Below are positions 1 to 40,372 of a stretch of 40,372 nucleotides of DNA, in pieces. This DNA comes from Synergistaceae bacterium (lineage in GTDB: Bacteria; Synergistota; Synergistia; Synergistales; Aminobacteriaceae), in assembly GCA_017448795.1 (NCBI GenBank), contig JAFSKV010000014.1, forward strand, positions 1-40,372, read 5' to 3'. The notes beneath the pieces are model-generated. The model did no database searches. It worked only from the letters and a program-made list of their open reading frames with translations, and had not been told where the DNA came from. Made by a program: the position numbers and the translations under genes. Within the stretch, counting starts at the first letter, position 1, and each line of letters opens with the position of its first letter.

Positions 1-28
1 ACGACACGACACGACACGACACGACACG
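1..28. repeat. 5-bp tandem repeat (acgac), about 5.6 copies, cut by window edge
   Basis: Perfect direct repeats of the unit acgac run from the first base of the window to about position 28, so the true copy number is unknown. The unit is not a multiple of three, so a change in copy number shifts any reading frame that crosses it. Frame 3 stays open from the array to a TGA at 102-104 that overlaps the ATG of the first SDR gene at 101. The other two frames stop at about 44-46 and 55-57. The array may lie in the end of an upstream gene or in a leader ORF; its start is outside the window. Confidence 0.85.
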
Positions 29-100
29 CACCCTTATTGTTCGTGAACATCGTCTGAATTTTCCATCATCCTATAATCTGCCCTCTGAGGTGTTGGAGCA

Positions 101-844
101 ATGAGTCCATTCACTTTGGGGGGCAGAACGATTCTCATCACGGGCGCGTCTTCAGGGATTGGACGGGCAGCAGCCATACTTTGCGCGGAAATGGGCGCGT
201 CCCTCATCATCACTGCAAGAAACGAGGAACGACTCGCTGGCACGCTGGACTCTCTTTCCGGCACCGGCCACAAGATGATAACGGCAGATCTTGCTGACGA
301 GTCGGAAATCTCGCGCCTTGTCGAACAGTCCCCGCCCCTCGACGGCCTCGTCAACAACGCCGGAATGATTGAGCTTCTCCCGTCAGAATACGTAACCCGC
401 GAAAAGCTGGATGAGATTCTTTCCGTCAACACTTACGCACCTATAACACTGTTCGCAGGCCTCGCAAGAAAACGCAAGCTCAGGAAGGGTTGTTCTGTTG
501 TCTTCACGAGCTCGCTTGCCGGGAATGTCGTTACTGCTTACGGTCATTCCATGTACTCAGTCTCAAAAGCCGCCGTGAGTGCCTTCGCGAAAACCGCCGC
601 CCTAGAAATGGCTCCGCGAAAAATCCGCGTCAACTGTGTCTGTCCCGGAATGATTGAGACCGGCCTCATACACAGCGAGAAAGTTACGCCCGAAATGCTC
701 GCCGAGGACGTGAAGAGATACCCTCTCAGGCGTTACGGGAAGCCGGAGGAAGTTGCGGGGGGAATCGCGTTCCTTCTGTCTGACGCGGCCAGCTTCATCA
801 CGGGAATCAATCTCATCATTGACGGAGGTATGACGCTGGTATGA
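101..844 (+). CDS. SDR-family ketoreductase (FabG-like), first of a tandem pair
   Basis: Predicted cytoplasmic short-chain dehydrogenase/reductase, 247 aa, the usual length for the classical family. The NAD(P)-binding motif TGASSGIG is at residues 14-21, NNAG at 85-88, the structural Asn at 110, and the catalytic Ser near 138 with Tyr152 and Lys156 (YSVSK). The C-terminus has the common FITG...IDGG ending. The likely reaction is reduction of a 3-oxoacyl-ACP to a 3-hydroxyacyl-ACP, because two KAS III genes and an ACP follow in the operon; a sugar substrate cannot be excluded. The ATG at 101 has only a weak Shine-Dalgarno (gagg at 87-90), and its ATGA overlaps the stop of an open frame that comes from the repeat array, so translation may depend on coupling. 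The stop overlaps the next gene by 4 bases (ATGA). Confidence 0.9.
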   Translation: MSPFTLGGRTILITGASSGIGRAAAILCAEMGASLIITARNEERLAGTLDSLSGTGHKMITADLADESEISRLVEQSPPLDGLVNNAGMIELLPSEYVTREKLDEILSVNTYAPITLFAGLARKRKLRKGCSVVFTSSLAGNVVTAYGHSMYSVSKAAVSAFAKTAALEMAPRKIRVNCVCPGMIETGLIHSEKVTPEMLAEDVKRYPLRRYGKPEEVAGGIAFLLSDAASFITGINLIIDGGMTLV

Positions 845-1590
845 ATCCTTTCACGCTTGAAGGCAGGACAATTCTCATCACGGGAGCATCATCAGGAATC
901 GGGAGGGCTGCGGCTCTTCTCTGCTCACAGATGGGGGCAAGAATGATTCTCACAGGCAGGAATGAGTCCGAGCTTCAGAAAACTTTTGACGCACTCTCAG
1001 GCAATCACCACATGAAAATATCAGTAGATTTACGCTTGCGGGGGGGGGGGCTGAAAATCATGGACTTCTGCCCGGAGATTGACGGCCTCGTGAACAATGC
1101 CGGGATCGTTGAGACATTGCCGGCGGATTTCGTTACGCGTGAGAAGCTGGAAGGAGTGTTTGACGTGAACATGTGCGCTCCGATTCTGCTGTTCGAGGGG
1201 CTGATTGAGCGCGGGAAAATTTCGGACGGCGCGTCAGTCGTCTTCACAAGCTCTGTTGACGGGAACGGGAACTACACGCCGGGAAATTCGGTGTACTCGG
1301 CGAGCAAGGCGGCTGTGAGTGAGTATGTCAGGGCGGCGGCACTCAGGTTCGCGGGCAGGAACATCCGTGTCAACGCCGTGTGTCCCGGGATGACTGAGAC
1401 GAATTTGCTGCGGGACAACAAGGTTCTTACCCCTGAGATTCTCGCCGAGGACGCAAAGAATTATCCCATGAAGCGTTACGCAAAGCCCGAAGAAATCGCC
1501 GCGGGAATCGTCTACTTGCTGTCGTCGGCTTCAAGCTATGTTACCGGGACTGAGCTTGTGATTGACGGCGGAATAACACTGAACCACTGA
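841..1590 (+). CDS. SDR-family ketoreductase, second copy, with an 11-G tract
   Basis: Tandem paralogue of the preceding gene, 249 aa, with TGASSGIG at 14-21, NNAG at 85-88, Asn110, Ser138, Tyr152 and Lys156 (YSASK), so the active site is complete. Its start ATG overlaps the previous stop, so the two are probably translationally coupled. A run of 11 G at 1040-1050 encodes part of R-G-G-G at residues 67-70, just before NNAG. At the same place the paralogue has an ordinary non-repetitive sequence of equal length, so with 11 G the gene is in frame. Loss or gain of one G would truncate it in the Rossmann fold, before the catalytic residues. Probable role: a second 3-oxoacyl-ACP reduction, or a reduction on a different chain, in the acyl pathway of this operon. 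Confidence 0.9.
   Translation: MNPFTLEGRTILITGASSGIGRAAALLCSQMGARMILTGRNESELQKTFDALSGNHHMKISVDLRLRGGGLKIMDFCPEIDGLVNNAGIVETLPADFVTREKLEGVFDVNMCAPILLFEGLIERGKISDGASVVFTSSVDGNGNYTPGNSVYSASKAAVSEYVRAAALRFAGRNIRVNAVCPGMTETNLLRDNKVLTPEILAEDAKNYPMKRYAKPEEIAAGIVYLLSSASSYVTGTELVIDGGITLNH
1040..1050 (+). repeat. Poly-G tract (11 G) inside the second SDR gene
   Basis: Eleven consecutive G residues within coding sequence. Tracts of this length are typical contingency loci in Campylobacter, Helicobacter and Neisseria, where slipped-strand mispairing switches surface-glycan genes on and off. Here the gene is in the open (ON) phase. An artefact of base calling in the assembly is the alternative. Confidence 0.9.
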
Positions 1591-1597
1591 GAGGAGG
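1591..1597 (+). promoter_or_regulatory. Ribosome binding site fixing the KAS III start
   Basis: gaggagg follows the SDR stop directly and lies 8 bases before the ATG at 1606, which supports that start over any upstream extension. Confidence 0.7.
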
Positions 1598-1605
1598 ATG
1601 AACAC

Positions 1606-2604
1606 ATGCGCACAATCAGCGGAGTATCACTAAAGGCTCTTGCGTGCGCGGTGCCAGGACAGAAATTCACGCTCACTGAGTACGCGCCGAATCTTGTTGA
1701 CGAGAAATCAGCCCGGCAGATTGAGAACGTCAGCGGCTTCCGTGAGCTGAGGATTTCGCCGGATGAGATGACCACGTCGGACTTGTGCGTTCCTCCGGCT
1801 ATGATGATGCTTGATGATTTCGGGCGGGAAAATGTCGGGGCTGTCGTGTTCGTCTCGAAGACTCCCGACTACGTTTCACCAGCGACAAGCCATATTTTGC
1901 AGGCGAGGCTGGGGCTTCCGTCAAGCGTCTTGTGCCTCGACATCAACGAGGGCTGTTCCGGGTTCGTTGCGGGGCTTTACGTCTCATCGCTGATTGCCGG
2001 GAAAATCAACGCTCCTGTCCTTCTCTGTGGCGGGGACACTAACAGCAAGCTCACCTCACCTAATGACCGCGCTACGAGGTGCATATTCGGGGACGCTGGG
2101 TTTGCCGGGATTGTCGCGCCTGAAACTGGGGCAGGTGATACGCCGTTCAGGTTCGCGAATTTCGGGGAGCGTGCGTATTCCATCATCATGGAGAACAGCA
2201 GGCACAGAATCACCGGGCATCCACGCAATAACGGCTGTTACTTCATGGACGGGGCGGCTGTGATGAATTTCGCTCTGACGGAAGTACCTGCGGCTGTGCG
2301 CGGCATTCTCACTGAGAGCGGTTACGTTGTGGACGACATCACACTTTACGCGTTCCATCAGTGCAACAGGCTCATATTGTCAGCAGTCGCCAAGAAGCTC
2401 GGAATCCCGCCGGAAAAATCCCCCTTCACCGCAGGAGACACAGGCAACACAAGCTCGGCCTCAATCCCCCTGCTGCTTGCGGACGTTGCGGGCAATGCTG
2501 ACATGAGGCGGGTAATATGCGCGGGGTTCGGCGTTGGGCTGTCAGTCGGAGTATGCATCGCTGATTTCTCGCGGACAAAGTTTTTCACCACAACCGAAAT
2601 TTGA
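1606..2604 (+). CDS. 3-oxoacyl-ACP synthase III family protein (FabH-like), copy 1
   Basis: Thiolase-fold condensing enzyme of 332 aa, the usual KAS III length. The Cys-His-Asn triad is visible: Cys117 in INEGCSGF, His251 in AFHQCN and Asn281 in GNTSSASIP, and the end FGVGLS is typical of the family. The expected reaction is decarboxylative condensation of an acyl-CoA starter with malonyl-ACP. The next gene is an ACP and the one after is a second KAS III, so this is more likely a dedicated glycan-acyl or ketide pathway than housekeeping fatty acid synthesis. The sequence is well diverged from the second copy, which suggests different acyl substrates rather than a recent duplication. Confidence 0.88.
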   Translation: MRTISGVSLKALACAVPGQKFTLTEYAPNLVDEKSARQIENVSGFRELRISPDEMTTSDLCVPPAMMMLDDFGRENVGAVVFVSKTPDYVSPATSHILQARLGLPSSVLCLDINEGCSGFVAGLYVSSLIAGKINAPVLLCGGDTNSKLTSPNDRATRCIFGDAGFAGIVAPETGAGDTPFRFANFGERAYSIIMENSRHRITGHPRNNGCYFMDGAAVMNFALTEVPAAVRGILTESGYVVDDITLYAFHQCNRLILSAVAKKLGIPPEKSPFTAGDTGNTSSASIPLLLADVAGNADMRRVICAGFGVGLSVGVCIADFSRTKFFTTTEI

Positions 2605-2621
2605 GAGAGGAGATTCACACT

Positions 2622-2855
2622 ATGGACATCAAGGACTTCACGGCAAAATTCGCGGCGCAGTTCTTCGAGACAGACCCCTCAGAGTTCAAGCCTGAGACGG
2701 TCTTCAAGGAGCTGGACGAATGGAGCTCGCTCAGCCTCATCCAGATGATAGCGATGATTGATGCTGAGTACAGAGTAACAGTAGACGGCCAAATCATCAA
2801 CCAAGCCGAGACGATACAGGACCTGTTCAACGCCGTGTGCGAGCTGAAGAAGTAA
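2622..2855 (+). CDS. Acyl carrier protein of the glycan operon
   Basis: Small acidic carrier protein, 77 aa from the ATG at 2622, which has gagagg-agga upstream at about 2604-2612. A TTG at 2601 in the same frame overlaps the previous stop and is less likely. The carrier motif reads EWSSLSLIQMI, so the predicted phosphopantetheine attachment site is Ser36. The residue before it is Ser rather than the common Asp, a departure from the DSL consensus. The EW-SL pattern resembles carriers found beside FkbH-like and surface-glycan genes. It probably carries the chain made by the flanking KAS III enzymes and reduced by the SDR proteins. Confidence 0.85.
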   Translation: MDIKDFTAKFAAQFFETDPSEFKPETVFKELDEWSSLSLIQMIAMIDAEYRVTVDGQIINQAETIQDLFNAVCELKK

Positions 2856-3791
2856 ATGGACGCATACATCCGCGCAATCGAGTACTACCTTCCTGAGAAC
2901 GTGCTGACGAATGACGACATGGCCGCGATGTTCCCGGAATGGCCAGCGGAAAAGATATTCGCCAAAGTCGGGGTAGAAGTCCGCCACATTTCCGCCCCTG
3001 ACGAGTCAGCCTCAGACATGGCCGTCAAAGCCGCCGAAAAGCTCTTCGCCGCCAACCCTAGCATCACTCCTGAGTCGGTCGACTTTGTCCTGTTCTGCAC
3101 GCAAAGCCCCGATTACCCACTCCCGTCAACAGCCTGCATAATTCAGGACAGGCTCGGAATCCCGAAAAGCTCCGGCGCGCTCGATTACGATTTGGGATGT
3201 TCGGGCTGGGTTTACGGCCTCGCTCTCGCAAAAGGGCTGATAGTCTCAGGCTGTGCGGAAAATGTCTTGCTGCTCACAGGCGAGACCTACACGAAGTACA
3301 TTTCGCCTGACGACAAGGGCAACAGGGCAATCTTCAGCGACGGTGCTTCAGCGGCCATGATTTCGCGTGAGACTGGCAGGGCGAGGATTGGTGAGTTCGT
3401 TTTCGGGACTGACGGAAGTCGGGCAGGAGACCTGATTTATCGGGACGGGCAGTTCTTCATGGACGGCGGGAATATCTTTGCGTTCACTCTGAGGGCTGTT
3501 CCCCCGATGGTCTCAGAAGTCCTCGCCAAGAACGGGATCGCCAGCGGGGAGCCGTGCTGCTACGTCATGCATCAGGCCAACAAATTCATGCTTGAGGCAC
3601 TCAGGAAGAAGATGAATGTCCCGGCGGAAAAGTTCATCATGGACATGAAGCGGGGAAATACAGTGTCGTCAACAATCCCGGTTGCCCTCAAGGACGCGTG
3701 CGATGGCGGGAAAATCCCGGTGGGGGCAGGTGTTGTTGTGGCGGGGTTCGGTGTGGGACTGAGCTGGGCGGGGTGTGTGCTGAGATTTTGA
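2856..3791 (+). CDS. 3-oxoacyl-ACP synthase III family protein (FabH-like), copy 2
   Basis: Condensing enzyme of 311 aa. The ATG follows the ACP stop with no gap (TAA then ATG), so the two are probably coupled. The triad is complete: Cys115 in YDLGCSGW, His239 in YVMHQAN and Asn268 in RGNTVSSTIP. The GFGVGLSW ending is typical of the family. Two KAS III genes around one ACP would allow two condensation steps or two starters. Alternatively one copy could act as an acyltransferase, as some KAS III-like proteins do, but the intact Asn and His favour condensation. Confidence 0.88.
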   Translation: MDAYIRAIEYYLPENVLTNDDMAAMFPEWPAEKIFAKVGVEVRHISAPDESASDMAVKAAEKLFAANPSITPESVDFVLFCTQSPDYPLPSTACIIQDRLGIPKSSGALDYDLGCSGWVYGLALAKGLIVSGCAENVLLLTGETYTKYISPDDKGNRAIFSDGASAAMISRETGRARIGEFVFGTDGSRAGDLIYRDGQFFMDGGNIFAFTLRAVPPMVSEVLAKNGIASGEPCCYVMHQANKFMLEALRKKMNVPAEKFIMDMKRGNTVSSTIPVALKDACDGGKIPVGAGVVVAGFGVGLSWAGCVLRF

Positions 3792-3806
3792 GGGGAGGAA
3801 AGTGAA

Positions 3807-4546
3807 TTGACTGGAAAACTTGCGACGTTGATAGTGCCTTGCTGGAACGCTGAGAAATATATCGGGCGTTTCCTGGACTCTGTGCTGTCACGGCTGATGT
3901 CGACGATGTCCTGTGGCCTGACAACATACGCAAGAAGGCAGAGTTTCTTTACACTCACGGAGAATGCGGACTTGTTGCCTGCAACGCTGAGGCTGTCGAT
4001 GCCAATTCAGGCCGGAAGATACGTGAGCTTAGGTTTCGTGCGGGAGAAGCAAGACTCTTGTTCCGGGAGATTCTTTTCGAGGGCGGAGTGCCGTGTTTGC
4101 CTGGAACGTTCATGCTGAGGACGGAGCTTCTCATGAGACGGCTCGATGGGGGAAATATCTATCATCTTCCGGGTATTGGCCAGAACTATCAGCTTCTCCT
4201 GCCTGTCGCGTGGGGCAGCAAATGCGGGTTCATAGGCGAGTGCCTCTACTCTTACAGCGTGAGGGAAGACAGCCATTCTCACTCTATGGACTTATCCACG
4301 AGGATAAAGCAGACTTACGGCGGGCTTGATTTGGTTCTCCGCACGATGCACTTCCTTGACGATGCGGAAAAACAGCGGCTTGCGGACGAGCTTCGCAGGA
4401 AATATTCAGCAGCAAGGTTCAACATAGCCCTTGAGATGCTGTGCGATTATTACACGGAGATGAGGAAAACGGGGGCGGCCTCGTGGAAATTTCTGGTGAA
4501 GGCAGCCGTCCGCCTTCTGAAGTCAGCAGTAAAAACATTGAGGTGA
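3807..4546 (+). pseudogene. GT2-family glycosyltransferase, internally deleted and frameshifted
   Basis: Remnant of a family 2 glycosyltransferase. A TTG at 3807, 6 bases after ggaggaa, starts KLATLIVPCWNAEKYIGRF, the classic GT2 N-terminus. Near 3890 the frame changes, and frame 2 continues as DVDDVLWPDN from about 3896 through PCLPGTFMLR to the stop at 4546 without interruption. The roughly 60-70 residues that normally lie between these parts, including the nucleotide-binding VNDGSTD region and the GVSAARN-like region, are absent, so a deletion of about 200 bases with net frame change is inferred. The residual protein cannot be a working transferase. A shorter start at 4058 is possible but would lack the whole catalytic N-domain. 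It lies between the acyl genes and the epimerase and probably once extended the same glycan. Confidence 0.8.
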
Positions 4547-4555
4547 AAATCAGCT

Positions 4556-5721
4556 GTGAAAATTTTGGTGATAGGAGGTTCCGGCATCATAGGAACCGGG
4601 ATTGTCGAGGCAGCCGCGGGCGCAGGGCATGAGGTCGTCGCTTTGAGCAGGCAGAAGACAATCATACAGAAGGACTTTCCGAACGTCAGAAGAATCCGGG
4701 CAGACTGGAGCGACATAAATAGCGCAAAAGCTATCATAAATGAGGGGGGGGGGTATGACGTAGTTGTTGACGGGCTCGTTTTCACCAGGAAGCAGCTCGT
4801 GAGGGATCTTGAGATTGCCGGGAGGCACTGCGCGCAGTTCGTGTACATTTCGACTGCAGGGGTCTACGAGCAACCTCACCACAACGCTGCAGAGGACGCT
4901 CCCAAGAGGCTGGAGAAGCTGAAGTGGTCATACTCGTACAACAAGAGGGACGCGGAGATCTTCGTTGAGCAGAACGCTGACAAGTACCCCTGCGGCATCA
5001 CTGTGATACGCCCGCCTTACACTTACGGGAGGACGAGAATCCCTGTCGCGGTCGTGGGACGCTTCAACCAGTACACGCTCATAGACAGGATACTCAAGCA
5101 CAAGCCGATAGTCTTCATTGATGACGGCCATCACCCCCGCTCAATCACCCACATATCGACGTTCTCGGAGGCAGTCGCAGGAACGTTCATGAAGCGCGGG
5201 GCAATCGGCCAGGCATACCACGTGAGCGATGACGTGAGCTATACGTGGGAGGATGTCGTGAACACAGTCGGCGAAATTGTCGGTGTCAGGCCTGAGATAG
5301 TACACGTTCCTGTGAGTTGCTCAAGGGTTACAGCGCCAGCCTCTATGACGAAGTGAGGCACAACAAGATGGCTGAAGTTACATTAGACAACTCGCGCATA
5401 AAGTCCTTGTGTCCCGGCGTGAATTACAGAGTCCCGCTTAAGGAAGGCCTCTCTGAGACTGTGAGCTTCCTCCGTGAAAATTTCAGCACAAGGCCTCTTG
5501 ATGAATGCTTCAACATGATGTGCGACGCGGTTCTTTCGAGGCACAGGGAGTACAGGCTTCCCGACGACGAGCGGGCAATCGCTGAGAGGTACATATCACA
5601 GTCAAGCAATGACTACCTGAGAGTCCTGAAAATGTTTACGCTGATGAGGAAGTCGGAGCAATTTGTCAGGCCTCCCGTCAGGATGATGAAGAGGGCAGTG
5701 AAGTTTTGCCTGAGAATTTGA
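4556..5721 (+). pseudogene. NAD-dependent epimerase/dehydratase, frameshifted near 5314
   Basis: Extended SDR of sugar-nucleotide type. GTG start at 4556 gives KILVIGGSGIIGTG (GxxGxxG nucleotide motif), YISTAGVY and a YSYNK catalytic YxxxK. The frame runs to about 5313 and then goes to a premature stop at 5354-5356. The adjacent frame continues directly as ELLKGYSASLYDEVRHNKM to 5721. Restoring one base (GTG-GAG instead of GTG-AG at 5312-5316) joins both parts into about 388 aa, so a one-base deletion is the simplest explanation. A 10-G tract at 4744-4753 encodes E-G-G-G at residues 63-66 and is in frame as read. The truncated product would keep the cofactor domain but lose the C-terminal part. 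Sequencing error is the alternative. Confidence 0.8.
4744..4753 (+). repeat. Poly-G tract (10 G) inside the epimerase gene
   Basis: Ten consecutive G residues in coding sequence, in frame as assembled. It is the second long G tract in this operon and a candidate slipped-strand site. A change of one base would truncate the protein shortly after residue 66. Confidence 0.9.
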
Positions 5722-5737
5722 GGAGGGAACTATCACA

Positions 5738-6643
5738 ATGGAGTACGTAACACTTAGGGGAGGAATGAGACTCCCTGCAATAGGCTTCGGGCCGGGAGGA
5801 GCAGGCTATACCCCCAACATGAAGCCCGGTAAACGCAGCATATTCCGCCGTGCATGGAACAAGCTGGTGACGCGCCAGTTCGTGAGGTATCACTACGTCA
5901 GGGCTGTGTCGTCGGCAATATCACAGGGCTTCAGGCTCATAGACTACTCGGCGGCTTACGGTGACGGAAAGCTGATAGGCCGTGCAATCCGCAAGTCAGG
6001 CGTGAAACGTGAAGATCTCATACTCACAACGAGGGTCAGCAACGGAGCTCAGTTCACAGGCAAAATCGAGGATGAGTTTTTCGCCCAGCTCCGCAATTTC
6101 GGGACTGACTATGCAGACATCCTCATGTTCCACTGGCCTGTTACGGGCTGTTACACTGGCACGTGGCTGAAGATGCTTGAGCTTAAGGAGAAGGGTTACT
6201 GCCGTGTTCTCGGTGCCGCCAACTGCAACGCCCATCACTTGGAGGAGCTGGAGAAGGCTTCGGGAGTCCTGCCTGAGATTGACCAGTTCGAGGTTCACCC
6301 GCTTTTCACGCAGAAGGAGCTTAGGGAGTATTGCCGCGCCAAGGGTATACAGGCTGAGTCATACACTCCTGTTGCGAGGTTTGACGACCGTCTGATGAGG
6401 CTTCCGGTTCTGAGGAAGATCGCGGAGAAATATTCCCGGACAGTAACGCAGGTTGTGCTTCGCTGGCACATACAGAGCGGGCTTGTTCCTGTGGTACGTA
6501 CTCTCAATCCGTTGCACCAGAAAGAGAATATAGACGTTTTCGGATTCAGCCTGACAGACGGAGAGATGTCGGTGGTTGACTCCGTGAACATAAACGCCAG
6601 GGTACGCTATGACCCGGACAACTGTGATTTCACGATACTATGA
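5738..6643 (+). CDS. Aldo/keto reductase family protein with Lys-to-Arg at the active site
   Basis: 301 aa TIM-barrel NAD(P)H oxidoreductase, start at ATG 5738 after gaggaggg. The expected tetrad positions are Asp69 and Tyr74 in IDYSAAYGDG, His132 in MFHWPV, and Arg99 in LILTTRVS where the family normally has Lys. Arg may weaken catalysis or change the substrate. It lacks a signal peptide, so it acts in the cytoplasm, probably on a sugar or acyl precursor made by the operon. The stop overlaps the next start by 4 bases (ATGA), so the gene is firmly part of the operon. Confidence 0.85.
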   Translation: MEYVTLRGGMRLPAIGFGPGGAGYTPNMKPGKRSIFRRAWNKLVTRQFVRYHYVRAVSSAISQGFRLIDYSAAYGDGKLIGRAIRKSGVKREDLILTTRVSNGAQFTGKIEDEFFAQLRNFGTDYADILMFHWPVTGCYTGTWLKMLELKEKGYCRVLGAANCNAHHLEELEKASGVLPEIDQFEVHPLFTQKELREYCRAKGIQAESYTPVARFDDRLMRLPVLRKIAEKYSRTVTQVVLRWHIQSGLVPVVRTLNPLHQKENIDVFGFSLTDGEMSVVDSVNINARVRYDPDNCDFTIL

Positions 6644-8484
6644 CGATGATAACGATTAATGACAAAGAACAGTGCTGCGGCTGCAACGCCTGCGGTGATG
6701 TGTGCGCAAAAGGTGCAATAACATTCAGGACTGACGGCGAGGGAATCTGGTATCCCCATGTTGACCGTGAAAGGTGCGTCGGCTGCGGGCTGTGCGAGAA
6801 GGTCTGCCCTATCATCAACATAGGCAGCCTGAAACACAACGACTTGGAGAAGCCTGAATGTTACGCCGCCGAACACAAGAACCTTGAGGCAGTATTCGAC
6901 AGCACGTCAGGGGGGCTTTTCTCCGCATTAGCCGATTGCATGTACAGCCAGGGGGGCTATGTGGGGGGCGCGGTCTTCAACGAGGACTTGAGCGTGTCCC
7001 AGTTCATTTCCTGCGACAAGTCAGACCTTCCCCGCCTCAGAAGCTCAAAGTATGTGCAGAGCGACGCGCAGGGATTCTACAGGAAGGTGAAGGGGCTGCT
7101 TGATGCGGGCGAGCGTGTGCTTGTGTGCGGGACTCCGTGCCAGATGGCGGCGATGAGGGCGTTTCTTGGACGGGATTATGAGCGTCTCATCATTGCGGAT
7201 TTCGTGTGCCTGGGGATAAACTCGCCGTTAGTGTGGCGGAGGTTCATGGACTCGTTTGAGGAACGCTACGGGTCTCCTGTAGTGTCAGCGAAAGCCAAGT
7301 CCAAAGAATACGGCTGGCGCAATCTCACGCAGAAAGTAACGCTTGCTGACGGGCGGCAGATTTTCGAGACAAGGGATGTCTGCATGTACACTAAGGGCTA
7401 TATCGGGACTCACCTTTACACGAGGCCTTCATGCTACAGCTGCAAGTTCAAGGGATTTCCCCGTATGTCTGACATAACGCTCGCTGACTTCTGGGGGATA
7501 GAGAATTACAGCTCCGAGCTTGAGAAGAACTTGGGAACGTCCCTAGTGATGATAAACTCGGAGAAAGGCCGGGAATATTTCGGGAACATCAAGCCGCGAA
7601 TCAACTTCATACCGATGCCGTTCGAGGCTGTCCTTCCGGGAAACCCTGCTTTTGTCAGGCCTATAACACGGCTCAACAATGACCGTGCAGGATTTTTCCG
7701 CGACATAAAGACGATGCCGTTCGCCGAAGTTGTGGAGAAGTACAGCGTCCAGTCCCAGAACCCGAAGCAGAAGCTCAAGGCCGCCGTCAAGCGCACACTG
7801 AAACAGGCACTCCGTGCGCTGCGGTTCATCAAGCTCATAGCCAGCACAACGAGGCTTCATATCCCGGCCATGTTCAACACTTTGCGTTACAGCGGGATGC
7901 GCAACCTAATGCATGGCAGGGGGATAATATTCGGGACATGGTGCAAGCCTAATATCTCGCGCAAAGCTAAACTTGAGATTGACGGCCTCATGATTCTGGG
8001 AGCAAAGGGACGTTTCCCAAACAGCAAACTTGAGACGAGGCTTCTTGTTGCTGACGGGGGGACTCTCACGGTGAAGGGCAATATCTCTTTCGGTTACGGC
8101 GCGGACATTGAGATACTTGAAGGCGGCCGTCTCGTGCTTCACGGGAAGAAATACGTCTCCAGCGGCTCGAACATAGGGCTGACTCTCGTGTGCGGAAACA
8201 GGATAGAAATCGGCCATGACGTGCAGATAGGCAGGAACGTCCTTATCCGCGACAACAACGGAAGCCATTACATCAACCGCCAGGGCTACAAGAACTCATC
8301 ACCCGTTATAATCGGCGGGAAATCGTGGCTCTGCGAGTCCTGCGTTATAATGCCCGGCGTTAAGGTCGGTGAAGGCGCAATAGTCGGGGCAAAAGCATTC
8401 GTGATTTCGTCAGTCCCTGCCCGCTCTATGGTATCAGGCCACCCGGCAAAAGTCATAGACAGAAATATTCAGTGGAAGTATTGA
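6640..8484 (+). CDS. Ferredoxin-FrhB domain protein fused to a hexapeptide acyltransferase
   Basis: 614 aa with three parts. Residues 1-60 carry two 4Fe-4S motifs, C12-x2-C15-x2-C18-x3-C22 and C46-x2-C49-x2-C52-x3-C56. Residues of about 75-360 match the coenzyme F420 hydrogenase/dehydrogenase beta-subunit type (SGGLFSAL, VCGTPCQMAA, ADFWG), a family common in polysaccharide loci beside pyruvyl transferases. From about 440 to the end is a left-handed beta-helix of the maltose/nodulation O-acetyltransferase type (IGHDVQIGRNV, IGGKSWLCESC, GVKVGEGAIVGAKAFV, GHPAKVI). The two halves are usually separate proteins, so the fusion ties a redox step to an acyl transfer. It ends the operon, and the acyl group made by the KAS III/ACP/SDR genes is a natural donor candidate for the transferase half. 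Confidence 0.85.
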   Translation: MTMITINDKEQCCGCNACGDVCAKGAITFRTDGEGIWYPHVDRERCVGCGLCEKVCPIINIGSLKHNDLEKPECYAAEHKNLEAVFDSTSGGLFSALADCMYSQGGYVGGAVFNEDLSVSQFISCDKSDLPRLRSSKYVQSDAQGFYRKVKGLLDAGERVLVCGTPCQMAAMRAFLGRDYERLIIADFVCLGINSPLVWRRFMDSFEERYGSPVVSAKAKSKEYGWRNLTQKVTLADGRQIFETRDVCMYTKGYIGTHLYTRPSCYSCKFKGFPRMSDITLADFWGIENYSSELEKNLGTSLVMINSEKGREYFGNIKPRINFIPMPFEAVLPGNPAFVRPITRLNNDRAGFFRDIKTMPFAEVVEKYSVQSQNPKQKLKAAVKRTLKQALRALRFIKLIASTTRLHIPAMFNTLRYSGMRNLMHGRGIIFGTWCKPNISRKAKLEIDGLMILGAKGRFPNSKLETRLLVADGGTLTVKGNISFGYGADIEILEGGRLVLHGKKYVSSGSNIGLTLVCGNRIEIGHDVQIGRNVLIRDNNGSHYINRQGYKNSSPVIIGGKSWLCESCVIMPGVKVGEGAIVGAKAFVISSVPARSMVSGHPAKVIDRNIQWKY

Positions 8485-8488
8485 CGGC

Positions 8489-8497
8489 TGATATAAT
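8489..8497 (+). promoter_or_regulatory. Extended -10 promoter for dnaN
   Basis: TGaTATAAT lies in the 57-base gap after the glycan operon, about 45 bases before the dnaN ATG. No good -35 is seen, which is usual for extended -10 promoters. The same TGnTATAAT form recurs before other genes in the window. Confidence 0.6.
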
Positions 8498-8541
8498 TAT
8501 CGTTCACGGAAAAATTTCTATCACATTGGAGAATATCAGCC

Positions 8542-9807
8542 ATGAAACTTGAACTTGAACGTCAGGATTTCCTCAAGGCCTGGCAGACAGCCGAGAAGCT
8601 CGCAGGCACAAAGTCAGCAAAAGATTCCGCAAAAGGAGTCCTCATCACAGCCTCAGATGACAGCACAGTTATCTTGGAAGCGACTGACCTTAATACGTCA
8701 ATACGGTGCAAGGCAAAAGGCGCAAACGTCATAGAGCCGGGAATAGCAGTGATTCCCGCCGCAATATTCGGAGCGTCAATAAGGAAACTGGATACAGATG
8801 ATCTTGTTCTTGAGGTCAACTCAGAGCGCGGATTCCTCAACGCCGGGCGCAACAAAATGCGTTTTGCCGTCATATCGCCCGAACAGTTCCCCAGCATCCC
8901 GGAAAGCTCAGGCGCGGATACTGTGTGCGAAATTTCCGCCCCCCTCCTCGCAAAGACAATCACAGAAGGAAGCTCCGCCGCGTCTCAGCCCCAGGATTTC
9001 CCGAAGTATCTCGGTACATGCCTGCTCAGAACGTCAGAGATGACCCTGACAGCCGTATCAACAGACGGAAAAAGACTCTCACTCTCAAGAGCCATGTGCA
9101 ACGCTCTCAAGGATGAAGATTTGCTTCTGCCTGCACCTGCCCTGAAAGATTTTGCGAAGAATGCCGCCTCACTCAGCGCGGAAGAAAACGTGAAGATTCT
9201 TTCTGACGGCTCAACAGCATGGTTTGCCCTTGAGGATGCAGAGTACTCAATAAGGAGCGTAGACTCAGCCTTCCCGAAATTCGAGAGGATACTCAACGAC
9301 GAACGCCGCACAATTTTGCGCATAAAGGCTGGGGAACTCCTCAAAGCCCTTGAGCGCATCGACATCATAGCCAGCACGACAACCGCCCACATAATGGCAA
9401 TGGCACTCAATCCCGGCGGAGAAATGAGGATAACTGCCCGCGCTCCTGAACTGGGTACAGCAAGCGAGACATTACAGCCCGAAATTGAAGGCGGATATTT
9501 GCAGCTGGGCTTCAACGTCAGCTACTTCATGGACGGCTTGAAGGCCCTCGGAAATGAACAGGCCCTAATAGAGTTCAGCGGCGACGAAGGACAGACAAGA
9601 ATGAAGCGCGGCGGTTCTGATGATTTCCTTTATATGCTGATGCCCGCGAGACTCAGCCAGCAGGATGTTATGACCGATGAGGAAAGCGCGGATTTCAGCA
9701 GAGTGCCGGATGACCCAGTGTCAGCACCGGAACAGGAAGCATCACAGGAACAGGAGCAAGAGCAGCAGGACAGCCCGGAGGACAGCGGGTCAGACACGCC
9801 GTTTTAG
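8542..9807 (+). CDS. dnaN: DNA polymerase III beta subunit (sliding clamp) with acidic C-terminal tail
   Basis: Three-domain beta clamp, about 371 aa of core ending in the usual YMLMPARL. The start ATG has ttggag upstream. The ring clamp tethers the replicative polymerase and other DNA-processing proteins. Unusually, about 50 further residues follow the normal end. They are rich in Glu, Gln, Asp, Ser and Pro with no predicted fold, whereas most clamps stop at the MPxRL motif that borders the partner-binding pocket. The recF gene starts within two bases of the stop, as in the classic dnaN-recF pair, but dnaA is not upstream; a glycan operon sits there instead. Confidence 0.97.
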   Translation: MKLELERQDFLKAWQTAEKLAGTKSAKDSAKGVLITASDDSTVILEATDLNTSIRCKAKGANVIEPGIAVIPAAIFGASIRKLDTDDLVLEVNSERGFLNAGRNKMRFAVISPEQFPSIPESSGADTVCEISAPLLAKTITEGSSAASQPQDFPKYLGTCLLRTSEMTLTAVSTDGKRLSLSRAMCNALKDEDLLLPAPALKDFAKNAASLSAEENVKILSDGSTAWFALEDAEYSIRSVDSAFPKFERILNDERRTILRIKAGELLKALERIDIIASTTTAHIMAMALNPGGEMRITARAPELGTASETLQPEIEGGYLQLGFNVSYFMDGLKALGNEQALIEFSGDEGQTRMKRGGSDDFLYMLMPARLSQQDVMTDEESADFSRVPDDPVSAPEQEASQEQEQEQQDSPEDSGSDTPF

Positions 9808-9809
9808 CC

Positions 9810-10838
9810 TTGAGGATAGACAGGACGATAATACGCGGCTTCAGGAACCTGTCTTCATCAGCCGGCCCGGATTTCATGGCAGCTTGGAGTCCGGGCATAA
9901 ATTTGATTCTCGGCAGGAACGGCGCGGGCAAAACTAACCTTCTTGAGGCCTTGAGCATCATAACGGGCTGGGGAGCTTTCGGGAAAACGTCGGGTGTTGT
10001 CTCGTGGCAGAACCAGACCAGGAGGGCTTATATAGGCGCGGAAATTTCGGGCGAGGAAAGCCTCACTGTAAGCGCGGAAATCTCGTCGAGAATCTCTCTC
10101 AGGCTCAATGACAAGTCAGTATCATTCACGGAATTGCGGACATATGTACCGTCTGTGCTGTTTCTGTCCGGGAGTCTCAGCTTGATTGACGGCCCGCCCT
10201 CAGCAAGAAGAATGTTTGTCGACAGGTTATGTGCGCTGTTTGTGCCTCCTTTTGCGAAATGGCTTGCTGACTTCAAGAGTGTATTCCGTGCGCGGTCATT
10301 GATGCTGCGTCAGGGTAAGAATCATTCTGTTACTGATGAGGCTTATTGCAGGCTAGGGGGCTGGATAATGAACACGAGGCGGGCTGCTCTTGGCGAACTC
10401 GTGAAGATGATTCCGCCGGGGAAATTATCGCTTGATTTTGTTCCTGCCATGAATGCGCCGGGGTCTGAGTATCTCCGGGAGATGAGCGCGGCAAATTCTG
10501 AGCGTGAGAGATATGCACAGCGTCCGTTGTTCGGGCCGGGCTATGATGACCTTGTGATTACGGTTGCTGATACCGGGAGGCCTGCCAGTGAGTCATTGAG
10601 CCGGGGGCAGAAAAGGAGGCTCGTGCTGTACCTTCTGCTGACGGCCGGGCGGCTCATAGCTGAGAGGATGGGGCGTGAACCTGTGCTGCTGCTGGATGAC
10701 ATCACTGCGGAGCTTGACCGTGAAGGCAGGGAGTTCGCTTACAGGAAACTTGAGGCTGCCGGGTGGCAGGTGTTCCTGACCGCTCCTGAGAAGCCTTTTG
10801 CCACGAGGCGGAAATTCGGGGGTATTGAGCTTTCCTGA
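9810..10838 (+). CDS. recF: DNA replication and repair protein RecF
   Basis: 342 aa SMC-like ATPase. The Walker A motif GRNGAGKT is at residues 35-42, the signature LSRGQKRRLVLYLLL near 268, and Walker B with D-loop PVLLLDDITAELD near 297. It loads RecA at single-strand gaps through RecOR. The start is a TTG at 9810, two bases after the dnaN stop; no ATG lies nearby in frame and the N-terminus MRIDRTIIRGFRNL fits the family. The lack of a separate Shine-Dalgarno suggests translational coupling to dnaN. Length is slightly below the common 360 aa but all motifs are present. Confidence 0.95.
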   Translation: MRIDRTIIRGFRNLSSSAGPDFMAAWSPGINLILGRNGAGKTNLLEALSIITGWGAFGKTSGVVSWQNQTRRAYIGAEISGEESLTVSAEISSRISLRLNDKSVSFTELRTYVPSVLFLSGSLSLIDGPPSARRMFVDRLCALFVPPFAKWLADFKSVFRARSLMLRQGKNHSVTDEAYCRLGGWIMNTRRAALGELVKMIPPGKLSLDFVPAMNAPGSEYLREMSAANSERERYAQRPLFGPGYDDLVITVADTGRPASESLSRGQKRRLVLYLLLTAGRLIAERMGREPVLLLDDITAELDREGREFAYRKLEAAGWQVFLTAPEKPFATRRKFGGIELS

Positions 10839-10842
10839 CGGG

Positions 10843-10851
10843 TGATATAAT
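10843..10851 (+). promoter_or_regulatory. Extended -10 promoter for the VanY-type gene
   Basis: TGaTATAAT just after the recF stop, with ttgagc 15 bases upstream of the hexamer as a poor -35. The start codon at 10888 lies about 36 bases further on, with ggagga as RBS. Confidence 0.6.
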
Positions 10852-10887
10852 GCCCCAATCCCTTATCACAGAAAACAGGAGGAAATC

Positions 10888-11535
10888 ATGAGGAAACTTA
10901 TTCATTCATCGGCGGCTGTCTTGGCTGTTATGCTGCTCGCAGTTTGTGCTTCCGGGAAAAATCCCGTCAACTATATGGTTCTCGTCAACAAGAATCATGA
11001 GCTGCCTGCTGACTGGGAGGAGTCAATTGAGACCGTTCACACTGTAAATTCTGTGAGTGATGATGTCGTTGTGGAGGCAAAAGCATACGCTGCTTACCTG
11101 AGACTGAAGGATGACCTGGCTAGGAATGACGGCATTCATGTTGAGCTTGACTCGGCATTCCGCAGTGTGGCCGAACAGAAGGACATAATGAGGCGTTTCA
11201 CCGAGAAATACGGAGAGGATTACGCGCGGAGGACAGTCGCAATTCCGGGCTATTCCGAGCATCATACAGGGCTTGCCCTTGATCTCTATTTCCGCCTGGA
11301 CGGCAAGGATGTCTACTACAACGAGGACATGGTGAAGTACCCGGAAATCTGGGAGAAGATACACGCAAAACTGCCTGAATACGGCTTCATCCTGCGTTAT
11401 CCCGAAGGCAAAGAGACTATCACCGGCTACAGCTACGAGCCCTGGCACATCCGCTACGTTGACAGTGCTGACATTGCCCGGAAAATCACGGCTGACGGCC
11501 TCACGCTTGAGGAATATCTAGGCGCAACTGAGTAA
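10888..11535 (+). CDS. VanY-type D-alanyl-D-alanine carboxypeptidase (peptidase M15B), exported
   Basis: 215 aa with an N-terminal signal peptide (residues 1-22, ending near LLAVCASG). Cys20 gives a weak lipobox because Val precedes it. The zinc-peptidase motif SxHxxGxAxD is at residues 123-132 (His125, Asp132), and EPWHIRY supplies Glu184 and His187, so all M15 ligands and the catalytic Glu are present. It should trim the terminal D-Ala from peptidoglycan stem peptides in the periplasm. It has its own promoter and RBS (ggagga), so it is not read only from dnaN-recF. No van-type resistance genes are nearby, so a cell-wall housekeeping role is more likely than glycopeptide resistance. Confidence 0.9.
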   Translation: MRKLIHSSAAVLAVMLLAVCASGKNPVNYMVLVNKNHELPADWEESIETVHTVNSVSDDVVVEAKAYAAYLRLKDDLARNDGIHVELDSAFRSVAEQKDIMRRFTEKYGEDYARRTVAIPGYSEHHTGLALDLYFRLDGKDVYYNEDMVKYPEIWEKIHAKLPEYGFILRYPEGKETITGYSYEPWHIRYVDSADIARKITADGLTLEEYLGATE

Positions 11536-11560
11536 GGCTTTCACGGGGGAATGAATCTCA

Positions 11561-13444
11561 GTGTACCACGACACATATGAAGTAATCGTAATCGGCGGCG
11601 GCCACGCAGGATGTGAGGCGGCTCTTGCAAGTTCACGCATCGGCCTGCGTACTCTCATGCTCAATCTCAACATCGACAACACAGCCCTCATGCCCTGCAA
11701 CCCCTCAATAGGCGGCCCGGCAAAAGGCCATCTAGTCCGCGAAATCTCAGCATTAGGCGGCGAACAAGCACGGGCGGCTGACGCTTCTACCCTGATGATA
11801 CGCTGGCTCAACACGTCCAAAGGCGCGGCAGTCCGGGCACTCAGGGCGCAATGTGATCCGTTCACCTACAGCACGTATTACCGCAAACTTCTCACGTCAT
11901 CGCCAAATCTCGACATTCACCAGGACGAGGCGGCAGAGATTCTCACGCATTCCGGCAAGGTCTCAGGTGTCAGAACCCGGCACGGCTCACGCTATGAGGT
12001 CAGGGCTGTTGTTCTCGCTGGGGGTGTGTACATGGCCGGGCGTGTGTTCATGGGTAATGTGTCGTTTCCTTCCGGGCCGATGGGTCAGAAAAATTCGGAG
12101 CGTCTCACGGAAAATCTTGCTGACTTGGGCATAATGACCGGGAGAATGCGCACTGACACGACTCCCCGTCTCAACATCAACACGATAGACTTCACAGGGA
12201 TGAAGCCGCAGCTGTCAGAGCCTGAGCCGCTGTGCTTTGACTTGTGGGGACAAGGGAGGGTATACGGCCATGATTATGCGTGCTGGTTTTCGCGGACTAC
12301 TGAGGAAACTTACGACATACTAGCCCGGAATATCCTGCGTTCTCCGTTGGTTACTGGTGAGGTTGACGCGCACGGCCCGCGTTATTGCCCGTCGATTGAG
12401 GACAAGTTCCTGCGTTTTCCCGACCACATCACGCACCCGGTTGTGTTCGAGCCTGTATCACCGTCAAATAATGAAGTCTACGTGCAGAATTTCTCGACGA
12501 GCCTGCCTTATGACGTGCAAGCCGAGATGATTCACTCACTGCCTGGCTGTGAACACGCGAAAATCATCAAGCCCGGTTACGGAATAGAGTACACGTACAT
12601 TCACCCGTCTCAGCTTAAGCACTCGCTAGAACTCAGGGACATTCCCGGCCTTTTCTGCGCCGGGCAGGTCAACGGCACATCAGGCTACGAGGAAGCGGCG
12701 GCACAAGGACTTCTTGCGGGGATAAACGCGGCCATGTACGCGAAGGGTGAAGCCCCCCTGACTCTCGGACGTGATGAGGGATATTTGGGGGTATTGGTTG
12801 ACGACCTGACGACCAAGAACACCGATGAGCCTTACAGGATGCTTACGGGGAGATGCGAGCACAGGCTGCTTTTGCGTTGGGACAATGTCGCGCACAGGCT
12901 CTCACCTTACGGGAGGAAAGCGGGGCTGATTGATGACTCGCGGTGGGAGTTCTTGGAGGCCAGATTTTCGCGTGAGGATGAGGAGATTGCGCGGTTAAAG
13001 TCAGCAAAGATTTCACCGTCATCAGAAGCCGAGTCGTTGTGTGCAGAATATGACGCTGAGACAATCACGGAGACTATCCCGGCCGCCGAGTACCTCAAGC
13101 ACAGGGGGGCAACGTATGAGCTTGTGTGCAGGTTGTCGCCGCCTGAGACTGAGCTTGACCGCGAGGAAATTGCGCATGTTGAGACTGAGCTGCGTTACAC
13201 GGGGTATCTTGAGCGCGAGGCAAGAGTCGCAGGGAGGATGAAGAGTTTTGACGGGGCGAAAATCCCGGCAGATTTCGACTATGACAGTGTGAAGGGCTTG
13301 CGTGCAGAATCACTCCAGAAGCTGAAACGTTACAGGCCTGAGTCGCTGGGTCATGCGCTGAGGATTTCGGGGGTAACGCCTGTTGACGTGCAATTGATTT
13401 CGGTGATATTGGCGCGGAATGAGAGGGCATCGCGTGATGACTGA
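11561..13444 (+). CDS. mnmG: tRNA uridine-5-carboxymethylaminomethyl(34) synthesis enzyme MnmG (GidA)
   Basis: 627 aa, full family length. The FAD-binding motif GGGHAGCEAA is at residues 12-21, followed by the MnmG-specific MPCNPSIGGPAKGHLVRE and the later GLFCAGQVNGTSGYEEAAAQG. With MnmE it modifies U34 of several tRNAs in the cytoplasm, using FAD and a folate. The start is a GTG at 11561; no in-frame ATG fits, and a short ATG frame at 11551 is out of register. The following DciA-like gene overlaps its 3' end by 8 bases. Confidence 0.96.
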   Translation: MYHDTYEVIVIGGGHAGCEAALASSRIGLRTLMLNLNIDNTALMPCNPSIGGPAKGHLVREISALGGEQARAADASTLMIRWLNTSKGAAVRALRAQCDPFTYSTYYRKLLTSSPNLDIHQDEAAEILTHSGKVSGVRTRHGSRYEVRAVVLAGGVYMAGRVFMGNVSFPSGPMGQKNSERLTENLADLGIMTGRMRTDTTPRLNINTIDFTGMKPQLSEPEPLCFDLWGQGRVYGHDYACWFSRTTEETYDILARNILRSPLVTGEVDAHGPRYCPSIEDKFLRFPDHITHPVVFEPVSPSNNEVYVQNFSTSLPYDVQAEMIHSLPGCEHAKIIKPGYGIEYTYIHPSQLKHSLELRDIPGLFCAGQVNGTSGYEEAAAQGLLAGINAAMYAKGEAPLTLGRDEGYLGVLVDDLTTKNTDEPYRMLTGRCEHRLLLRWDNVAHRLSPYGRKAGLIDDSRWEFLEARFSREDEEIARLKSAKISPSSEAESLCAEYDAETITETIPAAEYLKHRGATYELVCRLSPPETELDREEIAHVETELRYTGYLEREARVAGRMKSFDGAKIPADFDYDSVKGLRAESLQKLKRYRPESLGHALRISGVTPVDVQLISVILARNERASRDD

Positions 13445-13910
13445 GGATGAGGGATTTAGCTTTGACTTGCGGCGGATGTTCCCGGAGGCTGTGAGGCGGG
13501 CTGAGATTCTGGAGAGGCTGAAGAGTTCTTGGCTGTCTGTTGTGAGGAAGCCTGCTATTGCGCGGGACTCCCGGCCTGTTGTGCTTGGTGCTGACAGTCT
13601 GACTGTTGAGGCAAGGGGGGAAATGGCACGTAGTCAGCTCACGAACATGAAGGGGAATATCACGCGTTTTCTTGAGCGCATGGGCTATGAGGCCGGGGAG
13701 AATTTCGCTGTGAGGGTTGTCGACAGTGTGAGAACCCGCCGGAAGGTTTCACGGAAGAAACACGCCCCCGTTGTCGTGGATGATGGGACTGTGAGGGAGT
13801 ATATGAGCGGTGCGCCTGACAGTCTCCCGGAGGACATCAACCGGGCTGTATCACACCTGAGGGCGTATCTTGAGGGGCGGAACGGCACTTTGCCGGGCAA
13901 TCACCGCTGA
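13437..13910 (+). CDS. DUF721/DciA-like protein
   Basis: 157 aa from the ATG at 13437, which has gagaggg upstream; an ATG at 13419 in the same frame would give 163 aa. The central part (W38-like LKSSWLSVVRKPAIARDSRPVVL and DSLTVEARGEMARSQLTNM) has the pattern of DUF721, the family of the DnaB helicase-loading factor DciA. This family is often encoded next to recF in bacteria that lack DnaC, which fits its place in the dnaN-recF neighbourhood. The C-terminus is basic then acidic and less conserved. It overlaps mnmG by 8 bases, so the two are cotranscribed. Confidence 0.7.
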   Translation: MTEDEGFSFDLRRMFPEAVRRAEILERLKSSWLSVVRKPAIARDSRPVVLGADSLTVEARGEMARSQLTNMKGNITRFLERMGYEAGENFAVRVVDSVRTRRKVSRKKHAPVVVDDGTVREYMSGAPDSLPEDINRAVSHLRAYLEGRNGTLPGNHR

Positions 13911-13938
13911 CCTGCAATGACTCTTTCACCCGCAGGCG

Positions 13939-13944
13939 TATAAT
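13939..13944 (+). promoter_or_regulatory. -10 box for ttcA-like gene; mRNA may be nearly leaderless
   Basis: TATAAT at 13939-13944 in a 46-base gap. The expected transcription start near 13951 is only about 6 bases before the ATG at 13957, and no Shine-Dalgarno is present. Confidence 0.5.
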
Positions 13945-13956
13945 GTACCGCAAAAA

Positions 13957-14676
13957 ATGCTCACACCCATAAATCACACATTACGCCGCAAAATCGGCCA
14001 AGCCCTCACACGCTGGCACATGATCTCACAGGGCGATAACATCCTCGTCGGACTCTCTGGCGGAAAAGACAGCCTCATCCTCCTTCACGCCCTCCACGAC
14101 TTCCAGCACAGAAGCCCCGTCAAGTTCTCACTATCAGCCCTCACCGTCAGACTCTCAGGCCTCGACATTTCACCCCTGCAATCATACTGCGAGTCCCTCA
14201 GCGTCCCTTACACTGTCATTGAACACGACATTATCGGCATCATTCACGCACGAAACGAGAAGTCCCCCTGCTCATTCTGCGCGAACATGAGGCGCGGTAT
14301 CATCAGCTCGTGGGCATCAAGGAACGGCTGCAACAAGCTCGCTTTAGGCCACACTCTGGACGACGCTGTTGAGACGTTCTTCATGAACCTGTTTCACGCA
14401 GGCCGGGCAAAAAGTTTCATTCCAAAAGTTTTGATGACAAGGACGGGCGTAACAGTCATAAGGCCGCTGGTTTTGTCGACAGAGTCAGCAATCATTGACG
14501 AGGTGAAACGCCTCAATCTCCCGGTAATCTCCAGCCCCTGCCCTTTTGCAGGCCACACAGAACGCCAGAGAATCCGCGGCTACATAGCCGGACTCAGGAA
14601 GGACATCCCGGACTTATACGGTAAAATATTGCACGCACTCGAAAATTTATCCGACTCCGAAAGCTGGCAATCATGA
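13957..14676 (+). CDS. TtcA-like PP-loop tRNA-thiolation ATPase
   Basis: 239 aa N-type ATP pyrophosphatase. The PP-loop SGGKDS is at residues 34-39, CSFC at 105-108, and a third cysteine at 195 (SSPCPFAGH). The three cysteines match the iron-sulfur cluster ligands of the TtcA/TtuA group, which thiolate cytidine 32 or uridine 54 of tRNA. Enterobacterial TtcA is longer (about 310 aa), so the exact substrate is not assigned. No RBS is seen before the start. The stop overlaps the mutS start by 4 bases (ATGA). Confidence 0.85.
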   Translation: MLTPINHTLRRKIGQALTRWHMISQGDNILVGLSGGKDSLILLHALHDFQHRSPVKFSLSALTVRLSGLDISPLQSYCESLSVPYTVIEHDIIGIIHARNEKSPCSFCANMRRGIISSWASRNGCNKLALGHTLDDAVETFFMNLFHAGRAKSFIPKVLMTRTGVTVIRPLVLSTESAIIDEVKRLNLPVISSPCPFAGHTERQRIRGYIAGLRKDIPDLYGKILHALENLSDSESWQS

Positions 14677-17246
14677 GCATAATACCGTCTGACGTGAAAA
14701 TTACCCCGTGGCTCGAACAGTTCAGGGACTTCAAGGAACAGTACCCCGACTCATTGCTCCTCTTCAGGATGGGCGACTTCTACGAGATGTTTTTTGACGA
14801 CGCTAAACAGGCCGCCTCCGTCCTCAATATAGCGTTGACCGCAAGAGACCCCGAAAAGAAAATCCCGATGGCCGGAATCCCTCATCACGCCCTCAACTCC
14901 TACTTGTCCCGCCTAATCCGCGCAGGCTACAGAGCCGCCATCTGTGAGCAAATCGGTGAACCAAGCTCGAAAGGCATCACTGACCGCCGGGTTGTCCGCG
15001 TAGTTACGCCCGGAACTTACCTTCCCGACGATGAGGCCTCAGAGTCAGCGCACCTTGCCTCAGTCTGGCCAGTCAGGGGAAGAATCGCGATGGCTCTGTT
15101 GTCGGTCAACACAGGACTGCTTGAAGCCGGGACTCTCACCATGAGGGATGCCGAGGCCATGCTGTCAGCGTTCACACCCGGCGAGATTCTCTACCCCTCC
15201 AACATCAGAGACCTTCCCCCTTTCCTCAACGGCTACAACCTCCGTCCCGTATCACCTGAAACCTTCAAGCCCGAAAACGCGTCAGGCCGTCTCAAGTCAG
15301 CATTACACACAACGAGGCTGGAAGGCTTCGGGATTGCTGACGGGGATTTATGCGCCGGGCCGGCTTGGGCAGCACTCGATTACCTCACGGCGACTCAGTT
15401 CAGCTCAATCAACGACATACTGAAGCTAGCACCCCTGACCGTCAAAGACAGAATGAGCCTCGACTCGTCAGCACAGAGAAACCTAGAGCTTATCCCTGAG
15501 ACATCCGGCGCAAGCGTCTCACTCTTCACGTCAATCGACAGATGCCGGACAAGCGCGGGAAAACGTACCCTCAAGGACTGGATATTACGCCCCCTCATGG
15601 ACGCAAAGGCCATCGCTGAACGTCAGCAGTATATAGGCGTGTTAGTCTCATCCCCCCGTGAATGCGCGGAGCTTCAGGACGCTTTAGCCGGGACTAGGGA
15701 TATTGAGCGTTCATTGTCGCGTCTGGCACTAGGTGCAGGAAACCCGGCGGATCTGTCAGCAATACGTGAGACTCTCAGGCTGATTCCCGCGATAAAGTCA
15801 GCGAATCTTGATGAGCCTTTGAGGACGTTACAGGAGTCATTGCCTGACACATCAAGCCTAAGAAGCTACCTTGAGTCCGCGCTTGAAGAGAGATTGCCGC
15901 GTCAGCTGGGGAACGGCCCGGTGATACGGTCATCATTCAGCCAGGAGCTGGGCGAAATCCGGGACTTCACGCAGAAGGGTGAGCAATGGCTGACGGAATA
16001 TCTTGAACGCGAGCGCGAGGCCACAAAAACACCCAAGCTCAAGGCAGGCTACACAAACGCATTCGGTTATTACTTGGAGGCCGGGAAATCGGGGCTTGCG
16101 TATCAGCCGGATTACTTCAGGCAGACTCAGACTCTCGTGAACTCGAAACGCTACACAACCCCTGAGCTTCGGAGCTTTGAGTCCAGGATGAAGAACGCTG
16201 AAGCTGAAATCTCACGGATTGAGTCGGAATTGTACCGGGCTGTAGTCTCACACGTCCTAGAAAACGGCAAGGACTTACAGCTCACAGCAAGATTGCTCGG
16301 AATACTGGACTGCACAGCCTCATGTGCTGAGATTGCGAGGGCGGGGAATTATTGTTGTCCTGTTGTGGATGACTCTGACGTGATAGACATAAAGTCGGGC
16401 CGCCATCCTGTGATTGAGCGCGAATTGAGGGACGCGGGGTTTGTGCCGAACGATGTCGGCATTGACCGGGACAGCCGGGTAATCATCCTCACCGGGCCGA
16501 ACATGGCCGGGAAATCTACGTGGCTCAGAATGACAGCGTTGCTCGTGATAATGTCCCAAGCCGGAATGTGGGTGCCAGCTGAGTCAGCAAGAATAGGACT
16601 CGTTGACCGCGTGTTTACCCGGATCGGGGCGCGTGATGACCTTGTGAGGGGGTCAAGCACGTTCATGGTTGAGATGCTGGAGACGGCTAACATCCTGAAC
16701 AACGTAACAGCCCGGAGCCTCATAATTCTTGACGAGGTCGGCCGGGGGACTGCAACATATGACGGGATGAGCATAGCGTGGGCGGTGCTTGAGTACCTGC
16801 ACGGAGCGTCGAAGGCTAGGGTTCTTTTCGCGACACACTACCACGAGCTGACGTGCCTTGAGGAGAGATTGGACGGCGTGAGGAATTACAGCATGACGGT
16901 CTCGGAAGGCAAAGAGGGCATCATGTTCCTTCACCAGGTTGTGAGGGGGGCGGCCGGGCGGTCATATGGTATTGAGGTTGCGAGGATTGCTGGCTTGCCT
17001 GATATTGTGCTGCGGAGGGCGTTCGAGCTTCTGGAGATATTCGAGCGTGAGGGCGTGGAGACCGGGGATATTCCTGCGCCGCTGCCTCAGGTTGCGCTGA
17101 GACGGCAGATTATGCTGTTGTCGCCGGAGAGTGATGCTGTTGTGGAGGAATTAGCGGGGCTGGATACGGACAACATAACACCGATTGAGGCGTTGAAGAT
17201 TCTGCACAGGCTGAAGATGAAGAGCATGGAGGCGCGTATGGTATAA
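14673..17246 (+). CDS. mutS: DNA mismatch repair protein MutS
   Basis: 857 aa, full length for MutS1. The mismatch-recognition Phe-x-Glu is at residues 36-38 (GDFYEMF). Walker A GPNMAGKST is at about 608-616, followed by LIILDEVGRGTATYDG (Walker B and dimer-interface region) and FATHYHEL. It recognises mismatches and small loops and recruits MutL. The gene is intact, which matters because its activity limits slippage at homopolymer and short repeats such as those in this window. The stop TAA lies inside the -10 box of the next promoter. Confidence 0.97.
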   Translation: MSIIPSDVKITPWLEQFRDFKEQYPDSLLLFRMGDFYEMFFDDAKQAASVLNIALTARDPEKKIPMAGIPHHALNSYLSRLIRAGYRAAICEQIGEPSSKGITDRRVVRVVTPGTYLPDDEASESAHLASVWPVRGRIAMALLSVNTGLLEAGTLTMRDAEAMLSAFTPGEILYPSNIRDLPPFLNGYNLRPVSPETFKPENASGRLKSALHTTRLEGFGIADGDLCAGPAWAALDYLTATQFSSINDILKLAPLTVKDRMSLDSSAQRNLELIPETSGASVSLFTSIDRCRTSAGKRTLKDWILRPLMDAKAIAERQQYIGVLVSSPRECAELQDALAGTRDIERSLSRLALGAGNPADLSAIRETLRLIPAIKSANLDEPLRTLQESLPDTSSLRSYLESALEERLPRQLGNGPVIRSSFSQELGEIRDFTQKGEQWLTEYLEREREATKTPKLKAGYTNAFGYYLEAGKSGLAYQPDYFRQTQTLVNSKRYTTPELRSFESRMKNAEAEISRIESELYRAVVSHVLENGKDLQLTARLLGILDCTASCAEIARAGNYCCPVVDDSDVIDIKSGRHPVIERELRDAGFVPNDVGIDRDSRVIILTGPNMAGKSTWLRMTALLVIMSQAGMWVPAESARIGLVDRVFTRIGARDDLVRGSSTFMVEMLETANILNNVTARSLIILDEVGRGTATYDGMSIAWAVLEYLHGASKARVLFATHYHELTCLEERLDGVRNYSMTVSEGKEGIMFLHQVVRGAAGRSYGIEVARIAGLPDIVLRRAFELLEIFEREGVETGDIPAPLPQVALRRQIMLLSPESDAVVEELAGLDTDNITPIEALKILHRLKMKSMEARMV

Positions 17247-17247
17247 T
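17239..17247 (+). promoter_or_regulatory. Extended -10 promoter (P1) of the first repeat cassette
   Basis: TGgTATAAT overlaps the mutS stop codon. It lies exactly 57 bases before an ATG at 17299 where the repeats begin. The second cassette (28484) has the same distance, and both share ATCCCA, AAGGA, TTGACA, GTGAAAT and ATAATG in the same order. Confidence 0.6.
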
Positions 17248-17271
17248 CACGAAATCCCAGCAGTAAGGAGG

Positions 17272-17300
17272 TTGACAGGTGTGAAATTGCGCGCCATAAT
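17272..17300 (+). promoter_or_regulatory. Second promoter-like element (P2), TTGACA-17-CATAAT
   Basis: A near-consensus -35 (17272-17277) and a -10 (17295-17300) with 17-base spacing. Transcription from here would start inside the 7-bp repeats, so copy number could also alter the initial transcript. The alternative reading is that the same bases are a Shine-Dalgarno (aaggagg 17265-17271) and GTG start of a leader ORF transcribed from P1. Confidence 0.5.
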
Positions 17301-17367
17301 GTTCGCAGTTCGCAGTTCGCAGTTCGCAGTTCGCAGTTCGCAGTTCGCAGTTCGCAGTTCGCAGTAG
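17281..17367 (+). CDS. Leader ORF made of 7-bp repeats (28 aa), possible phase-variable leader
   Basis: GTG at 17281 is 9 bases after a strong Shine-Dalgarno (aaggagg). It reads VKLRAIM, then three copies of FAVRSSQ (21 bases each, three 7-bp units), then TAG at 17365. The peptide is encoded by the repeat itself, so it is unlikely to have a function as a protein. With one unit fewer (or two more), the frame would instead run to a TGA at 17441-17443 overlapping the ATG of the glycosyltransferase; with one more unit it stops at once. Translation of this ORF is inferred, not shown. Confidence 0.4.
   Translation: MKLRAIMFAVRSSQFAVRSSQFAVRSSQ
17301..17365 (+). repeat. 7-bp tandem repeat (gttcgca), 9 copies
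   Basis: Nine perfect units from 17301 to 17363, followed by the first two bases of a tenth. Perfect identity of all units suggests recent slippage. The unit is not a multiple of three, and none of the three frames has a stop inside the array. Confidence 0.95.
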
Positions 17368-17439
17368 CTTAGTCTGTCCTTTCACATCATCCCACAACAA
17401 ACGCAATTCAGGTTCACGTTCATGCGCGGGGGTACTGCC

Positions 17440-18519
17440 ATGATTGGCGGGGTGCTCTCAAAGGCTTATCCGGATAACATGACTCCTCCTCACTTCCAAG
17501 TCGTTCATGAATGGGAGGAAGAAATCGCAAAGCGTCTTGGCGTGCCTGTCAGGAAAATTTTTGTGGAAAGCAATCCCGCCCCCTCCAAGTTCCGTATTAC
17601 GCCGAAATTAATGCGTCTCCGCCACATAATAGCAGGGAAAGTTTTTCTCACGTTCCCCTTAATCAGGCGCATGATCTGTGACAGGCTTCGCCCGCCCTTC
17701 ACTCAAGACATCAGCCTTCCCCTTTCTGTATGCTTTCTCATGAGCGTACACATCAAAGAAGTGTCTATGCTCTCAGGGAACAACTGCATTCCTGTTTTCT
17801 TGGACGTATGGAGCGACTTCAACATTGAGGAGGTCGTCAGGCGCACAAAGGGCTTCCGGCTCTTCTACGTAACATCCCGCGATGTCTACAACCGTGTCAA
17901 AGCAACCTCGCCGCAAAGCAACGTACACTACATGCCGCTGTCAGTCGCCGACAAGTATCACTCCGAGAATTTCTCCGCCTACAGGAACAAGACAATAGAT
18001 GTCCTTCACTCCAGCCGTAAAAATCCCGTGCTTCACGAATACATGATGCAGTACGCCGACAAACACAGCGGGCTTGATTACGTCTACAAGGAGAACGGAG
18101 AATACATCTCAACCCTCCGCGGAAATATAGGCCGGTGTCTCAGCCGCGAGGACTACATGAACCTCATAGCCTCAGCGAAAGTGTGTCTTGTGGGCTGCTC
18201 AGGCATCGACGGCTCAAGGGCTGACACTTACGGAATATGCTTCCCGACCCCGCGCTTCTACGAGTCCGCAGTACTAGGCTGCGCGCTCATAGGCCGTTAC
18301 CCCGAAAACCAAGAGTTCCGCGAACTCAACATGTCCCGTTACTGCCCAAACATCACCAGCTACGACCAATTCACCCACGAGCTCGAACGCGCATTGTCCC
18401 AGACACCCGAAGAACTTTACGCACAAAACCGGGACTTCATCCTAGGCTCCCTCACCAGCAAGAGGGCCGAACAGATCCGGCATGACCTGGAGGAGCTGAC
18501 ATGCGGACAAAATTCCTGA
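17440..18519 (+). CDS. Glycosyltransferase-like protein (GT-B type, glycan biosynthesis)
   Basis: About 359 aa without signal peptide or membrane segments. The middle and C-terminal half look like a GT-B family 1/4-type transferase: DVLHSSRKNP, LIASAKVCLVGCSG, and GICFPTPRFYESAVLGCALIGRYPENQEF, where the FYE-A-x-G-x-x-LIGRYP block corresponds to the nucleotide-sugar site. The donor is unknown. The start is uncertain: ATG 17440 fits an ATGA overlap with a leader frame from the repeats and has gcgggggt upstream; ATG 17422 and ATG 17479 are in the same frame. The frame is open back to the repeat array but blocked by TAG at 17365. The flavoprotein gene overlaps its end by 19 bases, so they form an operon. 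Confidence 0.7.
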   Translation: MIGGVLSKAYPDNMTPPHFQVVHEWEEEIAKRLGVPVRKIFVESNPAPSKFRITPKLMRLRHIIAGKVFLTFPLIRRMICDRLRPPFTQDISLPLSVCFLMSVHIKEVSMLSGNNCIPVFLDVWSDFNIEEVVRRTKGFRLFYVTSRDVYNRVKATSPQSNVHYMPLSVADKYHSENFSAYRNKTIDVLHSSRKNPVLHEYMMQYADKHSGLDYVYKENGEYISTLRGNIGRCLSREDYMNLIASAKVCLVGCSGIDGSRADTYGICFPTPRFYESAVLGCALIGRYPENQEFRELNMSRYCPNITSYDQFTHELERALSQTPEELYAQNRDFILGSLTSKRAEQIRHDLEELTCGQNS

Positions 18520-19709
18520 TACTCGGAGCAGGCCCGGCAGGTCTCTCTTTCGCGGCAAGGCTCATGCAGAACAACGTGCGCGACTTCCTGATACTTGAGG
18601 CTGAACGTGAGGCTGGCGGATTATGTCGCTCAGTCCAAGTTGACGGCTACCCACTCGACATTGGCGGCGGCCACATTCTCGATGTCAGGAGGCCTCATGT
18701 TGTCGATTTCCTGTTTCACTTCATGCCCCGCGAAGAATGGAATCACTTTGTCCGCGACACTGCAATTCAAATCGGAGGACAGCTCATCTCCCATCCTTTC
18801 GAGGCAAATATCTGGCAGCTAGGCACTGACTCTCAGGTCGACTATCTAGCCTCAATCGCAAGGGCAGGATGCGTTACAGGCCGGGAAAAGCCCGAAAGGT
18901 TCACCGGCTGGATTCGCTGGAAGCTCGGCGACAAAATCGCGGACGGCTACATGATCCCCTACAACACCAAGATGTTCGGCCATGAGCTGGACAATCTCGG
19001 CACTTACTGGCTAGGCAAGCTCCCTGATGTCAGCTTTGAGGACACAATCCGTTCATGCCTCGAACACAAAGCCCACGCAAAACAGCCCGGACATGCTGAG
19101 TTTTATTACCCTGCTGAACACGGTTACGGCGAATTATGGCGGAGGATTGCTGACTCTCTTGACGGCAGGGTGATTTACGGCGAGCATGTGAACGGAATTG
19201 ATTTCACGTCCCGCACAGTAACAACACAAAGCGGCCATGAATACAGCGGCGATGCCATCATCACGACGATACCTTGGCGAGAATTTTCGCGGCTTGAAGG
19301 AATGCCTGACACTCTCAAGGCCTCAGTCTCACGCCTGAAACACACAAGCGTTGAGGTTCGTTACGTCCCAAGAAACATGGACACGTCAGCACAATGGATA
19401 TATTACCCGGACTTGTCGCTGAGTTATCACAGGATATTCGTCCGCCATAACGTGCTTCTTGGGAGTCGCGGTGTGTGGACTGAGACCAACACAGACAGGC
19501 TCGCTCCTCCCGACGGAAATTTTGCCCACGTCAGCAAGTATGCTTATCCGTTGAACACGCTGGACAAGCCCCAAGTCATGGCCGGGATTCTGGAATGGTG
19601 CAGGGGGAATCATGTTTACGGCTTGGGACGCTGGGGGGAACACGAGCATTACAACTCTGACCTGACCGTCGAGCTTGCCGTGAAACTTGCTGACAGCCTC
19701 ACGCGGTGA
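18501..19709 (+). CDS. FAD-dependent oxidoreductase, protoporphyrinogen oxidase/UDP-galactopyranose mutase-like
   Basis: 402 aa. Residues 6-18 hold the dinucleotide-binding GAGPAGLSFAARL, then LEAEREAGGLCRS and DIGGGHIL, the pattern of the amine-oxidase/PPOX-like flavoprotein group. The C-terminal GILEWCRGNHVYGLGRWGEHEHYNSD ending resembles the flavin-contacting end of UDP-galactopyranose mutases and their relatives in polysaccharide loci. Because it overlaps a glycosyltransferase gene by 19 bases, a sugar-nucleotide substrate is more likely than a porphyrin. The exact reaction cannot be assigned from sequence alone. The pair sits between mutS and mutL, genes that are commonly adjacent. Confidence 0.75.
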   Translation: MRTKFLILGAGPAGLSFAARLMQNNVRDFLILEAEREAGGLCRSVQVDGYPLDIGGGHILDVRRPHVVDFLFHFMPREEWNHFVRDTAIQIGGQLISHPFEANIWQLGTDSQVDYLASIARAGCVTGREKPERFTGWIRWKLGDKIADGYMIPYNTKMFGHELDNLGTYWLGKLPDVSFEDTIRSCLEHKAHAKQPGHAEFYYPAEHGYGELWRRIADSLDGRVIYGEHVNGIDFTSRTVTTQSGHEYSGDAIITTIPWREFSRLEGMPDTLKASVSRLKHTSVEVRYVPRNMDTSAQWIYYPDLSLSYHRIFVRHNVLLGSRGVWTETNTDRLAPPDGNFAHVSKYAYPLNTLDKPQVMAGILEWCRGNHVYGLGRWGEHEHYNSDLTVELAVKLADSLTR

Positions 19710-19712
19710 ACG

Positions 19713-19721
19713 TGCTAATAT
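19713..19721 (+). promoter_or_regulatory. Possible extended -10 promoter for mutL
   Basis: TGcTAATAT in the 43-base gap before mutL, with cataat 8 bases further on as a second possible -10. The RBS aaggag follows at about 19741. A separate promoter would free mutL from the repeat-controlled cassette upstream. Confidence 0.35.
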
Positions 19722-19752
19722 ACGGGCATAATCTCACACGAAGGAGTCCGCC

Positions 19753-21465
19753 ATGCCCGCAATATATTCACTACCCGAAAATGTCTGGTCCCGTATAGCC
19801 GCCGGAGAAGTCGTAGAACGCCCCGCCTCAGCCGTCAAGGAACTCACAGAGAACGCCTTGGACGCAGGAGCAGCAAGAATATCCGTGATGCTCAAGGACG
19901 GAGGACGTTTGCGGATTGTCGTTGAGGATGACGGGGAAGGGATTGCGTTTGACGACCTGCCCCTGGCTCTCATGTACCACGCAACAAGCAAGCTCCGCGA
20001 AATCTCAGACCTTGAACACATAAGCACGTTGGGTTACAGGGGTGAAGCATTGGCCAGCCTCGCAGCAGTTGCCGACGTTGAGATACGCAGCAGGCAGGCA
20101 GATGATGACGAGGGGGGATTAGTCCGCACACATGACGGCAAAATCACCGAGCATGTCAGGGCGAAATGCTCACAGGGTACACGCGTTCAGGTATCGGACT
20201 TGTTCTCAGGCCTCCCGGCAAGGCGCAAATTCCTCAAGAGCGCGTCGGGCGAATTGAGGCGGGCGGCTGTCTTCCTGCGTGAGTATTCCGTGTGCAACCC
20301 GGGAGTCGCTTTCAGGCTTGAGCATGACGGCCGTGAGATATTCAGCACTGACGGCTCAGGCGACAGGAGGCGAGTCCTCGCGAAAATCTGGCCTGAAGGC
20401 GCGGAGATTCAGACGGTCAACATAACGGGCGGGCATCTTGCGCTTGAGTGCTGGTTCCAGTCGAGGGCGGGAATATCAGGCCGCGGGGACTTGATGGCTT
20501 TCGTGAACGGCCGGGCTGTCAACGACCCTGTGATACGTTCTGCTGTTGCGGCTGCTGCGAGGGAGCTTGCGGGGAACTGGGCATTGTTCTTCACGCTTGA
20601 GCCTTCACTTGTCGACGTGAACATTCACCCGTCAAAAGCTGAAGTCCGCTTCCGTTACCCCGATGAGATATACACGAGCATTCACCACGCTGTGAGGAGC
20701 CTAGGAAGCCCCGCGGTTATCCCTGAGACAGTAACAGCCCCCGTGAGGATTTCCCCGCCAGCAAAAACGCAGCCTTCATCCCCCCCGTCAAGAAGCGGCT
20801 GGAATTTCCGCGACACTCCCACAGTGAAAGCAACGCCGAATTTCCCGGCAGAAAACGTGCAGGGTGAAATTTTTGCTGACACTGAGACTGTCCCGGAGGA
20901 TTCAGGTGTCCGCTTCATGGGGCAAAATTCGGGCGGGTACTTGGTGTATGACACGCCTGAAGGATTGGTGATTGCTGACCCACACGCGGCGCATGAAAGA
21001 GTGAACTATGAGCGTATAAAGTCGGCGGCGGAAAATTCCCGGAACGTGCAGAAATTGCTTGTGCCTGTGATTTTGCACCCTACGCTTGCGCTTGAGACGG
21101 CGGAATTTGAGGAGGCTTTGAGGGATTCGGGGTTCGAGTTCGTGAACAGTGAGTCAGGAGTCGAGATGAGTGCAGTCCCGGCTGTCGGTAGCGTTGACTT
21201 TGAGCCGGAAGCGTTGCTGCGGGCATCATTGCGGGCGCTGAAGAATAATCATGACGGTGATACGAGAAATATATTGTGGCGGACTTGGGCGACGATGGCG
21301 TGCAAGGCATCCGTGAAGCTCACCACGAAGCTGACGGAGGAGGAGGCGTTGAGTTTGTGGCGGGAACTTCACGGGTGTGAACAGCCTTTTGTGTGTCCTC
21401 ATGGCCGGCCTGTTATGATTGAGCTGAAGAATGAGGACTTATTGAGGCGGTTCGGGCGGGAATGA
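19753..21465 (+). CDS. mutL: DNA mismatch repair protein MutL
   Basis: 570 aa. The GHKL ATPase motifs are present: ELTENALDAGA, DDGEGI, and GYRGEALASLA. The endonuclease-type metal motif DQHA(x)2E(x)4E appears at 409-420 as DPHAAHERVNYE, with Pro in place of Gln. The C-terminal CPHGRP motif is intact, so this is probably a nicking MutL, as in bacteria without MutH. It couples MutS mismatch recognition to strand removal. The RBS is aaggag before ATG 19753. The stop is one base from the stop of the convergent WG-repeat gene. Confidence 0.95.
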   Translation: MPAIYSLPENVWSRIAAGEVVERPASAVKELTENALDAGAARISVMLKDGGRLRIVVEDDGEGIAFDDLPLALMYHATSKLREISDLEHISTLGYRGEALASLAAVADVEIRSRQADDDEGGLVRTHDGKITEHVRAKCSQGTRVQVSDLFSGLPARRKFLKSASGELRRAAVFLREYSVCNPGVAFRLEHDGREIFSTDGSGDRRRVLAKIWPEGAEIQTVNITGGHLALECWFQSRAGISGRGDLMAFVNGRAVNDPVIRSAVAAAARELAGNWALFFTLEPSLVDVNIHPSKAEVRFRYPDEIYTSIHHAVRSLGSPAVIPETVTAPVRISPPAKTQPSSPPSRSGWNFRDTPTVKATPNFPAENVQGEIFADTETVPEDSGVRFMGQNSGGYLVYDTPEGLVIADPHAAHERVNYERIKSAAENSRNVQKLLVPVILHPTLALETAEFEEALRDSGFEFVNSESGVEMSAVPAVGSVDFEPEALLRASLRALKNNHDGDTRNILWRTWATMACKASVKLTTKLTEEEALSLWRELHGCEQPFVCPHGRPVMIELKNEDLLRRFGRE

Positions 21466-21466
21466 G

Positions 21467-22399
21467 TCACTGCCGGATATATCCCCACTTGTTCTCGACT
21501 CTCACGGCGGCTAGTCCCTCGCTGAATGTCCTTGCGTCCTCATACTGCGCGGCAATCTCCCATTCCCCCCGGATGTTCACATACCCCCAGCGGGCATCAC
21601 CAGTAACAGGCGCGAGACCGTCCCCGAAATTCCCGGCGTTGTTGTAGCGCCGCGGGATGGCCTTGTTGTTCCAGTGGCCGATATATCCCCAGCCCCTGTA
21701 AGTTGTGCGTGTCCTGACAGGTGCGACACCGTCAGCAAACTCCCCCGCTTCCGTGTACTGAGGCTTTATCGCGTACCTGCCATCCTTGTTGATGTAACCC
21801 CAGCGACCCCGGATATATACGGCGGCCAGTCCCTCGTGAAATTCCCCGGCGCGTGTGAATTTCGGCTCAATGACCCACCTTCCCCGCATGTCGATATACC
21901 CCCACAAGGCATTCTTCCGGGCTGGCGCGAGCCCGTCAACAAACCTTCCTGCCCTCTCGAACTGCGGCGGAATGAGATAGTTCCCCATCATGTCAATATA
22001 TCCCCATTGCCCGGCAACTTGAACCGCTCCCATTCCCTGAGAGAAAGGCAGGCCGTTGGTGAAGAATCTTTCTGTGCGCTCGTCAGTGTCAGGGTCAATG
22101 CGGACAAAAGCAGGCTGTCCCTCGCTGTCGATATAGTGATCGCCGACAAACGCAAAGCCCTCGGAGAAATCACCGGCTTCCGGGACTCTGTGGACGAACG
22201 GAATAGCTATGCGTCCCAAGTAGTCCACGTAGCCCCATCGGTCATTGGACTTTACGGCGGCGAGTCCTTCGTGGAAGTCGCGGGCATCTTGGTATGTCGG
22301 GGGGATTACGAATGTTGCGGGGCGGGTGTAGGCGGCTTCTGCTGACGGTGTGAGAGTTAGCGCAAACAGAAGGGTTATTGCGGCTAATGTGTGCTTCAT
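21467..22399 (-). CDS. Exported WG-repeat protein
   Basis: 310 aa with a clear signal peptide (MKHTLAAITLLFALTLTPSAEAA). The rest is a series of about seven WG/KWG-type repeats of 35-45 residues, each with a WGYI or WGYV followed by G-x-x-x-I-x-x-x-F/Y and an F-x-x-G-L-A block. The protein is expected in the periplasm or on the surface. WG-repeat proteins lack a well-defined general function, so none is assigned. The RBS on this strand is aaagga, 11 bases from the ATG, and a TATAAT-like box at 22429-22424 lies just beyond the stop of the upstream Sel1 gene. Confidence 0.8.
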   Translation of the reverse strand: MKHTLAAITLLFALTLTPSAEAAYTRPATFVIPPTYQDARDFHEGLAAVKSNDRWGYVDYLGRIAIPFVHRVPEAGDFSEGFAFVGDHYIDSEGQPAFVRIDPDTDERTERFFTNGLPFSQGMGAVQVAGQWGYIDMMGNYLIPPQFERAGRFVDGLAPARKNALWGYIDMRGRWVIEPKFTRAGEFHEGLAAVYIRGRWGYINKDGRYAIKPQYTEAGEFADGVAPVRTRTTYRGWGYIGHWNNKAIPRRYNNAGNFGDGLAPVTGDARWGYVNIRGEWEIAAQYEDARTFSEGLAAVRVENKWGYIRQ

Positions 22400-22423
22400 G
22401 GCTGTATCAGTCCTTTCTGGGAT

Positions 22424-22429
22424 ATTATA
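22424..22429 (-). promoter_or_regulatory. -10 box for the WG-repeat gene
   Basis: TATAAT read on the minus strand, overlapping the region just after the Sel1-gene stop, followed by cccagaaaggactgatac and the ATG at 22399. The same ccca-aaagga-tga wording recurs in the two repeat cassettes, and it marks a shared leader style with AAGGA as RBS. Confidence 0.45.
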
Positions 22430-22431
22430 TG

Positions 22432-23331
22432 CTACCTGAGGCGTACGAGGGCTGCTTTCGCGTCTTCATCACCTTGTTCCGCAGCGGCCTGATACCATTT
22501 ACGGGCTTCCTGAAGATTCTTTGCGACACCCTCGCCATTTTCATACATAAGCCCAAGGTTGAACTGCGCCGGAACTTCCCCCTGTTCGGCGGCCAGAGTG
22601 TACCACATAACAGCCCCTGTCTTGTCCTGCCTGACACCATCGCCCTTGAAGTACATATTTCCCAAGTTGCATTGTGCCGGAGCATACCCCTTCTCAGCGG
22701 CCAAGAGATACCATTTAAATGCCTCTGTCTTATCCTGCCCGACACCCTCGCCCTTGAAGTATTTGTTCCCCAAGTTGAATTGCGCCTTTACGTGTCCCTT
22801 CTCGGCGGCCAGACGATACCACTTCACGGCCTCTGCATAATTTCCGACCTCGTAATGCTTCTTGCCTAATTCATACTGCGCCTGCGCGTCTGTAGGCTCA
22901 TTCAGATTTTGCGCGTTTGCCCGCCTTTGTTCCTCAAGCCGCCTCTCCGCTTCCTCTCTTAGCCTGGCCTCCTCAGCTTTTTGCGCCTCTAGCTGCTTCA
23001 GAGCCTCCTCACGCTGCCTCAGCTCTTCTCTCAGGCGTTCCTCTTCCTGAAGTTTACGTTCGAGTTCGCGCTGTATTTCTTCCCTGCGTTTCGCCTCTTC
23101 TGTATGCCTGCGTTCTTCTTCTATGCGTTCCTCATCCTTGCGCTTAAGCTCAAGTATCCGCTGTATTTCGAGTATTCTCATGGCTTCTGCCTCAGTGTCA
23201 TTTTCCTTCTTGCCGAATATTTCCTTCAGCCACGGAAATTTCCATATCGCAACCATAATCAGAATGCCGCACATGATTTCACCGCCGAACTTCTTTATGC
23301 CCTCGAATATCATCTCGGTTACAGCTTCCAT
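22432..23331 (-). CDS. Membrane-anchored coiled-coil protein with Sel1-like repeats
   Basis: 299 aa from the ATG at 23331, which has ggaggca as RBS; the longer frame to 23400 reads through the typA terminator and is rejected. Residues of about 16-34 form a hydrophobic segment (IMCGILIMVAIWKFPWL) that probably anchors the protein. Residues 45-140 are a long Glu/Arg/Lys-rich coiled coil. The C-terminal 150 residues hold four Sel1/TPR-like repeats of 36 residues (A-x-x-WY/L-AAEKG-x-x-x-A-Q-x-NLG-x-x-Y-x-x-G-x-G). Such repeats scaffold protein complexes. Function is not known. Confidence 0.8.
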   Translation of the reverse strand: MEAVTEMIFEGIKKFGGEIMCGILIMVAIWKFPWLKEIFGKKENDTEAEAMRILEIQRILELKRKDEERIEEERRHTEEAKRREEIQRELERKLQEEERLREELRQREEALKQLEAQKAEEARLREEAERRLEEQRRANAQNLNEPTDAQAQYELGKKHYEVGNYAEAVKWYRLAAEKGHVKAQFNLGNKYFKGEGVGQDKTEAFKWYLLAAEKGYAPAQCNLGNMYFKGDGVRQDKTGAVMWYTLAAEQGEVPAQFNLGLMYENGEGVAKNLQEARKWYQAAAEQGDEDAKAALVRLR

Positions 23332-23378
23332 CGTCCTGCCTCCTGTTTTCGGGAATATGAATATTGTAACAGTCAGCC

Positions 23379-23416
23379 AAAAAAAAATTCCCCCTGCCAT
23401 AACGACAAGGGGAAAA
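23379..23416 (-). terminator. Rho-independent terminator of typA
   Basis: On the minus strand, ttcccc (23414-23409) pairs with ggggaa (23393-23388), followed by nine T (the A run at 23379-23387). It lies 9 bases beyond the typA stop. Confidence 0.85.
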
Positions 23417-23424
23417 TATTTCCG

Positions 23425-25308
23425 TTATCCTTCCTGACTGCCGGGAGCTGTCCTTCTGGCCTTGCGTCGTTCAAGCTCATCAAGTATTGCCTTCCTGAGT
23501 CTGACAGACTGCGGCGTAACCTCAACAAGCTCATCCGTCTCAATCCACTCCATAGCCTTCTCAAGCGGCATACGGCGGGGGACATCGAGCTTCGTTGTGA
23601 GTTCCTTTGTCGCCGAACGGTGGTTAGTCTGCTGTTTTTTCTTGGTTGGGTTGCAGGGAATATCGCCCGGCCTTGAGCATTCCCCGATAATCATTCCGTT
23701 GTAGACCTGCTCAAGCGGCGAGATGAAGAGGACTCCCCGGCTCTGCAAGTTTTCGAGCTGGTAGGCTGTAGCTTCGCCCGTGTCCATGCTGACCAGTGAG
23801 CCCCGGTTACGCGTGATGAGGTCGCCTGCCCATTCCTTGTAGCCGCTGAAACAGTTTGACATTATCCCAAGCCCCCGCGTGTCGGTCAGAAATTCCCCCC
23901 TGTAACCGATTAATCCCCTTGTCGGAATCTCAATCTCGATGCGGAGGAGTCCCCTGTCAGGATTGTCGATGTTGAGGACTTTACCCTTCCTGCGTGTCAT
24001 CTTCTCGAACACTATACCTTGATATTCTTCCGGGACATCAATAGTAACAAGCTCGTAAGGCTCAAACTTTTTGCCGTCGCGGTATTCTACGATGACTTCC
24101 GGCTTAGACACGCAGAACTCCATACCCTCGCGCCTCATCTCCTCAATGAGAATGCCGAGCTGTAACTCACCGCGCCCGGAAATCTTCACGCCGTCAGGCC
24201 GCCCCAAGTCCTCCATCCTCAGAGAAACATTCACGTGCATCTCGCGCTGTAACCTTGCCTTGAGCTGCCGCAACGTTACCGCCTGCCCCTCACGCCCGGC
24301 AAAAGGCCCGGAGTTCACGAGGAAGAACATTGACACCGTCGGCTCCTCAATCGATAACGGCTTCAAGGGAGAGTCCGAGATTTCCTCAGCGCAGAAAGTA
24401 TCGCCTATGTTGATTTCGTTCGGCCCGGTAATCCACACAATATCTCCCGCGCTGACCTCGTCAACCTCCGTGCGGTCAAGCCCCCGTGTCACCCACAACT
24501 GCGCAGCTTTCGTGTTCTCATGGCCGGTAATCTCCCAGTCATTGCCCGTGTGGTCGGTAGTGTTCCATTTTGTTGACACTCTCATGAACGGCTCGCCCTT
24601 GCGGATATGACCCTGAAGGATTTTCCCGCAGCCAATTCTTCCGACATACTCATTCCACGCGAGGGTACTCACCTGCATGAGGAAGGGCTTTGACGGGTCG
24701 ACATCAGGGGCGGGGACGTGGTCAATTATCGCCTGGAACAAGTCCTCCATTCCTTCGTGGGGTTTGCTGAGGTCGTTGACTGCCCAGCCGTTGAGTCCTG
24801 AGCCGTAAAGAACCGGGAAGTCAGCCTGCTCATCACTCGCACCGAGCTCAAAGAACAGGTCAAACGTGAGATTAAGCGCGCGGTTTGGGTCAGCTCCTTC
24901 ACGGTCAACCTTGTTGATGAAGACTAGGGGGCGCATACCGATTGAGAGTGCGTGCTGTAACACATATCTTGTCTGAGGCATAGGGCCTTCGTTTGCGTCA
25001 ACGATGAGAATAACGGAGTCGACTGTCGACAGGATTCTCTCAACCTCGCCGGAGAAGTCAGCGTGTCCGGGTGTGTCTATGATGTTTATGTGGTAACCCT
25101 TCCACTCGACTGTGCAGGGTTTGGAGCGTATTGTGATGCCACGTTCACGTTCTAGGGGGTTGGAGTCCATGACGCGTTCGGCGACTTGTGTGTGAGCGGC
25201 GAAGGTTTGTGCTGCACGGAAGATTGAGTCTATGAGGGTAGTTTTGCCGTGATCGATGTGGGCGACGATTGCGAGGTTGCGGATGTTCTTGGCGTTCTGA
25301 GATTGCAT
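23425..25308 (-). CDS. typA: Ribosome-associated translational GTPase TypA/BipA
   Basis: 627 aa, close to the usual 605-615. The P-loop AHIDHGKTT is at residues 16-24, followed by [17 protein letters not shown] and the EF-G-like C-terminal domains with [32 protein letters not shown] and the TypA-specific [14 protein letters not shown]. It acts on the ribosome in stress and low-temperature responses. The ATG at 25308 has cagga as RBS, 13 bases away. The first 11 codons and the leader have a degenerate second copy at 28357-28436. Confidence 0.95.
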
Positions 25309-25349
25309 GAAAAAATATCAGTCCTGTTTGTGATAAATTTTTTGGGGAA

Positions 25350-25358
25350 ATTTTAGCA
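25350..25358 (-). promoter_or_regulatory. Extended -10 promoter for typA
   Basis: On the minus strand TGcTAAAAT lies about 42 bases before the typA ATG. The part of the leader closer to the gene is the segment repeated at 28381-28436. Confidence 0.5.
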
Positions 25359-25420
25359 CATGGACAAAAAATTAGTTGCTACCGTTCTATAATAGCCGCT
25401 AATTTCTAGTCGCCTGAAAC

Positions 25421-25663
25421 CTAAATCGCCCTGTGCGACTGAATAATATAAACTATATAGGTGATTAACTCAGGAGGACAAGGATACTTTCTTTGCTGAG
25501 GGTTTTGCCTGCGATTAGGCGCGCCTCCAGACAATCCGCACAATTCCTTAACATCAGCAATCCAACAGTTTTTCACATATGTGCCAAAAAGAAGCCTTAT
25601 AAGACCCTGTATTTCCTTATATGTGGGAACTAAACGTTTCTTTGCACTAATTTTCTTCACCAT
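25421..25663 (-). CDS. Small protein of unknown function
   Basis: 80 aa, not recognised. The ATG at 25663 has a fair Shine-Dalgarno on this strand (ggggag, 8 bases away), and it opens with a basic MVKKISAKKRLVPTYKEI. The cluster CWIADVKELCGL...APNRR...YPCPPEL has the look of a conserved family motif, with two or three cysteines, but I cannot name it. There is no signal peptide or membrane segment. The surrounding DNA is visibly richer in A and T than the flanking core genes, so it may be acquired. A DNA-binding role is a guess. Confidence 0.5.
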   Translation of the reverse strand: MVKKISAKKRLVPTYKEIQGLIRLLFGTYVKNCWIADVKELCGLSGGAPNRRQNPQQRKYPCPPELITYIVYIIQSHRAI

Positions 25664-25915
25664 TAAATAAATACTCCCCCTACCTATACTAACGTGCTCA
25701 CCTCAAAAATAAACCTACCTAACCTCTCCGGAGAGCTTAAGCTTGTTTTTTCGTACTGGCCAGATACGAGAGCCATCGCTCAACTTCTCAGTGGTGGAAC
25801 AATTCTACAGCGAGCATTAGCATTTGTCAAATACATCTGCTAATATGTTCGGTGCAACAAAAATCAAGGTGGACGAGTCGCCCCGCCGCCCTTCGCATTG
25901 TCTCAGATATCGTTG
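25664..25915. other. 252-base AT-richer gap with no clear gene
   Basis: The gap lies between the starts or ends of the two unknown minus-strand genes. On the plus strand a GTG at 25694 opens a 49-codon frame to TAA at 25841-25843 (protein-like stretch FSYWPDTRAIAQLLSGG) but without any RBS, so it may be a gene remnant or chance. The palindrome ctctccggagag (about 25733) is followed within a few bases by six T, a weak plus-strand terminator candidate. No tRNA or attachment site is evident. Confidence 0.4.
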
Positions 25916-27430
25916 CTACTCGAGATTTTTCAGCTCCATCAACGCAGCAACGGTATCTTCTAGCAGGTCATCGGAAATTTCATCCTCAAATACTTCTTTA
26001 AGCAGATTATGTATGTAAAGCTCTCCAATCTTAGGGTTGTTCCTTAAATCAGAGTAGTTTATGCGCTTGTAAGACGCATACCATACGCTAGGTCTAAAAG
26101 CATCGAAATGATCATCCCCAAACCATATAACGTTATCCATTTTTCTGAAACCATCCATAAAGGCTAGTCCATGCTCCCAAACATACCTCATGCCCCTCAT
26201 GTCATTATTACCAAATTTCTCAAAACCGTACTTACTGGTTACACGCTCGATCTCTTCCCAAGTTAATTTTCGTTTTTCCTTCGGTTTTGCTTGAATTTGC
26301 TCTGCCTTCGTCTTTTTATCTGACAACTTTTTCAATTTATCAGGAATCAAAGCCAATTCTAATTTTCCTGCCTTCATCTGTGCGAGAACTGCCTTGCTGA
26401 TGTCTTTCTCGTAATCAAAATCAACATTAACTTCAACGCACGCAATCCCCTCGTCCTTGTCGCCAAGCAGGAAATACACCACGCCCGCAAAAAGATTGTT
26501 GCTCCAATCCCCCGCCGTCGTGTTGTCCTGAATCACTACCAGTAGCCGCCGAATCTCCTCACGATTTCCCTCAACGTTCCCCGCAAGCCTCTGTACCCGG
26601 AATTTCGCCTCCTCAAGTTTGTACGGGTCATTCCTCAGAACTGGCCGCCAAACCTCAGCGAACTTGTCCCAGCACTTCGACGCCTCCGAATCATCCCCCG
26701 ATTCCTGAGCCGCCTTCGCACGATAGTACCAGTACGGCGGGTAAACCTGAAAATTCCTCTCCACGTTCCGCGCACGAAGCATCCTCAGCCTCTTTGCAGG
26801 GTCAGCCTCGTTCACCGCCTTGTAGTAACCGTTCAGGCTCTCCTGCGTCAGTCTGTACTCGTCTGGCAGCTTGTACTGACGGAGCAAGTTCCATGACGAA
26901 TTGAGCAACTTCACCTGAAGCTCGTTGCAGTCCTCAATGTCTTCTTTCTTCAACTGCCACAGGTCATCGTTGAGTCCTTCAAGAAGTTCTGCCTTTGATG
27001 ACTGGTAACTGAAGTATGACGACACGCACGACGTTGCGAGACTTCCGAGCCAGCTCCACAAGTTTCCGCCGTATGCCCTGATTCCTGAGAGAGCGTTCAC
27101 TATCTGTGCTTGTTCCCGGCGGTTGTAACGTTCCTGAAACCTTTTCGCTTCTTCTTGACGGAGACCTTTGCCCGTGATGAAGTTCATCAGTTCAGCGTAA
27201 AGCCCCGTCATCTCGTAGTCGCTCTCAATGTTACCGAGTGCCAGCTTGTTGATGATTGTGTTGTATTCTTGGTCGAGAATTATTCTGTCCTGAGTGGAGA
27301 CTATCCTGTGTATTGAGACGATGGCCATGTTCAAGGCAAGCATAGTGTGCTGAGGGTCATATTCTTCTTCTGCTCGGATGGGTGATGACGCTGACAGAAC
27401 GATTAGGATTATCGCCGCGAGTCTCTTCAT
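25916..27430 (-). CDS. Exported protein of unknown function
   Basis: 504 aa from the ATG at 27430, where a signal peptide begins (MKRLAAIILIVLSASSPIRAEEE). A longer frame to 27508 starts with a non-hydrophobic 26-residue extension and is less likely. The N-terminal half is helical with a short glycine/serine-rich segment (LWSWLGSLATSCVSSYFSYQSS). The middle has TPR-like helical pairs (PPYWYYRAKAAQESGDDSEASKCWDKFAEVW), and a Lys-rich linker near 385-400 precedes a separate C-terminal domain with many Trp, Tyr and Asp residues. No enzyme motif is recognised. The broken secreted-protein gene 37 bases upstream on the same strand suggests a former two-gene operon of envelope proteins. Confidence 0.7.
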   Translation of the reverse strand: MKRLAAIILIVLSASSPIRAEEEYDPQHTMLALNMAIVSIHRIVSTQDRIILDQEYNTIINKLALGNIESDYEMTGLYAELMNFITGKGLRQEEAKRFQERYNRREQAQIVNALSGIRAYGGNLWSWLGSLATSCVSSYFSYQSSKAELLEGLNDDLWQLKKEDIEDCNELQVKLLNSSWNLLRQYKLPDEYRLTQESLNGYYKAVNEADPAKRLRMLRARNVERNFQVYPPYWYYRAKAAQESGDDSEASKCWDKFAEVWRPVLRNDPYKLEEAKFRVQRLAGNVEGNREEIRRLLVVIQDNTTAGDWSNNLFAGVVYFLLGDKDEGIACVEVNVDFDYEKDISKAVLAQMKAGKLELALIPDKLKKLSDKKTKAEQIQAKPKEKRKLTWEEIERVTSKYGFEKFGNNDMRGMRYVWEHGLAFMDGFRKMDNVIWFGDDHFDAFRPSVWYASYKRINYSDLRNNPKIGELYIHNLLKEVFEDEISDDLLEDTVAALMELKNLE

Positions 27431-27467
27431 GATGATTGCTACTTCACGTTGTGGGATGGAGATAATT

Positions 27468-28271
27468 TTACCATTGTTGCACGGTAATTGTGATTCCTTT
27501 TTCCGCAAGTATCTTCTTGAAACGCTCGTTGAGAATCTGAGGGAGATATTTCTTCACGGCCTGCGTGAGGAGATTTGCCCGTACACTGTTTACCCTTCCA
27601 CGCCCCGCACGTATTGAAGCTCTGAGGTCAGCGTCAATCTTCGTCAGCCTCTCTGACTTGTCCCCGCCCGCAATGAGTCTCTGAAATCCCCGCTCCATCA
27701 AATCGCGCTCGATGTCGTCAAGTTTTGGGAGTGCCGATGTGTTGGTTGTAGAGTAGTCGCCGAGAAGGTGAACGTCATACAGGATTGTTGCGACGGCGTT
27801 AGCGTAGCCTCGAGCTGTTGGGATTCCTGTTACTGAGATTACGGCGTTGATGAGCTTTTAGTTGCGGCGGGACTGGATGTTAGTTGCGAGGTAGGCAAAG
27901 AATTTCCGTTCCTGCTCGCTTGCGTCCGGCCTGCCCTTGAGGCATGAGCGAACCTGTTTGACGAGGGGCGCGTAACGTTTAGGGTCAGCGTTGAAGCCCC
28001 AGTGAAACAATAACCTGTGGCCGTAATGTCCCCATGTGAACCACTCGAATCGTGCCTGCAAGTCCTTGTAATCGTTGCCGGTTTCGTCAATGACTTCCTG
28101 AGCTGTTCTCCACAGAGGCATCATGTTTTCCTGTGATGACGCGTCAGAAATCCCGAAGACATTGTTCCACAACTGCGCGTGTTCCTGACCTGATTTAGCG
28201 CAGGCATCGAGGCACATAACAGCCATAATCACCAACGACAGAGCAAACTTCATCCTGAAATTACGCGACAT
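27468..28271 (-). pseudogene. Secreted protein gene interrupted by one in-frame TAA
   Basis: The frame starts at ATG 28271 (RBS aaggag, 10 bases away) with a signal peptide (RMKFALSLVIMAVMCLDACAKSG) and runs to NIQSRRN, where TAA lies at 27860-27858. The same frame continues after it without a gap as KLINAVISVTGIPTARGYANA to TAA at 27468, giving about 267 codons if the stop is read as sense. The part after the stop is protein-like, and no ATG with RBS precedes it. The preserved frame points to a single nonsense mutation. The 137-residue N-terminal product could still be made. WGHYGHRLLFHWGF and YDVHLLGDYS recall metal-dependent phospholipase/nuclease wording, but this is too weak to assign. 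Confidence 0.75.
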
Positions 28272-28293
28272 GACAATCACACTCCTTCTCCGC

Positions 28294-28342
28294 AAAAACA
28301 AAGGCAGGCCTCACTCAGTAATGTTACCACGCAAAACCTGCC
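28294..28342 (-). terminator. Hairpin plus T tract upstream of the broken secreted-protein gene
   Basis: On the minus strand ggcagg (28342-28337) pairs with cctgcc (28308-28303) around a 28-base loop, followed by TTTGTTTTT. It resembles the trpB terminator at 29640-29677 in stem and in the flanking gaggcctgcc wording. It lies between the typA-start fragment and the start of the secreted-protein gene, so it is either the terminator of a lost gene or a leader attenuator. Confidence 0.6.
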
Positions 28343-28356
28343 CCCAATATTCGCGT

Positions 28357-28436
28357 TCAGCTTCGGGTTTCTACATTACAGCGGATGTTCTTTGCGTTAT
28401 GTGAGTGCATTTGAGTCAGTCCTGTATGTTGTGATT
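28357..28436 (-). pseudogene. Truncated copy of the typA leader and first codons
   Basis: On the minus strand, ATG 28410 opens MHSHNAKNIRCNVETRS and stops at TGA 28359-28357. The typA gene opens with [13 protein letters not shown]. At DNA level gcggatgttctt-gcgtt matches in 17 of 18 positions, and the leader words tcagtcctgt and ttgtgat also recur, with small gaps. The similarity ends after codon 10. The match covers leader and start together, so it looks like a duplicated 5' end, or the last remains of a deleted typA-like gene, rather than chance. Confidence 0.6.
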
Positions 28437-28480
28437 TTCCCCTGCGATTGTAGCGCGCTTAATCCGCCGTCAACGGAACG

Positions 28481-28489
28481 TGCTATAAT
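28481..28489 (+). promoter_or_regulatory. Extended -10 promoter (P1) of the second repeat cassette
   Basis: TGcTATAAT on the plus strand, 57 bases before the ATG at 28541, matching the spacing of the first cassette. Confidence 0.6.
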
Positions 28490-28512
28490 TCCCCCATCCC
28501 AACAAGAAAGGA

Positions 28513-28542
28513 TTGACACACATTGAGTGAAATCGGTATAAT
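28513..28542 (+). promoter_or_regulatory. Second promoter-like element (P2), TTGACA-18-TATAAT
   Basis: Both hexamers are consensus with 18-base spacing, so this is the strongest promoter by eye in the window. Transcription would begin inside the 7-bp repeats. The region also reads as RBS (aaagga 28507-28512) and TTG start at 28523 of a leader ORF, as in the first cassette. Confidence 0.6.
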
Positions 28543-28624
28543 GGCTCACGGCTCACGGCTCACGGATCACGGCTCACGGCCTGTTGTCTGCGCAAGTAAC
28601 TTCACTCCCTCCGTCAAAATCTGA
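28523..28624 (+). CDS. Leader ORF crossing the 7-bp repeats (33 aa), possible phase-variable leader
   Basis: TTG at 28523, 10 bases after aaagga, reads LSEIGIM, then repeat-encoded residues and a unique tail, and stops at TGA 28622-28624. The first ATG (28541) is 18 bases after the start, exactly as in the first cassette (17281 to 17299). With one repeat unit fewer, the frame would run to TAG at 28674-28676 and overlap the methyltransferase start by 10 bases; with one unit more it stops at 28597-28599. Translation is inferred. Confidence 0.35.
   Translation: MSEIGIMAHGSRLTDHGSRPVVCASNFTPSVKI
28543..28580 (+). repeat. 7-bp tandem repeat (ggctcac), 5 copies plus partial
   Basis: Units at 28543, 28550, 28557, 28564 and 28571; the fourth is ggatcac, one base different, and three bases of a sixth follow. 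The sequence is unrelated to the gttcgca unit of the first cassette, although unit length and position relative to the promoter are the same. Confidence 0.92.
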
Positions 28625-28666
28625 CACAATCCCCAATCCGTCAACATCACTTCAGGAGGCGGCATC

Positions 28667-29632
28667 ATGCTTGTAGAGTCTCCCCTGAAGCTCAATGAGG
28701 ATGAAATTCGCGCATTCTCCGAAAGATACATTATGTCGCTTGAGTCCGAGTATATGTGCTGGTACAACGTCCTGAAGAACACCCCGCCCGAAAAACGCCC
28801 GAAAGCAGGCTCAAACTCTCCCTTCAAGTGTCCTGACCTACTCTCGTCATACCCAAATCCTGAAGTCCTCGAAGTAGGTTGCGGACTCTACCCGGCAGGA
28901 AGCCTTCCCCCTGAAGAAGGACACAGCATCTCAGTAACATCCTGTGATGCCCTCGCTGTACCGTATTCAGTCATTCACTCACTTTTCGGGGTGAAGCCTT
29001 ACACAAAGATTGAGTTCTCATTTGTCGAGCGTCTCACCGAGCGTTACGGCGAAAACAGCTTCGACATCGTCAGGATGAGCAACGCCCTTGACCACAGCTA
29101 TGACCCTTTCACCGGGATATTCGAGATGCTCAAGGTTACACGAGTGGGTGGGACTCTCAGGCTGTATCACTATGAGAACGAGGCGGAACGGGATCTTGAG
29201 TACGGAATGCACCAGTGGAACATCACATCAGACGGCCCGGACTCTATGGTCATATGGCGGAGGGGCTTCAGGGCTGAAATCCGAGACATACTCGGCCCGG
29301 CGGCAAGATTGCGTACTACAAGGCCGCAGACATTCCTAAGGCACAAAGGTGGCAACGTTGAGACGATTCAGACGGACATTCTCAAGCTCGACGACATAGA
29401 GACTCCCGCTAAGAAGGGCATGAACATACTCGATGAGTCATTCCTGAATTTCTGCCTCATGAAAAGCTCCTCACGTTTCGCGTCAGCCTTCAGGAAAGCA
29501 CGCGGCTATGACCCGTTCCGCAAGAGCATGTTCAAGCGGATGATTGCTTACGCTCCCATGAGCCTGCGGAAATACGTCCCTTCATGGCTCGAACGCCTCG
29601 TGAGAAGCACCGCCCGCAAGATAGGCTACTGA
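28667..29632 (+). CDS. SAM-dependent methyltransferase-like protein
   Basis: 321 aa. VLEVGCGLYPAGSL near residue 65 is the SAM-binding motif I, and FDIVRMSNALDHSYDPFTGIFEMLKVTRVGGTLRLYHYE near 125-165 corresponds to the motif III-IV region of class I enzymes. The N- and C-terminal parts (basic MSLRKYVPSWLERLVRSTARK end) are unlike small-molecule housekeeping methyltransferases and resemble those in surface-polysaccharide loci. The substrate is not known. ATG 28667 has a good Shine-Dalgarno (aggagg, 7 bases away), so it can be translated without coupling. It is a single-gene unit, convergent with trpB2. Confidence 0.75.
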   Translation: MLVESPLKLNEDEIRAFSERYIMSLESEYMCWYNVLKNTPPEKRPKAGSNSPFKCPDLLSSYPNPEVLEVGCGLYPAGSLPPEEGHSISVTSCDALAVPYSVIHSLFGVKPYTKIEFSFVERLTERYGENSFDIVRMSNALDHSYDPFTGIFEMLKVTRVGGTLRLYHYENEAERDLEYGMHQWNITSDGPDSMVIWRRGFRAEIRDILGPAARLRTTRPQTFLRHKGGNVETIQTDILKLDDIETPAKKGMNILDESFLNFCLMKSSSRFASAFRKARGYDPFRKSMFKRMIAYAPMSLRKYVPSWLERLVRSTARKIGY

Positions 29633-29639
29633 CACACAC

Positions 29640-29677
29640 AAAAAGGGCAGGCCTCACGTCAAACGCAAACCCTGCCC
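29640..29677 (-). terminator. Terminator of trpB2
   Basis: On the minus strand gggcagg (29677-29671) pairs with cctgccc (29651-29645) around a 19-base loop, followed by TTTTT. It lies 21 bases beyond the trpB2 stop and may also slow plus-strand transcripts from the methyltransferase gene. Confidence 0.8.
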
Positions 29678-29697
29678 CAAATTCTCACTCCCGGAGT

Positions 29698-31074
29698 CTA
29701 CAGCTTCACATCCGGAATTGTCGCAAAACCTTTCGCCAGGTCCTCATCTGTCGGGATATAGTCGGTCATAGTCCCGTTGTTGTACTGCTCATACGCCAGC
29801 ATGTCGAAATACCCCGTCCCGGTCAGACCCATGATTATCGTCTTCTCCTCGCCCGTCTCCTTGCACTTCAACGCCTCATCAACCGCAACACGTATAGCAT
29901 GACTCGACTCAGGTGCGGGCAAAATCCCCTCAACCCTCGCGAACATTTCAGCCGCCTCGAACACGCTGGTCTGTTCAACCGCACGTGCCTCCATCATCCC
30001 ATCATGATACAGCTGTGATAGTATGCTGCTCATTCCGTGATAGCGGAGGCCTCCTGCATGGTTCGCTGACGGGATGAAGTCATGGCCTAGCGTGTACATT
30101 TTCGCCATCGGGCAGACCTTCCCAGTGTCGCAGAAATCGTAGGCGAATTTCCCCCGCGTGAAGCTCGGACAGCTCGCAGGCTCGACCGCAATTATCCTGT
30201 AATCAGCCTCGCCGCGTAACTTTTCGCCCATGAACGGTGAAATTAACCCGCCCAGGTTCGACCCGCCTCCTGCGCATCCCACTATGATGTCGGGCTTTAT
30301 GCCGTATTTCTCGCAGGCCTTCTTCGTCTCAAGCCCTATCACTGACTGATGAAGCAAGACTTGATTCAGCACGCTTCCGAGAACGTAACGGTAGCCTTCT
30401 GTTGACGTTGCGACCTCGACAGCCTCACTTATCGCACAGCCTAACGAGCCTGTTGTGCCGGGATGCTCCGCGTTGATCTTGCGGCCTATGTTGGTGTCCA
30501 TTGACGGCGACGGAGTAACGCTAGCCCCGTATGTTCTCATGACCTCGCGGCGGAAAGGCTTCTGTTCGTATGACACCCTCACCATGTAGACTTTGCACTC
30601 AAGACGGAAGAATGAGCAGGCCATAGCAAGAGCCGTACCCCATTGCCCCGCGCCTGTCTCTGTCGTTACGCCCTTGAGACCCTGGGACTTCGCGTAATAT
30701 GCCTGTGCGATTGCCGAATTGAGTTTGTGGGAGCCGGAAGTGTTGTTACCCTCGAACTTGTAGAATATGTGCGCGGGTGTGCCAAGCAACTCCTCAAGGT
30801 AGACCGCGTGAACAAGAGGCGAAGGACGGTACATCTTGTAGAAGCTCTGTATCTCGTTGGGTATGCGGATGTAGGGGGTATTGTCGTCAAGCTCCTGCCG
30901 TATAAGCTCGTCGCAGAATATCGGCCTCATCTCCTCGAACGTTAAGGGCTTCAGCGTCCCGGGGTGAATGAGGGGGGCGGGCTTGGTCTTCATGTCGGCG
31001 CGGACGTTGTACCACGATGACGGAATTTCGGACTCGTCTAAGTATATCTTGTAGGGAACATCAAGTTTGCTCAT
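29698..31074 (-). CDS. trpB2: Tryptophan synthase beta chain-like protein, TrpB2 type
   Basis: 458 aa PLP enzyme; the PLP lysine is Lys117 in NNTSGSHKLNSA, and GCAGGGSNLGGL binds the phosphate. The long N-terminus, and the length above 450 residues, mark the TrpB2 group rather than the 390-400 aa TrpB1 that pairs with TrpA. TrpB2 condenses indole with serine, often as an indole scavenger, and no trpA is in the window. ATG 31074 has aaggaga as RBS; the longer frame to 31149 crosses the promoter (attata at 31114-31119 on the plus strand). It is followed by a strong terminator. Confidence 0.9.
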   Translation of the reverse strand: MSKLDVPYKIYLDESEIPSSWYNVRADMKTKPAPLIHPGTLKPLTFEEMRPIFCDELIRQELDDNTPYIRIPNEIQSFYKMYRPSPLVHAVYLEELLGTPAHIFYKFEGNNTSGSHKLNSAIAQAYYAKSQGLKGVTTETGAGQWGTALAMACSFFRLECKVYMVRVSYEQKPFRREVMRTYGASVTPSPSMDTNIGRKINAEHPGTTGSLGCAISEAVEVATSTEGYRYVLGSVLNQVLLHQSVIGLETKKACEKYGIKPDIIVGCAGGGSNLGGLISPFMGEKLRGEADYRIIAVEPASCPSFTRGKFAYDFCDTGKVCPMAKMYTLGHDFIPSANHAGGLRYHGMSSILSQLYHDGMMEARAVEQTSVFEAAEMFARVEGILPAPESSHAIRVAVDEALKCKETGEEKTIIMGLTGTGYFDMLAYEQYNNGTMTDYIPTDEDLAKGFATIPDVKL

Positions 31075-31113
31075 TGTGAGATTGTCTCCTTCCCGTGAAA
31101 TTGTTGTGGACAA

Positions 31114-31119
31114 ATTATA
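31114..31119 (-). promoter_or_regulatory. -10 box for trpB2
   Basis: TATAAT on the minus strand 40 bases before the trpB2 ATG. No convincing -35 and no terminator-type trp leader or T-box is seen between it and the gene. Confidence 0.4.
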
Positions 31120-31166
31120 GTGCAAGGCGGGCGGATTCCATGGTAGCATAATTGCGACATTGCCAG

Positions 31167-32141
31167 TCAGTATGAGGCCGTAAGCGCACCTATTGCCCGG
31201 TAAGACTCAAGGCAGGCTTCCTCAAGCGCGGCAGAAAACTCATCAACTGCCCTCAGCCTCGGAGCGTCCCTGTGAGTGATTATCTCAACGTCATACTTCT
31301 TCTCTATGTTCAGCAGGGGGAACACTAGGAGCTTTTCGCCCCCGTCATTCTCTGACTCCCTGAGCTGGTACAGGTGCATATAAGGCGCGACTGTGGCATA
31401 TTTTCCCGTCCTGCATAGCCTCACATGTATCCTGAAATCGCTTATGCACACGGGCATATTGAGTTCGAGTCCGCTGCGGTGATAGTACTGTCTGACACCT
31501 GAAGTTGTCCTGCTGCCCTCATGGCCGAGAACGAGAGGAATCCCAGGAAGTGCCGCGAGATTCACACCGTCAGCAAAAATCTTCAGGCATGACCCGTAAG
31601 CCTCATCTCCCGGAAAATACCCCCGTAACAATCTCTCAGGCACAATCAGGTACAAGCTCTCAGTCCTGACTTTTCTGCTGACGAATGCGGCGTTTCTCTC
31701 AGCAGACACACCCAAGAATATATCGATTTCCCCCGACAACAACAGCGGCTCAAGGTCTCGTGTGTCAGCAAGTGTAACCTGCAATTCTGCATCGGGTGCT
31801 TTCTGGCGGAACTTCTCGGCGGCGTAAGGCATCAATATTTCCCCGCGTGTCATGCCCATTCCAGCACGGACAACCCCGCGAGTCCCTCCAGTGAGTCCGG
31901 CAAGCTCCTTCTGTATTCCCTCGTCCAAGACTCGAAGGCGTGAGACGTAGCGCAACATTGCCTCGCCTTCTGGGGTTAGTGAGAGCTTGGGACGGCGCGT
32001 GAAGAATTTTGCCCCGTAACGTTCTTCCAGCTTCTTGATGTGGTCGCTTAGACTCTGCTGTGTAACAAACGCCCTTTCTGCTGCCCGCGAAAAATTCATC
32101 TCCTCCGCCGCCAGCATGAACATCTTGAATCCCGTCAGCAT
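31167..32141 (-). CDS. LysR-family transcriptional regulator
   Basis: 324 aa from the ATG at 32141. Residues 1-60 are the LysR helix-turn-helix (FSRAAERAFVTQQSLSDHIKKLEERYGAKFF), followed by the periplasmic-binding-like effector domain. It is divergent from the dehydratase gene and the -35 regions of the two promoters coincide, so it most likely controls the dehydratase-permease operon and itself. A longer frame to 32243 would cross the promoters and is rejected. No strong RBS is seen at 32141. The effector may be the sugar acid or hydroxy acid taken up by the permease. Confidence 0.85.
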   Translation of the reverse strand: MLTGFKMFMLAAEEMNFSRAAERAFVTQQSLSDHIKKLEERYGAKFFTRRPKLSLTPEGEAMLRYVSRLRVLDEGIQKELAGLTGGTRGVVRAGMGMTRGEILMPYAAEKFRQKAPDAELQVTLADTRDLEPLLLSGEIDIFLGVSAERNAAFVSRKVRTESLYLIVPERLLRGYFPGDEAYGSCLKIFADGVNLAALPGIPLVLGHEGSRTTSGVRQYYHRSGLELNMPVCISDFRIHVRLCRTGKYATVAPYMHLYQLRESENDGGEKLLVFPLLNIEKKYDVEIITHRDAPRLRAVDEFSAALEEACLESYRAIGALTASY

Positions 32142-32172
32142 TTCTGAATCACATCCACAAGTTTTTGACTGT

Positions 32173-32200
32173 ATTATAGCGTCCGTATAACTGTTTCCAA
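32173..32200 (-). promoter_or_regulatory. LysR gene promoter, TTGGAA-16-TATAAT, with inverted repeat
   Basis: On the minus strand -35 at 32200-32195 and -10 at 32178-32173. A 17-bp inverted repeat with arms TTATA and TATAA (32174-32190) covers the -10 and part of the spacer, a good place for autorepression by the LysR protein. Confidence 0.5.
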
Positions 32201-32223
32201 TCTGTGAGGCAAGCCGATATACT
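32195..32223 (+). promoter_or_regulatory. Dehydratase operon promoter, TTCCAA-17-TATACT
   Basis: The -35 uses the same six bases as the divergent LysR promoter, read on the opposite strand. The -10 is at 32218-32223, and the transcript would start about 45 bases before the ATG at 32274. Confidence 0.5.
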
Positions 32224-32273
32224 TTCACCATTCCAGAAAACAATCACGACATTACAGAGAGGGGCAGCAAATA

Positions 32274-33947
32274 ATGAGCGACTTCAAGGGCAACCATAAC
32301 CCCGACAACCCGCAGGAAGCCTACTTTGTGGGACTGATGAACGCCTGCGGTTATCGTACGGAAGACCTGCGCAAACCAGTGATAGGAATCGCGAACTCAT
32401 GGACTGAGGTCAACCCCGGCCATCGGAATTTTGCCGAGCTGGTGAAGTACGTCAAAGAAGGAATCTGGGCGGCAGGAGGAATACCCGGCGAGTTCAACGT
32501 ACCCGCGCCCTGCGATGGAATGGCGCACGGCTTCGGAATGCACTACGTTCTGCCTGAGCGCGAGCTTATCGCGGGAAGCATCGAGGCAATGTCCAACGCA
32601 CACGAGTTCGACGGAATGGTCTTCATGTGTTCATGCGACAAGATAGTACCGGGTATGCTCATGGCCGCGGCGGCTCTCAACAAGCCCAGCATATTCATCA
32701 CACCCGGCACAATGATTCCCTACGAGTCAGAGGACGGCAACACCTACGTTACACCGGACCTGAAGGAGTCAATCGGCGCGAAGAATGCCGGGACTATCAC
32801 GGATGAGACTTTCACCGAGTACAAGGAGAACATCTGCCGTTCATGCGGGACTTGCTCAATGTACGGCACGGCCTGCACGATGGGTGTATTCTCCGAAGTA
32901 ATAGGGATGACTCCGATTGACAGCACCATAATGTTATTCAGCTCGTCAGCAAAATACAGGCAGGCCCGGAATGTCGGCGAGAGAATAGTTGCACTCACGA
33001 AAGAAGGCGTGAAGTTCTCCGACATAGTTACACGCGACAGCCTCATCAACGGACTCCGTCATGTGGCGGCAACAGGAGGGTCAACAAACGCACAGATTCA
33101 CATTTGCGCGCTGGCTAAGGTCATGGGAATCAAGCTCGACATGGGGGACTTTGACGAGATTCAGAAGAACGTTCCCTGCGTGGCAAAGTTCAAGCCGTCC
33201 TCAAAGTACAACCTGTACGACTACTACAAGGCCGGAGGAGTAGGCGCGACCTTGAGGGCAATCCGCAAGTTCCTCAACCTCGATGCCAAGTTTGCGACTG
33301 GCGGAACGATGGGCGAGTTCCTCGACAGCTATCACAGGAAGGTCAACCCCGACATAATCCACACGGCTGAAGATCCCCTGTACCCTGACGGATGCTACGC
33401 GGTGCTTTACGGGAACATTGCCCCCGGCGGCTGTATCGTCAAGAAATCCGGCGTTGTCCCCGAAATGTTCCGCCACAGAGGCCCGGCGGTCTGCTTCGAC
33501 TCTGAGGAAGACCTGCGCGACTTCATGGCCGGGAAAAAGATTCAGCCCGGCAGTGTCCTTGTCATACGCTACGAGGGGCCAAAGGGCGGGCCGGGAATGC
33601 GCGAACTATCAATCCCAGCGGCAATGCTCGTAGGAATGGGGCTTCATACATCGTGCGCTATGGTTACTGACGGGAGATTTTCCGGCGCAACAAGAGGGCC
33701 ATGCATCGGCCATGTAGTCCCGGAAGCGTGGGAAGGCGGGCCGATCGCGGCAGTGAGAGACGGCGACATCATAGAGATCGACATCGACAAGCGAACAATT
33801 CACGCGGAAATCTCGGACGAGGAAATCAGCGAGAGAATGAAGACCGTTAAGCGTCCAGACCACCCGGCAAGAGGCGTATTAGGCGCGTACAGGAGCATGG
33901 TTGAGAGCGCGGACAAAGGATGCACGTGGATATACAGCAGACCATAA
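32274..33947 (+). CDS. IlvD/EDD-family dehydratase, probably for a sugar acid
   Basis: 557 aa [2Fe-2S] dehydratase. Conserved blocks include [14 protein letters not shown] and [16 protein letters not shown] (cluster cysteines) and [23 protein letters not shown]. The family contains dihydroxyacid dehydratase (IlvD), 6-phosphogluconate dehydratase and several sugar-acid dehydratases. The gene is followed within 17 bases by a GntP-type permease and is controlled by a divergent LysR gene, and no other ilv gene is near. This context favours removal of water from an imported aldonate-type acid, giving a 2-keto-3-deoxy acid. A role in branched-chain amino acid synthesis is less likely but not excluded. 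Confidence 0.8.
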
Positions 33948-33964
33948 TATAGGAGGATGAGAAT

Positions 33965-35296
33965 ATGAGCAGCCTTGTGATATTTTTGCTGGGACTGGCT
34001 TTTATGCTGGTCTTGATGATTAAGACTAACTTCGGGCCTTTCGTGTGTATGCTGATTGCCTCGCTGGTTATCGGCCTGTGCTGCGACTTGGGGACTACCG
34101 GGACAATCAACACTATAGTCAACGGATTCGCGGCTACGTGCAAGAGCTTGGGACTCCTCGTGATATTCGGTACAATCTTGGGGATATACCTTGAGAAGTC
34201 GAACGCCTGCCAGAGAATCGCGGCAACAATGCTCAAGTTCACAGGCAAGAAACTTGCTACCCTTGCGCTTTGTCTTACTGGCTACGTTGTGGCAATCCCG
34301 GTGTTCTGTGATGTGGCACTCGTGCTTTTGTCGCCAATCATCAAGAACGTCGGCAAGCAGAGCGGAAAGAATGCGTGTGTTCTTGGGACTGCTACGGCGT
34401 GTTCACTGCTGGCAACGAATGCCTTTGTCGCACCGACACCCGCGCCCCTCGCGATAATCGCAATACTTGGACTCGGAATAGGCACGTCCATTGCGTGGGG
34501 ACTCCTTGCGGCGGCAATCGTTACGGTAGCTGTGTGGCTGTTCTGCGACCTGTATCTTGCGGGCAAGCCTGAGAGTTACTTCACACAGCTTGCTGACCAG
34601 GCGGAAGAAATCGTGATGGTTGAGGATGACAAGATGCCCTCATTCACGCGCTCAATGATACCGATCCTGCTTCCCATTGTCCTAATCATGGTCGCGTCAA
34701 TTAGCAATCAGTTCCTCCCGAAAGGCACAGCCCTTCACACACTGCTTACGTTTTTGGGCGACAAGAACATAGCTCTTGCTCTGGGAATTACGGCGAGCGT
34801 TATATGCCTGGGGAAATATCTTCCTGAGGAGACCCGGTACACACCCATGAGCGATGCTCTGAAGACTTCGGGAACAATCGTATTCATCACGGCGGCGGGC
34901 GGAGCGTTGTCGGCGATAGTGGCGGCTACGGGTGTCGGCAAGACTATAGCGGAGCTTCTCGCGAACTCGCCTATACCTGTGATATTGATACCGTTCCTGA
35001 TTACGGGGTTCTCGAAATTCGCGCAGGGCAGTGCGTCAGTTGCCGGGATGCTGGCGGCTGGGTTAGTGCTTCCTTTGTGCAACGCCGGGCTTCTAACTCC
35101 GCTCGATGCTTTCCTGTCGATAAGCGCGGGGGCGGCGTTAGGTTCTCACGTCAACAACAGCTTCACGTGGGTGTTCAGTGAGTTCATGGGCTACGACATC
35201 AAGACCACGATGAAGACTCTATGCGTGGCACAGAATATCGTTATGGCACTGTCAGGACTCGCAGCGGCAATTCTCATTCACGCGATTGTGGGCTAG
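33965..35296 (+). CDS. GntP-family permease (gluconate/hydroxy acid transporter)
   Basis: 443 aa integral membrane protein with about 12 hydrophobic segments and the GntP-family blocks GYVVAIPVFCDVALVLLSPI and GSASVAGMLAAG. ATG 33965 follows aggagg, and the gene is cotranscribed with the dehydratase. Members take up gluconate and related hydroxy acids with protons. Here it would feed the adjacent dehydratase. The gene is followed by a bidirectional terminator. Confidence 0.9.
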   Translation: MSSLVIFLLGLAFMLVLMIKTNFGPFVCMLIASLVIGLCCDLGTTGTINTIVNGFAATCKSLGLLVIFGTILGIYLEKSNACQRIAATMLKFTGKKLATLALCLTGYVVAIPVFCDVALVLLSPIIKNVGKQSGKNACVLGTATACSLLATNAFVAPTPAPLAIIAILGLGIGTSIAWGLLAAAIVTVAVWLFCDLYLAGKPESYFTQLADQAEEIVMVEDDKMPSFTRSMIPILLPIVLIMVASISNQFLPKGTALHTLLTFLGDKNIALALGITASVICLGKYLPEETRYTPMSDALKTSGTIVFITAAGGALSAIVAATGVGKTIAELLANSPIPVILIPFLITGFSKFAQGSASVAGMLAAGLVLPLCNAGLLTPLDAFLSISAGAALGSHVNNSFTWVFSEFMGYDIKTTMKTLCVAQNIVMALSGLAAAILIHAIVG

Positions 35297-35312
35297 AGTC
35301 AGCACAAAAATA

Positions 35313-35342
35313 CCCCCCTCACGTTCAAGGGGGGCAAAATTT
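35313..35342. terminator. Bidirectional terminator between the permease and the surface-protein gene
   Basis: A perfect 7-bp stem, CCCCCCT (35313-35319) and AGGGGGG (35328-35334), with an 8-base loop. The plus strand continues with caaaatttt, the minus strand with TATTTTTG, so it can serve both convergent units. Confidence 0.85.
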
Positions 35343-35350
35343 TCCCGGCT

Positions 35351-38300
35351 CTAATGTCTCTTTATCACAGCGAGTCCCAACACACAAATCCCGGCCATGA
35401 CTCCGCGTCCTGCACTACAACCCCCGCTTGAGGAACTCCCGACTCCATGAGCGTTATCACTCCCGTAAACAATCTCAGTCAGAGGGTAATCAATCCCGTA
35501 AACGTTCAAGACAAACCCCACACCGTCAGCAAGATACTTCGGGCTTATCCTGAAGTGGAGCTTGTGATCCTCGCCCGGCAGCATGAAGAAGTGTTCCTTG
35601 ACGATAACGCCGCCAAAATCATCTTCAGTTATCTCCACGGGAGCCTTGCCCTTCGCTTCAGGCTTGAGCTTGTAGCCGATTATCGCCGCGTCCGTCATGA
35701 CCTTGTCGCCCGCAAACTTAACCTCAATTTCCGCGTTCACCGGGTAAGTTTGGCCATCAACTTCCTGCGCTATGAAGTCAGCAAAGTCCAACCCGTTCAC
35801 CTTGACCCACTCGACATAAGGGAACACCGACGCGTCAAAGTCCATAGCCGCCGCGAAAAGCCCCGACTTCACATCATCAGAGCCGGGCCTGTGAATCTGC
35901 TCTACATTGTCCCGGTCGAACGGAGGATTAGCCGAGCCAGTTACGCCGATCTGAATGAAGCCCCTGTTGTTCGCGCCGGGGTCAATGAGATTCTTCCCGC
36001 TGGCGTCGCGCCTGTCCTCGTGAATCTCATCAATAACGTGATCCGGGTCAATCTCGAAGAACAGGTAGAACACTCCCTCAACATCCGGGGTTCACTCAAA
36101 TTCTGCCCACTGACGATGCTGGCCGTTCCCGCAGCCGGGCAGTATTCCGGGGAACGTGTACTCAGCTATCGTTGTGCGCTCAGGATTCCAGTCGTTCTTC
36201 TTCGCGAGGGACATGCGAACCTTAAGCGGCTTGTCGGCAGGCGTGTCAACAAAACTCGCGTTGAAGACAGGGACTCGTATCTTGTACTTCAGCCCCTTCA
36301 CGAGAAGGTTATTGCTGTACTGGTTGTAGTCAGCTACGATGAACCTAACGCCCCTAATCTTCATGGCCGTACCCTCGTATGCGTTGGCGGTGAAAGTCTG
36401 CCCGTCAGTAGTGTGGAACTTCTGAGGCATGAGGAACGCGGGATCAGGCTTGCGCTGATAGAGGCTGCCCTTCCTCCCGGTGTGAGCGTCAGGCTTGCTC
36501 GTCCACAGCTCATCTTCCGTGAAGCCCCTGACCGCAAACGAGAATGTAGTAGTCCCGGCAACGTCAATGTACGGCTGGAAATCCGCGGTGAAGCCCGCAC
36601 CGTTGCTGTACGCTGTCGGAAGAGTCACGTGAATTTCCTCTTGGTTCGACACTGACCTTGCGAAGCTCGAAAGCGTGTCAGCCGGGACTTTCGCCATGTT
36701 AGTGCCTGCTATGTTGTCCACGAATGACAGGAATTTTGTTACCGCTCCGGGCTTGTTCACGGTCTGGGTCGATTCTTGGGTTGTCTCAGTCTTCGTGAAT
36801 GTCAGATGCTCATCGAAATTCCCGCCTGCCCATGTCCTCGCGCCGTAAAGCGACTTGTTCCCCCCGTAACCCTCAACCATTGCCAGCGAAGGAGGGTACG
36901 AGAACAGATTTCCTTCCTCGTGGTACGGCTGGTACAGGTTATCGTTCACCGAGAGAGTCGGCTGAAGGTTGCCCGGCTCGCTCATCGCAAACGTTATGTA
37001 GGTCTGCTTGTCGAGAACGTCAGCTTGGTCGAAGCTCAGGGAAGTATCAATGTCCCCGCTGTTCGCGAAATCGGGAATCATTGAGACAGGGTAACACCAT
37101 ATGTGATGCCACTCCGCCGTGAAATAAAGCTCGTCAAGGTAATCGGCCATGTTCGTTGTCGTCAGCATGTGAGTAACCTCGTTCTCGTTCGAGTTCGTCT
37201 TTGTCGTCTCCACGTGGTCGCAGAGAGCATCCCAAGCCTGCCCGATTCCCTCGATGGCCTTCCCGACGGGGGTATCACCGAAAAGCGTCGTCGTTATCCC
37301 CCTCACAGCTTGGAAGCCTGCCGCGCCTTTCTCAAGCGCAGGGTTGTCGATGGCGAATATAGTCTCAGCCTTCGAGGTCATGCTGTAGGCAACGCTCTTC
37401 TTCTCGGATGATGATGTCGTGTTGGTGTAGGAGATTGCGCTTCCCGTGCGCAGGTTGAAGTTGTGGGGCTCCATCGTGAGGTCTGTTCCCATTGCGCCGC
37501 TGGTGTAGGTCAGGTTGTCGACGTGGTAGGGTGCCATCTGGAGGATTGAGACGTAGGAGGCGTTAGTGGCCTGGTGCTGGACTTCAGGCTCGCCGACGAT
37601 GAGGCTCTCGTTCAGGAAGTCAGCCTTAATCAGAGCGGTGTAGGTGATGCGGTCGTCGATTTGAGCTATGTCATGGAAGCGGTAGTCGTCATTCTTGTTG
37701 ACATCGTGAGGCCACGACAGAAGCCCGAAGTGAGTCCTGAGGTGATTTCCGCTGCCGCCAACGTACTCAGGGTACTTGATGACGAGTTCGTCCATCGGTA
37801 CGACAGCTCCGAACGTGCCGGAGAACTTCCCTGCGATGATGTCCCACTCGCGGTCGATTGCAGGGTAGTAGGTGTTCTCGACGGTGATGGGTTCGAGGAA
37901 CATAACCTCTATCCTCTCCTGATTGGAAACTTGAAATCTTTCCTCTCCAGCATCCGCCGCCCCTCTGTAGTAATCCCAGTGCCACGTACCATCGCTATAA
38001 TACCCGGATCAGTATCTTGAAGGATAGAGCCATCCCCAATGAGGTTTGTTATCAGAATAAGTACCACTTCCTACATTATCAATGTACCAATATTTCGGTC
38101 TGGGAGTTTCAGCCTTAACCCATTTGTCATACGTATGGAAATCCGGGATCGCAGTGTATATGTGTCCTACACGAGGGAAATAATGAGGCATAGTGCTTCC
38201 CGTGTCGAACGTGTACAGGTTCAACAGCCGCGCCGTAGTTCATATCTTTGATGGTCAGCCAAAGAATCCACTCAGGCGCAATTCCATGCCTCGACATACC

Positions 38301-39383
38301 TTCGTCAGCTTCATAGTGCTCTGTGTAGTTTATCATTACCTTCATGACAGCAATATCATCACGCCCGTCACCGTTAAAATCTCCCACAGCGGCCTTCACT
38401 CCAACAGGGAAAGCTATATGCCACTCTCCATCTGTAACGACACTGCACGAGAGGGTTCTTGCGATTCCGTCAAGATGGTTTGTCTCCGAGTCGTACATGA
38501 ACGGTGTTCCGCTTGATTGGAGTCCCAACGAAAAGCCGCCGTTTGCGTAGGTGAGCTTAAAGTCCCAGAAGTACACCCCTTTTGTGTCCGAGCAGACAAT
38601 AACGGCCTCGTTCTTATAACCGTCTCCGTCGTAGTCGCCAACGGCCATGCTTACGGGGAAATACTTTTTACCGTCGTACATTTGAGCGACTGTGCCGTTA
38701 TATGCTACTTTGACTGACCACGCTTGAGGGATTGGGGTTAATGAATTTGTACCCCATTCGTTCTTACCCATCGTCATGAAGTTTAATTCCGCTCTCTCCC
38801 CTTCTTTGGTGCAGAAAGCGATTACCTCACCGTCAAATCCCGGAAGTTTTATTCCTGCTTTGACATCGCTGGCGTTGTGGTGCAGACCGAAAGAACTTAT
38901 GCTGCCTGAGCTGTAAGAACCGTCCAGCTTTCCGTCGCGCCAAGTTACAATGCGAAGCCACACCGGCAACTGGTGCTGTATGGCATAGAATGTGCCGTCT
39001 TTGCCTCTTGTTGACAGGACATCTCCGGGCATTTTGGAGTAGTTGAAAGGGCCGCTCCAAGTGGTATGCTCGGCTGTACTGGCAAGGTCAGCTTCAGTAT
39101 GGCCTGTTCCGTCCGAGTTGAACTGGAAGATACGGGCGTGCGTTTTCATGTTAGAGCCGTCCTTCCAGCCGTTAATCAGAAGGAGCGAGTCCTTGTTGAA
39201 CGTGAACTCCCCTGTCGGCTTCCCCGTAACGAACCTGACTATGTCCTTAATCTCGCTTAGGGTAGCGTCCTGTCCTTCCCCGTCCGGGCCTTTGCCGTGA
39301 ACGGTTACCTCTGTTGCCTGCGCGCCCGCCGTGAAGAATGCCAGCAGGAACACGCAGAGTGTGAAACGTGTGAATTGTCTCAC
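35351..39383 (-). pseudogene. Large surface protein with FG-GAP repeats and Synergist-CTERM end, disrupted by a frameshift and two in-frame TGA
   Basis: About 1343 aa when joined. GTG 39383 (RBS aaggaag) starts a signal peptide (FTRFTLCVFLLAFFTAGAQA). Two FG-GAP-like repeats follow (AVGDYDGDGYKNEAVIV and AVGDFNGDGRDDIAVM). After DMNYGA (near 38231) the frame shifts by one and continues as LLNLYTFDTG. A TGA at 38011-38009 follows PSRY, and the frame resumes with SGYYSDGTWHWDYYRG. A second TGA at 36094-36092 follows QWAEFE, and the frame resumes with TPDVEGVFYLFFEIDPD. In both places Trp would fit, so TGG to TGA changes are likely. The C-terminus has a Ser/Gly stretch, a GGCSAG and a hydrophobic segment with basic end (see summary). 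The protein would be exported and sorted to the envelope. Confidence 0.8.
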
Positions 39384-39547
39384 GGATATACTTCCTTTCT
39401 ATGGTGTGATTGTTGGGATTTGGGAACACGAAAAGATTCCCCGCCGGTTTTGCGCGGGTTATGTGAGAGATTTCACCCCCTTGCTGACGAAGAGGTAGCT
39501 GGATATGCTGACCTGTTTTAGGGAATAGTTATACCTTGCCCTAAGCC

Positions 39548-39577
39548 ATTATGTGAATGGTCATCATGTTTTGTCAA
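39548..39577 (-). promoter_or_regulatory. Promoter of the surface-protein gene, TTGACA-18-CATAAT
   Basis: On the minus strand the -35 is at 39577-39572 and the -10 at 39553-39548. It leaves a long untranslated leader of about 160 bases before GTG 39383. Confidence 0.55.
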
Positions 39578-39783
39578 GTGTGATGGTGTGATTTATGGCG
39601 CAAAGTCTTGACGCTCTTTCCTGTTGGGATTTATGGGGGATATTCTACAGCATGGCCGGATTCCGCGCAAGAAATGAGGGACTTCACCCCCCGGATTTCG
39701 GGCATAACTTCCTCATGTCCCGCCCAAGTTTTGGGGAGGAAGCGGCTTTGTTGGCGGGCGATTTTTACACCCCCCGCGATTTA

Positions 39784-39792
39784 TGGTAGAAT
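39784..39792 (+). promoter_or_regulatory. Extended -10 promoter of tig
   Basis: TGgTAGAAT, about 72 bases before the tig ATG. The leader contains a hairpin of GCCCTG (39806-39811) and CAGGGC (39823-39828) with an 11-base loop, without a T tract, so it is not a terminator. Confidence 0.5.
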
Positions 39793-39863
39793 TTCCGCTA
39801 TTCATGCCCTGTGTGATTTGGTCAGGGCAGTTTCACATTCACAGAAGGAGTCCTGATTTCACA

Positions 39864-40372
39864 ATGAGAACCGAATTGCTGGGGCAGGAAAAAAACATCG
39901 TCCGCATAAAACTCGAAATCGAGCCCGCCGAGTTCACCAAAACACTCAACAAGACAATCACAGAGCTTGCACAGCAGGGGAATTATCCCGGCTTCAGGAA
40001 AGGCCATGCCCCCCGCCGTATAATCGAGATGCGTTTCGGCCGCGGGGCACTCTACAACGAGGCAATCGAGAAGATAATGAACACCGAGCTTCAGCAGATA
40101 GTCGAGGACTACGAGCTTGACTTGATAGAGATGCCCTCACTTAACGTTACGGAGAAAATCGAGGAAGGCAAGCCCGTAATGTGTGAGCTTACGTTTGAGG
40201 TTAAGCCGGAAGTTACCCTCCCTGATTTTGACGGCATGGAGATTGAGCGCGTTGTTACTCAGGTTACGGACGCTGACGTTGACAGGCTGTCGAAGCGGAT
40301 TCAGATGCAGCTTGCGGACATCAAGGAGACTGACAGGCCGATACAGGACGGTGATCTTGTCGACATGGATCT
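39864..40372 (+). CDS. tig: Trigger factor, N-terminal part (runs off the window)
   Basis: About 169 codons are visible. The start MRTELLGQEKNIVRIKLEIE and the ribosome-binding signature GFRKGHAPRRIIEMRFG (family GFRxGKxP) identify the ribosome-associated chaperone, and the peptidyl-prolyl isomerase region would follow downstream. In this copy the signature has GFRKGHAP, with His where Lys is usual. The RBS aaggag at 39845-39850 is 13 bases from the ATG, somewhat long. No other in-frame start lies closer to it. Confidence 0.93.
   Translation, partial: MRTELLGQEKNIVRIKLEIEPAEFTKTLNKTITELAQQGNYPGFRKGHAPRRIIEMRFGRGALYNEAIEKIMNTELQQIVEDYELDLIEMPSLNVTEKIEEGKPVMCELTFEVKPEVTLPDFDGMEIERVVTQVTDADVDRLSKRIQMQLADIKETDRPIQDGDLVDMD

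Follow-up and report, generated by a model that had tools for sequence, protein, structure and literature searches.

Tandem-repeat cassettes as a candidate family of translational on/off switches for surface-sugar genes in one Synergistales genus

A heptamer array before a methyltransferase-like gene appears to be one member of an extensive family of on/off gene switches that had not been described before, found at more than 100 surface-sugar gene sites in one genus. Judging from comparison of the sequences, we think it very probable that these cassettes are contingency loci at which simple-sequence-repeat phase variation acts on translation, in a fused and a leader-coupled form. An mRNA from an upstream promoter, P1, would carry a Shine-Dalgarno sequence and an ATG, GTG, or TTG start codon, from which the ribosome would read across units of non-triplet length (7, 5, or rarely 8 bp), and slipped-strand changes in copy number would shift it among the three frames. 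One frame would be open to the gene, and the remaining frames would hit early stops. At about half of the loci the open frame would be the gene itself (fusion); at the others, the methyltransferase locus included, it would be a short leader that terminates at the start codon of the gene, typically as ATGA, where the geometry suggests that terminating ribosomes could re-initiate (translational coupling). The novelty lies in a standard module that contains an embedded promoter, in leader coupling, in the variety of repeat units, and in how many such loci one Synergistota genus has.

The window, by which we mean the whole stretch of 40,372 nucleotides that was analysed (contig JAFSKV010000014.1), comes from a Fretibacterium-like genus of Synergistales, a group of uncultured bacteria. 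Its methyltransferase locus has the following parts:

28484-28489, forward strand: P1, upstream -10 element TATAAT, likely promoter of the leader mRNA (sequence; recurrence in cassettes)
28504-28512, forward strand: Shine-Dalgarno AAGAAAGGA of the leader ORF (sequence; belongs to the cassette pattern AAGGA-N0-4-TTGACA)
28513-28542, forward strand: P2, embedded promoter TTGACA-N18-TATAAT overlapping the leader start codon (promoter search; promoter-blind arrays)
28523-28624, forward strand: leader ORF in its current frame, TTG start, TGA at 28622-28624, OFF/uncoupled (in-silico frame reading)
28543-28580, forward strand: heptamer array GGCTCAC x5.4, with one variant unit GGATCAC (sequence)
28581-28676, forward strand: post-array tail; removal of one unit or addition of two gives the coupled frame, which stops at TAG 28674-28676 (in-silico frame reading; orthologue comparison)
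28654-28659, forward strand: the methyltransferase gene's own Shine-Dalgarno AGGAGG (sequence)
28667-29632, forward strand: class I SAM-dependent methyltransferase-like gene, 321 aa (weak Pfam and PDB matches; orthologues)

The array lies immediately 3' of the TATAAT at 28537-28542, which pairs with TTGACA 28513-28518 over a spacer of 18 nt, and the leader start codon TTG 28523 has AAGAAAGGA 10 nt upstream. In-silico editing of the array bore out the frame reading of the first-pass annotation: from this codon the leader now stops after 33 codons at TGA 28622-28624, with one unit removed it runs for 48 codons to TAG 28674-28676 and overlaps the methyltransferase ATG 28667 by 10 nt, and with one unit added it stops at TAA 28597-28599. 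Adding two units has the same effect on the frame as removing one, a point absent from that annotation. As sequenced, the locus is in the uncoupled phase, in which little expression is expected, although the methyltransferase gene's own Shine-Dalgarno sequence may allow some. The 321-aa product matches Pfam Methyltransf_11 weakly (E 0.0025, below the cut-off) and PDB methyltransferases at E 0.0008; on these matches, the gene at the METHYLTRANSFERASE locus is classed as a divergent class I methyltransferase. Orthologues at 55-77% identity occur in 4 congeners behind arrays of GCCTTGT (x4 and x7), GTATCAG (x6), and GGCTCAC (x3), and with one genome compared per species these are copy-number differences between congeners, not within species. 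A survey of homologous loci had been proposed as a check on the coupled frame, and all five orthologues keep one: although units and copy numbers differ, exactly one of the three frames ends +10 or +4 from the methyltransferase ATG in 5/5 cases. The coupled frame is the current one in G009 and G011, and not in the other three genomes (G030, G027, and that of the window).

Matches to TTGACA-N16-19-TATAAT in the window's own genome comprise tRNA and other ordinary promoters together with many sites leading straight into short tandem arrays, and these arrays carry units other than GGCTCAC. With the pattern AAGGA-N0-4-TTGACA-N15-19-TATAAT, cassettes were found in 29 of the 41 genomes of the genus that were searched, the other 12 having no strict match, and we compared 132 distinct cassettes from the 29 genomes, which are not phylogenetically independent of each other. 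The order of parts is Shine-Dalgarno, start codon, embedded TTGACA-N17/18-TATAAT, and, directly adjoining it, tandem units of 7 or 5 bp. An array is present in 117/132 cassettes, and in most of the others a known unit is still recognizable in one or two degenerate copies. The periods, counted before one duplicate cassette was dropped, are 7 (96 arrays), 5 (19), 8 (1), a diverged 7-mer read as 14 (1), and a weak call of 6 (1), and never 3 or 9 among the 117 array-bearing cassettes. Two near-identical paralogous cassettes of one genome (L188 and L190 in G027) carry the 8-bp unit GCCTCGTT in 1 and 5 copies, respectively. Outside the genus, the pattern gave four matches in about 120 genomes of the order, and the one that was examined (L195) has no array; a strict-pattern search of IMG/VR phages gave two matches, with no array at either. 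Arrays of the commonest unit are confined to this genus.

From the start codon, the non-triplet periods, the stop-free units, and the frame structure after the array, we infer that the array is translated. An ATG, GTG, or TTG lies between the -35 element and the array, in a frame open to the array end, in 113/117 cassettes, compared to 35 +- 4.5 (maximum 47 of 500) when the spacer is shuffled. All 46 unit types are free of stop codons on the forward strand (null 5.6 with a stop, P 0.002), whereas 14/46 have one on the reverse strand, and the unit length is indivisible by 3 (7, 5, or 8) in 116/117 arrays, with one weak exception. At 45 of the 104 testable loci, one frame continues straight from the array as an ORF of at least 100 aa, which is the fused form; an example are GT2 domains that start directly after the array without an intervening start codon. 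Non-productive frames close within 8 codons in 55% of cases, compared to 36.5 +- 3.2% in the null. The productive frame is the current one at 28 of the 95 loci with an assigned start (~29%), near the one third expected from random phase. Different arrays often share a tail, in that the productive frame directly behind them reads LxYxLLT or SLVCPFT-like (L095, L105, L138, L141, and L154, for example).

The coupled leader frame first noticed before the methyltransferase recurs widely among the 58 leader-type (non-fused) cassettes: with the downstream start chosen by Shine-Dalgarno quality and distance and coupling not used, one leader frame has its stop between -5 and +11 relative to the next start codon at 53 of them, 21 at +4 (ATGA), while shuffling of the intervening DNA gave 20.4 +- 3.2 with a maximum of 30 in 1000 trials. 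Counting one locus per unit type, the coupled geometry is present in 22/25. The first-pass annotation had warned that a chance open frame of this length is not rare in GC-rich DNA, and this holds for the length at a single locus but not for the geometry, which is far above shuffled controls and recurs genus-wide. If the tandem repeats in 5' regions were inert or due to chance, and the open frames simply what GC-rich DNA gives, some coupled loci would still be expected, given that shuffles reach 20 of 58, but this would not account for 53, for the same frame retained in five diverged orthologues, or for cassettes limited to one genus and one architecture; we rate this explanation as close to negligible. 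A second caution, that the methyltransferase gene has its own good ribosome-binding site (AGGAGG) and need not depend on coupling, was upheld, and there is no systematic masking by RNA structure: concealment of the downstream Shine-Dalgarno sites did not differ from shuffles (55 loci, Wilcoxon P 0.37). Given this lack of extra concealment, genes behind an OFF leader may be expressed at a reduced level instead of not at all.

Of the 132 cassettes, 94 have a TATAAT-like -10 element (one mismatch allowed) 14-29 nt 5' of the Shine-Dalgarno, compared to 22% in shuffles; at this tolerance about 30% of cassettes lack it. Leader transcription is probably driven by this upstream P1. P2, with at most one mismatch and nearly always an 18-nt spacer, is present in 38/42 sampled arrays found by repeat unit alone (statistics based on sampled stretches and unit-based searches), and shuffled upstream DNA almost never yields it. 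Transcription from P2 would start ~7 bases past the TATAAT, within the first repeat unit and 3' of the leader start codon, and leader translation would therefore need transcripts from upstream. The promoter that the first-pass annotation had placed beside the repeat is there and similar between cassettes, but it cannot transcribe the leader start, for which the upstream -10 is needed.

If copy number instead tuned P2 initiation or the 5' UTR, with the leader frame irrelevant, one could understand why a near-consensus P2 with an 18-nt spacer stands at nearly every promoter-blind array and why the array begins at offset 0-1 from the -10 in 101/117 cassettes. However, such transcriptional control does not need a conserved start codon, stop-free units, non-triplet periods, or the frame geometry, and in fused genes a start codon is often missing between the start point of P2 and the conserved domain. 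The array lies 3' of the -10, so that copy number leaves the -35/-10 spacing unaffected, and it does not bear on an upstream activator site either, in contrast to promoter-spacing phase variation. Altogether, transcriptional control appears decidedly unlikely to us.

In the translational-switch model that we prefer, P2, a perfect promoter of the sigma70 type, appears as a constant but superfluous part of the cassette, and the family raises the question of why a consensus promoter overlapping the start codon stands directly before nearly all arrays. P2 is also found at fused genes, where its transcripts would have no start codon, and at leader-type loci it could give a leaderless mRNA that bypasses the switch. 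The options for P2 are an open complex on the array that promotes slippage, a phase-blind second transcript for coupled genes, a sigma-dependent pause, and ancestral descent with later constraint. That P2 is a working part of the switch, its open complex or start point lying exactly at the first repeat unit and either raising the slippage rate of the array as a programmed hypermutation site or making a second, phase-blind transcript, is an unlikely reading; if true, it would point to a promoter-armed contingency locus unlike any described. Array length showed no clear trend with P2 quality, with too few cases.

Related cassettes share units and flanks at many loci (GTTCGCA with AGCTTAGTCTGTCC tails), and some contigs end in arrays, as could be expected of a dispersed mobile or gene-converted module that copies itself in the manner of STRR or STAR repeats and affects the frame only incidentally. 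Against such a module, the spacers between the hexamers vary widely among families and function-specific geometry is retained at each gene, and we regard it as highly improbable. Contigs begin or stop inside arrays in several genomes (L011, L021, L063, L082, and others) and in the window, which suggests length heterogeneity or plain repeat collapse in assembly.

A Pfam scan of 101 proteins downstream of cassettes found GT2, bacterial sugar transferases, and GT1/4/8/10, O-acyltransferases (MBOAT and acyltransferase-3), as well as LicD, small-molecule methyltransferases, radical SAM, and secreted repeat proteins. By these assignments, the targets match the usual contents of contingency gene sets, and since they are mainly surface-glycan enzymes, the switch probably makes cell-surface sugars vary stochastically. 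The cassettes point to a sizeable set of phase-variable genes in Synergistota with units of the heptamer class and add a leader-coupled mode, in which repeat number would decide the translational coupling of the gene.

Among known systems, neuO of E. coli K1 (phage CUS-3) carries the heptanucleotide AAGACTC in its 5' coding region, is expressed when the repeat number is divisible by three, and was OFF in 65.6% of 64 genomes (PMC13001214). It resembles the Synergistales family in the 7-bp unit within the 5' coding region, in the modulo 3 dependence, in having a surface-glycan O-acetyltransferase as target, and in its OFF share, which compares to about 71% of loci here. However, neuO is a single locus with fusion only, whereas the Synergistales cassettes are many and both fused and leader-coupled. 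To our knowledge, neuO has no embedded promoter at its start codon and no leader-coupled form. The repeat loci of Haemophilus and Neisseria (lic, mod, and opa) likewise have non-triplet 5' repeats at surface-sugar and methyltransferase genes, with LicD in both settings. Units of the Haemophilus and Neisseria contingency loci are mostly of 1, 4, or 5 bp; the Synergistales family differs by its many 7-bp unit types, its one standard module, and leaders that end on the gene start. Switches with units of 6-9 nt are seldom reported (PMC4692102). The leader-coupled geometry is like the overlapping-ORF coupling (ATGA) of the GeneTack survey, where the ORF1 stop lies within about 10 nt of the ORF2 start, but that survey treats phase variation and translational coupling as separate classes (PMC3711429), whereas in the Synergistales cassettes repeat number sets whether the coupling geometry exists. 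A search of open-licence papers, where absence is weak evidence, found no report of repeat-based switching in Synergistota, no paper joining Fretibacterium and phase variation, and none combining phase variation, translational coupling, and a repeat tract.

The window holds two other cassettes, one of them cut by the contig start, and both have the leader-coupled form like the methyltransferase locus:

17242-17443, forward strand: first cassette as a whole (sequence; in-silico frame reading)
17242-17247, 17265-17271, 17272-17277, 17281, and 17295-17300, forward strand: parts of the first cassette, namely -10, Shine-Dalgarno, TTGACA, GTG start, and CATAAT
17301-17365, forward strand: array of the first cassette, GTTCGCA x9.3
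17440-17443, forward strand: ATGA of the first cassette's coupled frame (-1 unit), with TGA 17441-17443 at ATG 17440
1-104, forward strand: third cassette, cut by the contig start (sequence; in-silico frame reading)
1-28, forward strand: array of the third cassette, ACGAC/CGACA x5.6

In agreement with what had been noted before, the first cassette and that of the methyltransferase have different 7-bp units (GTTCGCA and GGCTCAC) in the same place beside a similar promoter, with arrays abutting the -10, and both need the loss of one unit for coupling (TGA 17441-17443 and TAG 28674-28676). In the third cassette, one frame ends with TGA 102-104 over ATG 101 of an SDR gene (ATGA 101-104). For the gene that follows the first cassette, ATG 17440 in the ATGA overlap is the probable start, and not the upstream ATG 17422 of the longest ORF. 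This cassette sits between mutS (14673-17246) and mutL (19753-21465), mismatch-repair genes that affect repeat stability in other systems. Further along, a 108-bp tandem repeat of 2.6 copies (22552-22835) lies inside the ORF at 22432-23400.
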